Shown here in pieces: positions 1 to 64,000 of a DNA stretch of 64,000 bases. This DNA is from Nocardia tengchongensis (GTDB lineage Bacteria > Actinomycetota > Actinomycetes > Mycobacteriales > Mycobacteriaceae). The notes beneath the pieces are model-generated. The model was given only the letters and a program-made list of their open reading frames with translations. It was not told the DNA's origin and did no database searches. The stretch is taken from NCBI RefSeq assembly GCF_018362975.1, contig NZ_CP074371.1, positions 7,874,001 through 7,938,000 on the forward strand. The letters are read 5' to 3'. Positions within the stretch are counted from its first letter, which is position 1; each line of letters begins with the position of its first letter. The position numbers were made by a program, and so were the translations under genes.

Positions 1-670
1 ACTCCCCCGCCGTGCCCTCGGCCACCACCGTGCCGTGGTCGATGACGGCGATCCGATCGGCGAGGGCGTCGGCCTCCTCGAGGTACTGCGTGGTGAGCAG
101 GATCGTCGCGCCGCGCCCGACCAGCCCGCGCACCACCGACCACATGCGCTCGCGGGTGTGCGGGTCCAGCCCGGTGGTCGGCTCGTCCAGGAAGATCAAG
201 GGCGGCACCGTGATCAGCGTCGCCGCCAGATCCAGCCGCCGCCGCATGCCGCCGGAGAACGACCCCACCCGCCGCTGCGCGGCCTCGGTCAGCTCGAAAT
301 CGTCCAGCAGTTCGGCCGCCCGATCCTGCGCCGCCCGCCGGCCGAGACCGAGCAGCCGCCCGAACAGTCGCAGGTTCTCCCAGGCGGTCAGGTTCTCGTC
401 CACCGCCGCGTACTGCCCGGTGAGGCCGATCATCGAGCGCACCGCGGTGGCCTGACCGACGATGTCGTAGCCGAACACCGTCGCCGTGCCCCGCGACGGC
501 CGCGACAGGGTGGCCAGCATGCGCACGGTCGTCGTCTTGCCCGCGCCATTGGGGCCGAGCAGCGCGAACACCGTGCCCGCCGCGACGTCCAGGTCGACGG
601 CATCGACGGCCGTCATGGTCCCGAAACTCTTGCCGAGCCCTCGTGTTTCGATGGCGATCTCACCGCTCAT
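1..670 (-). CDS. ABC transporter ATP-binding protein, DrrA-like (partial at left edge)
   Basis: ATPase subunit of an ABC exporter. The start ATG is at 670 and the 3' end lies outside the window. Reading leftward, the protein has a Walker A ([10 protein letters not shown]), a Q-loop region, the signature [10 protein letters not shown], Walker B ([12 protein letters not shown]) and the H-loop region [10 protein letters not shown]. This pattern is typical of the daunorubicin-resistance DrrA family, which pairs with a separate membrane permease, probably just beyond the left edge. The start overlaps the glycosyltransferase stop by 4 bases (ATGA), so it is the third gene of an operon and may export the acylated or glycosylated lipid made by its neighbours. 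That last point is inference. Confidence 0.9.
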
Positions 671-2019
671 CGGACACCTCCGATCGTCGCAGCCGTAAGT
701 TCCGCAGCGTCGCGCGCCGCCGTGTCCGGTGCCAGCGATTCGACGACATCCGCCGCCCGCCGCACCCCGTCGTCCCGGAATCGCGCCCCGTAGGCGGTCG
801 CCCGCAGCCGCACATCCGGCTCGGTCGCCCGAATCAGTAACCGCTCCAGCCGATTCGCGGTCAAGCCCGCGAAGGGGGCGGTCGCACCCAACCCGAGCGA
901 CTCCACCTGCCTGCCCCAATAGGGCTGATCGGCCTGCACCGAGCAGATCACCGACGGCACACCCGCTCGCAGCGCGGCGGCCGTTGTTCCCGCGCCGCCG
1001 TGATGCACGGCCGCGGCGCACAGCGGCAGCACTGCCCGATGATCGACCTGATCGACCACCGCGAGCTCCGCACCGATCCGCCCGCGAAACATCGGCCCCA
1101 CCAACAGCACCCGGAGCCCGAGCCGGCGGCCGGCCTCGCGCACCATGGCCTCCACTGCGACCGGATCGGCCACCGGCATCGACCCGAGTCCGGCGTAGAC
1201 GGGAGCCGGGCCCGCGATAATCCACTCGGCCAGCTCGGCGTCGAGACCGAAAGCCCGCTCTATGCTGCCGTCCCTCGGCGCGGCGGCACCCCGCGCGATG
1301 GCAGGCACGCCATCGTCGATGGGTACCGGGAAGCCGGTGAAGACCGCACCGGGCAGGTGGTTCGCCAGTCCCGGGAACAGCTCCGGGTCGTATGCCTGAA
1401 TCGCGGTGTAGCCCTGTGCTCCCAGCACGCCGACGCGGCCGGCGGCGGCCGTTGCCCACGGCAGGGCCGCGACCTCGGGGGCGAGCGCGCGAGCGCGGGC
1501 CGCCGTGAGCGCCCGCCAACCCAGGCGATTGAGCGGCCCCGGAATGCGATGCCCCCAACCGGCGGCCACGACCGGGACCGACCGGTTGGGCCGGATGGGG
1601 AAGAAGTGCACCGCCGCGACCGGAATGTCGTGGTGGCGAGCGACTTCGACCGCAACCTCCTCGCACGCCATCCCGGTCACGACGATATCGTGCCCCCGGG
1701 CAACAGCGAGCAGATCACGCGCACTCTCGCCGAATCCGCGCCGTTGCAGGTCCAGCACCGCGCGGACGCGCTGGACCGGATTCAGCTGCCGGAAGCGCTG
1801 ATCGTCACGCTGGGCGCGCAGCAGTTCGTCGCTGTCGAGCCCGAACGGCACGGCCGGAACACCGTGGCGTGAAGCGAATTCGACCAGGTTCGGGGAGACC
1901 GCCACGGTGACGTCATGACCACGGCCCAGCAGCTCCCGGCCGAGCAGCACACCTGGCTGCGCGTCACCCCGGCTACCGGCGAAGGCCAGCAGGATCTTCT
2001 TCGGGTGCACGGCGGTCAC
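667..2019 (-). CDS. Glycosyltransferase, UGT/MGT family
   Basis: Family-1 (GT-B) glycosyltransferase of about 450 aa. It transfers a sugar from a nucleotide donor to a lipid or small-molecule acceptor. The N-terminus ([19 protein letters not shown]) is the usual acceptor-side Rossmann start. The C-terminal donor site reads [19 protein letters not shown] followed by a DQ pair (QADQPYWG), as in the macrolide/rhamnosyl/sterol-glycosyltransferase group. The GTG start at 2019 is chosen because it overlaps the upstream gene's stop in a GTGA arrangement; GTG 2010 is an alternative. The flanking acyltransferase and ABC ATPase suggest synthesis and export of a glycolipid. The substrate cannot be told from sequence. 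Confidence 0.9.
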
Positions 2020-3476
2020 GCCCGAGCCGTGACGGGAACCCGCAGTGGCGCGGGTTCGGTGGTGGTCGCACCGACCGGCGCGGCCTGGGGAATCGCGAAT
2101 TCGCGCATAGCTCGGGTGAATTCGGCCAGGAAGCGGTCCATGTCGGCCTCCGGGAAAGTGGCCGGGAAGCGGGTGGACAGGCGCAGGCCGTCGGTGGCGC
2201 GGACGATCCAGAAGAAGACCTCGTCGGTGGAGTAGGACTCGGCGCGCAGGGTGTGGCCGCGCAGGGATTCGACGAGTTGGTGGTCGGGGAGGGCTCGGAT
2301 ATCGAGGAAGGAGATGCCGAAGCGGGGGTGGTCGGTGCAGTTCAGGAGTTCGAGGACGCGGGTCCAGGTGGCGTCGTTGGCGGTGCGGGTGCGACGCAGG
2401 GCGGTGCGGGTGGACTCCAGCGCGCTGTCGAGGTCCAGGTCGGGGGCGAGGGTGAGGTCGAGGGGGACGACGTTCACGAACCAGCCCATCGATTCGAGCC
2501 AGCGCAGGTCGGGGCGGGTGGCGATGGGCATGATGGCCCGCAGCGAGAGATAGCCGAAGGCGCGACGGTAGGCGATCGCGAGCGCGGTGAAGACCGCCAC
2601 CGACAGGCGGTGGCCGCACTCGGCAATGGCGCGTTCCACCTGTTCGAGGTCGCTGAGCGAGAGCAGCTTCCGCGAGACGGAGGTCTGCGGCAGCGGCGCC
2701 GGCGCACCGTCCGTGGCCGCCCGGCCACGCGCCGTGATGGCCGGTTCGAAGCGGGGCAGCATACCGCCGGAGCCGTCGAGGAAGCGGCGCCAGTAGCGGA
2801 CCGCGTCGCACTCGGGGGTGAGGGCGGCGGCGGTGTCGCGTTCCCACTGCGCGAAATCCGCCGCACTGCCGAAGGTCGGCGATTCGCGCGCCTGCTCGCC
2901 CCGGGCGACTTCGGCGTAGAGGGTGCGCAGTTCCAGGATGACGATGGCCTGCGAGTAGGCGTCCATGACGGAGTGGTCGGCGGCCACCAGGACGGTGAAG
3001 TCGCCGGTGTCGGCGTGCTCGACGGTGGCGAGCAGGCAGTGCGGCCAGGACAGCGGGGAGAGCCGCGATTCCAGTGCGCCGGTGAGGTATTCGTTGATCT
3101 CGCGGGATCCGGTGATGCCGGGGATCGGCTCGGCGGTGACGCCGAGGTCGGCGGCCGCGCAGATCAGCCGCTCCGGCTCGGGGCCGTCGTGGCGGGTCAG
3201 GGTGGTGCGCAGGCCTTCGTGGCGGGCGTGCCAGCGCCGCGCGGTCTCGCGCCAGTGCGCGGGCTGGAAGGGCGCGTCCATTTCGAAGATGGTTCCGATC
3301 CAGCGACCCCGGCCCGGGCGCGGGTCGGTGACGTCGGTCTCCCGGCAGTGGCGGACGTGCACGCTGGCCAGGGGCCGTTCGTCGGCGGTCCAGCCCGCTC
3401 CCGGGGCCAGTTCGGCCCGCCACAGGGTGAGCGCGCCGGGGCGCACCGCGAATTCGGATAGGTGGGTGTAGTCCAT
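2016..3476 (-). CDS. Condensation-domain acyltransferase, PapA-like
   Basis: Stand-alone protein of about 486 aa with an NRPS-condensation/PapA fold, expected to esterify an acyl group onto a hydroxyl. The HHxxxDG-like site reads DHSVMDAYS near residue 165: the catalytic His and Asp remain, the first His is Asp and the Gly is Ala, as in several lipid acyltransferases of this clan. The start MDYTHL (ATG 3476) is favoured because AGGGAG lies 6 bases upstream; an in-frame ATG at 3491 is possible. It heads an operon with the glycosyltransferase (4-base overlap) and ABC ATPase. No carrier protein or A domain is attached, so it is not itself an NRPS. Confidence 0.82.
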   Translation of the reverse strand: MDYTHLSEFAVRPGALTLWRAELAPGAGWTADERPLASVHVRHCRETDVTDPRPGRGRWIGTIFEMDAPFQPAHWRETARRWHARHEGLRTTLTRHDGPEPERLICAAADLGVTAEPIPGITGSREINEYLTGALESRLSPLSWPHCLLATVEHADTGDFTVLVAADHSVMDAYSQAIVILELRTLYAEVARGEQARESPTFGSAADFAQWERDTAAALTPECDAVRYWRRFLDGSGGMLPRFEPAITARGRAATDGAPAPLPQTSVSRKLLSLSDLEQVERAIAECGHRLSVAVFTALAIAYRRAFGYLSLRAIMPIATRPDLRWLESMGWFVNVVPLDLTLAPDLDLDSALESTRTALRRTRTANDATWTRVLELLNCTDHPRFGISFLDIRALPDHQLVESLRGHTLRAESYSTDEVFFWIVRATDGLRLSTRFPATFPEADMDRFLAEFTRAMREFAIPQAAPVGATTTEPAPLRVPVTARA

Positions 3477-3671
3477 GACCGTCTCCCTCATCGAGACCTC
3501 GCCGGAGCCGGTGCGGCCGTTCGATTTCCGCAATAACTCACGGTGCGCGAAACCAGCGCGATCGAAACGGTTTATCGGCTATCCGGCGAATTGGAAGCTA
3601 TTGAAATGTGATGTGCCACTCGACGGTGATGCAGCACACCGAAAGCCCCGCGCCCACTCGGTCGGCGGGCA

Positions 3672-4070
3672 CTATTTTCCGGCGGAACCGGCCCCCGCCG
3701 CGGCACTGCCCGAGCCCAGCGCCTGGGCCGCGGTACCACCGGCCTGCGCGGAACCGCTCGCCGCGCCGCTGCCGGTGCCCAGCAGCCCGAGCACCGAGCC
3801 CGGTCCGGGCACCAACCCGGCCAGGCTGCCCGCGGCGGAACTGCCGGTGCCGAGCGCCCCGGCCAGGCCGGCGACGGTGGCCGAGCCGGTCCCGGCGGCC
3901 GCACTACCCGTTCCGAGCTGCGGCAATATCGATTGTTCGGGGGCCGGGCTCACACCGGCGGGTGTGTCGCCACCCGCCGGTGCGGCGGTAGCCAGGACGG
4001 GCGCGAACAGCGGTACGGCGATTCCCGCCAGCAGGACGGTGGCGGCACGAGCCGATCGGAATGCAAACAT
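3672..4070 (-). CDS. Small secreted Gly/Ala/Ser-rich protein
   Basis: About 132 aa. The start ATG 4070 is preceded by AAAGGA at good spacing. Residues 1-32 form a signal peptide (Arg/Lys n-region, hydrophobic core LLAGIAVPLFAPVLA, probable cleavage after ATAA). The mature part is low complexity, built from repeats of the type GTGSAAAG / LGTGS / GSGAASGSAQ, with no cysteine and almost no charge. No enzymatic motif is visible and the function is unknown. Similar short exported repeat proteins occur in Nocardia and mycobacteria. It is monocistronic. Confidence 0.7.
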   Translation of the reverse strand: MFAFRSARAATVLLAGIAVPLFAPVLATAAPAGGDTPAGVSPAPEQSILPQLGTGSAAAGTGSATVAGLAGALGTGSSAAGSLAGLVPGPGSVLGLLGTGSGAASGSAQAGGTAAQALGSGSAAAGAGSAGK

Positions 4071-4402
4071 GGCCCGATTTCCTTTCCCCTTCATCAGGAC
4101 AAGCGCGCCGAGAGCCGCGACTTGGAGGCAGCAGGTCCGAATTGTGATTGTGGCGACGCTGCCGAGGATTCACCCGATGGGTAGACGACCTGCGAACCAA
4201 GACAAACATCTACCGATCGAGTCCGCAACAGGCATACGTGCAAACAATTGGTTAACGGATTGTTCTCACACCCTTCCCCTGTGCTTCAGGCCACTGCACG
4301 GGTGAAATTCGCCTGCACTTCACATTCACCCCGGGCGGCCGCGGCACGCGACCGCGGAAAACGAGTTGCTCGCGAGTACCCGATTTCTGGGATCCTGGGC
4401 TG
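4071..4402. other. Divergent intergenic region, 332 bp
   Basis: Lies between the secreted-protein gene (leftward) and the Mut7-C gene (rightward). The stretch 4195-4270 is clearly richer in A+T than its surroundings and is the likely promoter zone, but no convincing -35/-10 pair was found. Arms GGGTGAA (4300-4306) and TTCACCC (4325-4331) form an inverted repeat with an 18-base spacer, a weak operator candidate. No coding potential was seen. Confidence 0.4.
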
Positions 4403-5113
4403 GTGAACGCAGGGGAAATCACCGTCGAGGTCGCGCCCGAGCTGCGCGTGTTCGTCGGTCAGCGCGACCGGGGTCCGATCCGGGTGGACGGCACCTCCAC
4501 GCTGGGGCATGTGGTGGAGTCGCTGGGCATCCCGCTAACCGAGGTGGGCACGGTGCTGGTGAACGGCGAATCCGTTGCCACCGGCCATATTCCGCGCGGC
4601 GGCGAGACCGTCACGGTCGCGGCGGTGGTCCGCCCGCAACCCAGCGACGAGCCGCTGCGCTTCCTGCTCGACATCCACCTGGGCACCCTGGCCCGGCGGC
4701 TGCGGCTACTGGGAATCGATGCGGCCTACGAGAATCCGGATATCGGCGACGCCGCCCTGGCCTCCCGCTCCGCCGCCGAGCACCGAGTCCTGCTCTCCCG
4801 CGACCGCGGCCTGCTGCGGCGTCGCGAAATCTATTCCGGCGCCTACGTTTACAGCCACCAACCGGCCGAGCAACTGGACGACGTACTGTCCCGCTTCGCG
4901 CCGCGCCTGGCCCCCTGGACCCGCTGCACCTCCTGCAACGGCGCGCTGCGAGCCGCCGACCGCGACGCCGTGCGCGACCGGCTGCCGGACAACACCGGTC
5001 AGAGCTACGACTCCTTCGCGCAGTGCGTCGACTGCGGCCAGACCTACTGGAAGGGCGCGCACCACGCGCGGCTGGACGCCATCGTGGCCGGCGCCTTGGC
5101 CAAATTCGCCTGA
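4403..5113 (+). CDS. Mut7-C RNase domain protein with N-terminal ubiquitin-like domain
   Basis: 236 aa, GTG start. Residues 1-80 form a small ubiquitin/MoaD-ThiS-like fold (the usual Mut7-C ubiquitin domain), with VLVNGES and a GGETVTVA ending. Residues 85-165 are a PIN-like Mut7-C nuclease core (FLLDIHLGTLARRLRLLG, LLSRDRGLLRR). A C-terminal zinc ribbon has paired cysteines (CTSCNG and CVDCGQ) and ends YWKGAHH. The family is predicted to be an RNase, but its substrate is not established. Single-gene unit, convergent with the OhrR gene. Confidence 0.85.
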   Translation: MNAGEITVEVAPELRVFVGQRDRGPIRVDGTSTLGHVVESLGIPLTEVGTVLVNGESVATGHIPRGGETVTVAAVVRPQPSDEPLRFLLDIHLGTLARRLRLLGIDAAYENPDIGDAALASRSAAEHRVLLSRDRGLLRRREIYSGAYVYSHQPAEQLDDVLSRFAPRLAPWTRCTSCNGALRAADRDAVRDRLPDNTGQSYDSFAQCVDCGQTYWKGAHHARLDAIVAGALAKFA

Positions 5114-5138
5114 GCGCAACGCGCTCGCGACCGGCCGG

Positions 5139-5645
5139 TCAGCGGGCGCGGGCGGCGAGCGCGGCGGCGTCCAGCCGCGCGCCCAGGGCCTTGACCTGAT
5201 CGCGCAGGGCCTCGATGTCCTCGACGGGAACACCGACCAGGTCCAGCACGGTGCGGATCATGCTCTGCGCGCCCTGCTGCAGTTCGCGGCTGGCCTCGGT
5301 GGCGTGCAGGACCACCGCGCGGCCGTCGGTGACGCTGCGCACACTCTCCACCAGGCCGCGTGACTGTAGTCGCTGCACCAGGGGCGAGAGGGTGCCGTAG
5401 TCGAGGTGCACCTGCTCGCCCAGGTCCTTCATGGCGATACCGGGACGCTCCCACAGGGCCACAGCACACAGGTACTGCGGGTAGGTCAGGTTCATGTCGT
5501 CCAGGAAGGGCCGGTAGGCGGCCGTCATGGATCGCGACGTGGAGTACAGGGCGAAGCAGAGCTGGGCGTTGAGCGAGAGCAGCTCGTAGTCGATCTCCTC
5601 GTCCGCTCCGGCCCCGGCGGGTGCGGAATGCGGATGTTCTTGCAT
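5139..5645 (-). CDS. MarR-family redox regulator, OhrR-like
   Basis: 168 aa. A winged-helix MarR protein whose N-terminus carries the OhrR reactive-cysteine motif QLCFALYSTSR (Cys30), followed by LTYPQYL and a recognition helix region DYGTLSPLVQRLQSRGL. Family members are organic-hydroperoxide sensors that release DNA when the Cys is oxidised. Its ATG overlaps the aminotransferase stop by one base (TAATG), making it the last gene of the TPP/KAS III operon. No ohr peroxidase gene is adjacent, so it may instead control this operon, for instance through the palindrome at 10077-10100. That role is inference. Confidence 0.85.
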   Translation of the reverse strand: MQEHPHSAPAGAGADEEIDYELLSLNAQLCFALYSTSRSMTAAYRPFLDDMNLTYPQYLCAVALWERPGIAMKDLGEQVHLDYGTLSPLVQRLQSRGLVESVRSVTDGRAVVLHATEASRELQQGAQSMIRTVLDLVGVPVEDIEALRDQVKALGARLDAAALAARAR

Positions 5646-6649
5646 TACTGCACTGTACTGCGGACCGTGGCGAGCACCGCGTCCGTGGCCGCCCGATCGC
5701 CGACGGTGATCCGGATTCCGGTGGGATAGGACTTGACGTGAATGTCCGCACCGGCCAGCGCGGTCGCCACCCGGTCGGCCTCGGGACCGGGCAGGGTGAG
5801 GTAGGAGAAATTGGCGTAGCTGTCGGGAACGCACAGGCCGAGAGTGCGTAATCCGGTGGTGAGCCGCCGCCGGTGTTCGCCGAGCAGCGCCACCCGCGCC
5901 TCGATCTCGGCTTCGGCCTCGTAGCAGGCCCGCACCGCCACCTCGGCCAGGGCGGTCATCCCGAAGGGCAACTGCCAGTGCGCGATTCGATTGATCAGGT
6001 GCGGGGCCCCGAGCGCGTAGCCGACGCGCAGCGCGGCCAGACCGTACGCCTTGGAGAAGGTGCGCAGGACGAGCAGGTTCGGATGGCGGTCCAGCAGCGC
6101 GAACACGTCGATGCGATCGGACTCGGCGACGAAGTCCACATAGGCCTCGTCCAGCACCACGGTGACGGACTCGGGCACCTCGCGCAGCAGCGCCTCGAAT
6201 TCGGCTGTGGGAACCAGGGTTCCGGTGGGGTTGTGCGGGCTGCAGACCACCAGCAGCCGGGTCCGTTCGGTCACCGCGGCGGCCAGCGCCGCCAGGTCCT
6301 GTCGACCGGAACCGGTGAGCGGCACCGCGACCGGCCGTCCGCCCGCCATGCTGGTCAGGATGGGGAACCCGTCGAAGGTGGGCGTCGCCATCACGACCTC
6401 CGCCCCGCCCGCCCCGAATTCCTGGACGATGTGCATGATCACGCCGGTGGCGCCCGCGCCCACCACGACGTGATCGGGTGCGCAGCCCAGCCGGTCGGCG
6501 ATCAGCCGGGGCAGCCGCCGCGGCAGGAATTCCGGATAGCGATTGGCCGAGGCCAGCGCCGCGCTCAGGGCGGCCTGCACCGAGGGCGGCGGTCCGTAGG
6601 GAATCTCGTTGAGCTGCAGCCGATGTCCGGCCGTCACCAGCGGGCTCAT
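5645..6649 (-). CDS. PLP-dependent aminotransferase, HisC-like (class I/II)
   Basis: About 334 aa, fold type I aminotransferase. It shows SPHNPTGTL, the aspartate motif VVLDEAYVDF, the Schiff-base lysine in RTFSKAYGLAALRVGYA, and the terminal arginine region. It most resembles histidinol-phosphate or related aminotransferases and converts a ketone or aldehyde to an amine. Start ATG 6649 has AAGGGAG eight bases upstream; an in-frame ATG at 6673 would overlap the KAS gene. Lying inside an operon with a TPP enzyme and KAS III, and away from his genes, it probably aminates a pathway-specific keto intermediate rather than serving histidine synthesis. Confidence 0.85.
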   Translation of the reverse strand: MSPLVTAGHRLQLNEIPYGPPPSVQAALSAALASANRYPEFLPRRLPRLIADRLGCAPDHVVVGAGATGVIMHIVQEFGAGGAEVVMATPTFDGFPILTSMAGGRPVAVPLTGSGRQDLAALAAAVTERTRLLVVCSPHNPTGTLVPTAEFEALLREVPESVTVVLDEAYVDFVAESDRIDVFALLDRHPNLLVLRTFSKAYGLAALRVGYALGAPHLINRIAHWQLPFGMTALAEVAVRACYEAEAEIEARVALLGEHRRRLTTGLRTLGLCVPDSYANFSYLTLPGPEADRVATALAGADIHVKSYPTGIRITVGDRAATDAVLATVRSTVQ

Positions 6650-6662
6650 GGCGCCGCTCCCT

Positions 6663-7679
6663 TCAGCGTCCACCCCAGCGAACGGCGGCGGCCCCGGCGA
6701 AGTCGCCCGCGTGCGCGAACCCCGCGAACATCACCAGCGACCCGGCCGGGACCCGGCCCTCGTCCACCGCGCGGTCGAAGGTGACGGGAATGCCCGCGCC
6801 GAACAGGTTTCCGCAGTCGTCGAAGGTGTCGGGGTGCCGTTCCGGCGGCAGTTGCAGGGCGTCGCGCCAGTTGCGCAGGAAGGCCCGGTTGGGCTGATTG
6901 GTGACCAGCAGATCCAGGTCCTGCGCGGGCACCCCGATCCGCCCGCACACGGTGTTGGCCACCTCGGGCACCAGCCGGTTGCCGCGCTGCAGCACCTTGG
7001 CGATCTTGGATTCGGTGAAGCCCACGTGCATTTCACCGCTGCCGGCCTCCCAGTAGCGGCGCGGCGGGTCGGCGATCACCGTCATCTGCCCGGCGAATTC
7101 GGGCAGGTGGCGGGTCTCGATGTCGAGGATCGGCGAATCACCGGATTTCACCAGCAGTCCCGCTCCCGCACCGTCGCCGGGGATGGCGGCCTGCGCCTTG
7201 CCGCGCACCTGCTCCTGGGTGAAGACCTGCCCCGCCACGTTCTGGATGGTCACGATGAGCGCGGACCGCGCGTCGGAGGACAACAGGATCTGGCGGGCCA
7301 GCTTCATGCCGTACACGAACGACGCGCAACCGCCGTTGTGCAGATCGATCAGCCACTCCGGCGCGATGCCCAGCCGCTTGGCCACATCGCCGCCGCTGCC
7401 GACGATGCCGATATCGGGCAGCTGGGTGTGCACGATGAGAATGTCGATGTCGCGCAGCACATCCCGGCCGTGGCGGGCGAGGATCGGCGCGACGGCGCGC
7501 TCGGCCATGTCGGCCGGGGTCTCGCCGGGCGCCACATGTCTGCGGAACTTGGGGGCCTTGAACATCAGGTTCGAGGTGACCTCGTCCGGGTCGGCGTACT
7601 GCGCGAAATAGTCGGCGGAGACGATGTTCTCGGGCAGGTACCCGGACACGTCGAGCAGGCTGACGGTGTCGGTGCTCAT
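6663..7679 (-). CDS. KAS III-like (thiolase-fold) enzyme lacking the catalytic His
   Basis: 338 aa, two thiolase halves. The nucleophile Cys is present in HNGGCASFVYGMKLAR and the Asn in CGNLFGAGIPVTFD. The position that is His in FabH (HQAN) reads TNQPN, so His is replaced by Asn. Family knowledge: the Cys-His-Asn triad drives decarboxylative condensation, and variants lacking it often act as acyltransferases. This protein may therefore transfer or prime an acyl group rather than extend one. Two bases separate its ATG from the SRPBCC stop. Confidence 0.85.
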   Translation of the reverse strand: MSTDTVSLLDVSGYLPENIVSADYFAQYADPDEVTSNLMFKAPKFRRHVAPGETPADMAERAVAPILARHGRDVLRDIDILIVHTQLPDIGIVGSGGDVAKRLGIAPEWLIDLHNGGCASFVYGMKLARQILLSSDARSALIVTIQNVAGQVFTQEQVRGKAQAAIPGDGAGAGLLVKSGDSPILDIETRHLPEFAGQMTVIADPPRRYWEAGSGEMHVGFTESKIAKVLQRGNRLVPEVANTVCGRIGVPAQDLDLLVTNQPNRAFLRNWRDALQLPPERHPDTFDDCGNLFGAGIPVTFDRAVDEGRVPAGSLVMFAGFAHAGDFAGAAAVRWGGR

Positions 7680-7681
7680 GG

Positions 7682-8341
7682 TCAGTCCATCCATTCCGGC
7701 TTGATCGGCTGTCCGGCGGCGTGCCGGTGTTCGCAGATGGCTTTGAGATTGCGCAGTTCCAGCAGGTGCCCGGCGGCGAAGAGGTGCCAGAAGTCGCCGA
7801 CCCACACCGGGCGGCCCGCGGGCTCGGTCTCCGGGTAGCCGTTGTCCTCGTAGAAGGGGTGGTGGCAGTTGGTCCAGGTGACCACCGAGCCCGGCTTGTT
7901 CAGCACCACCTGCGCGTCCACCACCCGCATCAGGTAGACCATCCACAGGTGGTCGGCCTGGTCCCAGGCACAGTGGTAGTCCACGGTGCGCGCCTCGGGG
8001 TTGGCGACGGTGCGGGTGTAGATGCGGGTGTGCGAGCCGATGCGGTCGTCGGAGACCCACACCTCGGGATCGTCGGTGCGCTCGAAACCCCGCATGCTGT
8101 AGGTCCATTCGCACAGGCTGCGGGTGTCGGCCAGATAGCCGTACACCTCGTCCGGCGGCGCGGCGACGAATTCGGTGACGGTGCAGTACTGCCCGTAGAT
8201 CTCGTCGTGCGGGTACACGGCACGGGTCATGTCCAGCACCAGCGGCATGCCCTCGTTGAGGGCCATGGTCTCGATGCGGTACACGCCCGGCACGTCCAGC
8301 TCCGGGACTTCGATCGGCTCGTCGGTGACGGTCTCGGTCAT
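7682..8341 (-). CDS. SRPBCC (START-like) protein, cyclase/aromatase-type
   Basis: 219 aa. A helix-grip fold is suggested by TVTEFVAAPPDEVYGYLAD followed by alternating beta strands (GSHTRIYTRTV, ARTVDYHCAWD, GSVVTWTNC) and a long C-terminal helix. SRPBCC proteins bind hydrophobic ligands; in biosynthetic operons they act as cyclases, aromatases or ligand carriers. The ATG overlaps the TPP-enzyme stop by 4 bases (ATGA), so the two are translationally coupled. Its activity cannot be assigned from sequence alone. Confidence 0.75.
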   Translation of the reverse strand: MTETVTDEPIEVPELDVPGVYRIETMALNEGMPLVLDMTRAVYPHDEIYGQYCTVTEFVAAPPDEVYGYLADTRSLCEWTYSMRGFERTDDPEVWVSDDRIGSHTRIYTRTVANPEARTVDYHCAWDQADHLWMVYLMRVVDAQVVLNKPGSVVTWTNCHHPFYEDNGYPETEPAGRPVWVGDFWHLFAAGHLLELRNLKAICEHRHAAGQPIKPEWMD

Positions 8342-10056
8342 GCGAAAGACTCCTTCAGGAACGGTGCGAAGGGTGGGATCTCGTCCGGGTCACACTGCAG
8401 TTCGATGAACGCGGGTCCCGGTATCGCCCGCGTCTTGTCCAAGGCGTTCTCGAATTCGGTGAGGGTGCGCGCGGTCCAGACGGGCAGCTCCGGGAACAGG
8501 GCGGCGACACCCGCGCCGATCTCCGCCGCGCGGAAACGGTTGAAGCTGTACGCGCCGGAGTAGAAGACCTGCTCGCGGGTCACGCACATGGCATGCGCGT
8601 TGTTGTTGAACACGATGAAGGTGACCGGCACCTGATATTCGACGGCCGTGTGCACCTCGTGCCCGTGCATGAAATACGCGCCGTCCCCGGCGATCACCAC
8701 GGTCCGCCGGCCCCGGCCCAGCGCACACCCGATGCCCGCGCCGAACGAGTAGCCCATGCCGCCCATGCCGAGCGCGATGAGAAACCGTCCGTCCGCGGGG
8801 ATTCCCAGGTGGTGCACGACGGCCGCCCCGGTGTTCCCGGCGTCGGCGACCACATCGGTGCCCGGCTCCAGCGCCGCCTCGATGGCCGCCACCGCGGGCC
8901 GGTACCGCACGCCCGGACCGGACGCGGGCGGCACCGTCAGCTCGGACAGCGGGAGCCGATCCGGTTGCGCATCGGCGGATCCCGGTTCGAGGGGTGCGCC
9001 CGGGGTCCCGCCGTTCGAGCTCGCGACCTCGCGCAGCGCGGCGGCCAGCGGGCCCCGCGCCTCGGCGTGCACCGGGACGTACGGCGGCTCCGAGCCCAGC
9101 GACAGCACCCGCGGGCAGGCGGCCAGCGCGGCATCCAGCCCGGCCCGGGCGGTGAGCGACAGCGGCGCTCCGGCGAGCAGGCAGAGTTCGGCTTCGGCGA
9201 CCAGGCGGGCCGCGGTCGGATGCCCCATCACCCCGACCACCCCGGCGAACCGCGGATCCGAATTCGGGTACGCGTCCTTGGCGTCGGGGGTGACCAGCAC
9301 CGTCGCGTCCAGCGCCCGCACCGCGGCCAGCAGCTCGGCGCGCGCGTCGGCGGCCGCGATCCCGGGTCCGGCGATAACCACCGCCGCGCCGCCGCGGGGC
9401 ATCCCGGCCAGCAACGCCGCGACCTCGTCGGGCAGCGGCCGGTGATCATCGGATCGTCTGGCGGTAGGGGCGCTTTCCAGGGTCGCCGACGCCTCGTTCT
9501 CGACGGCCGGTGCGGCCTGAATGTCCTTGGGGAGCAGCAGGATCGCGGGTCCGCCGGTCAGCGCCGCGGCGATCGCGCGGTCGAGGGCGACGGTGATGTC
9601 CTGGGGGCGGCGCACTTTGACGCAGTAGCGGGCAACCTGGGCGAACAGCTGCTCGGCGTCGATGCGGCCGGGCGCTCCGCTGGTGTCCTGGAACGCGCCG
9701 CGTCCCTCGAGGCCGGTCGGGGGCTGGCCCACCAGGGCCAGCACCGGGACTCGCGAGTCGAAGGATTCCGCGAGGGCGGCAAGGAGATTCATGGCGCCAC
9801 CGCCGGAGGTCGCCGCCACCACGCCGAGGCGGCCGGCGGCGCGGGCGTAGCCGTCGGCCATGGTGGCCGCGCCGAATTCGTGTTTGGCGACGATGCCGGT
9901 GACGCCGGGGTGGCGGTGCAGGGCGTCGTAGAGGTCCTCGATATTCGCGCCGCCGACGCCGAAGACGTGGCCGGTGTGCGCCGCGAGCCGTTCGACGACG
10001 AGGTCGGCGACGGTGCGAATGCCGGGTTCTTCGTTCGGCTCGGTGCCCTGGTTCAC
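8338..10056 (-). CDS. Thiamine pyrophosphate-dependent enzyme (acetolactate synthase/decarboxylase superfamily)
   Basis: About 572 aa in the three-domain Pyr/central/PP arrangement. The activating Glu lies in AKHEFGAATMADGYARA, the TSGGGAMNL strand follows, and the TPP/Mg site is GDGAYFMHGHE ending FNNN. All catalytic elements are intact. Such enzymes decarboxylate 2-oxo acids and can ligate the resulting acyl anion to an aldehyde, ketone or thioester. GTG start 10056 is preceded by AAGGGGGG. It is the first gene of an operon running to OhrR. The biosynthetic company (KAS III-like, SRPBCC, aminotransferase) argues against a role in branched-chain amino acid synthesis. Confidence 0.85.
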   Translation of the reverse strand: MNQGTEPNEEPGIRTVADLVVERLAAHTGHVFGVGGANIEDLYDALHRHPGVTGIVAKHEFGAATMADGYARAAGRLGVVAATSGGGAMNLLAALAESFDSRVPVLALVGQPPTGLEGRGAFQDTSGAPGRIDAEQLFAQVARYCVKVRRPQDITVALDRAIAAALTGGPAILLLPKDIQAAPAVENEASATLESAPTARRSDDHRPLPDEVAALLAGMPRGGAAVVIAGPGIAAADARAELLAAVRALDATVLVTPDAKDAYPNSDPRFAGVVGVMGHPTAARLVAEAELCLLAGAPLSLTARAGLDAALAACPRVLSLGSEPPYVPVHAEARGPLAAALREVASSNGGTPGAPLEPGSADAQPDRLPLSELTVPPASGPGVRYRPAVAAIEAALEPGTDVVADAGNTGAAVVHHLGIPADGRFLIALGMGGMGYSFGAGIGCALGRGRRTVVIAGDGAYFMHGHEVHTAVEYQVPVTFIVFNNNAHAMCVTREQVFYSGAYSFNRFRAAEIGAGVAALFPELPVWTARTLTEFENALDKTRAIPGPAFIELQCDPDEIPPFAPFLKESFA

Positions 10057-10076
10057 GATCCCCCCTTCGTATTGCC

Positions 10077-10128
10077 TTGTCCGCGATGCATCGCACACAA
10101 GGTATCCAGACGGAGTGAGTTCGATCAA
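10077..10128 (-). promoter_or_regulatory. Promoter and palindromic operator of the TPP/KAS III operon
   Basis: Read leftward: -35 TTGATC (10123-10128), 18-base spacer, -10 TACCTT (10099-10104), predicted transcription start near 10092. A perfect 12-bp palindrome GCGATGCATCGC occupies 10083-10094 and is flanked by TTGT (10077-10080) and ACAA (10097-10100), giving a 24-bp near-palindrome over the start site. The position suits a repressor. The operon-encoded OhrR/MarR protein is the obvious candidate. Confidence 0.55.
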
Positions 10129-10261
10129 TGTGTCGCGGGTCACACAACTGCCTGAAAGATGTTGCTGTACAGGCACTTTGGGTACGCGAAGACCCCACCG
10201 GAGAACCCCGGCGGGGCCCCGGTCCGGGTACAGGGGGAGCTCCGGACCGCATCTGGACGGC

Positions 10262-10281
10262 TACCGGCGTGGACGCCGGTA
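10262..10281 (-). terminator. Hairpin after the serine hydrolase gene
   Basis: TACCGGCGT and ACGCCGGTA form a perfect 9-bp inverted repeat separated by GG, starting 8 bases past the hydrolase stop. There is no U-tract, as is common in high-GC actinomycetes. Confidence 0.45.
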
Positions 10282-10289
10282 CAACCTGA

Positions 10290-11510
10290 TCAACGAGCTG
10301 GGGCCTGAAGTGGTTCAGTGTGAGTCCCCGATCGGCGTGTCGGGGTTTCGAATACCGCGCGGACCAGGCGTAGGCAGCGGCGGTCGGCATTGAGGGTGAG
10401 CCCGAGCCGGTTGGGGACGTAGGCGAAGGAGAGGCCGGTGGCCGGGTCGGCGAACCCGAGCGAACCACCCATACCGGGCGTGCCGTAGGCGCGGTGATCG
10501 GGCGAACCGAACGGGAAGGCCGGACCCGACTTCCGGAAGCCGAGATGGAATCGGGTCGGGGTCTTCAAGACCGCGTCCGGCGCGGGCACCGGGCCCGGGT
10601 CGGCGATCCGGGCCCGCACCTCCGCCGTGATCGGCAGCTCCCCGGTCAGGCCCGCCGCGTAGATCCGAGCCAGGCCACGCGCCGAACCGACGCCATTGCT
10701 GCCGGGCAGCTCCACCGACATGATCTCGGGGCGCACGAAATCCTCGGGCATGCCCAGATCCGGCACCGCCAGGGCACGGAAGAGCGGACCGCGGCGCAGC
10801 AGCGCCGGAACCGCCTGATTCCAGGGCAGATTCCGCTCGTGCCGCAGATCCAGCCCCATCGTGCGAGTCAGGTGGGCGATCCGGTCACCGCCCAGATCCG
10901 CGTCCAGTCCGAGGGTGAAATCGACGCCCAGCGGTCCGGAGATCTCCTCGGCGATGAACCGCCGGATGCTGCGCCCCGCCGGATCCGCGCGGCGCACCAA
11001 TTCGTTGACGTACAGCCCGATGCTGACCGGGTGATATCCCTGCCGGGTGCCCGGCGTCCACCCCGGGCGCTGCGCCGCCAGCACCTCGGCCACCCGATCC
11101 AGATCGTGCAGATCGGCCAAGGTCATCCGGGTGTCGCGCAGGATGTGCAGACCCACCTGATGATCGATGAGCTGACGGACGGTGACCTCGGCCTTGTCGC
11201 GGGCGGCGAATTCCGGCCAGTAGCGGGCCACCGGCTCGTCGTATGCCAGCCGATCGCGCGAGACCAGGACGGCGAGGATCAGCGCGGCAACGCCTTTGGT
11301 GGAGGAGAAGACGGGCGCGATGGTGTCGCGCTCCCAGGCCAGTCGGCGGACCGGGTCGCGCCAGCCGCCCCAGAGATCGACGACCGGGGTGTCGCCGTCG
11401 AAGACCGCGACGGCCGCGCCGATCTCCCCGTGCCGGAAATTGCGCCGGAAAGCGTCGGCGACCCGGCCGTATCCCTCGGCTACATACCCGTGCGTCATCG
11501 TGTCGATCAT
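10290..11510 (-). CDS. Serine hydrolase, beta-lactamase/esterase (class C) family
   Basis: About 406 aa. The nucleophile motif SxxK is SSTK in PVFSSTKGVAALIL. The second motif appears as YHPVSIGLYVNE, and the C-terminal region has HLGFRKSG and YGTPGMGGSLGFADP. This pattern fits the EstB/LipL-type esterases and penicillin-binding-like hydrolases rather than a true beta-lactamase. There is no signal peptide, so it is probably cytoplasmic. Start ATG 11510 is used; ATG 11498 is equally possible, since neither has a strong ribosome-binding site. Divergent from the MFS gene across 140 bp. Confidence 0.85.
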   Translation of the reverse strand: MIDTMTHGYVAEGYGRVADAFRRNFRHGEIGAAVAVFDGDTPVVDLWGGWRDPVRRLAWERDTIAPVFSSTKGVAALILAVLVSRDRLAYDEPVARYWPEFAARDKAEVTVRQLIDHQVGLHILRDTRMTLADLHDLDRVAEVLAAQRPGWTPGTRQGYHPVSIGLYVNELVRRADPAGRSIRRFIAEEISGPLGVDFTLGLDADLGGDRIAHLTRTMGLDLRHERNLPWNQAVPALLRRGPLFRALAVPDLGMPEDFVRPEIMSVELPGSNGVGSARGLARIYAAGLTGELPITAEVRARIADPGPVPAPDAVLKTPTRFHLGFRKSGPAFPFGSPDHRAYGTPGMGGSLGFADPATGLSFAYVPNRLGLTLNADRRCLRLVRAVFETPTRRSGTHTEPLQAPAR

Positions 11511-11650
11511 CGGAACCGAGCCTACGGGGGCCCACCGGCCCGCCCTCCGGTGCGCCGGTTTCGAATGGCAAAATCGGGCAAATCGCCCCTATTCTCGAAT
11601 TCGGGGGCCAAGGTGGCAGGCAGCCACTCCTCGCGCAGTGAAGGGGCCGG

Positions 11651-12889
11651 ATGCCACGCGCCACGCGAATAACCGTCATGCTGCTGTTCGCGGCCTGGGT
11701 TGTCGACTACATCGATCGGACCGTGATCAATTTCGCGCTGCCGTCGATCGGCGAGGATCTGGGACTCGATCACACGCAGCAGGGACTGCTGGTGTCGGTG
11801 TTCTTCATCGCGTACGCGCTCGTCCAGGTGCCCGGGGGCCTGCTCGCGGATCGATACGGGGCATTGCGGGTCGGGATCATCGGTCTGACCGCCTGGTCGG
11901 TCTTCACCGGGTTGACCGCACTGGCCTGGTCGTTCAGCGTGCTGCTGGCCATCCGCTTCCTGTTCGGGCTGGTGCAGGGCGTCTTCCCGGCCGCCGCCAT
12001 CAAGGCGCTGGCCGAACGCAGCCGACCCGAGCAGCGCACCACCGCGGCGGGCTGGACGAACTCCTCGAACGCGGCGGGCCTGCTGCTGGCGGCGGTGATC
12101 GCGGGCGTCCTGCTGCCCACAGTGGGGTGGCGGGTGATGTTCGCTGTCATCTCGGTGCTGGGTGTGGCGGTGATCCTGGCCTGGCGTCGGTGGATGCCGG
12201 AGCCGCTGGTGCAGGACGAGCCGCCGATGGCGGACGCCGCGCCGAGCGCGGAACGCCGCATGGTGTTGTTCTCCCCCGCGCTGCTCGGATTCGCGGTCAT
12301 GTTCTTCGGCTACGACGTGCTGGTATGGGGTGTCACCGCGTGGACACCGACCTTCCTGCACGAACAGCGCGGAATCTCCATGGCGGGCATCGCTTTCGCG
12401 GCGGTGCCGTCCACGCTGGCCGCGGCGGCCGGGGTGGTGCTCGGGGCGCGGCTGTCGGACCGGATCGGCGGGCGGCCCCGGGTGATCGTGGTGCCGGCCA
12501 TGGCCTTCACCGCCGCCATGCTCTTCGTGCTGCCACGCGCCGAGGCGTTTCCGCTGTTCGTACTGGTAGGCACGGTGATGAGCCTGGTCGCGGGCCTGGC
12601 CTATATGCCCGCGTTCTCGGTGCCGCTGCGCGCGCTGCCGAGCAGCTATATCGGCGCGGCCACCGGGGTGATCATTTTCGGCGGACAGTTGGCGGGCGTG
12701 GCGAGCCCGCTGGCTTTCGGATTCATCACCGATCATGTTTCCTACACAACGGCTTTCGAAACCATGGCCATCGGGCCGCTGCTGGCGCTGCTGGCGGCGA
12801 CCGTGGTCCCGCAAACCGCCGACGCGTTCCGGGCGATGCTGGCCCGGCGCACCGCGGCGGCCGTCCCCTCGAAGGAGCGTCTCCCATGA
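11651..12889 (+). CDS. MFS transporter, anion:cation symporter-like
   Basis: 412 aa with about 12 transmembrane segments. The N-terminus WVVDYIDRTVINFALPSIGEDLG and the loop-2/3 motif GGLLADRYGALR are characteristic of major facilitator proteins, and the first helix resembles hexuronate/phthalate/glucarate ACS-family symporters. GAAGGGG precedes the ATG. The stop overlaps the start of an M20 amidohydrolase (ATGA), so the pair probably imports and then hydrolyses an amide-linked organic acid conjugate. Confidence 0.88.
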   Translation: MPRATRITVMLLFAAWVVDYIDRTVINFALPSIGEDLGLDHTQQGLLVSVFFIAYALVQVPGGLLADRYGALRVGIIGLTAWSVFTGLTALAWSFSVLLAIRFLFGLVQGVFPAAAIKALAERSRPEQRTTAAGWTNSSNAAGLLLAAVIAGVLLPTVGWRVMFAVISVLGVAVILAWRRWMPEPLVQDEPPMADAAPSAERRMVLFSPALLGFAVMFFGYDVLVWGVTAWTPTFLHEQRGISMAGIAFAAVPSTLAAAAGVVLGARLSDRIGGRPRVIVVPAMAFTAAMLFVLPRAEAFPLFVLVGTVMSLVAGLAYMPAFSVPLRALPSSYIGAATGVIIFGGQLAGVASPLAFGFITDHVSYTTAFETMAIGPLLALLAATVVPQTADAFRAMLARRTAAAVPSKERLP

Positions 12890-14088
12890 TCGAGCACTGG
12901 CAGCAGGTCTACCGCCATCTGCACGCCCACCCGGAGCTCTCGGGTGAGGAACACGCGACGGCGCGGCTGGTGGCCGACGAGCTGCGCGCGATGCCCGGCT
13001 GGGAGGTGACCGAGAACGTCGGCGGCACCGGCGTTGTCGGTGTGCTGAGCAGTGGGCCCGGACCGGTGGTGTGGCTGCGCGCGGACATGGACGCCCTGCC
13101 GGTGCAGGAAGTGACCGGCCTCGACTACGCCTCCACCGTCCCCGGCGTCATGCACGCGTGCGGGCACGACGTGCATGTCACCGCCCTGCTGGGCGCGTGC
13201 GCGGAACTGTCCGAGAATCCGGTGCCCGGCACCGTGGTGGCCCTGTTCCAGCCCGCCGAGGAGACCGGCTCCGGCGCGCAACAGATGATCAACGACGGTC
13301 TGCTGGACCGTTTCCCACGGCCGCGCATCGTGCTCGGTCAGCATGTGAGCCCGCTGCCCGCGGGTCTGATCCTGAGCCGCCCCGGCACCCTGATGGCCGC
13401 CTCCGATTCGGTGCGCATCACCTTCCTCGGCAAGGGCGGCCACGCCTCCCAGCCGCACACCGCCATCGACCCGCTGCTGATGGCGGCCTCCCTGGTGGTG
13501 AGCCTGCAGTCGCTGACCGCGCGGCAGACCGCGACCGCGGCGCCCCCGGTCCTGACCGCCGGCGCCCTGCACGCGGGCTCCCGCCCCAACATCATCGCCG
13601 ACACCTCCGAGGTGCTGCTGAGCCTGCGCACCTTCACCGACGGCTCCCGCGAGCGCATGATCGAGGGCATCCAGCGCCTGGCCGCGGCCGAAGCCGCCGC
13701 GGCCGGCGCCGACCAGGACCCGAAAGTCGAGTTCTACGACCACTTCCCGGTCACCGAGAACACCCCCGGCGACACCGAACGCGTGCTGGCCGCCCTCACC
13801 ACCGCGGGCCTCCCCGTCATGCCCATGAACAACCCGATCACCGGCAGCGAGGACTTCGGCGCCTTCGGCACCGCGGCGGGCGTCCCCTCGGTCTTCTGGC
13901 ACATCGGCGGCATCGACCCCGCCCGCTTCACCGACGAGGACGGCCACTACATGCTCGCCGAAGGCGCCCTCCCGCCCCGCTTCCCGTCCAACCACTCCCC
14001 CCACTTCGCCCCCGACCCCACCCAGGCCCTCCCCGCCGCCATCGCCACCATGCTGACCGCGGCCCGCGCCGAACTCACCCGCCCCTGA
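12886..14088 (+). CDS. M20D metallo-amidohydrolase (hippurate/IAA-amino acid hydrolase type)
   Basis: 400 aa. Metal-binding and catalytic motifs are in order: RADMDALPVQE, HACGHDVHVT, LFQPAEETGSGAQ, VLGQHVSPLPAG, the dimerisation-domain GKGGHASQP, and the late GSEDFGAF. These are the signatures of M20D amidohydrolases, which cleave N-acyl amino acids, hippurate or auxin conjugates. It overlaps the upstream MFS gene by 4 bases and ends 3 bases from the convergent reductase gene. The substrate is unknown. Confidence 0.9.
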   Translation: MIEHWQQVYRHLHAHPELSGEEHATARLVADELRAMPGWEVTENVGGTGVVGVLSSGPGPVVWLRADMDALPVQEVTGLDYASTVPGVMHACGHDVHVTALLGACAELSENPVPGTVVALFQPAEETGSGAQQMINDGLLDRFPRPRIVLGQHVSPLPAGLILSRPGTLMAASDSVRITFLGKGGHASQPHTAIDPLLMAASLVVSLQSLTARQTATAAPPVLTAGALHAGSRPNIIADTSEVLLSLRTFTDGSRERMIEGIQRLAAAEAAAAGADQDPKVEFYDHFPVTENTPGDTERVLAALTTAGLPVMPMNNPITGSEDFGAFGTAAGVPSVFWHIGGIDPARFTDEDGHYMLAEGALPPRFPSNHSPHFAPDPTQALPAAIATMLTAARAELTRP

Positions 14089-14091
14089 GGG

Positions 14092-15135
14092 CTATTGGTC
14101 GAAGGCGATGTGCACGTCGTCGGATTCGGGCAGGGTTTGGCAGGCGAGGGTCAAGCCCTGCGCGAGCTCCTCTTCGATGAGGGATTCGTTCTGGAGCATG
14201 CGGGTGCGGCCGTGTTTGACCGCGCAGACGCAAGTGGCGCAGGCGGATTCGTGGCAGACGTAGGGGGCGTCTATGCCGTGGGCGAGGAGGACGTCGAGGA
14301 GTTTCTCGGTGCGAGGCCACGGGAGGGTGTGGGTTTCGCCGTCTATGTCCACTCGGACGGTGGCGGCTCCGGCGGGCGGCGTTTCGGCGGGTGTGGTGAC
14401 GGGCGTGTGGTGTTCGAAGGGGTTGTCGGTCAGGGAGCGGTACTGCTCTTGATGGATGGCGCGGTCGGGGACGCGTAGTTGGTTCAGTCCCTGTTTGACG
14501 GTGCTGGCGAATCCAGCTGGGCCGCAGAGGTACACGTCGTGGCGTCGGTAGGGGCGAGCCCAGGTGGCGATGGCGCGGGAGGTGGGGAGGCCGCGGTCGG
14601 ACTCGAGCCAGTGGGTCACGGTGAGGCGGCGGGGGTGACGGCGGAGCAGCTGGTGGAGTTGGGGCGCGAAGATCACCGAGGCGCGGTCGCGATTGGCGTA
14701 GAGTAGGACGACGTTCGCGCGGCCCAGGGTCAGGGCGGATTTGAGGATGGAGATGATCGGGGTGATACCGCTGCCCGCGGCGCAGAGCAGCAGGTCGTTG
14801 GTCCAGGTGCGGGGGATGAAGTTGCCGGCGGGTTCCAGGACGGTTAGGACGTCGCCGGGAGAGACGTTGTCGCAGAGCCAGTTCGAGGCGTAGCCGCCGG
14901 GAGTTCGTTTGACGGTGACGGCGGGGCGGTCGTCGCAGTGGGGGCTGCTGGAGAGCGAGTAGCAGCGGGCCACGGAGGTGGTGCGGTCGCTGGGGACCCG
15001 GAGGGTGAGGTATTGGCCCGGGCTGTAGCTGAAACGAGGGGTGAGGTCGGTGGGTATATCGAAGATCAGCGAGACCGCGTCGGCGGTCTCGCTGATGACT
15101 TCACGCACCTTCAACTGGTGGGCGCGTGCGTTCAC
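14092..15135 (-). CDS. FAD/2Fe-2S ferredoxin reductase, KshB/PaaE-like
   Basis: 347 aa. Domains in order: FAD-binding barrel (CYSLSSSPH near residue 60, the RxYS-type FAD motif), NAD-binding domain (LLLCAAGSGITPIISIL) and a C-terminal plant-type [2Fe-2S] ferredoxin with CHESACATC plus a fourth Cys in LACQTLP. This architecture passes electrons from NAD(P)H to an oxygenase, as KshB does for 3-ketosteroid 9-alpha-hydroxylase. The GTG start overlaps the SDR stop by 4 bases. As last gene of the monooxygenase operon it may serve the di-iron-like proteins encoded upstream. Confidence 0.88.
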   Translation of the reverse strand: MNARAHQLKVREVISETADAVSLIFDIPTDLTPRFSYSPGQYLTLRVPSDRTTSVARCYSLSSSPHCDDRPAVTVKRTPGGYASNWLCDNVSPGDVLTVLEPAGNFIPRTWTNDLLLCAAGSGITPIISILKSALTLGRANVVLLYANRDRASVIFAPQLHQLLRRHPRRLTVTHWLESDRGLPTSRAIATWARPYRRHDVYLCGPAGFASTVKQGLNQLRVPDRAIHQEQYRSLTDNPFEHHTPVTTPAETPPAGAATVRVDIDGETHTLPWPRTEKLLDVLLAHGIDAPYVCHESACATCVCAVKHGRTRMLQNESLIEEELAQGLTLACQTLPESDDVHIAFDQ

Positions 15136-16022
15136 GGGGCTCTCCTGCCGAACACCAGCTCACCGACGGCCTGGATGCGGTCCATCGACAACGGCTGGGT
15201 CATGCGGCGATTCACGCCCGGCGCCAGCCGCAGCATGAAATAGCCCAGCCACGCCTCGGTGCGGACCGGCACCACCGCCAGGTCGTAGCGGATGGCGCGC
15301 ACCACGGCCCGCGCCACCAGGTCGGGGCTCATCGGCGAGAACGGCAGCCGCTCGGCCAGGGCCTGGATCTTCTCGGTGAGCTGCTGACCGCGTTCCACCA
15401 GCCGCGGATCGACACCGACCGCGACCGCGTGCCGGGCGATATTCGTATTGATCACGCCGGGGCAGATCGCGCTCACCCCGACACCTTTCGGAGCCAGTTC
15501 CAAGCGCAGGCATTCGCTGAGCATCTTCACCCCGGCCTTGGACACCGAGTACGCCGACATGACCGGCGTCGGGGTGAACGCGGCCGCGGAGGCGATGTTC
15601 ACGATGTGCCCGCGCTGGCCCTCATCGATCATCAGCCGCCCGAACGACCGGCAGCCGTACACCACCCCGAGCAGGTTCACGTCCAGCTGCCGCGCCCAGT
15701 CCTCCGGCTCCAGATCCAGAAACGCTCCGCTGACCAGGATTCCGGCATTGTTGACCAGCACGTCGGGCACCCCGTGGTCGGCGTGCACGTCCCGGGCGAA
15801 GCCGGCCCAGGCGTGCGGATCGGTGACGTCGAGCTGGGTGGCCACCGCGCGCCGCCCCTCTGCCTGGATCAGCGCCACGGTCGAGAGCGCCGCGTCCTTG
15901 TCGATGTCGGTGACTATCACCTGGGATCCCATGCGCGCGAACCGCAGTGCCGTCGCCCGCCCGATGCCGCTGCCCGCGCCGGTGACTACCACCAGCTTCG
16001 GGTCGATGGTGTTGAGTTTCAC
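15132..16022 (-). CDS. Short-chain dehydrogenase/reductase, SadH-like
   Basis: 296 aa classical-extended SDR. Cofactor motif VVVTGAGSGIGRATAL, NNAG (LVNNAGILVSGA), catalytic Ser in NIASAAAF and YSVSK (Tyr/Lys). A C-terminal extension of about 45 aa (WLGYFMLRLAPGVNRRM) is typical of mycobacterial SadH-type enzymes acting on lipids. GTG start and stop both overlap neighbours by 4 bases, so it is co-translated with the flavin monooxygenase and the reductase. It probably oxidises or reduces the alcohol/ketone handled by the monooxygenase. Confidence 0.88.
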   Translation of the reverse strand: MKLNTIDPKLVVVTGAGSGIGRATALRFARMGSQVIVTDIDKDAALSTVALIQAEGRRAVATQLDVTDPHAWAGFARDVHADHGVPDVLVNNAGILVSGAFLDLEPEDWARQLDVNLLGVVYGCRSFGRLMIDEGQRGHIVNIASAAAFTPTPVMSAYSVSKAGVKMLSECLRLELAPKGVGVSAICPGVINTNIARHAVAVGVDPRLVERGQQLTEKIQALAERLPFSPMSPDLVARAVVRAIRYDLAVVPVRTEAWLGYFMLRLAPGVNRRMTQPLSMDRIQAVGELVFGRRAP

Positions 16023-17590
16023 GAGACCTCCTCCGAGAGCGCGACCGCCTCCGCCGCGACCGGCGCGCCCACCGTGTAGCGGTACACGTCGAGATCGAAA
16101 TACCGGTTCTGCCAATACATCTCGCCGTGTGTGGACGGCCGGAACGGCGAATCGCCGTGATTGTCGATGTAGTAGGTGTTCGAGCCCTCGCAGACCGGCG
16201 TGAACAGGAAGTTCTTCTGCTGCCGCCGCAGGCACCGCTGGAAGTACTCGTCGTGCACTTCCTGCCGGATCTCGACGTCGGTCGTCCCGCGCGCCTTCGA
16301 CTCGGCGATGACCCGCGCCAGATGCGCCGAGGTGGCCTCGATCATCCAGATGTAGGAGCCCAGCACGAATCCGTACGGGCCGGTAATGGTGAACGAGTTC
16401 GGGAATCCCGGCACCGAAACACCCTGGTAGGACTGGTAGCGGTGCTCGTCCCAGAACTCCTCGAGGTCCAGGCCGCCGCGCCCGCGCACCGGGAACGGCG
16501 GGATCGAGCCCTTGTCCCAGAGTTTGAAGCCGGTGGCGCAGATGAGCACGTCGATCTCGTGCTCGGCCCCGTCGACGGTGACCACTCCGTGCTCGCTGAT
16601 CCGGGCGATGGAATCGGAGACCAGGGTGACATCGGACCGGTTGAAGGTCTTCAGATAGTCGTTGGACATGGAAGGGCGCTTGCAGCCCAATCCGTAACGG
16701 GGCGTGAGCTTTTCCCGCAGTTCCGGATCGCGGACCTGGGATCGCATCCAGCGCCGGATCGGCACCTCGGCCAGCTGCCGCACCGCGCCGGTCAGCCAGG
16801 CGGGCCCGGCCACCATGCCGCTCATGGCCACCTCGGTGCCGAGATTGCCGACCAGCCGCAGCGCGGAGCGAATACCCGTGTTGCCCAGCACTCGTCGCCC
16901 GAGCCGTCCGACCTCGGCGTCGTTCTTGGGGAACACCCAGATCGGCGTCCGCTGGAAAACCGTCAGGTGCTCGGTCTTGTCCACGATCGCCGGAATCAAC
17001 TGCAACGCGGTGGCTCCCGTGCCGATCACGGCCACTCGCTTCCCGGCCAGCGACACGTCGTGGTCCCACAACGCCGTGTGCAGAAGCGTCCCGCCGAAGT
17101 CGTCGAGTCCCGGGATGTCCGGCATCTTGGGCCGTTCCAGCCCGCCGATGGCCAGCACCACGTACCGCGCCGTCAACCACTCCCCGCCGTCGGTGGTCAA
17201 CCGCCACAGGCTGTTCCGCTCGTCGAACTCGGCGGCCACGATGCTGGTGTTCAACCGCAGTTTGTCCCGCAGCCCGTACTTGTCGACCATGCTCTCGGCG
17301 TAGTCCCGCAGTTCGGTGCCGGGCGCGAAGATCCGCGACCAGTCCCCGCGCTGCTCGTAGGAGAAGCTGTAGATGAACGACGGAATGTCCACCGCGACAC
17401 CGGGATAGGTGTTGGCGTGCCAGGTGCCGCCGACCCGATCCCATTTGTCCACGATCACGAAGTCGTGAATCCCGTGCCGTTGCAGCGCGATCCCGCTGCC
17501 GATGCCACCGAATCCGGCGCCGACCACGATGACCTCGTGATCGGGCCGGACGGCGGCCGGCGCACCCGTGCCACCGCACTGTGTTGCCAT
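16019..17590 (-). CDS. Flavin-containing monooxygenase, Baeyer-Villiger type (MymA-like)
   Basis: 523 aa. Two Rossmann motifs (VVGAGFGGIGSGIAL for FAD, VIGTGATALQLIP for NADPH) flank the BVMO fingerprint FGGTLLHTALWD (FxGxxxHxxxW). Start ATG 17590 has GGAGGAG six bases before it. The enzyme would insert oxygen into a ketone or oxidise a heteroatom using NADPH and O2. Adjacent SDR and reductase genes overlap by 4 bases. The combination recalls the M. tuberculosis mymA locus (MymA, SadH), but the lipase/FadD13 genes of that locus are absent here. Confidence 0.9.
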   Translation of the reverse strand: MATQCGGTGAPAAVRPDHEVIVVGAGFGGIGSGIALQRHGIHDFVIVDKWDRVGGTWHANTYPGVAVDIPSFIYSFSYEQRGDWSRIFAPGTELRDYAESMVDKYGLRDKLRLNTSIVAAEFDERNSLWRLTTDGGEWLTARYVVLAIGGLERPKMPDIPGLDDFGGTLLHTALWDHDVSLAGKRVAVIGTGATALQLIPAIVDKTEHLTVFQRTPIWVFPKNDAEVGRLGRRVLGNTGIRSALRLVGNLGTEVAMSGMVAGPAWLTGAVRQLAEVPIRRWMRSQVRDPELREKLTPRYGLGCKRPSMSNDYLKTFNRSDVTLVSDSIARISEHGVVTVDGAEHEIDVLICATGFKLWDKGSIPPFPVRGRGGLDLEEFWDEHRYQSYQGVSVPGFPNSFTITGPYGFVLGSYIWMIEATSAHLARVIAESKARGTTDVEIRQEVHDEYFQRCLRRQQKNFLFTPVCEGSNTYYIDNHGDSPFRPSTHGEMYWQNRYFDLDVYRYTVGAPVAAEAVALSEEVS

Positions 17591-17606
17591 ATCGGTCTCC
17601 TCCGGT

Positions 17607-18488
17607 TCAGCCGATGCGATCCGACAGTTCGCCGTCCGCGCCGAACAGCTCCCGCTGCCATTGCGCGAGCAGACCATCGGTGTCGATGTCGTCGGGATGG
17701 AAGCCCGGCCGCATATAGGGCCGCATTTCGGTGAGCAGGCCCTTCACGATCGGGCCGCGCGCCAGCCGCACCGTCTGCCGCGCCACCTTGAAGGGCCGCC
17801 AGCTGCGCGGATCGCTGAGGATCGAGGCGAACACTCCGACCGAGACCAGAGGAATGGTGAGCACGTACAGCCCGGCCATCACTCCGATCCGCACCACTTC
17901 GGTCCCGCCGGTGGTCCGGAAGACGTCGAAGGCCACGGACTTGTGCTCGAGTTCCTCGTAGGCATGCCAGTTCAACAGCCGCCACACTTCCGGATCACCC
18001 GGAATGTCCTGGATCTCCTGGCTGCTCAGGATGCGTTTGGCGAGGGTGGCCGTGTAGTGCTCGGCCGCCGCGGTGAACGCCAGGTGCACCTCGGGCGGCA
18101 CCGCATTCTCGACCGCGATCACCCCGCGCTCGCGCAGCGCGCCGTGGCCGAAGGTGAACAGCCGCACGATCGGGAAGCCGTTCTCGATGAGCTGCTCGTT
18201 CAACCGGCGATGCTGCTGCCCGTGCACCGCTTCCTGCCCGATGAATCCGGCCACCCGTTTCTTGAGCACGGCGTCGGTGACCTGGCCGGAGAATTTGCGC
18301 ACCGAGCGGATGAACGATTCCTCGCCGGGCGGGAAGGCGCCGGAGAGGACGGCGATCAGATGCGTCAAAGGGATGTCGCCGCGCACGAATTGGTGCGCCA
18401 TCGGCTCGGGTTCACCGAACCGGAATCGCATGCGCCGCACCTTCGGGTAGGGCATGAGGGACGTGGAGTCCTGCCGACCGATCGTCAT
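17607..18488 (-). CDS. Predicted metal-dependent hydrolase (PF10118-type), copy 1
   Basis: 293 aa. Helical protein with ferritin-like di-metal ligands: ExxH in GQEAVHGQQH, EH in AAEHYTATLA, and ExxH in YEELEHKSVAFDV. These match the family annotated as predicted metal-dependent hydrolases, whose reaction is unproven. AAAGGA lies 8 bases before the ATG. It is closely similar to the next upstream gene (shared ERELFGADG endings and RPGFHPDDIDTD) and is a tandem duplicate. Co-transcribed with the monooxygenase 16 bases downstream. Confidence 0.85.
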   Translation of the reverse strand: MTIGRQDSTSLMPYPKVRRMRFRFGEPEPMAHQFVRGDIPLTHLIAVLSGAFPPGEESFIRSVRKFSGQVTDAVLKKRVAGFIGQEAVHGQQHRRLNEQLIENGFPIVRLFTFGHGALRERGVIAVENAVPPEVHLAFTAAAEHYTATLAKRILSSQEIQDIPGDPEVWRLLNWHAYEELEHKSVAFDVFRTTGGTEVVRIGVMAGLYVLTIPLVSVGVFASILSDPRSWRPFKVARQTVRLARGPIVKGLLTEMRPYMRPGFHPDDIDTDGLLAQWQRELFGADGELSDRIG

Positions 18489-18519
18489 TGGCCGGTCCTT
18501 TCTGGCAATGGAGTTGTGG

Positions 18520-19377
18520 TTACTTCAGGTGGTCGAGGAGTTGGCCGTCGGCGCCGAAAAGCTCACGCTGCCAACGCGACAGCAGGGCGGCGGTGTCGAT
18601 GTCGTCGGGGTGGAACCCCGGCCGCAGGTACTTGCCCAGTTCCGGCATGAGGCCGCGGAAGACGGGCCCGGTGAACAGCCGGTAGGCCTCGCGCGCGACC
18701 CGGACCGGTTGCCGGCGCGCGACCGGGTCCCGTCCGACGGCCAGCGCCAGGCTGAGATAGGTCAGGGGCAGCGTCAGCGAGTACATGGCGAGCATGACCC
18801 CGATGCGGGTGCGCTCGGTGCCGCCGACGGCGCGGAACACGTCGAAGGCCACCGACTTGTGCTCGAGTTCTTCCAGCGCATGCCAATTCAGCAGATTCCA
18901 CACTTCCGGATCGCCCGGAATGGCTTGGATCTCGTCGCTGGCCAGCACCCGCTGCGCGAGGACGGCGGTGTAATGCTCGGCCGCCGCGGTCATGGCCAGG
19001 TGCACTTCGGGCGGCACCCGCTCCTCGATCCACAGCATGCGCTCTTTGGCGGCCTCGGAGTCCAGCCAAGCGATGGGATAGCCCAGCTCGACCAGCTTTT
19101 CGTTGAGTCTGCGGTGTTCGAGGCCGTGCATGGCCTCCTGCCCGACGAAGCCGGTCACCCGCTTCTTGAGCACCGGATCGGTGACGCGATCGGCCACCCG
19201 GCGCACCGAGCGGATGAAGGATTCCTCCCCCGCCGGGAAGCCGCCGGACATCCCGGCCACGAAATGGCTGTAGACCATGTCGTTTTCGACGAAGTACTTG
19301 TCGTTCGAAGCGCGATCGAATCGGAATTTGATGCGGCGGGCCCGGGGATAGGTCTGCGCCGGAAGGGTATTCGCCAT
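18520..19377 (-). CDS. Predicted metal-dependent hydrolase (PF10118-type), copy 2
   Basis: About 285 aa, start ATG 19377 with AAGGA 8 bases upstream (ATG 19386 also in frame but with the site too close). Same ligands as copy 1: GQEAMHGLEH, AAEHYTAVLA, LEELEHKSVAFDV. First gene of the operon and directly under the promoter at 19430-19458. Divergence from copy 1 is greatest at the N-terminus and around residues 110-130, suggesting different substrates or a heteromeric pair. Confidence 0.85.
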   Translation of the reverse strand: MANTLPAQTYPRARRIKFRFDRASNDKYFVENDMVYSHFVAGMSGGFPAGEESFIRSVRRVADRVTDPVLKKRVTGFVGQEAMHGLEHRRLNEKLVELGYPIAWLDSEAAKERMLWIEERVPPEVHLAMTAAAEHYTAVLAQRVLASDEIQAIPGDPEVWNLLNWHALEELEHKSVAFDVFRAVGGTERTRIGVMLAMYSLTLPLTYLSLALAVGRDPVARRQPVRVAREAYRLFTGPVFRGLMPELGKYLRPGFHPDDIDTAALLSRWQRELFGADGQLLDHLK

Positions 19378-19429
19378 CTGGACCATCCTTGATGCACGCA
19401 GTATCTGGTACCGCGTGTTCGATGTACCC

Positions 19430-19458
19430 AGTGTAGGACTGTCCCAGACAGTAGACAA
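19430..19458 (-). promoter_or_regulatory. Promoter with operator inside the -35/-10 spacer
   Basis: Read leftward: -35 TTGTCT (19453-19458), 17-base spacer, -10 TACACT (19430-19435). The spacer contains the perfect palindrome ACTGTCTGGGACAGT (19438-19452; 6-bp arms, 3-base centre). Occupancy would block RNA polymerase, the classic TetR-repressor layout. The TetR gene lies immediately upstream. The transcript would begin near 19423, 46 bases before the hydrolase start. Confidence 0.65.
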
Positions 19459-19477
19459 GGCCCGTCAAGCCCTCGAT

Positions 19478-20020
19478 TCAGCGAATGAAGCGCTCCACCA
19501 TCCGCCGCTCGCTCGCGGCGTCGGCCAGCGGCCACGTCAGCAGCGAGAGCACGATCCGCACAATCCATTGCACCGCTTCGTCATCCGGTGCGATGCCGGT
19601 GAGCAGCGTTGCGATCCGCCCGAGTTCCGGCGAGCTCGCGAACGCCCCGTCACTGCCGCCCGCGCGAGTGCCCGCGAATCCCTTGGCCAGCACCGGATCC
19701 GAGCGCACCGCCGCGACCGAGGCCAGGATCGCCTCCACGATCCGCCGCGAGCCCTCGTAGCGCCGCACCGTCGCGGCCACCCGTTCGGCGACCCCGACCG
19801 CCGACTTGGCCATGACCGCGTCGAACAGCGCAGCCTTGCCCGGGAAGTGGCGGTAGAGGGTGGCACGGGAGCAGCCGACCGCGCCGGCCACATCGTCCAT
19901 GCCGACCCGGTCGAAGCCGCGGGTCTGGAACAGGTCGGAGGCGACCGCGACGATCCGGTCCGAGGCGGCCGACCGTCGCACCCCACCCGTCAGCCAGTCC
20001 ACGCGTTGCTCGGCCACCAT
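19478..20020 (-). CDS. TetR-family transcriptional regulator
   Basis: About 180 aa. N-terminal HTH: IVAVASDLFQTRGFDRVG, then VAGAVGCSRATLYRHFPGKAALF, the standard TetR recognition helix. The C-terminal ligand domain is helical and unremarkable. Start ATG 20020 has GAGGAG five bases upstream; ATG 20032 is an alternative. It lies upstream of, and in the same direction as, the hydrolase/monooxygenase operon, separated by 100 bp carrying a palindromic promoter. It is probably the local repressor and, from the site at 20046-20060, autoregulated. Confidence 0.88.
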   Translation of the reverse strand: MVAEQRVDWLTGGVRRSAASDRIVAVASDLFQTRGFDRVGMDDVAGAVGCSRATLYRHFPGKAALFDAVMAKSAVGVAERVAATVRRYEGSRRIVEAILASVAAVRSDPVLAKGFAGTRAGGSDGAFASSPELGRIATLLTGIAPDDEAVQWIVRIVLSLLTWPLADAASERRMVERFIR

Positions 20021-20045
20021 GCCACTCCTCACCGATGAAGATCAG

Positions 20046-20086
20046 GTCTCATCCTGAGACGTAGGCGCGGCTTCGTCCAGGGTCAA
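20046..20086 (-). promoter_or_regulatory. TetR gene promoter with palindromic site
   Basis: Read leftward: -35 TTGACC (20081-20086), 17-base spacer, -10-like TACGTC (20058-20063). The perfect palindrome GTCTCATCCTGAGAC (20046-20060, 6-bp arms, 3-base centre) overlaps the -10 and the predicted start. It sits 25 bases before the TetR ATG and suits autoregulation. Confidence 0.55.
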
Positions 20087-20226
20087 TTCCCGGCAACAGA
20101 CCCATATCAATTTGCCGGAAGTTCGCCCGCTCTATGCAAGGCTGTCTCCAGGCGCGGTGTGGCGCGTTCTACTTGAACAGGTCCTGAGCCTTTCGCCGAG
20201 GGATCGGTGAGCAAGGAGACAAACGC

Positions 20227-21915
20227 GTGGACACCAGCCTGTCCCGACTAAGGCAACGTCTCGGCAAACCAACTGCCAAGGACCTCACCGCCGGAATGGC
20301 GACCGGCCTGTTCAGCATCCCCGAAGGCATGGCCTACGCCTCCATCGCCGGATTCAATCCGGTCGCCGGACTCTACGCGGGCGTGGTGCCGCCGATCCTG
20401 GGCTCGCTCACCGCTTCCACCGTCCTCATGGTCACCACCCTGACCAGCGCCATCGCCCTCACCGGCCAATCCGCCATCGCCACCGCCGGACTCGATCCGC
20501 ACGACGCGGGGAATCTGGCCGCGCTCACCCTGCTGGTCGGTGTCGTCATGGTGCTCATGGGCGTGCTGCGGCTCGGCGTGGTCATGAGCTTCGTGTCCAA
20601 CGCGGTCATGGTCGGCTTCTCCACCGGCATCGCGCTGCAGATCATGACCGGTGTATTCAAGGACGCCACCGGTTACAAGCCGCCGGGGCACAACAAGCTT
20701 GTGCAGGTATGGAATTGGCTTACCGGGATCGGCCATTGGCAGTCCGCGGCCACCTGGGTCGCCGTCGCGACCATCCTGGTGTGGGCGGTGGCCCGGATGA
20801 TTCCGAAGATCGAGGCACTGGCCCTGCTGGTCGCCATGGTGGTGGTGAGTGTGGTGGTGGCGATCCTCGGCACCGAGGTTGAGCTCGTCTCCGATATCGC
20901 GAGCATCCCCGGCACGCTGCCCGGGCTGTCCCTGCCGAACTGGGACGCCATGCCGCACTTGGCCGCGGGCGCGTTGTCGGTGGCGCTGGTGGCGCTCGCG
21001 CAGGCCGCCAGCGTGGCGCCGTCCATGCCGAATCCGGACGGCAGCCGCTCCAGCGTGAACGCCGACTTCACCGCCCAGGGCATCGCGAATCTCGGCGGCG
21101 GCCTGTTCTCGGCGCTGCCCTCGGGCGGCTCGCTCTCGCGCACCGGGGTCGCCGCCGGGGTCGGGGCCCGAACCCGCTGGGCCGGTGTGATTTCCGGCGT
21201 CTTCCTGGCGCTGGTCGTGGTCACCTGCGGCGGCCTGGCCGAACACATTCCGATGCCGGTCATCGGCGGCCTCATCCTGGTCGTCGGCGGGGAGCTGATC
21301 TGGGGCAAGGTCAAGGACATCGGGCTGGTGTGGCACACCTCGAAGCTGTCCACCGCCGCCATGATCGCTACCTTCGCCGCCACCACCCAGCTGCCGCTGC
21401 AACAGGCCATCGTCATCGGCGCGGTGCTGTCGCTGCTGCTCTACTGCGTGCAGGCGGCGCGGCAGATCCAGCTGGTGGGACTCACCCGCGACGCGGCCGG
21501 GCACTGGCTCACAGCGCCGGTGCCGCAACAACTTCCGCCCGGCGAGGTCACCGTCCTCGACTATCGCGGCACCAGCTTCTTCGCCGAACTGCCGCGGCTC
21601 GAGGCCGCGCTCCCCGAAGTATCCGGGGCCCGCAACGCAGTCCTCGTACTGGTCCTGCGGGCCATGCCCGACATCCCCTCCTCGGCCATCCTGCGCCTGC
21701 TCGAACGCTACAACCGCCAATTGCGCGACGCCGGAGGACGACTCGTGCTCGCCGGCGTGGAACCGGAACTGGCGGAAGTCATGCAGCACACCGGGCTCAC
21801 CGAACAGCTCGGCCCCGACGGCATCGTTACGGCCCAACCCGAGATCTTCGGGCCGGTCGCCACCGCCGTCGACCTCGGAAGCAACTGGATCGACAGTCGA
21901 AAAACCCAACAATGA
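20227..21915 (+). CDS. SulP-family sulfate/anion transporter with STAS domain
   Basis: 562 aa. N-terminal SulP membrane domain of about 10-14 helices (SIPEGMAYASIAGFNPVAGL is the family signature at residues 31-50), then a C-terminal cytoplasmic STAS domain (about 435-545: VTVLDYRGTSFFAELPRLE, LRLLERYNRQLRDAGGRLV). Members carry sulfate, bicarbonate or other anions. GTG start 20227 is preceded by AAGGAG. The next gene, an alkyl sulfatase, starts within 9 bases, so a sulfate-related cargo is likely: uptake of alkyl sulfates or handling of released sulfate. Confidence 0.9.
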   Translation: MDTSLSRLRQRLGKPTAKDLTAGMATGLFSIPEGMAYASIAGFNPVAGLYAGVVPPILGSLTASTVLMVTTLTSAIALTGQSAIATAGLDPHDAGNLAALTLLVGVVMVLMGVLRLGVVMSFVSNAVMVGFSTGIALQIMTGVFKDATGYKPPGHNKLVQVWNWLTGIGHWQSAATWVAVATILVWAVARMIPKIEALALLVAMVVVSVVVAILGTEVELVSDIASIPGTLPGLSLPNWDAMPHLAAGALSVALVALAQAASVAPSMPNPDGSRSSVNADFTAQGIANLGGGLFSALPSGGSLSRTGVAAGVGARTRWAGVISGVFLALVVVTCGGLAEHIPMPVIGGLILVVGGELIWGKVKDIGLVWHTSKLSTAAMIATFAATTQLPLQQAIVIGAVLSLLLYCVQAARQIQLVGLTRDAAGHWLTAPVPQQLPPGEVTVLDYRGTSFFAELPRLEAALPEVSGARNAVLVLVLRAMPDIPSSAILRLLERYNRQLRDAGGRLVLAGVEPELAEVMQHTGLTEQLGPDGIVTAQPEIFGPVATAVDLGSNWIDSRKTQQ

Positions 21916-21923
21916 GGTGTCCC

Positions 21924-23723
21924 ATGACAGCAGCACCGGTTGACCGCACCGATTTCGACAATGCCGAGCGCGGCTTCATCGCGCGCCTCTCACCCGCCGT
22001 GATCCCGGGGAAGAACGGCGGTGTGGCCTACGACGCCGACTCCTTCGACTTCCTGAAGGGCGACGGCGCCGACACCGTACTCCCCAGCCTGTGGCGGCAG
22101 TCCCAACTCGTCGCGATGCACGGCCTCTACGAGGTGTGCGAGGGCGTGTATCAGGTTCGCGGCCTGGATATCTCGAACATGACACTGATCGAATCCGACA
22201 CCGGCGTCATCGTGATCGACCCGCTGGTGAGCGCGGAGACCGCGGCCGCGGCCCTGGCGCTGTACCGCGAGAACCGCGGAGACCGTGCGGTCACCGCGGT
22301 GATCTACACGCACCCGCACGCCGACCACTTCGGCGGCGTGCTGGGTGTGGTCGACCCGGACACCACCGTGCCGATCATCGCGCCGGAACACTTCATGGAA
22401 CACGCCATTTCGGAGAACGTGTACGCCGGCACGGCCATGTTGCGCCGCGGCATGTACTACTCCGGCGCGAATCTCGCGCGCGACCCGAAGGGTCTGGTCG
22501 GCATGGGACTGGGACCGGTCGCCTCGGCGGGTGAATTCGGGCTGCTGGCGCCGACTCTGAACATCACCGCCACGGGCCAGGAGGAGGTCATCGATGGAGT
22601 GCGGTTCATCTTCCAGATGACGCCCGGCACCGAGGCCCCCGCCGAGATGAACTTCCTGCTCCCCGACCGCAATGCGCTGTGCATGGCCGAGAACGCCTGC
22701 CACACACTGCACAACATCCTGACGCTGCGCGGCGCGCAGGTGCGCGACGCCCGCATGTGGTCGCGGTACATCGCCGAGGCGATCGAAATGTTCATCGACC
22801 GCGCCGATGTCGTGTTCGCCTCGCATCACTGGCCGACCTGGGGGCGCGACAATATCGAGGAGTTCCTGACCCAGCAGCGCGACACCTACGCCTACATGCA
22901 CGACCAGACGCTGCGGCGAATGAACCAGGGCGAGGTCGGCTCCGAGATCGCCGAGGACTTCCCGCTCGCACCGGAATTGGCCGCGCAGTGGAACAACCGC
23001 GGCTATTACGGCTCCATCAGCCATGACGTCAAGGCCGTCTACCAGCGCTATGTCGGCTGGTACGACGCCAATCCGGCACACCTGTGGATGCATCCGCCGC
23101 AGGAACAGGCCACCCGCTACGTGAAGCTGCTCGGAGGCGTGGACGCGACCGTCGCCAAGGTGAAGGAGTTCGCCGACCAGGGCGATCTGCGCTTCGCGGC
23201 CGAACTGGGCGGTCACGCGGTATTCGCCGACCCGTCCCACGCCGAGGCGAAGCAGACCCTGGCGGCGGTATTCGAACGGCTCGGCTTCGGTTCCGAGAAC
23301 GCCACCTGGCGCAACTGTTTCCTCACCGCCGCACAGGAACTCATGCAGGGTGTCGCTCCCACGGCGATCGCCGCCAGCCAGGCGGTAGCCCTCGCGATGA
23401 GCATCACGCAACTCTTCGACACCCTGTCCCTGAACATCGTCGGCTCGAAGGCCTGGGACGAGAAGTTCAGCATCGCTTGGCATTTCACCGACAGCGGCGA
23501 GAACTACCGCATGGAGCTGAGCCACGGCGCGCTCATCCACCATCCGGCCGCCCGCAAGCGCGAGGCCGATCTTGATGTCACCCTGACCAAACTCGGACTG
23601 CTGCAACTGATCGCCACCGGCAAGTTCGACGGGCTGCAGACCAAGGGCGATACCGGGGTATGGCAGCGGCTCACGGGCCTGCTCGACAAGTCCGACCCCA
23701 ACTTCGCGATCATCACGCCCTGA
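21924..23723 (+). CDS. Alkyl sulfatase, SdsA1-like metallo-beta-lactamase fold
   Basis: About 599 aa. Metal site THPHADHFGG (HxHxDH) near residue 131, with further ligands in MAENACHTLHN and ASHHWPTWG. An alpha-helical dimerisation domain follows, then a C-terminal SCP2-like domain (residues 480-598, ending LDKSDPNFAIITP), the full SdsA1 architecture. Family enzymes hydrolyse primary or secondary alkyl sulfates such as SDS to alcohol plus sulfate. No signal peptide is seen, so the enzyme is probably cytoplasmic, unlike exported SdsA1. Start ATG 21924 follows GAGGTG; ATG 21912 overlaps the SulP stop and is possible. Confidence 0.9.
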   Translation: MTAAPVDRTDFDNAERGFIARLSPAVIPGKNGGVAYDADSFDFLKGDGADTVLPSLWRQSQLVAMHGLYEVCEGVYQVRGLDISNMTLIESDTGVIVIDPLVSAETAAAALALYRENRGDRAVTAVIYTHPHADHFGGVLGVVDPDTTVPIIAPEHFMEHAISENVYAGTAMLRRGMYYSGANLARDPKGLVGMGLGPVASAGEFGLLAPTLNITATGQEEVIDGVRFIFQMTPGTEAPAEMNFLLPDRNALCMAENACHTLHNILTLRGAQVRDARMWSRYIAEAIEMFIDRADVVFASHHWPTWGRDNIEEFLTQQRDTYAYMHDQTLRRMNQGEVGSEIAEDFPLAPELAAQWNNRGYYGSISHDVKAVYQRYVGWYDANPAHLWMHPPQEQATRYVKLLGGVDATVAKVKEFADQGDLRFAAELGGHAVFADPSHAEAKQTLAAVFERLGFGSENATWRNCFLTAAQELMQGVAPTAIAASQAVALAMSITQLFDTLSLNIVGSKAWDEKFSIAWHFTDSGENYRMELSHGALIHHPAARKREADLDVTLTKLGLLQLIATGKFDGLQTKGDTGVWQRLTGLLDKSDPNFAIITP

Positions 23724-23730
23724 CGTTCGC

Positions 23731-23760
23731 GGACCGCCTCGGCAGCTGCCGAGGCGGTCC
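23731..23760 (+). terminator. Terminator hairpin after the alkyl sulfatase gene
   Basis: A perfect 30-bp palindrome: 15-bp arm GGACCGCCTCGGCAG followed directly by its reverse complement, 8 bases past the stop. It would fold as a strong GC stem with a tight loop. There is no U-tract. Confidence 0.7.
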
Positions 23761-23817
23761 GGACGGCTTCCGCCCCAACCGAATCCATCCGACCCGACCA
23801 GAAGCGAGGACATCAAC

Positions 23818-24486
23818 GTGACGGCGCCAACCACGCGGGAACCGGGCCGCATGGCCTCGATCGAAGCAATGGGCTTCACCGGAATCGTCTTCGCGGTACT
23901 CACTCTGATCGGGGTGGAGATGCTGCGCGGCATGCCCGGCTGGAGCGCGGATCACGCGGCCGTGGAGCAGTGGTTCGCCCAGTCCGGCAATCGCACCCGG
24001 CTCACCAGCGTGGTGCTGATCATGGTGGTGGCCTCGATCGCGCTGCTGTGGTTCATCGGCACCCTGCGCCGCCGCCTGGGGCAGCGTGAGGATCAGCTGT
24101 TCGCCACCGTATTCCTCGGCAGCGGAGTGATTCTCATCGGCCTGCTGCTCACCTCCGTGGCCGCCTTCGCGGTGCCGGCCACCATCGCCCAGCAGCTGAG
24201 CCCGGCGGCCGCGGCGGACGCCTACCCCGCCAGCCACGGCCTGGGCATGGTCCTGATAACCATCATCGCGCCCCGCATCTCCGCGGTCTTCATGCTCTCC
24301 CTGGCGAATCTCGCCCGCGTCACCCGCGCGTTCCCGCGGTGGCTGACCCTGCTGTCCACGGCGGCAGCGCTGTTCATGCTGATCGCGGTCACCACCGAGA
24401 TCCGCATCGCCTGGGTCCTGCCCGCATGGTCCCTGGTGATCGGCATCTACATCGTCACGCAGCGAAAGCACCTGGCCCCCGAGTGA
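23818..24486 (+). CDS. Integral membrane protein of unknown function
   Basis: 222 aa, GTG start. Six hydrophobic segments are visible, near residues 18-37, 64-82, 96-116, 142-162, 175-193 and 195-212, with a short soluble loop between the first two (SADHAAVEQWFAQSGNRTR). The pattern resembles the DUF4386-type multi-pass family, but I cannot assign it firmly. It is separated from the alkyl sulfatase by a strong hairpin, so may be independently transcribed. Convergent with the P450 gene across 8 bases. Confidence 0.6.
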   Translation: MTAPTTREPGRMASIEAMGFTGIVFAVLTLIGVEMLRGMPGWSADHAAVEQWFAQSGNRTRLTSVVLIMVVASIALLWFIGTLRRRLGQREDQLFATVFLGSGVILIGLLLTSVAAFAVPATIAQQLSPAAAADAYPASHGLGMVLITIIAPRISAVFMLSLANLARVTRAFPRWLTLLSTAAALFMLIAVTTEIRIAWVLPAWSLVIGIYIVTQRKHLAPE

Positions 24487-24494
24487 GAAGGGCC

Positions 24495-25796
24495 TCAGCC
24501 AGGGGTCCGCGCCGCGCCCAGCTCGGCGGGCATGGACGCGTAGGCGTGCAGGTTGCGCAGCGGATGCGGAACCGGCGGGCCGTCCAGGCGCAGATTCGGG
24601 TACCGATCGAACAGGGCGCGCAGCGCGACGGTGCCCTCCAACCGGGCGAGCCGGGCGCCCAAGCAGCCGTGGATCCCGCTGCCGAACGAAAGATGTTCCG
24701 CGGCATTGTCTCTGGTCACGTCGAAGCGGTTCGGGTCGGGGAAGACGTCGGGATCGTGGTTCGCCCCGGCCAAGGACAGCAGGACGAGGGAACCCGATGG
24801 GATGCGCTCGTGATCGAAGTCGAAGTCGACGTCGCAGTTCGCGACCCGGCCGGTCATCCGCACCGGACCGTCGTAGCGCAGGACTTCCTCGACCGCGTTC
24901 CGCCACAGCCACGGCTGGTCGGCCAGTAGTTCCAGCTGGTCCGGATGGCTTGTCAGCAGCGCGATCCCATTCCCGAGCATGTTCACCGTCGTCAAGAATC
25001 CGGCATCCAGCAGCAGGGCCGCGTTGGCGATTTGCTCGCGGCGGGTGAGTACGTCATCGGCCACCAGCATGCTGAGCACGTCGTCGCGCGGCGCGACGGT
25101 GAGCTCATCGAAGTGCTGATCGAAGTACTCTTTGACCTCGGCCAGATCTTTGACCGCGTCGCGGTAGACCGCCCAGGACAAACCTCGTTCGAGCAGCGGC
25201 GCCCCGGAGTCTCCCCACTTCAGCAGCGTCGAATGCATGTCGGCCGGCAGCCCGAGGATTTCGGCGATGATCGTGACGGGCATCTGCGCGGAGAAGTCGG
25301 TGATCAGATCGGGACGAGGCTTCGATTCCAGGCGGTCGATCAGGTCATCGGCCACTTCGGCGATGCGCTCCTCCAGCGTGGCGATCGACTTCGGGCCGAA
25401 GACGTTCCCGACCATGCGCCGGTACCGGGTGTGATCCGGCGGATCGGTCACCAGCATCGAGGGCGGTTCCCCGAGGTTGGGCAGTCCCAGATCGGTCTTG
25501 GCCAGCAGCCAGCGGATCGGCTTCGGCAAAGCCGGGTGATTGGGCGACACCACGCCGAAACGCCGGTCGCGCAGGATGAGGCGGCACACTTCGAAATCCG
25601 CGGTGATGTGCACACCCGACATCTTGGGAATCCGGCCGCGACGCCGGATCTCCTCGATAGCCGGCGATGAACCGAGCAGGCCCTCCGAGCCGCGGGCCAG
25701 GTTCCCCAGGGGCGAACCCCGGCGCGCCGACGCCTGGACATAAGTCCGCGCGAGACCGTGCATGAGCAGCCATCGCGTCCACGTGCGAGTCAACAT
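24495..25796 (-). CDS. Cytochrome P450
   Basis: About 433 aa, bacterial class I size. Heme-binding loop FGSGIHGCLGARLAR (Cys ligand) near residue 378, ExxR in VEEVLRYDGPVR, and a conserved PPDHTRYRRMV. In the I-helix the usual acid-alcohol pair (E/D-T) reads DAGFLTTVN: the threonine remains but the preceding acid is Leu. That may alter proton delivery. Start ATG 25796 is chosen because GGAGG sits 5 bases upstream (GTG 25802 is too close to it). No ferredoxin gene is adjacent. Divergent from a GMC oxidoreductase, suggesting joint oxidation of a sterol-like or terpenoid substrate. Confidence 0.9.
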   Translation of the reverse strand: MLTRTWTRWLLMHGLARTYVQASARRGSPLGNLARGSEGLLGSSPAIEEIRRRGRIPKMSGVHITADFEVCRLILRDRRFGVVSPNHPALPKPIRWLLAKTDLGLPNLGEPPSMLVTDPPDHTRYRRMVGNVFGPKSIATLEERIAEVADDLIDRLESKPRPDLITDFSAQMPVTIIAEILGLPADMHSTLLKWGDSGAPLLERGLSWAVYRDAVKDLAEVKEYFDQHFDELTVAPRDDVLSMLVADDVLTRREQIANAALLLDAGFLTTVNMLGNGIALLTSHPDQLELLADQPWLWRNAVEEVLRYDGPVRMTGRVANCDVDFDFDHERIPSGSLVLLSLAGANHDPDVFPDPNRFDVTRDNAAEHLSFGSGIHGCLGARLARLEGTVALRALFDRYPNLRLDGPPVPHPLRNLHAYASMPAELGAARTPG

Positions 25797-25836
25797 TGTC
25801 ACCTCCGACCCACTTTTTATGATAGTGATTCGCTAT
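25796..25836 (+). promoter_or_regulatory. P450/GMC divergent promoter with inverted repeat
   Basis: Rightward: -35 TTGTCA (25796-25801), 16-base spacer, -10 TATGAT (25818-25823), start near 25830. An imperfect palindrome ATAGTGATTCGCTAT (25822-25836; 6 of 7 arm positions match) covers the start region and also lies just upstream of the leftward P450 gene. One regulator could therefore control both directions. Only 38 bp separate the P450 start from the first possible GMC ATG. Confidence 0.5.
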
Positions 25837-25888
25837 GGGATGGCCCAGGTACCGTGGCACGACCTCCGGATCAGGCGCCCGGCCCGCC

Positions 25889-27523
25889 ATGGGCAGGCGC
25901 GATTTCGTCACCGGTGTGATCGGATCGGCGGCGATGCTGGGTCTCGCGGGCATCGGCGCGACCACGCCTGCCGCACGGGCGGACAGTCCCGGCCAGAGCC
26001 CGAATACGCCGATCTACCGCGCGCTGGTGCCGGAGATCTTCGCGCCCCTGCCGGATCCGGCCGATCACGTCCCCGCGATCGTCGTCGGATCAGGGTTCGG
26101 GGCGGCGGTCACCGCGCTGCGCCTGGCGCAGGCCGGGGTCGACGTCGCGGTACTCGAGCGCGGATCGCGCTGGCCGAGTGATCCGTGGCGCGACATCTTC
26201 GCCGTCGACACGATTCCGGACGGCCGCGGCTTCTGGCATCGCACTACCTTCACCGGGGCGAACCGGATCCCGGTGGCCGTCGATTCGTTCGGCGGGGTCC
26301 TCGATGTGGCCAACTACCCCGGCATCGACGTGTGGCGTGCCGCGTGTGTCGGCGGCGGCTCGGTCGTGTTCACCGGGGTGATGATCGAGCCGGAACAGCG
26401 GTTCTTCGATCAGGTGTTCCGCGGCGTGGTCGACTATCGCGAGATGCACGACGTCTACTACCCCAGGGTTCGAAAGATGTTGCGGCCCAGCACGATACCG
26501 GACGATATCTACAACTCCCCCGCGTTCGCGCACTCCCGCGCCTGGGAGGCACAGGCCCGCGCGGCCGGATACGCGCCGCAGCGCATCGACGGCACCTGGC
26601 GGTGGGACGTCATCCGCGACGAGCTGGCCGGGCGATCGCTGCCGTCGGCGACGGTGGGCTGTTCGGACCTCGGCAACTCCAACGGCGCGAAGTTCGATCT
26701 GAACCAGAACTACCTGCGCGCTGCCGAGGACACCGGCCGCGCACGAATCTACCCGGGCCATCGCGTGGACACCATCGCCGCGGAACCGGGATCGCCCGGT
26801 CGCTACGCCGTCACTGTGACCAAACTGGCCCCGACCGGCGAGGTGCTCCGCACCCGGACGCTGACCTGCGACATGCTGTTCCTGGCCGCGGGCTCCGTCG
26901 GCACCTCCGAGCTCCTGGTGCGCGCACAGGCGACCGGCGCGCTGCCGAACCTCAACGAGCACATCGGCGAAGGCTGGGGCGGCAACGGCGATGTCGCCCT
27001 GGCACTTCCGCTCACCACGCTCGAGGTGGGCACGCAGGGCACGCCCTCCACGAGCCGGATTCTGGACGAGACGGGCGCACCCGTGTCACTGGAGAGCTGG
27101 TTCGTCCCCGGCACATCACCGTTCGACACCGGTCTGGTCGCATCGCTGGGCATCGTGCTCGACGACACCCGGGGCCGGTTCGTCTGCGACCCGGACGACG
27201 GGCGCGTGGACCTGCTGTGGCCACCCGGCGGCGCAGCCGGCTATCTCGCCCGAGCCCGCGAATTCAACGACACCATGAGCTGTCACTGCGAACCGATCTC
27301 TCGACCCGACCTGGAGGCGGACGCCTCGATCACCGCACACCCGTTGGGCGGCGCGGTAATCGGGAGCGCGACAGACGAATACGGCCGGGTGCGCGGATAC
27401 CGGAACCTCTACGTGATGGATGGGGCGGCGGTGCCCGGCAGCACCGGAACGGTCAATCCCTCGCTGACGATCAGCGCGCTGGCGGAGCGCAATATCGAGC
27501 AGATCATCGGTTCCGGAGGGTAG
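25889..27523 (+). CDS. Cholesterol-oxidase-like GMC oxidoreductase with Tat signal
   Basis: About 544 aa from ATG 25889. The N-terminus MGRRDFVTGVIG then a hydrophobic stretch ending ARA is a twin-arginine signal, so the enzyme is exported folded. FAD motif VVGSGFGAAVTALRLA, substrate-side ACVGGGSVVFTGV, and C-terminal HPLGGAVIG and DGAAVPGSTGTVNPSLTI match class I sterol oxidases (CHOx). The reaction would be oxidation of a 3-hydroxysteroid with H2O2 release. An upstream ATG (25835) adds 18 residues, but it coincides with the operator and predicted transcription start, so the inner start is preferred. Confidence 0.88.
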   Translation: MGRRDFVTGVIGSAAMLGLAGIGATTPAARADSPGQSPNTPIYRALVPEIFAPLPDPADHVPAIVVGSGFGAAVTALRLAQAGVDVAVLERGSRWPSDPWRDIFAVDTIPDGRGFWHRTTFTGANRIPVAVDSFGGVLDVANYPGIDVWRAACVGGGSVVFTGVMIEPEQRFFDQVFRGVVDYREMHDVYYPRVRKMLRPSTIPDDIYNSPAFAHSRAWEAQARAAGYAPQRIDGTWRWDVIRDELAGRSLPSATVGCSDLGNSNGAKFDLNQNYLRAAEDTGRARIYPGHRVDTIAAEPGSPGRYAVTVTKLAPTGEVLRTRTLTCDMLFLAAGSVGTSELLVRAQATGALPNLNEHIGEGWGGNGDVALALPLTTLEVGTQGTPSTSRILDETGAPVSLESWFVPGTSPFDTGLVASLGIVLDDTRGRFVCDPDDGRVDLLWPPGGAAGYLARAREFNDTMSCHCEPISRPDLEADASITAHPLGGAVIGSATDEYGRVRGYRNLYVMDGAAVPGSTGTVNPSLTISALAERNIEQIIGSGG

Positions 27524-27546
27524 TCGCCGAGCGATACAGTCGATTG

Positions 27547-28416
27547 GTGGACGAGACTCCGGTCGCACACGGTCGGCGCTCGCGCGCCGAGCGGGTGGCG
27601 ATCCGGCTGTTGTACCCGACATTCCGGCCCGCCCAGGAGTCGTTGCGGGCGGCCGCCACCGGCCAGGTGGTGCTGGTGACCGGGGCCTCGCACGGCATCG
27701 GCAAGGCCAGTGCGCGCAAGCTCGCCGCGGCGGGGGCGGTGGTGCTGCTGTGGGCGCGTTCCCGGCCCGAATTGGAACGGCTGGCCGCCGAGATCGCGGC
27801 CGGCGGCGGCGTGGCCCACATCTACCCGACCGACCTGACCGACATGGACGCCGTGGGCCTGCTCGGCCGGACGCTACTGGCCGAGCACGGCCACATCGAT
27901 GTCGTGATCAGCAACGCGGGCAAGTCGATTCGGCGCCCCATCGCCGAGTCCTACGACCGCTTCCACGACTTCACCCGCACCATGGACATCAACTACCTCG
28001 GCCCGGTACGGCTGCTGCTGACCCTGTTGCCCGCCATGCGCGCACGTGGGCAGGGGCACATCGTGAATGTCTCGACCTGGGGTGTACTCATGCCGCCGAG
28101 TCCGCGCTGGTCGGCCTACGGCGCCTCGAAAGCGGCCTTCGACGTCTGGCTGCGCAGCGTCGCCACCGAGATCGCCGGCGACGGCGTCACCACCACCTCG
28201 GTCTACATGCCACTGGTCCACACCAGAATGAGCGCACCCACCGACTTCCACCGGATCCCCGGCCTGACCGTCGACGAAGCCTCCGACCTGATCGCGCACG
28301 CCGTCACCGCCAAACCCCGCGAGGTGGCCCCCTGGTGGGCGGTCCGGGTCCAGGCCTGGTCCGCCGTGCACCGCTACCAGGTCCAGCGCTTCATGGAACG
28401 TCGGTTCCGACACTGA
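27547..28416 (+). CDS. Short-chain dehydrogenase/reductase
   Basis: 289 aa, GTG start, 23 bases after the GMC gene and probably co-transcribed. SDR elements: LVTGASHGIGKASARKL, ISNAGKS (NAG), Ser in NVSTWGV, YGASKAAF (Tyr/Lys). An N-terminal extension of about 37 aa (RLLYPTFRPAQESLRAA) and a basic C-terminus set it apart from typical 250-aa SDRs and resemble actinobacterial lipid/steroid SDRs. The neighbouring sterol-oxidase-like enzyme and P450 point to steroid or terpenoid alcohol metabolism. Confidence 0.88.
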   Translation: MDETPVAHGRRSRAERVAIRLLYPTFRPAQESLRAAATGQVVLVTGASHGIGKASARKLAAAGAVVLLWARSRPELERLAAEIAAGGGVAHIYPTDLTDMDAVGLLGRTLLAEHGHIDVVISNAGKSIRRPIAESYDRFHDFTRTMDINYLGPVRLLLTLLPAMRARGQGHIVNVSTWGVLMPPSPRWSAYGASKAAFDVWLRSVATEIAGDGVTTTSVYMPLVHTRMSAPTDFHRIPGLTVDEASDLIAHAVTAKPREVAPWWAVRVQAWSAVHRYQVQRFMERRFRH

Positions 28417-28624
28417 ATAGAGAAATAGAAATAGATTCGGTGGTCTGATCGAAGAGCAAATGTCGCCGAATCGTTGCCATAGACCATATCGACGCCCGTC
28501 GAGACCGAACCGACCGCGACGTCACACCGTATACACCATGTACCGGTGGGCATATACTGTCGCCGGTCGGGGTTTTGCAGGAAAGAATGCGCGAATAATG
28601 CGCGGTCAGAGCTGAAGGAAATCT
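28417..28624 (+). promoter_or_regulatory. NRPS upstream region
   Basis: 208-bp region before the NRPS. It opens with an A-rich patch (28417-28437). The best promoter element is TATACT (28553-28558) with no good -35, predicting a transcript start near 28565 and a 60-base leader. GTATAC-like half-sites flank it. GAAGGAA precedes the ATG by 4 bases. No IdeR/iron-box-like palindrome was recognised, so there is no sequence sign of iron control. Confidence 0.45.
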
Positions 28625-31600
28625 ATGACTGCACCGCGACCACAGCCGATACCCCTGTCCGCTGGGCAGCAAGGATTGTGGCTGGCACAAAAATTGAGTC
28701 CGGATGTTCCGATATCCGAGGCGCAATATATCGAGTTCCATGGCGACCTCGACATCGAATTGCTGTCCAGGGTGGCCATTCAAGCCGGTCACGAGTTCCA
28801 GTCCGGGTATCTGAGAGTGGTCGAGACCGACGGTGAGCCGTACCAGGTGTACGACCCGGCGCTCGGCCTGGGGGCCTCGATGATCGATGTCCGTGGTTCG
28901 CCGGATCCCATTGCAGCAGGCGTGGACTGGATGCGCCGGGAGTACACGGCGCCCTTGGAGATGACCCGGGATCCGCTGGTCGCAACGGCAATCGTGCAGG
29001 TGGGGGACCAGGACTACCTGCTGTACTCCAGATGCCATCACGTCGCACTCGACGGCTACGGCGCGATGGTGATCGTGAACCGGATCGCGGCGCTGTACAC
29101 GGCGGGCGTGCAGGGCAGCGCGGCCGAGCCCACCCGCGCGGCCGATATCCAGGCCCTGTACGAGGCCGATCGCAACTACCGAAAGTCGAAGCGGTTCACC
29201 GACGACCAGGCCTACTGGGTGGACAGGCTCGCCGACGTCCGCGAGGAGTCCAGCCTGGCCGCCGGACCGGCGCCCGCGCGCGCCGACAGTGTCGTCGTGA
29301 TCAACGAACTGCCGGCGGCGACGGTGGGGCGGATCGACCGGTCGGCGGAAGCGGTGGGGGCGAGCCCGGCCGCGGTGGTGATCGCCGCTTTCGGCTGCTA
29401 CCTGGCCCGCAAGACCGGCCGCGACGAGGTCCTGGTCAACATTCCGGTATCGGGTCGCACGAGTGCCGTGCTGCGGCGATCCGCGGGGGTGTTCGTCAAC
29501 GTGGTGCCGCTGCCGATCGTCCTCGAGCCGGCCGATACCGTCGCGACGCTGGCGCTGCGGGTGCAGTCCGATCTGGTGGGCGCGCTCCGGCACCAGCGGT
29601 GCGGCCTCACCGACATTCGCGCCGCCATCGGGACCCGGGGCGAGCAGTGCCGCTTCGCGGGCCCGGTCGTGAACGTCATGCTGTTCGACCACAAGCTCCA
29701 GTTCGGTCCGGTCACCGGGGACTTCCATCTCCTCAGCTCCGGCCCGGTCGAGGATGTGCTGGTCGATGTGTATCGGATCGGGGATCCGCCGCGGACGGTT
29801 CTGCACTTCCTGGCGAATCCCAACCTCTACACCGACCGCGAACTGTCCGCGCACTGCACCGGATTCGCGGAGTTCCTCGACGAGTTCGCGGCCGCCGGCT
29901 CGGACACCGAGCTGGAACAGGTCGACCCCCGAAGCGTCGCCGAAGGCGCCGGGATTCGCCGCCGCCGTGAGAATCTGGCGTTCTGGCGGGATGCCCTCGC
30001 GGATCTTCCCGAAGACCTTCCGCTGCCGTTCGATCGGCCGCGGCCGGCGGTGATGTCGAATCGGAGTGCGACAGCGGATTTTTCGTTGAGCGCGGCATTG
30101 GTTCAGGGATTGGAGAATTGCGCACGACAGCATGATTCTTCGTTGTTCACGGTGGTTCACGGTGCGTTGGCGGTATTGCTGGCGCGGATGAGCGGTGGCA
30201 CCGATATTCCGGTCGGCACACCGGTCGACGGTGTGAGCGGGACATTTGCCAATACCGTGGTATTGCGGACCGAGGTCGATCCACGGGAGTCGTTCGCCGA
30301 TTTGCTCGATCGGGTTCGGCAGGTGGATCTGAATGCGTTCGACCATGCCGATATTCCGTTCGACCAAGTGTCGGAGCAGCTATCGCGACAACCCTGGTGC
30401 CAAGTGACGCTGGCGATCGGCCAGGTCAGTGAAATATCGCGCTCCGACCTGCAATTCACCCTGTCGGCACCCCACGGTGAGGATCAGCTGACCGGCGCGG
30501 TCGCCTTCGCCACGGACGTGTTCGATGCCGCGACGATCGATTCCCTTGTCCGTCGGTGGATCCGGATCCTGGAGTCGGTGGCCGCCGATCCGATGGTCCC
30601 GGTCGGGGCGATCGACGTGCTCGACCCCGCCGAGCGAACCGATCTGCTGACCCGGCACGGTGCAGCCCCGGTGGCGCCGGTCACCCTGCCCCAACTGCTG
30701 GCCACCGCGGTCGCGGTGGATCCCGAGGCGGTGGCGATCGTCGCCGGAGGGCGGGAGTCGAGCTACCGCGAAATGGATGAGCGTTCGAATCGGTGGGCTC
30801 GGCAACTGATCGAGCGCGGCATCGGTCCGGAGGATGTCGTCGCGATCGCGGTGCCGCGTTCCGCGGACTCGGTGCTGGCGGTGTGGGCGGTGGCCAAGAC
30901 GGGGGCCGCCTTCCTGCCGATCGATCCGGCCCATCCGGCCGATCGGGTCGCCCACATGCTGGCCGATTCGAGGGCGGCGGTCGGCCTGACCGTGCCATCC
31001 GTGCGCTCCCGGCTACCTGAGGACATCGATTGGCTGACAGCGGATTACCTCGACAATGGCGACGATCGGCCTGTCACCGACGATGATCGGGTGCGTCCGT
31101 CGCGGGTCGACGATATCGCGTATGTCATCTACACCTCCGGATCGACCGGGCTGCCCAAGGGTGTGGCCGTAACCCATCGCGGACTGCACACCTGCGCCGT
31201 CGAACACCGTGATGCCCTGAGCATCGACCCATCCTCCCGCACAATGCATCTGGCCTCACCAAGCTTCGACGTCTCGGTGCTGGAACTGCTGTTCGCGCTG
31301 AGCGCGGGCGCGACGATGGTCGTCGCACCCGGCGACAGCTTCGGCGGCGACGAACTGGCCGAGCTGCTGGACCGCGAACACGTCAGTCATGCGTGTATGA
31401 CGCCCTCGACCCTTTCGACCATCGACCACACCCGGTGGCCCCTACCGGATCTGGGGCATCTGGTGGTCGGTGGCGAAGACTACGGCACCGAGTTGGTCGA
31501 ACGGTGGGGTGGGAATCGGGAACTGTTCAACGAATACGGTCCCACCGAGACCACGATCGCCGTCACGCTGACCTCCTTGGCGGCGCGGGAGCTGGTCACG

Positions 31601-34600
31601 ATCGGCCATCCCCTGCGCGGCGTCTCGGCCTGGATCCTCGATCAGCGGTTGCAGCCGGTGCCGGTGGGTGTGGCCGGTGAGTTGTACATCGCCGGTGGTC
31701 TCTTGGCTCGGGGCTACCACCGACGGGCGGGGCTGACAGCGGAGCGGTTCGTGGCATGCCCATGGCTGCCGGGTGCGCGCATGTACCGGACCGGTGATGT
31801 GGTCCGCTGGTCGCCCGACGGTGCGATCCAACACCTCGGCCGATCCGACTTCCAAGTCAAGATCCGAGGGCTCCGGATCGAACTCGGCGAGATCGATGCC
31901 GTGCTGACCGGTCACGAAAGTGTCGGCTTCGCCGCCACGATCGGCCATCGCGCCGAATCGGGAGCCCAGTCCCTGATCTCGTACGTCGTTGCCGCGCCGG
32001 GACATTCGATCGACACCGTACTGTTGGCGGAACATCTCGCCGATCGTGTTCCGCCCTACATGGTCCCGTCCTCGATCATGGCGCTGGACCGGATCCCGTT
32101 GACGCCGACCGGCAAGCTCGATCGAAAAGCGTTGCCCGAACCGGTGTTCGCCGCCGACAAGCCCTACCGGCCACCCCGAACGCCGCTCGAGCAACTCATC
32201 GCCGAGACCCTCGCCGACGTGCTCCATCTCGACACCGTCGGCATCGACGACTCCTTCTTCGCGCTCGGCGCGGACAGTCTGGTCGCGACCCGCGTCGCGG
32301 CGCGCCTCGGGGCCGTGCTCGGTCTCGAGATCCCGGTGCGGCTGCTGTTCGATGCGACCACGACCGCGGAACTGGCCGCCCGGATGGAACAGGATGCGAC
32401 GACGGGGCGGCGGCCCCGAGCGCCGCTGACCGCCGGCCCGCGCCCCGATCTGGTGCCGTTGGCGCCGGCGCAGCAACGCATGTGGTTCTTCAACCAGTAC
32501 GACACCGGCTCCGGGGCATACAACATGCCGATCGCCCTGCGGCTGCGTGGCGAGCTGAACGTCGAGGCCCTGCGACTGGCGTTGATCGACGTGCTGACCC
32601 GGCACGAATCGCTGCGAACGCGGTACCCGGATCACGACGGGATGCTGATCCAGGTGATCGAATCCGCCGACCACGTGGACCGTGAGCCCACGCAGATCGC
32701 GGTCCCGTTCGGCGAATTGGTCGCGGCGATCACCGAATTCGTGACCGAGGGCTTCGATGTGAGCACCCGGGTGCCGGTGCGGGCCCGGCTGTTCCGGGTC
32801 GCCGATGCCGAGGAGCCGGAACATGTGCTGGCCATCGTGGTGCATCACATCGCCGCGGACGGCTTCTCGATGGCGCCGCTGGCGCGTGACGTGGCGACCG
32901 CGTACGCCTCCCGGATCCGCGGTGAGGTTCCGTCGTGGACACCGCTGCCCGTCCAGTACGCCGACTATGCCCTGTGGCAGCAGGACACCTTGGGTTCGCC
33001 GGACGACCCGGAATCGCTGAGCGCCCGCCAGATTCGCTATTGGACACAAGCTTTGCACGGCGTGCCCGAGGAGCTCGATCTGCCGTTCGACCGGCCGCGG
33101 CCGGCGGTGATGTCGAATCGGGGTGCGACGGCAAGTTTCTCGGTCGGTGCGAGGTTGATCCGAGCCTTGGACGAGGTCGCGCGGCAGCACAATTCGTCGC
33201 TGTTCATGGTGATTCACAGCGCCTTGGCGGTGCTGCTCGCCCGGATGAGCGGGTCCGCCGATATTCCGATCGGCACGCCGGTCGCGGGGCGCGGTGTGGC
33301 GGAGCTCGACGAGATGGTCGGGATGTTCGTCAATACGCTGGTGTTGCGGACCGAGATCGATCCGGACGAGTCCTTCACCGATCTGCTGGGCCGGGTGCGG
33401 CGGACCGATCTGGATGCCTTCGATCATGCCGATGTCCCGTTCGAGCAAGTGGTGGACCACCTGGTCACGCACCGGTCCCAGGCTCGCCATCCGGTGTTCC
33501 AGGTGATGCTGGCGTTCCAGAATCTGGAGCCGGTGCGGCTGGAGCTGCCCGATCTCGAACTGTCGATGGTGGATCTCCCCACCAGCGTGTCCCGCTTCGA
33601 TCTGCAATTCATCCTCGCGCAGGACCACGACGGCGGTGACATCACGGTGACGGTCACCTACGCCACGGATCTGTTCGATGCCGCGACGGTGGATTCCATC
33701 GACCGACGATGGATTCGGATACTCGAGTCGGTGGCTGCCGATCCGGCGGTACCGGTCGGGACGATCGAGGTCCTCGACCCCGCCGAACGAGCCGACCTGC
33801 TCGCCCGCCACGGTCCACCTCCCGTCGCGCCGGTCACGATGCCCGATCTGTTCGCGGCCGCGGTCGGGTTGGATCCCGATGCCGTGGCGATCGTGGCCGG
33901 GGGACGGCAGTGGAGCTACCGGGAGGTGGACGAGCGTTCGAATCGGTGGGCTCGGCAGCTCATTCGGCGCGGGATAGGTCCGGAAGATGTCGTCGCCATC
34001 GCTGTACCGCGTTCGGTGGATTCGGTGCTGGCGGTGTGGGCGGTGGCCAAAACCGGAGCCGCGTTCCTGCCGATCGATCCGAGCAGCCCGGTCGAACGCA
34101 TCGGTCACATCGTGGGCGACGCGGGAGCGGTTGCCGGTCTGACGGTGGCATCGGCACGTTCTCGGCTGCCCGATGACGATATCGCTTGGCTGACACCGGA
34201 TTACCTCGATGCGGGCGACGATCTCCCGGTCACCGACAGTGATCGGGTCCGTCCGCTGCGGGTCGACGACATCGCCTACGTCATCTACACCTCCGGATCG
34301 ACCGGACTACCCAAGGGCGTCGCGGTCACCCATCGCGGATTGAACAACGGCACCACCGAACGCCGCACCGCACTGAGCATCGAACCCCACAGCCGCACAT
34401 TGCATCTGGCCGCACCGAGCTTCGATGTCGCGGTGATGGAGATGCTGTTGCCGTTGAGTTCGGGCGCGGCGATGATCGTCGCACCCGGCGATGCCGCGGG
34501 CGGCGACGCCCTGGCAGAACTCCTCGACCGTGAACACGTCACCCACGCCTTGGTCACCCCCTCCGTCCTGTCCACGATCGACGACACTCGCTGGCCGTTG

Positions 34601-36391
34601 CCGGATCTGGGGCATCTGGTCGTCGGTGGCGAAAACTGTGGCACCGAACTGGTCGAGCGCTGGGGTGGGAATCGCCGGCTGGTGAACGACTACGGACCCA
34701 CCGAGACCACCATCGCCGCGATCGTGAGTTCCCCGCTGGTAGCCGGTGAATCGGTCACGATCGGTCGCCCGATGCCGGGCGCCTCGGCGTGGGTGCTGGA
34801 TCGGCGGTTGCAGCCGGTGCCGGTGGGTGTGGCCGGTGAGTTGTACATCGCCGGTGGTCTCTTGGCTCGGGGCTACCACCGACGGGCGGGGCTGACAGCG
34901 GAGCGGTTCGTGGCATGCCCATGGCTGCCGGGTGCGCGCATGTACCGGACCGGTGATGTGGTCCGCTGGTCGCCCGACGGTGCGATCCAACACCTCGGCC
35001 GATCCGACTTCCAAGTCAAGATCCGAGGGCTCCGGATCGAACTCGGCGAGATCGATGCCGTGCTGACCGGTCACGAAAGTGTCGGCTTCGCCGCCACGAT
35101 CGGCCATCGCGCCGAATCGGGAGCCCAGTCCCTGATCTCGTACGTCGTTGCCACACCCGGGCATTCGATCGACACCACGCTGGTGACGCAGTATCTCGCC
35201 GATCACGTGCCCTCGTACATGGTTCCGGCCTCGATCATGGTGCTGGACCGGATCCCCTTGACCCCGACCGGCAAGCTCGATCGAAAAGCGTTGCCCGAAC
35301 CGGTGTTCGCCGCCGACAAGCCCTATCGGGCGCCCCGGACGCCGCTCGAGCAACTCATCGCCGAGGCCTTCGCCGACGTGCTCCATCTCGACACCGTCGG
35401 CATCGACGACTCCTTCTTCGCGCTCGGCGGCGACAGCATCATGTCGATCCAGTTGGTGACCCGGGCCCGAGCGGCAGGCGTGGTGTTCTCCCCCCGCGAC
35501 GTGTTCGAGCGCACGACGGTCGCCAGACTCGCCGAGGTCGCCGTCCGCGAGGATGCCTCGGCGACAGCGCTTCCGGCGGAACCGGCCGGCGCGGGCGTGG
35601 GACCGCTACCGCTGACGCCGATCATGCGCGAGTTGCTCGAGCGGGCCGGGTCGGCGTCCGGCCGGTACGCGCAGGCGATGATGCTGGGTCTGCCGGCGGG
35701 AGTCGACCGGCGGCAGCTCGCCGACGCCGTGCAGGCGGTCCTCGATCGGCACGACATGCTGCGCGCGCGATTGACCCAGGACTCCGACGGGCAGTGGGTA
35801 TGGGAGGTGTTGCCCGCCGGAGCAATTCGCGCTGACGACGTTCTGGTTCAGGTGACCGGGCAGGCAGGGCTGGGGCCCGACGAGTTCCATACGCTCGCGT
35901 CGGCCGAGCTGGATGCCGCCGCGGACCGGCTCGATCCGGGAGCCGGGATCGTGACACAGGTGGTCTGGTTCGACCCCGTGGACCCGGCGGAGCCGGGCAC
36001 AGTGCTCGTGGTCGTGCATCGTTCAGCGATCGATCGCGTTTCCTGGCAGGCGCTGGCGCCTGATCTCACGGCCGCGTGGGCGCGGACCGGCGCCCGGGAG
36101 CCACTCGATTCGGCCCCGACCGGAACGTCCATGCGCCGGTGGGCGCACGGTCTGGTCGAGGCGGCCCGACGTCCGGAGCGCGCCGCCGAGCTCGAACTCT
36201 GGCAGGCGATGACCGCCGGAGACGACCCGGCGATCGGGTCACGGCCGCTCGACCCCGCGATCGACGTTGTCGCCACCGCCCATACGGTCCGGGTCGAGGT
36301 GGACCCCGAGGTGACCGCTGCCCTGCTGACCACCGTGCCCGCGGCCTTCCACGGCATGTGCACGACGGGCTGCTGGCCACCTTGGCGGTAA
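28625..36391 (+). CDS. NRPS part 1: C1, half-C, A1, T1, C2, A2, T2, start of E1
   Basis: 2,588 codons. C1 (1-430) resembles EntF's starter C domain and has intact CHHVALDG. Residues 445-670 are only the C-terminal half of a second C domain, without HHxxxDG. A1 is about 690-1165 ([20 protein letters not shown]), T1 about 1184-1258 (GADSL). C2 is about 1275-1715 (VHHIAADG), A2 about 1736-2228 (NDYGPTETT), T2 GGDSI. E1 begins about 2325 and carries [10 protein letters not shown] at 2465. By-eye specificity residues are A1 DVLCVGEIAK and A2 DVMLVGDIAK; I recognise neither code. The reading frame ends 35 bases after the break. The true protein continues in the next frame. Confidence 0.88.
31645..31993 (+). 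repeat. Exact direct repeat, copy 1 (A1 C-terminal subdomain)
   Basis: 349 bp, base-for-base identical to 34804-35152, offset 3,159 bp. Covers motifs A6-A8 and most of the A-sub domain of A1. First mismatches occur immediately outside both ends. Confidence 0.9.
34804..35152 (+). repeat. Exact direct repeat, copy 2 (A2 C-terminal subdomain)
   Basis: Second copy of the 349-bp repeat, in A2. The substrate-binding cores just upstream differ between A1 and A2, so identity is limited to the lid subdomain. Confidence 0.9.
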
Positions 36392-38928
36392 CCATCGCGC
36401 GATGGCGGCGCACGGCAACCGGGAGCCCATCCGCGGACGTGACGATCCGCCTCGAAGGCGACGGCCGCGTGGAAGGCGTTGTCCCGGACTCGGATCCGTC
36501 GCGGACGGTCGGCTGGTTCGCCACAAGCTTCCCGATGCGCCTGGATCTTTCGGACATCGATCTCGACGACGCGTACACGGGCGGACCCGCGCTCGGGTCG
36601 GCGGTCAAGGCCGTCAAGGAACAGCTCCGCGCCGTCCCGGACCACGGTCTGGGTTACGGCCTGCTGCGGTATCTCAACGAGGACACCGGGCCGATCCTCG
36701 CGGCCGTGCCGCCGCCGCAGATCGCGTTCACCTACCTCGGCCGCGGCGACACGGGAACCGCCGAGGCGATACCGGCGGCCGGATGGGTACCGGTGGACAT
36801 CGGCGATGCCGCGGCACAGCTGGCCGGTACCCGGCATCCGGATATGCCGGTGCCGGCGGTATTCGACATCAATGCCCTCGTCGTGGACGAGGCGAGCGGG
36901 CCACGGCTGCGGATGATCTGGTCGTATCCCGCGGAGCTCCTCACCGCCGACGCGGTGCGCGAGGTCGCGCAATCGTGGCGCTCGACCCTGACCGCGCTGG
37001 CCAGACACGTCCGCCACGCCGGGGCCGGAGGACGAACACCGTCGGATCTGACGCTGGCCGGGATCGGGCAATCCGCGATCGAACGACTCGAGGACCGGTA
37101 TCCGGCCCTGAGCGACGTCTGGCCACTGGCCCCGCTGCAGCAGGGGCTGCTGTTCCACGCACTGGTGTCGGAGCAGTCGGTGGATGCCTACATCACGCAG
37201 CTGGTGCTCGAGCTGCGCGGCCGGGTCGATGCGGAGCGGCTGCACCGAGCCGTCCGGGTGCTGCTCGCCCGGCACGCGAACCTGCGCGCCGCGTTCGTCA
37301 CCGACGCCGACGCCGGACCGGTCCAGGTGGTCGACGACGCCGCCGAGGCGCCATGGACGGAGCGGGACCTGTCCGGGCTGGATGACAGTGCGCGCGAACA
37401 CGAGTGGGCGCTGCTGATGGCCGCGGACCGCGCCACCCGGTTCGACCCGGCTCGGGCCCCGCTGCTCCGCTGGACGCTGGCGACCACCGGCCCCGGACAG
37501 TTCCGGCTGATGCTGACCAATCATCACTTGCTGCTCGACGGCTGGTCGACACCGCTGCTGCTGCAGGAGCTGCTGGTGCTCTACGCCGGCGACTGCGATG
37601 CCACGCTGCTGCCGCCGGTCCGCCCCTACCGAGACTTCCTCACCTGGGTCGCCCGGCAGGACCCGGCCGCCTCGCTCGACGCGTGGGCCCGGGCCTTCGA
37701 CGGCGCCGACGAGCCGACCCTGCTGGCCGCGGCCGATCCGCGCCGCCGCTACACCGAATCCCGTGAGGTGCTCGGCGAACTCACCGAGGCGCAGACCGCG
37801 GCGCTCACCGGTCGCGCCCGGTCGCGCGGCATCACGCTCAACACCATGATCGAGGCGGCGTGGGCGATCGTGCTGGGCGCGTGGACATCCCGCACCGACG
37901 TGACCTTCGGCGCCGTGGTCTCGGGACGAACCCCGCAGGTCGCGGGTATCGAATCGATGGTCGGACTGTTCATCAACACGGTGCCGGTGCGCGTCCGGCT
38001 CGACGCCACCGAGACCCTCGGGCAATTGCTCGACCGCATACAGGCCGAGCAGGCCGCCCTGCTCGATCACCAGTTCGTCGGCCTGGCCGACATCGAGCGA
38101 GCGGCCGGGCCGGGAGCGGCGTTCGACACGATGACGGTGTTCGAGTCCTTCCCGGTCGACCGGCACGGATTGACCGCGGACACCGACATCGCCGGCCTGC
38201 GGCTGGTCGACGTGACCGGCGCCGACGCGGCCCACTATCCGCTGGGCGTGGTCGGGCGGGTCGACTCGCGACTGCACCTTTCGATCAAGTACCTGCCGGA
38301 GCTCTTCGACCAGGACACCATCGCGGCGACCCTGCGGCGGATCCTGGACGTGCTGGGCGACATCGCCGCCGACCCGGAGCTGCCGGTGGCCCGGCTGCAG
38401 CTCCTCTCCCCGGAGGAATACGGCGAACTGGCGCCGGTGGCAGGCGATCCCGCGATACCGGAACGGGTACTGCCGGAGCTCTTCGCGGCGACGGTGGCCC
38501 GGGATCCGGGTGCCGTGGCGGTGATGTCCGAAGACCGGCAGTGGACCTATGGCGAGCTGGACGCGGAGTCGAATCGGCTGGCGCGCTTGCTGATCGGTCG
38601 AGGAGCCGGACCGGAGACGAGTGTCGCGATCGGGTTGCCGCGCTGCTACGAGTCGGTGCTCGCGGTGTGGGCGGTGGCGCAGTCGGGGGCGGCATTCGTC
38701 CCGGTGGATCCCGCAATCCGGGCAGCCGGATCCAGCACATGCTCGACGATTCGGGCGTCCAGACCGGAATCACGCTGTCGCAGTGGCGGAATCAGCTACC
38801 CGATTCGGTGCGCTGGCTGGTCCTCGACGAGCCGGCGGTCGCGGCGGAGCTGGCGGGGTTGCCGGCCACGCCGATCACCGACGCCGAGCGAATCCGTCCG
38901 GTCCGGGTCGATCAGCCCGCGTACGTGA
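36356..38928 (+). CDS. NRPS part 2: rest of E1, C3, N-terminal A3
   Basis: Continues E1 from [15 protein letters not shown]. The E motifs [11 protein letters not shown] and YGLLRYLN are kept, but EGHGR reads EGDGR. C3 (about 37110-38420) has intact [10 protein letters not shown] and the opening [12 protein letters not shown] typical of C domains that accept a D-configured donor after an E domain. A3 begins at about 38480 ([28 protein letters not shown]) and runs to VPVDPA, where the frame breaks again. Read on without correction it ends in unrelated sequence by 38928. This stretch is not an independent gene. Confidence 0.82.
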
Positions 38929-41900
38929 TCTACACGTCCGGCTCGACGGGCGTGCCGAAGGGCGTGGTGGTCTCGCATCGGGGGCTGGCGAACCTGGCGG
39001 CCGAGCAGTGCTCGCGGTTCGACCTCGGGCCGGGCGCGCGGGTGCTGCATGCCGCATCGCCCAGTTTCGACGCGGCGGTCCTGGAACAGCTCTGGGCGTT
39101 CGCGTCGGGCGGGCGGCTGGTGATCGCGCCGCCGACCGTCCTCGGCGGAACCGAACTGGCGCAGCTCATTTCGCAGCACTCGGTGACCCACGCGGCGCTG
39201 ACTCCCACCGCCCTGGGCACGGTCGACCCGGCCGGGCTGGGAACCCTCGCGACCGTTGTGATCGGTGGCGAGGCGCCCCCGCCACGGCTGGTGTCGCAGT
39301 GGGCGCCGGGCCGGAAACTGATCAACACCTACGGGCCGGCGGAGGCCACCATCCAGACCGATGCCGGCGCGCCGATGGTGCCGGGTGAGCCGCCGACGAT
39401 CGGCGGGCCGATCCGCGGCGTCGGCGAGCTCGTGCTCGACGCGTGGCTGCGTCCGGTGCCGCTCGGAGTCGTCGGCGAGTTGTACCTCACCGGTCCGGGA
39501 CTGGCTCGCGGCTACCGCAACCGGATGGATCTGACCGCGTCGCGGTTCGTCGCCGACCCGTTCTCGAACCACGGGCAGCGCATGTACCGGACCGGGGATC
39601 TGGTGCGGTGGCTGCGGCGACCGGACGGCGAGCTGACCCTCGACTACGTCGGGCGGACGGACTTCCAGGTCAAGATTCGCGGCTTCCGCATCGAGCTCGG
39701 CGACGTCGAGACCGGTCTGCTGGCCTGCCCCGGCGTGGCTCGCGCGGTCGCGACCGTCCATCACGGCTCCACCACCGGCGATCGGTTGGTCGGGTACGTG
39801 GTGCCCGAGCCCGGCGCCGTCCTGGACCCGGGCGCGGTTCTCGCGTCCGCCGAGGAACGATTGGCCCCGCACCTGGTGCCGGCGACGGTGATGGTGCTCG
39901 ACACGCTGCCGACGACCGAGACCGGCAAGATCGACCGCTTGGCCCTGCCCGCGCCCGACTTCGGCACGGGCCGAACCGAATTCAGGGCGCCGGTCACCGA
40001 GACCGAGATCACGCTCGCCGGACTGTTCGCCGAGATCCTGGGGATCGACAGGATCGGGCTCGACGACTCGTTCTTCGCCCTCGGCGGCGACAGCATCATG
40101 TCGATCCAGTTGGTGACGCGGGCCAAGGCGGCGGGGCTGGTGCTGTCCGTGCGCGAGGTGTTCGAGCAGAAAACCGTTGCCGCACTGGCCCGGAGCGCCG
40201 TCCGCGACAGCGCCGCGGCGGCCGCCCTGCCGGCCGAACTGCCCGGCGGCGGCGTGGGTTCGATGCCGACGACACCGATCATGGGCTGGATGTTCGAGCG
40301 CGGCGAGTTCGACAGCTTCTGCCAGTGGGTGACGCTCACACTGCCGACCGGCATCGACCGCACCGCCATAGCGGCGACCGTGCAAGCCGTGATCGATCAT
40401 CACGACATGCTGCGGGCCCGGCTACTGCCCGACCCCGCACACCCGTCGGGCTGGGCGGTGCAGACGCAGCCGGCCGAGGTATCCGCCGACGGACTCATCC
40501 GGCAGGTGCGGGTGGACGCCGCGCCGGGCAGCAGTGCGTTCGACGCGATCGCCGACGCCGAGGCACGCGCGGCCGCCGACCGCCTCGACCCCGCCGCGGG
40601 AATCGTGCTGCAGTTGGTCTGGTTCGACTGCGCCGCCGAACCGGGCCGGCTCCTGGTCGTCGCGCACCACCTGGTGGTGGACGGAGTCTCCTGGCGAATC
40701 CTCGTTCCCGACCTGATGGTGGCCGGGGCTCAGGTGAGTGCCGGGCAACCGCCGCGGCTCGAGCCGGTCGGAACGTCGATGCGGCGCTGGGCGCACGCGC
40801 TCGACACCGCGGCCGCCGACCTCGACGAACTCGACTGGTGGCGTGGCACTCTCGCCGCCCCGGATCCGCCGATCGGGACGCGCCCGCTCGATCCGGTCGT
40901 GGACGCGCAGTCCACCGTCGCCACCGTTCGGGTGACGCTGCCCGTCGACGTGACCCGTGCCGTACTGACCACGCTGCCCCGCGCGTTCCGCGGGAGTGTG
41001 GACGATGCCCTCGTCGCCGGGCTCGCACTGGCGTTGACTCGATGGCGAAACCGGCACGGCGACACCGGCACCCACGCGCTGCTCACGCTCGAAAGCCACG
41101 GCCGCGACGACACGGTTCTGCCCGGCGCCGACCTCACCCGCACCGTCGGCTGGTTCACCACCACCTACCCGGTGCGGCTCGACCTGTCCGATATCGACAT
41201 CGACGACGCGTTCGCCGTGGGCCCCGCCGCCGGGGCCGTCGTCAAATCGGTCAAGGAACAACTCCGGCGTGTTCCCGGCCACGGGATCGGCTACGGCCTG
41301 CTGCGCTACCTCGACGCCGACACCGCCCGCATCCTGGGCGCGATGCCCGACCCGCAGGTGAGTTTCAACTATCTCGGCCGGTTCGACACCATTCCGGACT
41401 CGTTGCGCGACACCGGGTGGATGCCCGCCGGCGGCGATACCGCGGGCGGCGTACAGCCCCCCGACGCGGCCGCGGCCGCCCTGCTGGCCGTCAACGCCGT
41501 CACCGAGAACACGCCGGACGGACCCGCCCTGACCGCGGCCTGGGACTACCCGGCCGGACCGATCTCCGCCGCCGAGGTCACCGAGCTCGCGGAACTGTGG
41601 CGCGACGCGGTGGCCGCGCTCGCGGACCACGCGTCCCGGCCCGGCGCCGGCGGGCTGACGCCCAGCGATATCGAACTCGCCGACCTGGACCAGGCCGCGA
41701 TCGAACGGCTCGAGGCCGAATACCCGGAGCTGGAAGACATCTGGTCGCTGACGCCGCTGCAGGCGGGGCTGTTGTTCCACGCCCAGCTCGCCGCGGGCGC
41801 CCGCGACGACTACATTGTGCAACTCCGGATGGATCTCGGTGGGCGCGTCGACGCGGACCGGTTACACCGCGCCGCACAGACTCTGCTCGGACGGCACCCG

Positions 41901-44900
41901 AACCTGCGCACCTTGTTCGTTCAGGACAGCGCCGGGGAACCGGTCCAGATCGTGCACCGCCGGGTCGAGACGCCGTTCACTCATCTCGACATCACCGAGA
42001 ACGCCGACGCCGCAGCCGAACTCGATCGGCTCATGAACGCCGACCGCCACTTCGACATGACCGCGGCGCCGCTGCTGCGCCTGACCCTGATCAACACCGC
42101 CCCGCAGCGGTACACGCTGCTGCTGAGCATGCACCACATCCTGATCGACGGCTGGTCCACCCCACTGCTGATCCGGGAACTGCTGATCCTCTACGCCGGC
42201 GACAGCGACCCCGGCGCGCTGGCCCCGGTGCCGCCCTACCGCGACTACCTGGTGTGGCTGCGGGCCCAGGATCAGCGGGCGGCGGAAGCGGCGTGGACCC
42301 GGGCACTCGAGGGCCTCACCGAGCCGACCCTGCTGGCGCGCACGGGCTACCGCCGCGGCACCGACGCCGCGCGGGAAGTCCGGGTACAGCTGAGCGAGAA
42401 CCGCACCGCGGAGCTGGTCGCGGCGGCCCAACGGCAGGAGAGCACCCTCAATACCGTCGTCCAGGCCGCCTGGGCGATCGTGCTCGCGAACGCCACGGCG
42501 CGCGACGATGTCGTGTTCGGCGCCACCGTCTCCGGCCGCCCGCCACAGCTGCCCGGCATCGAATCGATGATCGGCCTGTTCGTCAACACCGTGCCCGTCC
42601 GGGTCCGGCTCGACGACGGCGAGAGTCTGGCCCGGCTGCTGCGACGAGTCCAGGCCGAACAGGCCGCACTGCTCGACCACGACCATCTCGGACTCGCCCG
42701 GATCCAGCGGGCGACCGGGTTCGGCGCGATGTTCGACACCGTGACCGTCTTCGAGTCCTACCCGGTCGACTCGGCCGGGCTGTCCGCGGACACCGACATC
42801 GCCGGGATGCACGTCCTCGACGTGCGGGGACGGGACGCCGCGCACTACCCGCTCGGCCTGATCGTCCATCTCGGCGCCCGGCTGGAGCTGATCTTCGAAT
42901 ACCTGCCCGAACTGTTCACCGGGGACGAGATCGACGCCCTGGCCGGGCGGATGGTGCGCGTGCTCGACGCCGTCATCGACGACATCGATCGCTCACCGCT
43001 ACGTGTCCAGTTGCTGACGCCGGAGGAGCTGACCGGCTTCGTACCCGTTCGGGGTGCGGCCGACGTGGCGACATCGACACTGCCGCAGGTGTTGTCGGAC
43101 GCGGCGAGGTCCGAGTCCGACGCGTTGGTCTGCGATGGGGAACGGTTGTCCTATCGCGAACTCGACGAAGTCTCGAACCGGTGGGCGCGGATACTGATCG
43201 ACGCGGGCGCGGGACCGGAATCGTTCGTGGCCGTAGCATTACCGCGCTCCATCGACGCCATGATCGCCGTGTGGTCGGTCGCCAAGACCGGCGCCGCGTT
43301 CGTGCAGATCGACCCGGCCCAGCCCGAGGAACGGACCAGCGGCATTCTCGCCGACGCGGGTCCCGTCGTCGGGCTGACCGCCGAGACCTATCGAGAGCGG
43401 CTGCCGGAGCACATCTCCTGGCTCATCCTCGACAGTCCCGATTTCGCGGCGAAGGCAATATCGGTGCCCACCAACGCAATCGACGACGGCGAGCGCACCG
43501 CCGCGCTGCGGCCGGAGCATCCGGCCTACCTGATCTACACCTCGGGCTCGACCGGGATCCCCAAGGGCGTCGTGGTCACCCACACCGGGCTCGCGAATCT
43601 CGCCGCCGAGGCGCGGGAGCAGGTCGGCCTCACCGCGTCCTCGCGCATGCTGGCCGCGGCCTCACCGAGCTTCGACGTGTCGATCCTGGAATGGCTCAGC
43701 GCCGCGGCCGCCGGAGCCACGCTGGTGCTCGCGCCGGAGCACGTGGTCGCGGGCGACGAACTGGCCGAACGGATCTCGGCCGCGGGCGTCACCCATGCGG
43801 CCTGTACCCCGACCGTGCTCGCGTCATTGCGCCCCGACGGACTCGACACTCTCCACACCTTGCTCCTCGGTGGCGAGATCTGCTCACCGGATCTGGCGGC
43901 CCGATGGGCCGGGGGCCGCACGCTGATCAACGCCTATGGGACCACCGAGACCACCATCCAATGCTGCACCGGCGTCCTCGAGACCACGACCGCGGACGGT
44001 CCGCCGCCGATCGGCGGTCCGGCCCGCGGGTTCTCCGCCGTCGTGCTCGACCGCAGACTGCGTCCGGTCCCGCCCGGAGTGCCCGGCGAACTGTATCTGT
44101 CCGGACCGGGCATCGCCCGCGGCTACCACGGGCAATTCGCGCTCACGGCAGCACGATTCGTCCCCGACCCGTACGGGCCGGCCGGGTCCCGCATGTACCG
44201 CACCGGCGATCTGGCCGCCTGGACCGCCGACCGGAGACTGCGCTACCTGGGCCGCAGCGATCTGCAGATCAAGGTCAACGGCCATCGCATCGAACCCGGC
44301 GACATCGAAACCGCGTTGTGCGGCCACCCCGACGTCGCCCGGGCGGCTGTCGCGGTCCACACCCGGCCCGACGGAATCGACCAGCTCACCGGGTCTGTGG
44401 TGCCCGCCCCGGATACGACACCGGATGTGGTGACGCTGACCAGGTACCTCGCCGGCCGACTGCCCACCCACATGATCCCGACCGCCATCATGACGCTCGA
44501 CCGGATTCCGCTCACGGCCACCGGCAAACTCGATCGCAACGCCCTGCCCGTACCCGACCTGCGCGGCCGGTCCCGGTTCCGGGCGCCGTCCACACCGCTC
44601 GAGGCCACCGTGTGTGAAGCCTTCGGCCGCACCCTGGATCTCGAACGCATCGGGGTCGACGACGGCTTCTTCGCCCTCGGCGGCAACTCGCTGGCCGCCA
44701 CCCAGCTGGTGGCGGGGCTCGCGGAGTCCACCGGTGTCACCGTGCCGCTGCAGTGGCTGTTCACCGATCCGACGCCGCAAGCGCTGGCCCGCCGCATCGA
44801 GGACCGTCGCGACGCCGGGCCGGAGGTCGACGGACAGGATCTCACGGGCGCGCTCGCGGTGATGCTGCCGCTGCGCGCGGCCGGCACCGAGCCGCCGCTG

Positions 44901-45674
44901 TTCTGCATCCACCCGGCGATCGGATTGGCTTGGGGTTTCAGCGGATTGGTGCAGCACCTCGATCCCGACCAGCCCGTCCGAGGGCTGCAGTCCCCCGCGC
45001 TGACCGACCCCACCGTGCGGTTCGACACCCTCGACGAGCTCGCCGCCCGCTACGTGCAGGAACTCCGGACCGTCCAACCGCACGGCCCCTACCATCTGCT
45101 CGGCTATTCGCTCGGCGGCACCATCGCGCACGCCATGGCCGTCCGACTCCGCCGCGACGGCGACTCCGTCGCCACCCTGGCCATGATGGACACCCGCGTC
45201 GTCACCTCCGACAGCGTGCGGGCTCCGACACCCTCGGTGGCGACGATGCTCGCCGAGTTCGGCGGTATCGCGGTTCCGGACGGCCCCGCCGAACTGACCG
45301 TCGAGGCCGCGACCGAGTTGCTGCACCGGCAAGGCGGATTGTTCACCGAGGTGACCGCCGAGCATGTGGTGCGCCTGCAAGCCGACTACACCCGGCTGAT
45401 CGACCTCACCTTCGAACACCGGGCCGGACAGTTCGACGGTGACCTGCTCTACTTCAGCGCCGCCGACGACCCCGTCGGCGGGGCTGCTCCCGCTCGCGCC
45501 TGGCACACCTACGTCACCGGGCGGATCACCGAGCACCGGGTTCCCGTCCGCCACGAACGGATGACCGATCGAGATGCGCTGCGCGCCATCGGCGTCGTTC
45601 TCACCGAGCACTTCCGATCCACCCGCACCGCCCCCACGGAGTCACAAACACCAGCAAGGACAAGCCGATCATGA
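38711..45674 (+). CDS. NRPS part 3: rest of A3, T3, E2, C4, A4, T4, TE
   Basis: Resumes A3 at [14 protein letters not shown], with [11 protein letters not shown] and NTYGPAEAT; by-eye code DALAVGTIQK. T3 is GGDSIMSIQ (about 40085). E2 has intact [10 protein letters not shown] and ESHGRD, so module 3 should epimerise. C4 has [11 protein letters not shown]4 has [11 protein letters not shown] but NAYGTTETT (Thr for the usual Pro); code DVLALGAIQK. T4 is GGNSLAAT. The type I TE (about 44880-45640) has GYSLGG, a following Asp in MMDTR and a late His in VRHERMTD. It would hydrolyse or cyclise the tetrapeptide. Confidence 0.88.
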
Positions 45675-46339
45675 ACAGCGACCGAATCGTCGGAACACGT
45701 TCCGGCGTCGAACCAGTCAACCTGTTCGACCCCGACATCGCAGCCGCTGACGGCTGGTACCCGCGGGCTGACGAACTGCGCCGGTGGATGGTCGAATACC
45801 TGTGCCGAACTCACCCCGACCTGGGCCGGCCCGGCGCCGTCTGTCCCTACACCAGTCACGCCATCACCCTGCAATCACTGTGGGCGGCGTTCATCAAGGG
45901 GCGCGATATCGACCGCGGGCACATCGCCGCGATAGTCGCCGACCTGTACGACCTGTTCCCCAGCCTGCCACCCCGGAACGAACCCGATTCCAGACTCAAA
46001 GCCGTCCTCGCGGTCTTCCCGGACCTCACCGAGTACGCCGACATCGAAGCCGTTCAGCGCGAACAGAAGACCAGATTCGTCGAACAGGGTCTGATGCTCG
46101 GACAGTTCTACCCCGGCTGCACCGTCGCGGGCCTGCACAACCCGTCCTTCCACGCCCTCGACGCCCCCCTGCCCATGCTCGCCATCCGCTACATGGCCCC
46201 CACCGACTTCCCATTCCTCAGCTCACGCCACGAATGGATGGACTTCTACCTCCACAACTTCGCCCCCGAAATCCCCAAGTTCATCGCCACCACCATGTCC
46301 GACATGCTCGTCCAGGACCCCGACGCGCCGCCCGAATAG
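45671..46339 (+). CDS. NRPS-linked protein of unknown function (possibly DUF6875-like)
   Basis: 222 aa. Its ATG overlaps the NRPS stop by 4 bases (ATGA), so it is translated with the synthetase. Visible conserved-looking blocks are [13 protein letters not shown] (about 53-65), [17 protein letters not shown] (about 145-161) and [15 protein letters not shown] (about 193-207). There is no signal peptide, membrane segment or recognisable cofactor motif. Two Cys and several His/Tyr in these blocks could be catalytic or metal-binding. Its sequence reminds me of the DUF6875 family seen next to biosynthetic genes, but I cannot confirm that. A tailoring or starter-supply role is inference. Confidence 0.75.
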
Positions 46340-46342
46340 CCC

Positions 46343-46990
46343 TCAGCCGGTAGCCATCTCGCGCTGGACGGTGGTGGTGATCTCGGAGGCGGTCAGGATC
46401 ATGGCGACCAGGAAGTCGATGAGTTGGGCGCGGTCGATGTCCAGTTCGCCGCGCAGCCATTCGGTGAGGATCTCCAGGCCGCCGTGGGCGACGGTGCGGG
46501 CGGCGAGGGCGGCGTGCACGCCGCGGACGGCCTCCTCGCCCAGCAGTTCCCGGCCCTGGTCCAGCATGACGTTGGCGACCAGGTCCACGAGTTCGGTTCT
46601 GCGGTGGCGTAAGTCGTCGGTGGCCTGCATGTCGATGGTCAACCGGCGGCGGGCGGGGTGGTCGGCGATGGCCGCTACTCCGGCCTCGACCACGGCGCGC
46701 AGGCGGACGCGGGTGTCGGCGGGGGCGGTGGCGATGACGCTCATGAGGGTGGCGATCACCGCGGCCAGCTGCTCCTCGACCAGTTCGTAGAGCAGGCGGT
46801 CGGTGTGGGAGTAGGCCTCGTAGAAGTAGCGGTCGTTGAGGCCGGCGCGAGTGCACAGCGCGCGCACCTTCAATCCGCCGATGCCCTCCTCGGCGATCAC
46901 GTCCAGTGCGACCTCGCGCAGCCGTTCCCGCCGCTGGGCCCGGCGCTCGTCGGCGCTGAGTCCGGCGTATCGGCCACGGGGTGCGTCCAC
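46343..46990 (-). CDS. TetR-family transcriptional regulator
   Basis: 215 aa, GTG start. HTH: RERLREVALDVIAEEGIGGLK then CTRAGLNDRYFYEAYSHTDRLL; the NDRYFYEAYSH recognition helix is common in mycobacterial/nocardial TetR proteins. Convergent with the NRPS-linked gene (3-base gap) and divergent from the MpaB-family oxygenase. The 101-bp divergent region holds two TGGTGA palindromes, the likely binding sites. It more plausibly controls the oxygenase than the NRPS. Confidence 0.88.
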   Translation of the reverse strand: MDAPRGRYAGLSADERRAQRRERLREVALDVIAEEGIGGLKVRALCTRAGLNDRYFYEAYSHTDRLLYELVEEQLAAVIATLMSVIATAPADTRVRLRAVVEAGVAAIADHPARRRLTIDMQATDDLRHRRTELVDLVANVMLDQGRELLGEEAVRGVHAALAARTVAHGGLEILTEWLRGELDIDRAQLIDFLVAMILTASEITTTVQREMATG

Positions 46991-47021
46991 TGTTCCGCCT
47001 GTCTGTTGCCACGCCGCGAAG

Positions 47022-47066
47022 TTTGGTGAAGACTATCACCAAAGTTCTGGTGACGTCCTTCACCAG
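47022..47066. promoter_or_regulatory. Two tandem palindromic operators in a divergent region
   Basis: Site 1: TTTGGTGA (47022-47029), 6-base spacer, TCACCAAA (47036-47043), perfect 8-bp arms. Site 2: CTGGTGA (47047-47053), 6-base spacer, TCACCAG (47060-47066), perfect 7-bp arms. Same core TGGTGA-N6-TCACCA and same spacing, with centres 24 bp apart. They lie between the TetR gene and the MpaB-family gene. Confidence 0.75.
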
Positions 47067-47091
47067 ATCTCCGCACAACAGGAGGCACGCA

Positions 47092-48345
47092 ATGGCGCGT
47101 TCCGAGCAGTTGCCCGATCCGGTGATCTTCCGGGAGTTCCCCTTCAATGTCGGGGTCAAGATGCTGGCCCCCGGCGATATCCGGCCCACCCCCGAACAGC
47201 AGGCGGCCTACCGCCGGTTCGCGAAGATGGGCGATCCGCTCGCCGACGCCCTGATCGAGATGTTCCGGCGACTGCCCACCGGACAGGGGCGCGCCCTGTT
47301 CGAGACCGCGCTGGAACACGGCATCGAGGCCGTGCCGGACGCGCCCGCCGAGCTGAAAGCCTTTTTCGCGCACCTGGATTCGGAGCCCTTCTGGCTGGAT
47401 CGGGAGAAGCTGGACCGGGCCGCGGGCGTCAGCGGGCGGGTCGGGCCGTGGGCCACCAATCTGGCGCTGTCGATGTTCTCGCTCAACGGCGGCTACCTGG
47501 CCTCGCGCGCGGGCAAGGTGCTGGTCGGCACCGGCGGGCTGGCCGCGGAGGCGATGGCCCCGCGGCGGGTGGTCGAGACCGCGACCTGGTGGGTGGACGT
47601 GACCGGGCGCGGCGGCCTGGAGCGGTTCGGTCCCGGCTTCAAGAACACCGTGCGGGTCCGCGTCATGCACGCCCAGGTACGCGCGGGCATGAACCGGCGG
47701 CCGGACTGGGACTACGAGCAGTGGGACCACCCGATCAACCAGTCCCTGACCGCGGGCACGCTGATGTTGTTCTCGCTGGCCACGATCGCGGGATGCAATG
47801 CCGTCGGACTGACCTTCTCCAAGAAGGAGAAGGCGGCCGTCTATCACCAGTGGCGCTACGTCGGCCATCTGATGGGGCTCGATCCGGAGATCCTGCCCGC
47901 CGACGAGACCGACACCTGGCGGCTGCTGTGGTTGCAGGCCGACTACGAATTCCTGCCCGACGAGGACTCGCGGCGACTGTCCAAGGCGCTGGTGTCCGCG
48001 CTCGGGCCGATCTACGGCTTCGACGGCCCCGATCTGCGCTCGCGCCCGCTGCGGCGCGCGTTCACCCTCTACTCGGTGTCCTACAGCCGAATCCTGCTGG
48101 GCAAGACCAACTCCGACTTCCTGGAGATGCCCTACAGCCGGTTCTTCCTGGCGGCGGTGCTGGCCACGGCGGCGATCAACGGTGTGCTCGAGGTGCCGCG
48201 CCGACTCATTCCGGGCGCGACCGGGCTCAGCGAGCGGGTCGGCCGCCGGCTGACCGAACGCATGATGGCACGAGCGGCCCGGGTGAACCGCCCGGATCGC
48301 AGCTACGCCCGCCATGATCGACTGGCCGAAACCCGCGCGGCCTGA
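47092..48345 (+). CDS. MpaB-family oxygenase (DUF2236, latex-clearing-protein-like)
   Basis: About 417 aa; strong AGGAGG before ATG 47092. The core carries TATWWVDVTGRGGLERFGPG, then VRVRVMHAQVR, where the His matches the position of the heme-ligand/catalytic His region of this superfamily, then DHPINQSLTAGTLMLFS. Members include rubber oxygenase Lcp and fungal MpaB; they are heme oxygenases cleaving C=C bonds. No signal peptide is seen, unlike Lcp. Probably repressed by the divergent TetR protein through the tandem palindromes. Confidence 0.82.
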   Translation: MARSEQLPDPVIFREFPFNVGVKMLAPGDIRPTPEQQAAYRRFAKMGDPLADALIEMFRRLPTGQGRALFETALEHGIEAVPDAPAELKAFFAHLDSEPFWLDREKLDRAAGVSGRVGPWATNLALSMFSLNGGYLASRAGKVLVGTGGLAAEAMAPRRVVETATWWVDVTGRGGLERFGPGFKNTVRVRVMHAQVRAGMNRRPDWDYEQWDHPINQSLTAGTLMLFSLATIAGCNAVGLTFSKKEKAAVYHQWRYVGHLMGLDPEILPADETDTWRLLWLQADYEFLPDEDSRRLSKALVSALGPIYGFDGPDLRSRPLRRAFTLYSVSYSRILLGKTNSDFLEMPYSRFFLAAVLATAAINGVLEVPRRLIPGATGLSERVGRRLTERMMARAARVNRPDRSYARHDRLAETRAA

Positions 48346-48402
48346 TTTTCTTACCGGCGAGTAACCTACGCCGGGTAACCCCTTGATGAAGGAATCTGGT
48401 CC

Positions 48403-49380
48403 ATGAGCCTGCCGCCCATCCTGTCCGAGCGCCTGCGCCTGCCCGCGGTCGCCTCCCCCATGTTCATCGTGTCCGGACCCGAGCTGGTGATCGCCCAGTC
48501 CAAGGCCGGCATCGTGGGTTCGTTCCCGTCGCTGAACGCGCGGCCGCAGTCACTGTTCAAAGAGTGGCTGGTGCGGATCAACGAGGAACTCGCCAAGCAC
48601 GACGCCGACAATCCGGACCAGCCGTCCGCGCCCTACGCGGTGAACCTGATCGTGCACAAGAGCAATGACCGGCTCGAGGAAGACCTCGCGACCGTGGTCG
48701 AGCATCGGGTGCCGATCGTGATCACCTCGCTGGGCGCGCGACCCGATGTGAACGAGGCCGTGCACTCCTACGGCGGCATCGTGCTGCACGACATCATCAA
48801 CGATGTGTTCGCGCACAAGGCCGTCGAGCGCGGCGCCGACGGCCTCATCGCGGTGGCCGCGGGCGCGGGCGGGCACGCCGGACCACAGTCCCCGTTCGCG
48901 CTGGTCCAGGAGATCCGCGAGTGGTTCGACGGGCCGCTGCTGCTGTCGGGCTCCATCGCGCACGGCCGGTCCATCCTGGCCGCGCAGGCCGCGGGCGCGG
49001 ACCTGGCCTACATCGGCTCGGCCTTCATCGCCACCGACGAGGCCAACGCGGTGCCCGGCTACAAGCAGATGATCGTCGACTCCGCCGCGAGCGACATCGT
49101 CTACTCCAACCTGTTCACCGGTGTGCACGGCAACTACCTGCGCGGCAGCATCACCGCGGCCGGCATGGACCCCGACAACCTGGGCCAGTCCGACCCGTCG
49201 GCCATGGATTTCGGCACCGGCGAATCGGATGCCGCCACGCCCGGCGCCAAGCCGTGGAAGGACATCTGGGGCTCGGGCCAGGGCATCGGCTCGGTCGACG
49301 CGGTTCTCCCGGCCGCCGATCTGGTCGAGCGCCTCATCCGCGAGTACGACGAGGCCAAGGCGCGCCTACTGGCGCTCTGA
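48403..49380 (+). CDS. Nitronate monooxygenase / 2-nitropropane dioxygenase family
   Basis: 325 aa FMN-dependent TIM-barrel enzyme. Motifs: N-terminal [44 protein letters not shown] (flavin phosphate loop) and LSGSIAHGRSILAAQAAGADLAYIGSAF. The family oxidises nitronates (such as propionate 3-nitronate) to aldehydes. GAAGG precedes the ATG. Follows the MpaB-family gene by 57 bases in the same direction, so it may share its transcript. A strong hairpin follows. Confidence 0.9.
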   Translation: MSLPPILSERLRLPAVASPMFIVSGPELVIAQSKAGIVGSFPSLNARPQSLFKEWLVRINEELAKHDADNPDQPSAPYAVNLIVHKSNDRLEEDLATVVEHRVPIVITSLGARPDVNEAVHSYGGIVLHDIINDVFAHKAVERGADGLIAVAAGAGGHAGPQSPFALVQEIREWFDGPLLLSGSIAHGRSILAAQAAGADLAYIGSAFIATDEANAVPGYKQMIVDSAASDIVYSNLFTGVHGNYLRGSITAAGMDPDNLGQSDPSAMDFGTGESDAATPGAKPWKDIWGSGQGIGSVDAVLPAADLVERLIREYDEAKARLLAL

Positions 49381-49396
49381 CCGTCTCCACCGAAAA

Positions 49397-49433
49397 CCGC
49401 AGGGCGGGCGCATGTTTCGCGCCCGCCCTGCGG
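49397..49433 (+). terminator. Terminator hairpin between NMO and ChoD-like genes
   Basis: Perfect 15-bp GC stem (CCGCAGGGCGGGCGC at 49397-49411 and its complement at 49419-49433) with a 7-base loop, starting 17 bases after the NMO stop. It can serve both convergent genes. Confidence 0.75.
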
Positions 49434-49461
49434 CATTCCGGAGCCTCTCGCGCCCCGGAAG

Positions 49462-51189
49462 CTATGCCCCCGACGTTTCGACCCGGGGCGGCCTGATCTC
49501 CACGATCGGCAGGCGCAGCGCCGCCGGAGCGGTGTGCGGCACCACCGGGTCGCGCGGCGCGACCGGCGCGATGCGACGGTAGGCCGAGCCCGGGTCCGGC
49601 CGGGTGTCGGCCTCACCCTTGTTGGGCCACAACGAGATCGCGCGTTCGGCCTGGGCGGTAATGGTCAGCGACGGGTTCACGCCGAGGTTGGCCGAGATGG
49701 TGGATCCGTCGATGACGTGCAAGCCGGGGTGGCCGAAGAGGCGGTGGTAGGGGTCCACGACGCCGGTGGCGGGGGAATCGCCGATGACGCAGCCGCCGAT
49801 GAAGTGGCCGGTCATGGGGATCTTCAGGATGCTGGAGCTCGCGCCGATGGGGATGCCGTCGATGGCGTCCGCCACCCGGCGGGCGACCTCGTGCCCGGCC
49901 GGAACCCACGTCGGATTGGGTTGACCATCACCCTGTTTGGTGGTCATGCGGCGTCCGAACGGCCCCCGCTTGGTGTAGGTCGTGATGGAATTGTCCACCG
50001 ACTGCATGACCAGCAGGCCGATGGTGCGCTCGGACCAGTGGCGCGCATCGTGCACCCGGACCGCGTCGCGCGGCCGCCGGCGGGCCGCCCGCAGCCAGAG
50101 CCGCCAGCGCGCGGTGTCGCCCTCGTCGTCGACCATCAGGGTGCTCATCATGCCGAACGCATTGCTGCCCTTGCCGTAGCGAACCGGCTCCACGTGGGTG
50201 TCGTGGTCGGGGTGGATCGAGGACGTGATCGCCACGCCCTTGGTGTAATCCGCGTTCCGGTCACGGCTGCGCACGCCGAGCAGTTCCTCGGAGTTGGTGC
50301 GCGACAGATGACCGAGCCGGTCGGAGATCCCCGTGAGCGAGCCCTGGTCCCGCAGCCGGTGCAGCAGCCGCTGGGTCCCGAGCGAGGCGGCGGCGAAAAT
50401 GACGTGCTCGGCGGTGAATTCGCGGCGCTGCTTGCGGACCACCCGCCCGGTGCGGGCCGTCTCCACCGCGTAGCCGCCGCCGTTCAGCGGTCGCACATCG
50501 GTGACGGTGGTTAGCGGATGCACTGCGGCGCCGGCCTTTTCGGCCAGATACAGATAGTTCTTGACCAGCGTGTTCTTGGCATTGTGCCGGCAACCGGTCA
50601 TGCATTCACCGCAGTGGGTGCAGGCGCGCCGGTCCGGTCCGGCACCGCCGAAGAACGGATCGGGGACGTCTTCTCCAGGGCGGCGACCGGGCCCGCCGAA
50701 GAAGACGCCGACCGGGGTGGGCCGGTAGGTGTCGCCGATTCCCATGCCCTCGGCCACGTCTCGCAAGACGCGGTCCGTCGGTGTGGTGGCCGGATTGGCG
50801 GTCACCCCCAGCATGCGTTTGGCCTGGTCGTAGTGCGGAGCGAGTTCGTCCTTCCAGTCCGTGATATGACCCCACTGCCGGTCGGCGTAGAACTTGTCCG
50901 GCGGCTCGTAGAGGGTGTTGGCGTAGACCAGCGAACCGCCGCCGACCCCGGCGCCCGCCATCACGAAGGTGTCCTTCAACAGCGCCAGCCGCTGAATTCC
51001 GAAGCAGCCCAACGCCGGCGCCCACAGGTACCTGCGCAGCCGCCAAGACGTCTGCGCGAACTCGTGGTCCTCGAACCGCCGTCCGGCCTCCAGCACGCCG
51101 ACGCGATAGCCCTTCTCGGTCAGCCGCAGTGCGCTCACGCTGCCGCCGAAGCCGGAGCCGATCACGATGACGTCATAGTCGAATCGCAT
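49462..51189 (-). CDS. choD: GMC oxidoreductase, ChoD (cholesterol oxidase)-like
   Basis: 575 aa. FAD motif VIVIGSGFGGSVSALRL at the very N-terminus (no signal peptide), AGAGVGGGSLVYANTL, a Cys cluster CTHCGECMTGCRHNAKNTL at about 190-208 and C-terminal HFIGGCVIGDSP ... STISANLGVNPSLTI. This Cys-cluster form matches mycobacterial ChoD rather than the secreted CHOx type found at 25889. It is therefore a second, intracellular sterol-oxidase-like enzyme. The actual substrate of the family is disputed. Not next to guaB genes as in M. tuberculosis. Confidence 0.88.
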   Translation of the reverse strand: MRFDYDVIVIGSGFGGSVSALRLTEKGYRVGVLEAGRRFEDHEFAQTSWRLRRYLWAPALGCFGIQRLALLKDTFVMAGAGVGGGSLVYANTLYEPPDKFYADRQWGHITDWKDELAPHYDQAKRMLGVTANPATTPTDRVLRDVAEGMGIGDTYRPTPVGVFFGGPGRRPGEDVPDPFFGGAGPDRRACTHCGECMTGCRHNAKNTLVKNYLYLAEKAGAAVHPLTTVTDVRPLNGGGYAVETARTGRVVRKQRREFTAEHVIFAAASLGTQRLLHRLRDQGSLTGISDRLGHLSRTNSEELLGVRSRDRNADYTKGVAITSSIHPDHDTHVEPVRYGKGSNAFGMMSTLMVDDEGDTARWRLWLRAARRRPRDAVRVHDARHWSERTIGLLVMQSVDNSITTYTKRGPFGRRMTTKQGDGQPNPTWVPAGHEVARRVADAIDGIPIGASSSILKIPMTGHFIGGCVIGDSPATGVVDPYHRLFGHPGLHVIDGSTISANLGVNPSLTITAQAERAISLWPNKGEADTRPDPGSAYRRIAPVAPRDPVVPHTAPAALRLPIVEIRPPRVETSGA

Positions 51190-51357
51190 GGGTCGACGCT
51201 ACGACCTGCGGTTATGACGGCATGACAGAGTGTCGGCCAGAAAATCCGCACTTTCGGCCACGCGAGCTGGAATCAGTCCGATTGCAACGGTGTCCGAAAA
51301 CCTCCGGCGGCCCCATAGTCCATGACGCTGTACCGCGTTATGACCTGGAGGCTCCTG

Positions 51358-51513
51358 GTGAACAGTCCCACTCCCCCGCCGGCGACGACCGCGGCCCGAT
51401 CAGTCCGGCTCGACGCCCTCGGGCGGCTCGGGGCCGACTGGTGGTCGGTGATCGTGTCGGGCGTCGTGGTCGTGCTCGCCGTGCTCGGCGCGCTGCCGAA
51501 GATTCCGTGGTGA
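51358..51513 (+). CDS. Small single-pass membrane protein upstream of YeiH
   Basis: 51 aa from a GTG at 51358 preceded by GGAG at 8 bases. A Pro/Ala-rich, charged N-terminus ([14 protein letters not shown]) precedes one transmembrane helix ([18 protein letters not shown]). It ends 4 bases before the exporter gene, so co-translation and an accessory role for the transporter are plausible. Function unknown. Confidence 0.6.
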
Positions 51514-51517
51514 CGAC

Positions 51518-52669
51518 ATGGGCGACACCACCCTGAATCCCGGAACGAGCACCGAAGCCGACACCGCCGCAACCGAATTCGACGAATCACCGGGGCAGCT
51601 CACGGTGGCGCGGCTGCTCGGCTATCTGCCCGGCATCGCGCTGCTGGTCGCGGTCGGCGTGCTCGGCAAGTACTCGCAGATCTGGTGGAACAGTGCGGCC
51701 AAGCACAACCACTGGACCGTGCCCGATATCGAATACGTGTTGTGGGCCATCGTCATCGGCCTGCTCATCACCAATACCGTCGGCCTGCACCCGATCTTCC
51801 GGCCCGGCGTCGGCACCTACGAGTTCTGGCTGAAGATCGGCATCGTGGCGCTTGGGTCGCGGTTCGTGCTCGGGGACGTCGCGAAGCTGGGCGGCACCAG
51901 CTTCCTGCAGATCCTGATCGACATGACGGTGTCGGGGGCGATCATCCTCGCGGTGGCGCGGTGGCTCGGACTGTCCGGCAAGCTCGGATCGCTGCTGGCC
52001 ATCGGCACCTCCATCTGCGGGGTGTCGGCCATCATCGCGGGCAAGGGCGCGATCCGGGCCCGCAACTCCGATGCCGGGTATGCCATCGCGGCGATTCTGG
52101 CGCTCGGCGCGGTCGCCTTGTTCGCGCTGCCACCGCTGGGTCACGCGATCGGGCTGAGCGATCACGAGTTCGGGCTGTGGGCCGGTCTGGCCGTGGACAA
52201 TACGGCCGAGACCACGGCCACCGGCTACCTGTTCTCCGACGAGGCGGGCAAGGTGGCGGTGCTGGTCAAGTCCACCCGCAACGCGCTGATCGGATTCGTG
52301 GTGCTGGGCTTCGCGGCCTACTGGGCCTCGCGCGGCGAGGCCGACGCCATCGCGCCCGGCCTGCGCGCCAAGGCCGCGTTCGTGTGGTCCAAGTTCCCGA
52401 AGTTCGTGCTGGGCTTCCTGGCGGTGTCGGCGGTCGCGACCCTCCACTGGCTGTCCAAGCAGCAGACCACCAACCTGGCCAACGTGTCCCGGTGGGCGTT
52501 CCTGCTCACCTTCGCGGGCGTGGGGCTCAACACCAACATTCGTGAGCTGGCGCGCACCGGCTGGCGGCCGCTCGTGGTGGCGGTGGTCGGGCTGGTGACC
52601 GTCGCGGTGGTGTCGCTGGGGCTGGTGCTGTTCACCTCGCGCGTCCTGCACTGGGGTGTCGCGGGCTGA
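51518..52669 (+). CDS. Putative sulfate exporter family transporter, YeiH-like
   Basis: 383 aa, about 10 transmembrane helices. Family motifs include [54 protein letters not shown] and the late [13 protein letters not shown]. YeiH-like proteins are annotated as sulfate exporters from limited evidence. The neighbouring 51-aa membrane protein is likely a partner. Ends before a bidirectional terminator. Confidence 0.88.
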
Positions 52670-52680
52670 GGCGACACGCG

Positions 52681-52715
52681 AAAGGGCCGGGATCCGATCA
52701 GGATCCCGGCCCTTT
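52681..52715. terminator. Bidirectional terminator hairpin
   Basis: AAAGGGCCGGGATCC (52681-52695), 5-base loop, and its exact complement (52701-52715): a perfect 15-bp stem with A and T runs at its ends, lying between the convergent exporter and lipase genes. Confidence 0.85.
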
Positions 52716-52726
52716 CTGCTCGAGAG

Positions 52727-53869
52727 CTATGCGCCGCGCTGCAAAGCGGGCGCGTCGGACTGCTCGGTGAGTCGCTCGGACAGGAACCGCATGGCCGGTC
52801 CGGCGAAGGCCATCGCGCCGCCGATATGTTCGCGGCCCTTCAGGGTGCGCATGGTGAGGTCCGCGCCGAGCGCCTTCCACTCCTCCGCCAGCCGCACGGC
52901 CTGCGGATACGGGATGACCTGTTCGGCGGTGCCGCCCGCGACCAGAACCGGTGCGGCGGGCGCGATCCCGCCGAGCCGGTTCTCCAGCAGCCGCGCCTTC
53001 ACCTCGGGCACCTCGAACGGCAGCCGGTGGCAGTAGGTCGAGACCCGGGTGGGCACCAGCAGGCCCGCGCCGACGCCGAGCAGCCCGGCCGCGGCGATGT
53101 GGGTGCGGCGGAACAGCGCGGCCAGCACCCGGCCCTGCGGGTTGAGGTGCTGCAGCACATTCAGTTCGGGGTAGGCGGCCTCGATGCCGAGCACGCCGTA
53201 GAACAGCAGGAACGCCGCGGGCGTGCCGTCGAGGAACTTCACCATGTCGAGCATGTCGGCCGGGGCGGAACCGACCGCGCCGCCGGCCAGCTCGAGGTCG
53301 GGGGCGTAGGTGGGCTGCAGCTGCAGCGCCCAGCCCGCCGCGTTGCCGCCCTCGGAGTAGCCGTAGATGCCCAGCGGGCCGTCGGGATCCAGGTCCGCGC
53401 CGGGCAGTCGCCGCGCGGCTCGCATGCTGTCGAGCACGGCCGGGCCCAGGGCGCGGCCCATGACGTAGGGGTGCAGGCCGGGACTGCCCAGGCCCGGATA
53501 GTCGGTGACGGCCAGCGCCCAGCCGCGGTTCAGGGCCGCGCGCAGGAAGACCGACTCGTATTCGAGGCCGAAGCGCAGCTGCCAGGAGGCGGCGGCGACC
53601 GTGCTCGCCAGGCCCTGGGTGCCGACCGCGTAGCCGACCAGCGGCCGCGAGCCGGGGCCGCGCCACGGCGTGTTCGGCACCAGGACAGTGCCGGTGACCT
53701 GCGTCGGAGCTCCGGTGACGGTGGTGGAGGTGTAGCTGATGCGCCAGGCGCGCGCGGGCAGCTTCAGGCCGGGCAGCATCCGGGCCGTCATCGGTTCGGC
53801 GGCCAGCAATCGGCCGGGTCCGAACGCACCGACCGCCGCCTCATCGAGGCGGTTGGTGTCCGCAGTCAT
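52727..53869 (-). CDS. Secretory-lipase-family (LIP) alpha/beta hydrolase
   Basis: About 380 aa from ATG 53869. Nucleophile elbow GYSEGG (LGIYGYSEGGNAAGWAL) near residue 160, with a later Asp and His (REHIGGAM). The fold and the PLVGYAVGTQGLA and VTDYPGLG blocks match the triacylglycerol/secretory lipase family common in Nocardia. No obvious N-terminal signal peptide is seen in this gene despite the family name. An upstream in-frame ATG (53890) would add 7 residues. Confidence 0.85.
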   Translation of the reverse strand: MTADTNRLDEAAVGAFGPGRLLAAEPMTARMLPGLKLPARAWRISYTSTTVTGAPTQVTGTVLVPNTPWRGPGSRPLVGYAVGTQGLASTVAAASWQLRFGLEYESVFLRAALNRGWALAVTDYPGLGSPGLHPYVMGRALGPAVLDSMRAARRLPGADLDPDGPLGIYGYSEGGNAAGWALQLQPTYAPDLELAGGAVGSAPADMLDMVKFLDGTPAAFLLFYGVLGIEAAYPELNVLQHLNPQGRVLAALFRRTHIAAAGLLGVGAGLLVPTRVSTYCHRLPFEVPEVKARLLENRLGGIAPAAPVLVAGGTAEQVIPYPQAVRLAEEWKALGADLTMRTLKGREHIGGAMAFAGPAMRFLSERLTEQSDAPALQRGA

Positions 53870-54092
53870 CGTTGCCTGCCCTTCTCGCACTAACTCTCGT
53901 TATGCAGTTGTCGCGCAACCTGATCCGAGGGGCATCAGCTGTCCCGGACAGTCCGGCTGCTCGAAACCATACCCAGTCTGCGAGATGCCGACACCTGTTG
54001 TCACAACAACTCCCACACGCTGGGACGGCGCATTCGAGACAACAGCCTCGTCGAGGCGAAATACTCCCGGCCCCGGCCAGGTTGCCGCAGGG

Positions 54093-54662
54093 GTGACGAC
54101 TCCCCGCATCCTGCTGATCTCGGGCAGCACCCGTGAGGCCTCCACCAATACCGCCGCGCTGCGCACCGTGGCCGCCGACGCCGGGTCCGATTTCGTGGCC
54201 GTCCGGTACCAGGGCCTGCTCGACCTGCCCGCCTTCGTCCCCGGCACGGATCCCGAGCCGCCCGCGGTGCTGGCGCTGCATCGGCAGCTCGCCGAGGTCG
54301 ACGCGGTGCTGTTCTGCACCCCCGAATACGCGGGCATGATCCCCGGCAGCCTCAAGAACCTGCTGGAGTGGACGGTCGGCAATGCCGATCTCAGCGACAA
54401 GCCGGTCGCTTATGTGAATGTCGCCTATGAAGGTCGCGGCGAGGCCGCGGTGGCGACGCTGCGCACGGTGCTCGGCTATGTCGGGGCCGAACTGGTCGAG
54501 GCGGCGTGCGGCCGAATCACGGTTCTGCAGAGCGCGGTCGGACCTGACGGACTGGTTGCCGATGTCGATGCCCGCACCCGATTGAACGCTGCCGCCCGCG
54601 CACTGGCCGCCCACGCGGCCCGCGCGGTCGAGCCCGCTACCACGGTCCGGCTCGAGAATTGA
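54093..54662 (+). CDS. NADPH-dependent FMN reductase
   Basis: 189 aa, flavodoxin-like. FMN loop LLISGSTREASTNTAAL, and FCTPEYAGMIPGSLKNLLEW, the conserved PEYxxxxPGxLKNxxDW-like block of the family. GTG 54093 is taken as start: homology begins immediately after it and the open frame upstream has no family features. The enzyme supplies reduced flavin or reduces quinones/azo compounds. Divergent from the lipase, and convergent with the FAAL across a hairpin. Confidence 0.85.
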   Translation: MTTPRILLISGSTREASTNTAALRTVAADAGSDFVAVRYQGLLDLPAFVPGTDPEPPAVLALHRQLAEVDAVLFCTPEYAGMIPGSLKNLLEWTVGNADLSDKPVAYVNVAYEGRGEAAVATLRTVLGYVGAELVEAACGRITVLQSAVGPDGLVADVDARTRLNAAARALAAHAARAVEPATTVRLEN

Positions 54663-54717
54663 CGCATGACTCGATTCGGAAAGCGGCCGAACCAAAAGGT
54701 TGCTGACTATTTGCAAG

Positions 54718-54751
54718 CGCCGAGTGGCACGCCCCGGCGTGTCACTCGGCG
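54718..54751. terminator. Hairpin between FMN reductase and FAAL genes
   Basis: CGCCGAGTGGCACG (54718-54731), 6-base loop, CGTGTCACTCGGCG (54738-54751): a 14-bp stem with one G-U pair, placed between convergent genes. Confidence 0.7.
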
Positions 54752-54759
54752 AAGCCGGG

Positions 54760-56640
54760 TCAGTCGATGTGGTCGGGGAAGGCCTGCTGGCGGTGACCAC
54801 CCCGGAGGGTGCCCTCCAGATAGGCCGCCTTGCAGGCGCGGCGGGCGATCTTGCCGCTGGAGGTGCGGGGAATCGACCCGGCGGGGACCAGCAGCAGGTC
54901 CCGGACGGTGACGCCGTGGCGCTTGGCGATGGCGGCCCGGACGGTCTCGGTGATCGGGTCCGGGTCGAGTTTGGCCGCGCCGGTGCCACGTTCGGCCACG
55001 ATGACCAGTTGCTCGGCTCCGGTGGCAGGGGTCGCGCCGTTGACCGTGACGACTTCGTCGGGGAGTTGATCGCCCGCGACCGAGAAGGCGGCCACGAACC
55101 CGGGGCGCAGCGCGGTGCTGGACTCCTGGGCGGAGTACTCCAGATCCTGCGGATAGTGGTTGCGCCCGTCCACGATCACCAGATCCTTGACGCGGCCGGT
55201 GATGAACAGCTCGCCGTCGTAGTACGCGCCGAAATCGCCGGTGCGCATCCAGTTCGCCTCCGGCTCGGTGCCTTCCGCGTGGCTCTCGGCCTGCCGGACG
55301 GTGATCCGGTTGTGGAAGGTGGCCTCACTCTCCTGGGGGCGGCCCCAGTAGCCGCGGCCGATGTTGGCGCCGTGCAACCAGATCTCGCCGACCTCGCCCT
55401 CGGGCTTCTCCGCGCCGGTCTCGGGATCCACGATGGCTGCCCACTGCGACAGCGCCACATACCCGCAGGACACCTGGGAGACAGCGTTGTCCGCGTGCTC
55501 GTCGACCTCGACCATGCGCCCGGCATTGAGCCTGGTGCGGTCCACCCAGACCGTGCGGGCCTGGTCCTCACGTTTGGTGGCGGAGACGAACAGGGTGGCC
55601 TCGGCCATGCCGTAGCAGGGCTTGATCGCGGTCTTGGGCAGCCCGTAGGGGGCGAAGGCCTCGTTGAACTTCCGCATGGAGGTCACCGACACCGGCTCGC
55701 TGCCGTTGATCAGGCCGATCACATTGGACAGGTCCAATTCCTCACCGGCCTTGGGCAATCCGCGCGCCGCCGCGTGCTCGAAGGCGAAATTGGGTGCGGC
55801 GGCGAAGATCTCGGCGCCGTCCTCCTGGGCGGCCAATTCCTTGATCCAGCGGTGCGGCCGGCGCACGAAGGCGCTGGGCGACATGATGGTGATGTACTTG
55901 CCGCCCAGGGTGGGCAGGATGACGGTCAGCAGTCCCATGTCATGGAACAGCGGCAGCCAGGTGACGCCGCGGGCCTTCTCGGTGATGCCGATGGCGTCGA
56001 TCATCTGCAGCAGGTTGGTGCCGACCGCCCGGTGGGTGATCTCCACACCGGCCGGGATGCGGGTCGAGCCCGAGGTGTACTGCAGGTAGGCGACATCGTC
56101 CATCTGCAGGTGGGGGCGCACCCAGCTCTCGCCCACACCGTCCGGGATGGCCTCGACCGCGATGATGCGCGGACGTTGCGGCGCGGGCAGGTGTTTGAAG
56201 ATCTCGCGCACGCCGGCCGCCGCCGAGCCGACCGTCAGGATGGCCGACGGTGTGCAGTCCTCGAGCACCGCGTGCAGCCGGTCGGTGTGGCCCTGCTCGT
56301 CCGGATCGAACAGCGGCACCGCGATATTGCCCGCGTACACCGAGGCGTACATGGCCACGATGTAGTCCAGGCCCTGCGGGGCGAGGATGGCGACGCGGTC
56401 ACCCGGCTGCGTGACCTGCTGCAGCCGGGCGGCTACCGCACGCAGCCGGACACCGAAGCGGTTCCACGTGATGTCGTGGTACTCACCGTCGCGTTCACGC
56501 GAATAGTCGATATAGCGGTAGGCGAGCTCGTCCCCGTTGGCCGCGACATGCTTGTCGACCAGGTCGATCATGGTCTGGTTGTCAGGGATCTTGATGTTGC
56601 CGTGCTCGTCCAGATAGTCATCGAAGGTCTCGCCGATCAT
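54760..56640 (-). CDS. Long-chain fatty-acyl-AMP ligase (FAAL), FadD32-like
   Basis: 626 aa. Adenylation core YLQYTSGSTRIPAGVEITH, SWLPLFHDMGL-type FAAL motif (TWLPLFHDMGLLTV), CYGMAEATLFVS, RTGDFGAYYDGELFITGR, DGRNHYPQDLEYSAQE and SIPRTSSGKIARRACKAAYL. The whole length aligns in my memory with mycobacterial FadD32, which activates meromycolic acid as acyl-AMP and passes it to Pks13. Here the neighbour is a KAS gene, not pks13, so this may be a paralogue feeding another acceptor. Start ATG 56640. Confidence 0.9.
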   Translation of the reverse strand: MIGETFDDYLDEHGNIKIPDNQTMIDLVDKHVAANGDELAYRYIDYSRERDGEYHDITWNRFGVRLRAVAARLQQVTQPGDRVAILAPQGLDYIVAMYASVYAGNIAVPLFDPDEQGHTDRLHAVLEDCTPSAILTVGSAAAGVREIFKHLPAPQRPRIIAVEAIPDGVGESWVRPHLQMDDVAYLQYTSGSTRIPAGVEITHRAVGTNLLQMIDAIGITEKARGVTWLPLFHDMGLLTVILPTLGGKYITIMSPSAFVRRPHRWIKELAAQEDGAEIFAAAPNFAFEHAAARGLPKAGEELDLSNVIGLINGSEPVSVTSMRKFNEAFAPYGLPKTAIKPCYGMAEATLFVSATKREDQARTVWVDRTRLNAGRMVEVDEHADNAVSQVSCGYVALSQWAAIVDPETGAEKPEGEVGEIWLHGANIGRGYWGRPQESEATFHNRITVRQAESHAEGTEPEANWMRTGDFGAYYDGELFITGRVKDLVIVDGRNHYPQDLEYSAQESSTALRPGFVAAFSVAGDQLPDEVVTVNGATPATGAEQLVIVAERGTGAAKLDPDPITETVRAAIAKRHGVTVRDLLLVPAGSIPRTSSGKIARRACKAAYLEGTLRGGHRQQAFPDHID

Positions 56641-56749
56641 TCCCTATCCTTTTTCAGCTCGCGGTCCGTCAGAACCGCGCAGTGACACCGAACAAAGATC
56701 GACACGAAAGCCCGAATGTAGCTGGGGGCTTGGGGACTCTAGCAGAGGG

Positions 56750-57994
56750 TCAGTACCTGCCGAAAGCGATAGCAACATTGTGCCCGCCGAAACCGAACGA
56801 GTTGTTCAGGGCGTAGTCGTAGCGGCCCGGGCGGGCTTGGCCTTTCACCACGTCGAGATCGATCTCGGGGTCCTGGTTCTCCAAATTCAGTGTGGCAGGG
56901 ATGATTCCGTCCCGGACGCTGAGCACGGTGATGACCGACTCCAGGGCGCCGACCGCACCGATGGAATGCCCGAGGGCGGACTTGGGCGCATACACCGCAG
57001 CATGGTTGCCAACAGCTTGCTGGATGGCGTTCGCCTCCGCGGTGTCGCCGATCGGGGTGGCGGTGGCGTGGGCATTGATATGCGTGACATCGGATTTGGA
57101 CAGCCCCGCGAACTCCATCGCGCGGCTCATGGCGCGAGCCGCGCCGGTGCCCTCGGGATCCGGTGCGACCAGGTGGAATCCGTCGGAGGTGACGCCCGCG
57201 CCCATGATCCGGGCGTGGATGGTGGCGCCGCGCGCCTTCGCGTGCTCCTCGGTCTCGATGACCATGAGCGCGCCCGCCTCACCGAAGACGAAGCCGTCGC
57301 GGTCCAGATCGAAGGGCCGCGAGGCGCCCTTGGGGTCGTGATTGCGGGTGCTCATGGCCCGCATCATGGAGAACCCGGCGATGGGCAGGGCCTGGATGGA
57401 GCCCTCCACGCCGCCGGTGACCACGATGTCGGCGTCGCCCATGACGACCGTGCGCCAGGCGTTCGCGATCGCCTCGGAACCGGACGAACAAGCCGAAACA
57501 GGCGTGGACACACCGGCCCTCGCGCCCAGTTCGACCCCGACGCAGGCGGCCGCGCCGTTCGGCATCACGGCCTGCACGGTGTTCGGAAGCACCTTGCGGT
57601 AGCCGCCGTTGATCAGCTTGTCGCGCGTGGTGATCAGCATTTCCGCGCCGCCCAGGCCGGTGCCGATGGAGACGGCCAGCCGGTCCTTGTCCACCTCCGG
57701 CGCCCCGGCGTTGCCCCAGACCTCGCGGCTCAGCACCACCGCCATCTGCTCGACGTAGGACAGGCGGCGCGCCTCGCCCTTGGATAACTGATCGGTGGGC
57801 GACACCTTGAGGTGTCCGCCGATGCGGACCGGGAGGCCGAAGTCGTCGAGGAAGCTGTCCTCGAGCACGTCGATTCCGCTCTCGCCGTTGAGTAGACCCT
57901 TCCACGTCGAGTCGACATCTCCCGCGATCGAGGTGGTCGCGGCGAGCGCGGTGACAACGACATTGGGGTATTGCCGGCGGTTGGGCGTCTGCAT
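56750..57994 (-). CDS. Beta-ketoacyl-ACP synthase II, KasA/KasB-like
   Basis: 414 aa. Catalytic Cys in [11 protein letters not shown], His in [12 protein letters not shown] and [15 protein letters not shown], and Gly-rich [10 protein letters not shown] at the end: a complete Cys-His-His site. Family enzymes elongate long-chain acyl-AcpM in FAS-II toward meromycolate. Start ATG 57994 with GGAGAG eight bases upstream. The next gene is the FAAL (109-base gap, same strand). Upstream sequence holds a TTGACA and a palindrome. Confidence 0.9.
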
Positions 57995-58021
57995 GTTCAC
58001 TCTCTCCGTAGCAATGCTTCG

Positions 58022-58054
58022 GCGAATCGATCTTGGATTCGCGTGGGCTGTCAA
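58022..58054 (-). promoter_or_regulatory. KAS promoter with palindrome over the -10
   Basis: Read leftward a perfect -35 TTGACA lies at 58049-58054, with a weak -10 about 17 bases on (58026-58031). GCGAATC (58022-58028) and GATTCGC (58036-58042) form a perfect 7-bp inverted repeat with a 7-base spacer covering that -10. The unknown regulator may repress the KAS/FAAL unit. The remaining 58055-58286 serves the divergent desaturase; no clear promoter was recognised there. Confidence 0.5.
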
Positions 58055-58286
58055 GGGCGGGTGGAAACCAGCGAGCGGGCCCGGCCGTCAATACTCCGGC
58101 GGGGGATGAGGCCAATCTTCGGCGAACTGAGCTAGATTATCCGAGGCGAAGCCGACCAGTCCCATTAAGCGACACGCGGGCATCCCTTTTCAATCGCCAG
58201 GGCGCCTTTCGCCGCGGCGGCGATCGCCGGATCTCCCGAGCATCATTCCCGCAGTGCCGAGCCATTTCAAGGGAGGGCATACGATC

Positions 58287-59285
58287 GTGGCCAGGAGTCT
58301 CACGCAGTTGGAGCTGCTCATCGAGCTGGAACCGATTGCCGAGCAGAACGTGAACCGCCATCTATCGATGGCCAAGGACTGGCATCCGCACGACTACGTC
58401 CCGTGGGACCACGGTCGCAACTTCGCAGCAATGGACGGCGCCGACTGGGATCCCACGCAATCGGCGCTCAGCGAGGTCGCCAAGGCCGCCATGATCACCA
58501 ATCTGCTGACCGAGGACAACCTTCCCAGCTACCATCGGGAGATCGCGGAGAACTTCTCCCAGGACGGGCCGTGGGGCACCTGGGTGGGCCGTTGGACCGC
58601 CGAGGAGAACCGGCACGGAATCGTGATCCGGGACTACCTGGTGGTCACCCGCGGCGTGGATCCGGTCGCGCTGGAACAGGCGCGCATGACGCACATGACG
58701 AACGGATACAACCCAGCGCATTTGATCAGAAAGCACTCCGACACCCAGTTCATCGCCGCCGATGCCGGATTCATGCATTCCGTCGCTTATGTCACCTTTC
58801 AGGAATTGGCGACTCGCGTTTCGCACCGCAATACCGGCAAAGCGTGCCATGACCCCATAGCGGACCGCATGTTGCAGCGCATCGCCGCCGACGAGAACCT
58901 CCACATGATCTTCTATCGCGACATGTGCGGTGCGGCCCTGGACCTCTCACCCGACCAGGCCATGGATGCCATCGCCAATGTCGTTCTCGCCTTCCAGATG
59001 CCGGGCATGGGCATGCCCAATTTCCGCCGCAACGGCGTCCTGATGGCCAAACACGGCATCTACGACCTGCGCCAGCACCTGGAGGAAGTGCTGGTACCCA
59101 ACCTCAAGAAGTGGAACATCTTCGAGCGCACCGACTTCGGGTCCGCCGGCGAACGCCGCCGCAACGAGGTCGGCGAGTACCTGGACAAACTCGAGAAGGA
59201 CGTCGTCCGCTTCGAGGAACAGCGCGACAAGGCGCTGGCCCGCGACGCGCGGCGCGACCCCACCCCGCCGGTATTCATCGGCTGA
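58287..59285 (+). CDS. Acyl-ACP desaturase, DesA-like
   Basis: 332 aa from GTG 58287, preceded by GGGAGGG. Ferritin-like di-iron ligands appear as TEDNLPSYHRE, TAEENRHG (ExxH) and ADENLH (ExxH), the plant-type soluble stearoyl-ACP desaturase set. Overall similarity to M. tuberculosis DesA1/DesA2 is clear (NRHLSMAKDWHPHDYVPW, SHRNTGKACHDPIAD). It introduces a double bond into an ACP-bound acyl chain, using ferredoxin and O2, for membrane lipid or meromycolate desaturation. Confidence 0.9.
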   Translation: MARSLTQLELLIELEPIAEQNVNRHLSMAKDWHPHDYVPWDHGRNFAAMDGADWDPTQSALSEVAKAAMITNLLTEDNLPSYHREIAENFSQDGPWGTWVGRWTAEENRHGIVIRDYLVVTRGVDPVALEQARMTHMTNGYNPAHLIRKHSDTQFIAADAGFMHSVAYVTFQELATRVSHRNTGKACHDPIADRMLQRIAADENLHMIFYRDMCGAALDLSPDQAMDAIANVVLAFQMPGMGMPNFRRNGVLMAKHGIYDLRQHLEEVLVPNLKKWNIFERTDFGSAGERRRNEVGEYLDKLEKDVVRFEEQRDKALARDARRDPTPPVFIG

Positions 59286-59295
59286 ATCACCCGGC

Positions 59296-59340
59296 GGCGC
59301 ACGGTGGCGGGGAGCGGACAGCACCCCTCCACCGTGCGCC
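59296..59340. terminator. Hairpin between desaturase and DUF72 genes
   Basis: GGCGCACGGTGG (59296-59307) pairs exactly with 59329-59340; the loop is 21 bases. It starts 10 bases after the desaturase stop and lies between convergent genes. Confidence 0.65.
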
Positions 59341-59350
59341 ATCCGGCGAA

Positions 59351-60184
59351 CTAGAACAGCGTCATCGGGTCGGTGGGCTCCGGGGTGGGCAGGGGTTCCA
59401 GGGCGGGCAGGCGGGCGGCCACTTCGGCGTGGAAGCGGCGGGCCAGGGTGCGGGAGGCCGCATTGTCGGGGGTATGGATGAAGACCGTGGGGGAACGACC
59501 TTCCCGCAGCCAGGCGACGGTGGTGTCGATCCAGGGCTGCCAGCCCGCGACGGTGGTCGCCACATCATCGCGACCGTGGTAGCGGACGATGGGGAATTCG
59601 GTCAGGGCGCGCGTGCGCCGGGGGTTGTTGGGCTTCTTGGAGCAGGCCTCGTATTCGGCAGCGCTGCCGGGCGGGGCGGAAAACAAAACTGTGGTGTCGA
59701 AGGGAATCCACTCCGCGCCGGCCGCGGTCAATACCGCTTCGAGTTGCGTAATGGCGCGCTCGTTTTCGAAGAACGCCGGGTGCCGGACCTCGACGGCGCA
59801 ACGGTGGTGGGAGGGAATGGCGTCGAGCAAATCGGCCAGGGCGGTCAGGTTGGTGAAGGAACCGGGCAGTTGGATCCACAGCGAGTGCAGGCGGCGGCCC
59901 AGTGGTTCGATGGCGTCCAGGAACGCCGACATGTCGGCGTCGACGCCGGTGAGGCGGCGGTCGTGGGTGATGGTGCGGGGCAGCTTCATCACGAACCGGA
60001 AGTCGGGATCGGTTTGGCGGGCCCAGGATTGGACGGTCCGGCGTTGCGGGACGGCGTAGAAGGTGGTGTTGCCCTCCACCGCGTTGCACCAGGAGGAGTA
60101 CGCGCGCAGGCGTTCGGCCGGGGGTATCGGCTTCTCCTGCCAGTCCGGGTGTGTCCACATTGCGCAACCGACGTAGAGCCGCAT
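59351..60184 (-). CDS. DUF72 domain-containing protein
   Basis: About 277 aa TIM-barrel-like DUF72 (YecE) protein: N-terminal MRLYVGCAMWTHPDW, YSSWCNAVEGNTTFYAVP, FRFVMKLPRTITHDRRL, WIQLPGSF, CAVEVRHPAFF and late FIHTPDNAASRT. The function of the family is unknown; a nuclease or UV-endonuclease-like role has been guessed from the fold. ATG 60184 is preferred over the in-frame GTG 60193. Ends against a hairpin shared with the desaturase. Confidence 0.85.
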   Translation of the reverse strand: MRLYVGCAMWTHPDWQEKPIPPAERLRAYSSWCNAVEGNTTFYAVPQRRTVQSWARQTDPDFRFVMKLPRTITHDRRLTGVDADMSAFLDAIEPLGRRLHSLWIQLPGSFTNLTALADLLDAIPSHHRCAVEVRHPAFFENERAITQLEAVLTAAGAEWIPFDTTVLFSAPPGSAAEYEACSKKPNNPRRTRALTEFPIVRYHGRDDVATTVAGWQPWIDTTVAWLREGRSPTVFIHTPDNAASRTLARRFHAEVAARLPALEPLPTPEPTDPMTLF

Positions 60185-60194
60185 ACCTGCCACG

Positions 60195-61709
60195 TTAGGT
60201 CAAGGGCTTCTCGGGCCGCAGCCAACCGTAGGTAAGCCGGACCGCCCGCTGCCAGTTGTCGTATTCCGCGGCGCGCAATGCCGGGTCCATGCGCGGCAGC
60301 CATTGGGCCGCCACGCGCCAATTGTGGCGCAGGCCCTCGAGATCCGGCCAGAAACCGACCGCCAGGCCCGCCGCGTAGGCCGCGCCCAGCGACACCGTCT
60401 CGGCCACGATCGGCCGCATCACCGGGATGTCGAGGACATCGGCGACGATCTGCATGAGCAGGTTGTCCGAGGTCATGCCACCCGCCACCCGCAGCGCCCC
60501 GGCGCGCAGGCCGGAGTCGGCGTTCATCGCCTCGACCACGTCGCGGGTCTGCCACGCCGTCGCCTCCAGCACGGCACGGGCGATGTGCCCCTTGGTGATA
60601 TACGAGGTGAGGCCGATGAGCAGACCGCGCGCGTCACTGCGCCAGTGCGGCGCGTACAGCCCGGAGAAGGCGGGCACCAGATAGCAGCCGCCATTGTCTT
60701 CCACTGTGCCGGCGAGGGTTTCGATCTCCGGCGCGCTCGCGATCAGGCCGATGTTGTCGCGCAGCCACTGCACCAGCGAACCGGTCACCGCGATCGGCCC
60801 CTCCAGCGCGTACACCGGCTCCGGCCCGACCTGATAGCCGATGGTGGTGAGCAGCCCGTGCTCGGAGCGCACCAGCTCCTTGCCGGTGTTCATGAGCAGG
60901 AATCCGCCGGTGCCGTAGGTGCATTCGGTCTCGCCGGGCGCGAAGCAGGTCTGCCCGAACAGCGCCGCGTGCTGATCCCCCAGCGCCGCGGCGATGCGCA
61001 CCCCGGGCAGCACCGCGGCGGCGGTGCCGAAGTCACCGGTGGAGGGCTCGATCCGGGGCAGCATGGCCGCCGGAATATCGAAGAACCGCAACAGTTCCGC
61101 GTCCCACTGCAGGGTGGCCAGGTTCATCAGCAGGGTGCGCCCGGCATTGGTGACGTCGGTGACGTGCACTCCCCCGTGGACGCCCCCGGTCAGATTCCAG
61201 ATCAGCCAGGTCTCCATGGTGCCGAACAGCACCTCACCGCGCTCGGCCCGTTCCCGCAGGCCGGGGGTGCGGTCGAGCAGCCAGCGCAGCCGCGGCGCGG
61301 CGAAGTAGGTGGCCAGCGGCAGGCCGCACAGTTCGCGAATGCGTTCCGCCCCTGCGGTTTCCCGCATCCGCGCCACGAGTTCCTCGGTGCGCACGTCCTG
61401 CCAGACGATGGCGCGCGCGACCGGAATACCGGTGGCGCGGTCCCACACCACGGTGGTCTCCCGCTGATTCGCGATGCCCACCGCCGCCACCTGATCGACG
61501 GTGATGCCCGAATCCCGCAGGGCCGCAGGCACGATGCGCTCCACATTGCGCCAGATCTGCACGGCGTCCTGTTCCATCCAGCCCGGCCGCGGGTAGTGCT
61601 GCCGGTGTTCGCGCTGCGCCACCCCGCTCAGCCGGGCCCGCTGGTCGAAGAGGATGGCCCGGGTGGAGGTGGTGCCCTGGTCGATGGCGAGCACATACCG
61701 TTGCGTCAT
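60195..61709 (-). CDS. glpK: Glycerol kinase, copy 1
   Basis: 504 aa FGGY kinase. Phosphate-1 loop [15 protein letters not shown], substrate residues NQRETT (Arg/Glu), the Tyr in [11 protein letters not shown] and Asp in [11 protein letters not shown] are all retained, then [15 protein letters not shown]. It phosphorylates glycerol to glycerol 3-phosphate. Sequence drifts from the canonical enzyme more than copy 2 does ([17 protein letters not shown]), so it may be a specialised isozyme. It lies 25 bases after the IclR gene on the same strand and probably forms an operon with it. Confidence 0.9.
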
Positions 61710-61734
61710 CCGAGCCTGCCCCTCTCCGGGAAAA

Positions 61735-62500
61735 TCATTGCGCGCCACCGAGATCCCGCGATACCGCGGCCGCCGCGTCGCGGACCTGGCCGATCGGAGC
61801 GGGCCGGAATCGCAGCTGCCCGTCGCAGAGCCGGTCGATCGGCCCGGTGACGCCGATGGCACCGACCACCAAACCACCCCGGGAGCGAATCGGCGCGGCG
61901 ACACTCGCCTCACCGGAACGGTATTCGCCGATATCACCGGCCCAGCCGGCCCGGCGCACGTCGGAGATCGCGCGCCGCACCGACCCCGGATCGATGATCG
62001 TCCGGTGCGTGAGGGCGGGCAGGGCGCCTTCGAGCAGGCCGTCGGCGAGGTCGTTGTCGTAGGCCAGCAGCACCTTGCCGAGAGCGGTGGCGTGCGGGGG
62101 CAGTTCCTCGCCGACCGCCAGCGCCTGCTCGGTGTTGTCGGGCCGGAAGACGTGGTGGATCACCACGATCGCACCCTCCACCGGCGCGGCGATCCGCACC
62201 GATTCGCCGCTGCGCGCGGCCAGGGCGTCGGCGCGGTTGATGGCCCGCGACCGGAGTTCGTTGGCGTCCAGGTGCCCGGCGGCCGAGGTCCTGGAGCGCG
62301 GGGCTGAGCAGATACTTGCCGCTCACCGGGTCCTGATCGACGAATCCGACGCCCTGCAAGGTGCGCAGGATGCCGTGCGCGGTCGGCTTGGCCAGACCCA
62401 GGGCCGCGGCGATCTCGCCGACCGCCATCCGCCCGGACCCGCGCGCGAGCAGCCGCAGGATGGCCGCGGCACGCTCGATCGACTGAATCGGACCCGGCAT
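61735..62500 (-). pseudogene. IclR-family regulator (GylR-like), single frameshift
   Basis: The N-terminal HTH ([37 protein letters not shown]) is in one frame from ATG 62500. The effector domain ([20 protein letters not shown] through [10 protein letters not shown]) is in another. The frames join at about 62280-62290, where GGC-CGCC-GGG has one base too many to read LGAGHLD. The gene is either a pseudogene or carries a sequencing error. Intact, it would be about 254 aa, normal for the family. Streptomyces GylR is an IclR-type glycerol-operon repressor, and the position between two glycerol kinases suggests the same role. Confidence 0.8.
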
Positions 62501-62521
62501 GCCCGAAACCTACCAGCAAAC

Positions 62522-62540
62522 CGTTCGGCATTGTCGAACG
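62522..62540. promoter_or_regulatory. Candidate IclR/GylR operator
   Basis: CGTTCG (62522-62527) and CGAACG (62535-62540) form a perfect 6-bp inverted repeat with a 7-base spacer, 21 bases before the IclR start and 120 bases before glycerol kinase 2. Its position between divergent units fits shared control. Confidence 0.55.
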
Positions 62541-62659
62541 CGTCCTCTGTGCGGACGACCTCCCGCTTCGTAGCGTGGACCTCGGGCCCGGCTAGGACCG
62601 GTAACCGCCGCTCGACCTGGGCATACGGACTCAATGACGAGCCTCCGGAAAGGACCGCG

Positions 62660-64000
62660 ATGACGCAGTATGTCGGAGCCATCGACCAAGGCACGACCTC
62701 CACGCGATTCATGGTGTTCGACCACAGCGGCAATGTGATTGCCCGCCATCAACTCGAACACGAGCAGATCCTTCCGCAGGCCGGCTGGGTGGAACACAAT
62801 CCGGACGAGATCTGGGAGCGGGCCCGCACCGTCATCAAGAGCGCCCTGGCCGGAGCCGGACTCACCGCGAGCGACCTGGCCGCGGTCGGCGTCACCAATC
62901 AGCGCGAGACCACCATCGTGTGGAACCGCCGCACCGGACGCCCCTACTACAACGCCATCGTCTGGCAGGACACCCGCACCGACCGCATCGTGGCCGAGGT
63001 GGAGAAGGCCGGCCACGGCGATCTGATTCGCGAACGCGCCGGACTGCCGCCCGCGCCGTACTTCTCCGGCGGCAAGCTGCGCTGGATCCTCGACAACGTC
63101 CCCGGCGTCCGCGCGGACGCCGAGCGGGGCGACGCGCTCTTCGGCACCCCCGACACCTGGATCATCTGGAACCTCACCGGCGGCGTCCACGGCGGCGTGC
63201 ACGTCACCGACCCGACCAACGCCTCGCGCACCATGCTCATGGATCTCGAAACCCTGGACTGGGACGAGGAATTGCTCGCGGTGTTCGACGTGCCGCGCAG
63301 CATGCTGCCGCGCATCGCGCCCTCGTCGAATCCGGAAGGCTTCGGCACCACCTACCCGGGCGGCCCGTTCAAGGGCGCCGTGACGATCGCCGGTGTGCTC
63401 GGCGACCAGCAGGCCGCCACCGTCGGCCAGGTCTGCTTCCGGCCCGGCGAGGCCAAGAACACCTACGGCACCGGCAATTTTCTCATGCTCAACACCGGCA
63501 CCGAGATCGTGCGCTCCAAGCACGGCCTGCTCACCACCGTCGCCTACCAGTTCGGCGACGACAAACCGGTGTACGCGCTCGAGGGCTCGATCGCCGTCAC
63601 CGGGTCGGCCGTACAGTGGCTGCGCGACCAGCTCGGCATCATCTCCGGCGCGGAGCGGGTCGAGGCGCTGGCCCGGCAGGTCTCCGACAACGGCGGCGTC
63701 TACTTCGTGCCCGCCTTCTCCGGTCTGTTCGCGCCCCACTGGCGCGCGGACGCCCGCGGCGTCATCGTGGGCCTGTCCCGCTACAGCAACAATGCCCACA
63801 TCGCCAGGGCCACACTGGAATCCATCTGCTACCAGACCCGCGACGTGGTCGAGGCCATGCAGCAGGACTCCGGGGTCGCCCTCGACACGCTGCGCGTGGA
63901 CGGCGGTGTCACCTCCAACGAACTCGCCATGCAGATCCAGGCCGACTTCCTCGGCGTCCCGGTCTCCCGGCCGGTCGTCGCCGAGACCACCGCGCTCGGC
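62660..64000 (+). CDS. glpK: Glycerol kinase, copy 2 (partial at right edge)
   Basis: 447 codons present and still open at the window end; a full enzyme would be about 500 aa. AAAGGA precedes ATG 62660. Canonical motifs: [53 protein letters not shown] and [15 protein letters not shown]. Closer to the standard GlpK consensus than copy 1. Divergent from the IclR/glycerol-kinase-1 unit, and likely the main glycerol kinase, controlled from the 62522-62540 region. Confidence 0.93.

Follow-up and report, generated by a model that had tools for sequence, protein, structure and literature searches.

A nonribosomal peptide synthetase (NRPS) gene of Nocardia tengchongensis overlaps, with its stop codon, the start of a gene for a 222-aa protein by four bases (ATGA), which raises the question of what this small protein, annotated 'unknown', contributes to the peptide. 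The window analysed here is a stretch of 64,000 nucleotides (positions 7,874,001 to 7,938,000 of contig NZ_CP074371.1, an assembly of the 8.0-Mb genome in a single contig). Pfam places C, A, T, E-type C and TE domains along 28625-45674, forming one four-module NRPS spread over three overlapping frames, whose nearest named relatives are found in Nocardia niigatensis, N. aurantiaca and N. jiangxiensis. The features referred to below are:

28625..36391, + strand: NRPS piece 1, 2588 aa, frame 2; starter C, partial C, A1, T1, C2, A2, T2 and the beginning of E2
28646..29899, + strand: C1, starter-type condensation domain with HHVALDG motif, conserved in orthologues (limits by eye)
29963..30694, + strand: partial C domain, C-terminal lobe only, lacking HHxxxDG (limits by eye)
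30722..32134, + strand: A1, code DVLCVGEIA
33860..35269, + strand: A2, code DVMLVGDIA (end by eye)
35582..37050, + strand: E2, epimerase-type domain with HRxxxDRxSW in place of HHxxxDGxSW; contains the first frame break (limits by eye)
36358..38928, + strand: NRPS piece 2, frame 1; remainder of E2, C3 and the beginning of A3
38739..45674, + strand: NRPS piece 3, frame 0; A3 (code DALAVGTIQ), T3, E3, C4, A4 (code DVLALGAIQ), T4 and TE
44892..45575, + strand: thioesterase domain with GYSLGG motif
45671-46339, + strand: DUF6875 (PF21780) protein, 222 aa, a predicted thiolate-heme oxygenase with Cys58 in GRPGAVCPY
54760-56640, - strand: AMP-binding, FAAL-like gene, 8.4 kb downstream of the NRPS locus

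The domains run in the order starter C; C-lobe remnant; A1-T1; C2-A2-T2-E2; C3-A3-T3-E3; C4-A4-T4-TE. A four-module NRPS with a starter C domain and a coupled gene is what the original prediction had described, and it is borne out by the Pfam domains and the 4-base overlap. The adenylation codes obtained by alignment (nine letters each, the tenth letter, K, not being included) are the same as the first nine letters of those previously read by eye, which had been said to match no recognised code; likewise, none of the four was found in the literature searched. The same literature gave no match to six similar codes and only one unrelated paper for six codes taken as tryptophan-like, and among the titles and abstract openings returned for Nocardia NRPSs we recognised no description of this locus.

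The gene is interrupted twice, by a shift from frame 2 to frame 1 at ~36,371-36,400, inside E2, and by a shift from frame 1 to frame 0 at ~38,685-38,715, inside A3. In five relatives the NRPS is a single open frame of 5661-5736 aa. We consider the locus to be real because intact orthologues of ~5,700 aa occur in other Nocardia; the combination previously named as counting against it, absence from relatives together with frame breaks, is not what was found, since other species carry intact NRPS orthologues. The two breaks may represent either assembly error or recent decay. It is possible, if somewhat short of an even chance, that the window locus is a decaying pseudogene and the pair inactive in this strain, which would be compatible with the other readings considered below. 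The breaks in both E2 and A3 would fit decay, with no homopolymer of at least five nucleotides at the first and a single one of five at the second, as would the hand count of six frame-split places among 68 NRPS A-domain places in the genome, window A3 included; however, frame splits in its other NRPS genes are equally compatible with assembly error, dN is well below dS in all three pieces (0.08-0.13 and 0.28-0.57, respectively, compared with two relatives), GC at third codon positions remains high along the coding frame of every piece, and the DUF6875 gene is intact. The window copy of the NRPS, frame-broken as it is, may be non-functional. Other frame-split adenylation domains of this genome lie near 481, 487, 2114, 2127, 2134 and 3757 kb.

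C1 lies in the first module, has an intact HHxxxDG motif, and is nearest by sequence matches to C domains that accept acyl or aryl groups, as is characteristic of starter C domains. Its best matches among solved structures are 7c1k, which we take to be the starter C domain of rhizomide RzmA, 6n8e (ObiF1), 5du9 (CDA-1) and 5ja1 (EntF), all presumably with acyl or aryl donors, and C1 would thus be expected to use an acyl or aryl thioester. In its first-module position, motif and structural matches it resembles the lipoinitiation NRPSs RzmA, CDA and EntF; unlike these, the Nocardia locus has no ligase directly adjoining and has a C-lobe remnant after C1. The remnant occurs in the window and in each of the five relatives whose N-termini were aligned with it. 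It is explained by a tandem repeat of ~3.15 kb made up of modules 1 and 2, whose similarity is 76-96% in the four stretches sampled, with 96% identity over one of 300 nt.

That no ligase lies beside the NRPS, as had been noted, holds for the near neighbourhood; the AMP-binding, FAAL-like gene is 8.4 kb downstream. We do not consider the missing loading gene an anomaly, because starter C domains can take acyl groups from the cellular acyl-CoA/ACP pool (as in rhizomide and surfactin). The FAAL-like gene adjoins a beta-ketoacyl synthase gene (54760-57994, - strand) and is a possible acyl supplier. It was rejected as a dedicated ligase since it is the best window match of no gene read around the NRPS in the related genomes G001, G027, G030, G031 and G006, nor on the downstream side in G009; other AMP-binding-like genes occur in G030, ~7 kb before the NRPS, and in G006, ~14 kb after it. 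Further along the window, an Rfam ASdes antisense sRNA (58605-58672, - strand, 72.8 bits) lies within, and on the opposite strand to, a fatty acid desaturase gene (58254-59285).

E2 departs from the active epimerisation motif HHxxxDGxSW, its second His being lost. By hand count this residue is lost (HR or HQ) in 12 of the 28 family loci in which the motif could be read, window included, and the loss is seen in loci both with and without DUF6875. Residue 2 therefore probably escapes epimerisation by the usual mechanism. The best PDB matches of C3 include C domains of McyB, SrfA-C and TycB, which we take to be types that accept D-residues; C3 thus looks like a D-residue acceptor, which fits poorly with a disabled E2.

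The 222-aa protein had been described as of unknown kind. Pfam assigns residues 34-204 to PF21780 (DUF6875) at 213.5 bits, far above the curated cut-off of 24.5 bits, and a 2026 paper describes members of this family as heme proteins able to oxidise L-tryptophan (PMC13307353). The protein shares PF21780 with one of these 'cytochrome P422' heme enzymes, ZigI, for which C-7 hydroxylation is expected in the zigralone pathway; the ZigI pathway differs in being a meroterpenoid pathway with no NRPS among its listed genes, whereas the Nocardia gene is coupled to one (PMC13307353). The Cys motif GRxGx[VL]CP[YF] is kept in all 34 DUF6875 copies of a sample of 60 relatives (the family alignment comprised 57 proteins picked among the matches listed, 120 of 159), and the protein probably binds heme through the invariant Cys58.

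By VIA-align, the predicted model of the protein best matches AglA, a thiolate-heme hydroxylase that acts on an amino acid or peptide, hydroxylating a guanidine (PMC12866846), and it has a conserved N-terminal Cys in common with the AglA/YqcI/YcgG heme N-hydroxylases. Identity to these is about 10%, however, and PF08892 (YqcI/YcgG) is absent, PF21780 being the only Pfam match at E <= 0.001. Foldseek places AglA second (E 0.021), below an unrelated DNase-like toxin subunit; we take the RNase E and DNase-like structure matches as chance. A sequence link to YqcI/YcgG was rejected: HHalign against seven Nocardia YqcI/YcgG proteins gave a non-significant probability of 1.4 with a profile that is too shallow, a PDB search with one Nocardia YqcI/YcgG protein did not have AglA among its matches, and PDB sequence searches with DUF6875 returned no match or one at chance level.

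Within the genus, 100 of 148 genomes carry DUF6875 (E <= 1e-20), and so do 23 of the 60 relatives sampled, own genome included. Of 396 genomes drawn across the phylum, three carry it, which all belong to this genus and include the own genome. An A-domain motif lies within 8 kb of 31 of the 34 copies in the 60-genome sample (the exceptions being G048:C117, G018:C100 and G032:C4), in at least three arrangements: downstream of the NRPS described here, upstream of a second type and downstream of a third. The second type also occurs in the window genome (3325374-3339723), where DUF6875 likewise directly adjoins an NRPS opening with a starter-like C domain; this pair differs in that the gene is upstream, is about 40% identical, and accompanies A codes such as DALCSGSVA. 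Among individual copies, one is fused to the C-terminal end of a 2592-aa NRPS protein (L032 14932-15582, genome G022), one lies within a 2685-aa open frame (G452:C4:659286-659801), and two that are about 48% identical contain one internal TAG each (G505:C53:4915-5556 and G513:C4:416902-417543); at G025:C10:55902-59458, two DUF6875 genes precede one NRPS gene with another gene in between. A first A-domain tree, for which the background was only the best-scoring A domains of the own genome, hinted at a clade exclusive to DUF6875 neighbours; this claim was dropped because with a fuller background 23 of 54 background A domains of the own genome fell inside.

Orthologues of the starter C domain at >= 64% identity were found at 39 places in 34 of the 148 genomes (one partial match, G015:C572, excluded), the next matches falling to 46%. 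By hand assignment, eight of these places are cut by contig ends and 31 are uncut, G519 being counted among the latter although its own gene is frame-split. DUF6875 is directly downstream on the same strand in 20 of the 31, starting after the NRPS stop in five of these 20; G006 has a 41%-identical copy beside the NRPS in the other orientation, and ten loci have none in the ~20 kb stretch read, although one of these (G497C3) carries a DUF6875 of 63% identity on the opposite strand, about 8.6 kb beyond its NRPS. The pair thus recurs but is not obligatory, 11 of the 31 having no directly downstream same-strand gene. Two genomes, G550 and G503, each carry one NRPS copy with DUF6875 and one without, and in G513 the gene is beside its other NRPS copy. 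Two-module versions with the equivalents of modules 3-4 only were seen at G504:C1:1914651, with DUF6875 directly downstream, and at G513:C1:108451, without it.

The presence of the gene is associated with the A3 pocket, in a comparison conceived after the data had been seen. Position 331 is Gln or Glu in 21 of 22 loci with DUF6875 and in one of ten without (Fisher p 3e-6, which ignores relatedness). The 22 loci include G009 (on two contigs, with A3 and DUF6875 on one) and G006 (the 41% copy, inverted), and G006 was also scored as having the gene in the independent-pair test and in the 26-row code table. The A3 code has the form D[AV][LM]A-x-G-x-[IV]-[QE] in all loci with the gene except G469, and in those without it is DALFVGGIM (five), DALAVGTIL (four) or DALAVGTIQ (one, G513C1). 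Among the variable code positions of A1-A4, in the 26 rows that remain when G517, G534 and G519 (one code unread), G504 and G513C1 (two modules) and G009 (partial) are left out, A3-331 is the most informative on gene presence, followed by A2-322 and A2-299. On a tree of the E3-to-TE region, presence of DUF6875 changes five times, and the A3 residue follows the gene in three to four of the five independent pairs, stays in one to two and never moves in the opposite direction; on the C1 tree it follows in two to three of four pairs, with none against. On the E3-to-TE tree the relatedness-corrected test of these pairs is not significant at 0.05 (p 0.125-0.25). With a polar side chain at this position, the A3 pocket would suit a residue carrying an added hydroxyl.

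Drawing on the domains and codes, the coupling and conservation of the genes, the fold resemblance and the co-variation of A3 with DUF6875, we propose that the locus encodes an assembly line for a lipo- or acyl-tetrapeptide and, coupled to it in translation, a heme enzyme dedicated to it that oxidises the amino acid loaded by module 3, an explanation whose chances we judge to be evenly balanced. C1 would take an acyl group, presumably from the common acyl-CoA/ACP pool, and join it to residue 1, modules 2-4 would append three further residues, E3 would convert residue 3 to the D-form and TE would free the peptide. The DUF6875 protein, with heme bound probably via Cys58, would oxidise an amino acid, tryptophan or some other aromatic being the most likely, and module 3, which has Gln or Glu at A3-331 in nearly all loci with the gene, would load the oxidised product. 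The residue is perhaps tryptophan, by analogy with the chemistry described for the family.

Several observations weigh against this proposal. G469 has the gene without Gln or Glu, G513C1 has Gln without a neighbouring gene, and G497C3 has DALFVGGIM despite its more distant, opposite-strand DUF6875; since G550 and G503 carry NRPS copies with and without the gene, the product of the enzyme may meet a second, differing A3. Positions 299 and 322 of A2 also vary with gene presence, the independent-pair test falls short of 0.05, the gene starts past the NRPS stop in a quarter of the same-strand loci (5/20), the A domains of DUF6875 neighbours form no clade of their own, AglA is second in Foldseek and the YqcI/YcgG profile comparison is not significant, and the likeness of C3 to D-acceptors is at odds with the disabled E2. 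The A2 positions, the pair test and the exceptions G497C3 and G469, along with DUF6875 genes that lie upstream of NRPSs differing in type and codes, would suit an enzyme that acts after assembly, on residue 1, 2 or 4, or that makes the acyl or aryl starter, in which case the A3 co-variation would reflect relatedness of the clusters; we consider this unlikely, given that A3-331 ranks first among all variable code positions and that three to four of five independent pairs agree with none against. That DUF6875 is instead a structural or MbtH-like NRPS helper and no oxygenase is improbable: an A-domain motif beside 31/34 copies among the 60 relatives sampled and the fusion in L032 would be in keeping with such a role, but it is opposed by the invariant Cys motif, the AglA-like predicted model, the 11/31 loci that manage without the gene at that place, and the heme oxidation described for the family (PMC13307353).

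Returning to the dedicated heme enzyme, we suggest tentatively, and on the doubtful side of even, that several Nocardia NRPS lineages each have a coupled P422-type enzyme, which in the lineage described here would provide an oxidised aromatic for module 3 and would have been repeatedly lost together with a change of A3-331 from Gln or Glu to Met or Leu. If this is true, product chemistry switches through the loss of one gene and the retuning of one pocket, and species with and without the gene provide a natural comparison for which building block changes. The proposal gives a likely job to a gene annotated 'unknown' and would connect the nonribosomal peptides of Nocardia with a family of heme proteins described in 2025-2026; for genome mining, DUF6875 adjoining an NRPS is a candidate marker of peptides with an oxidised residue.
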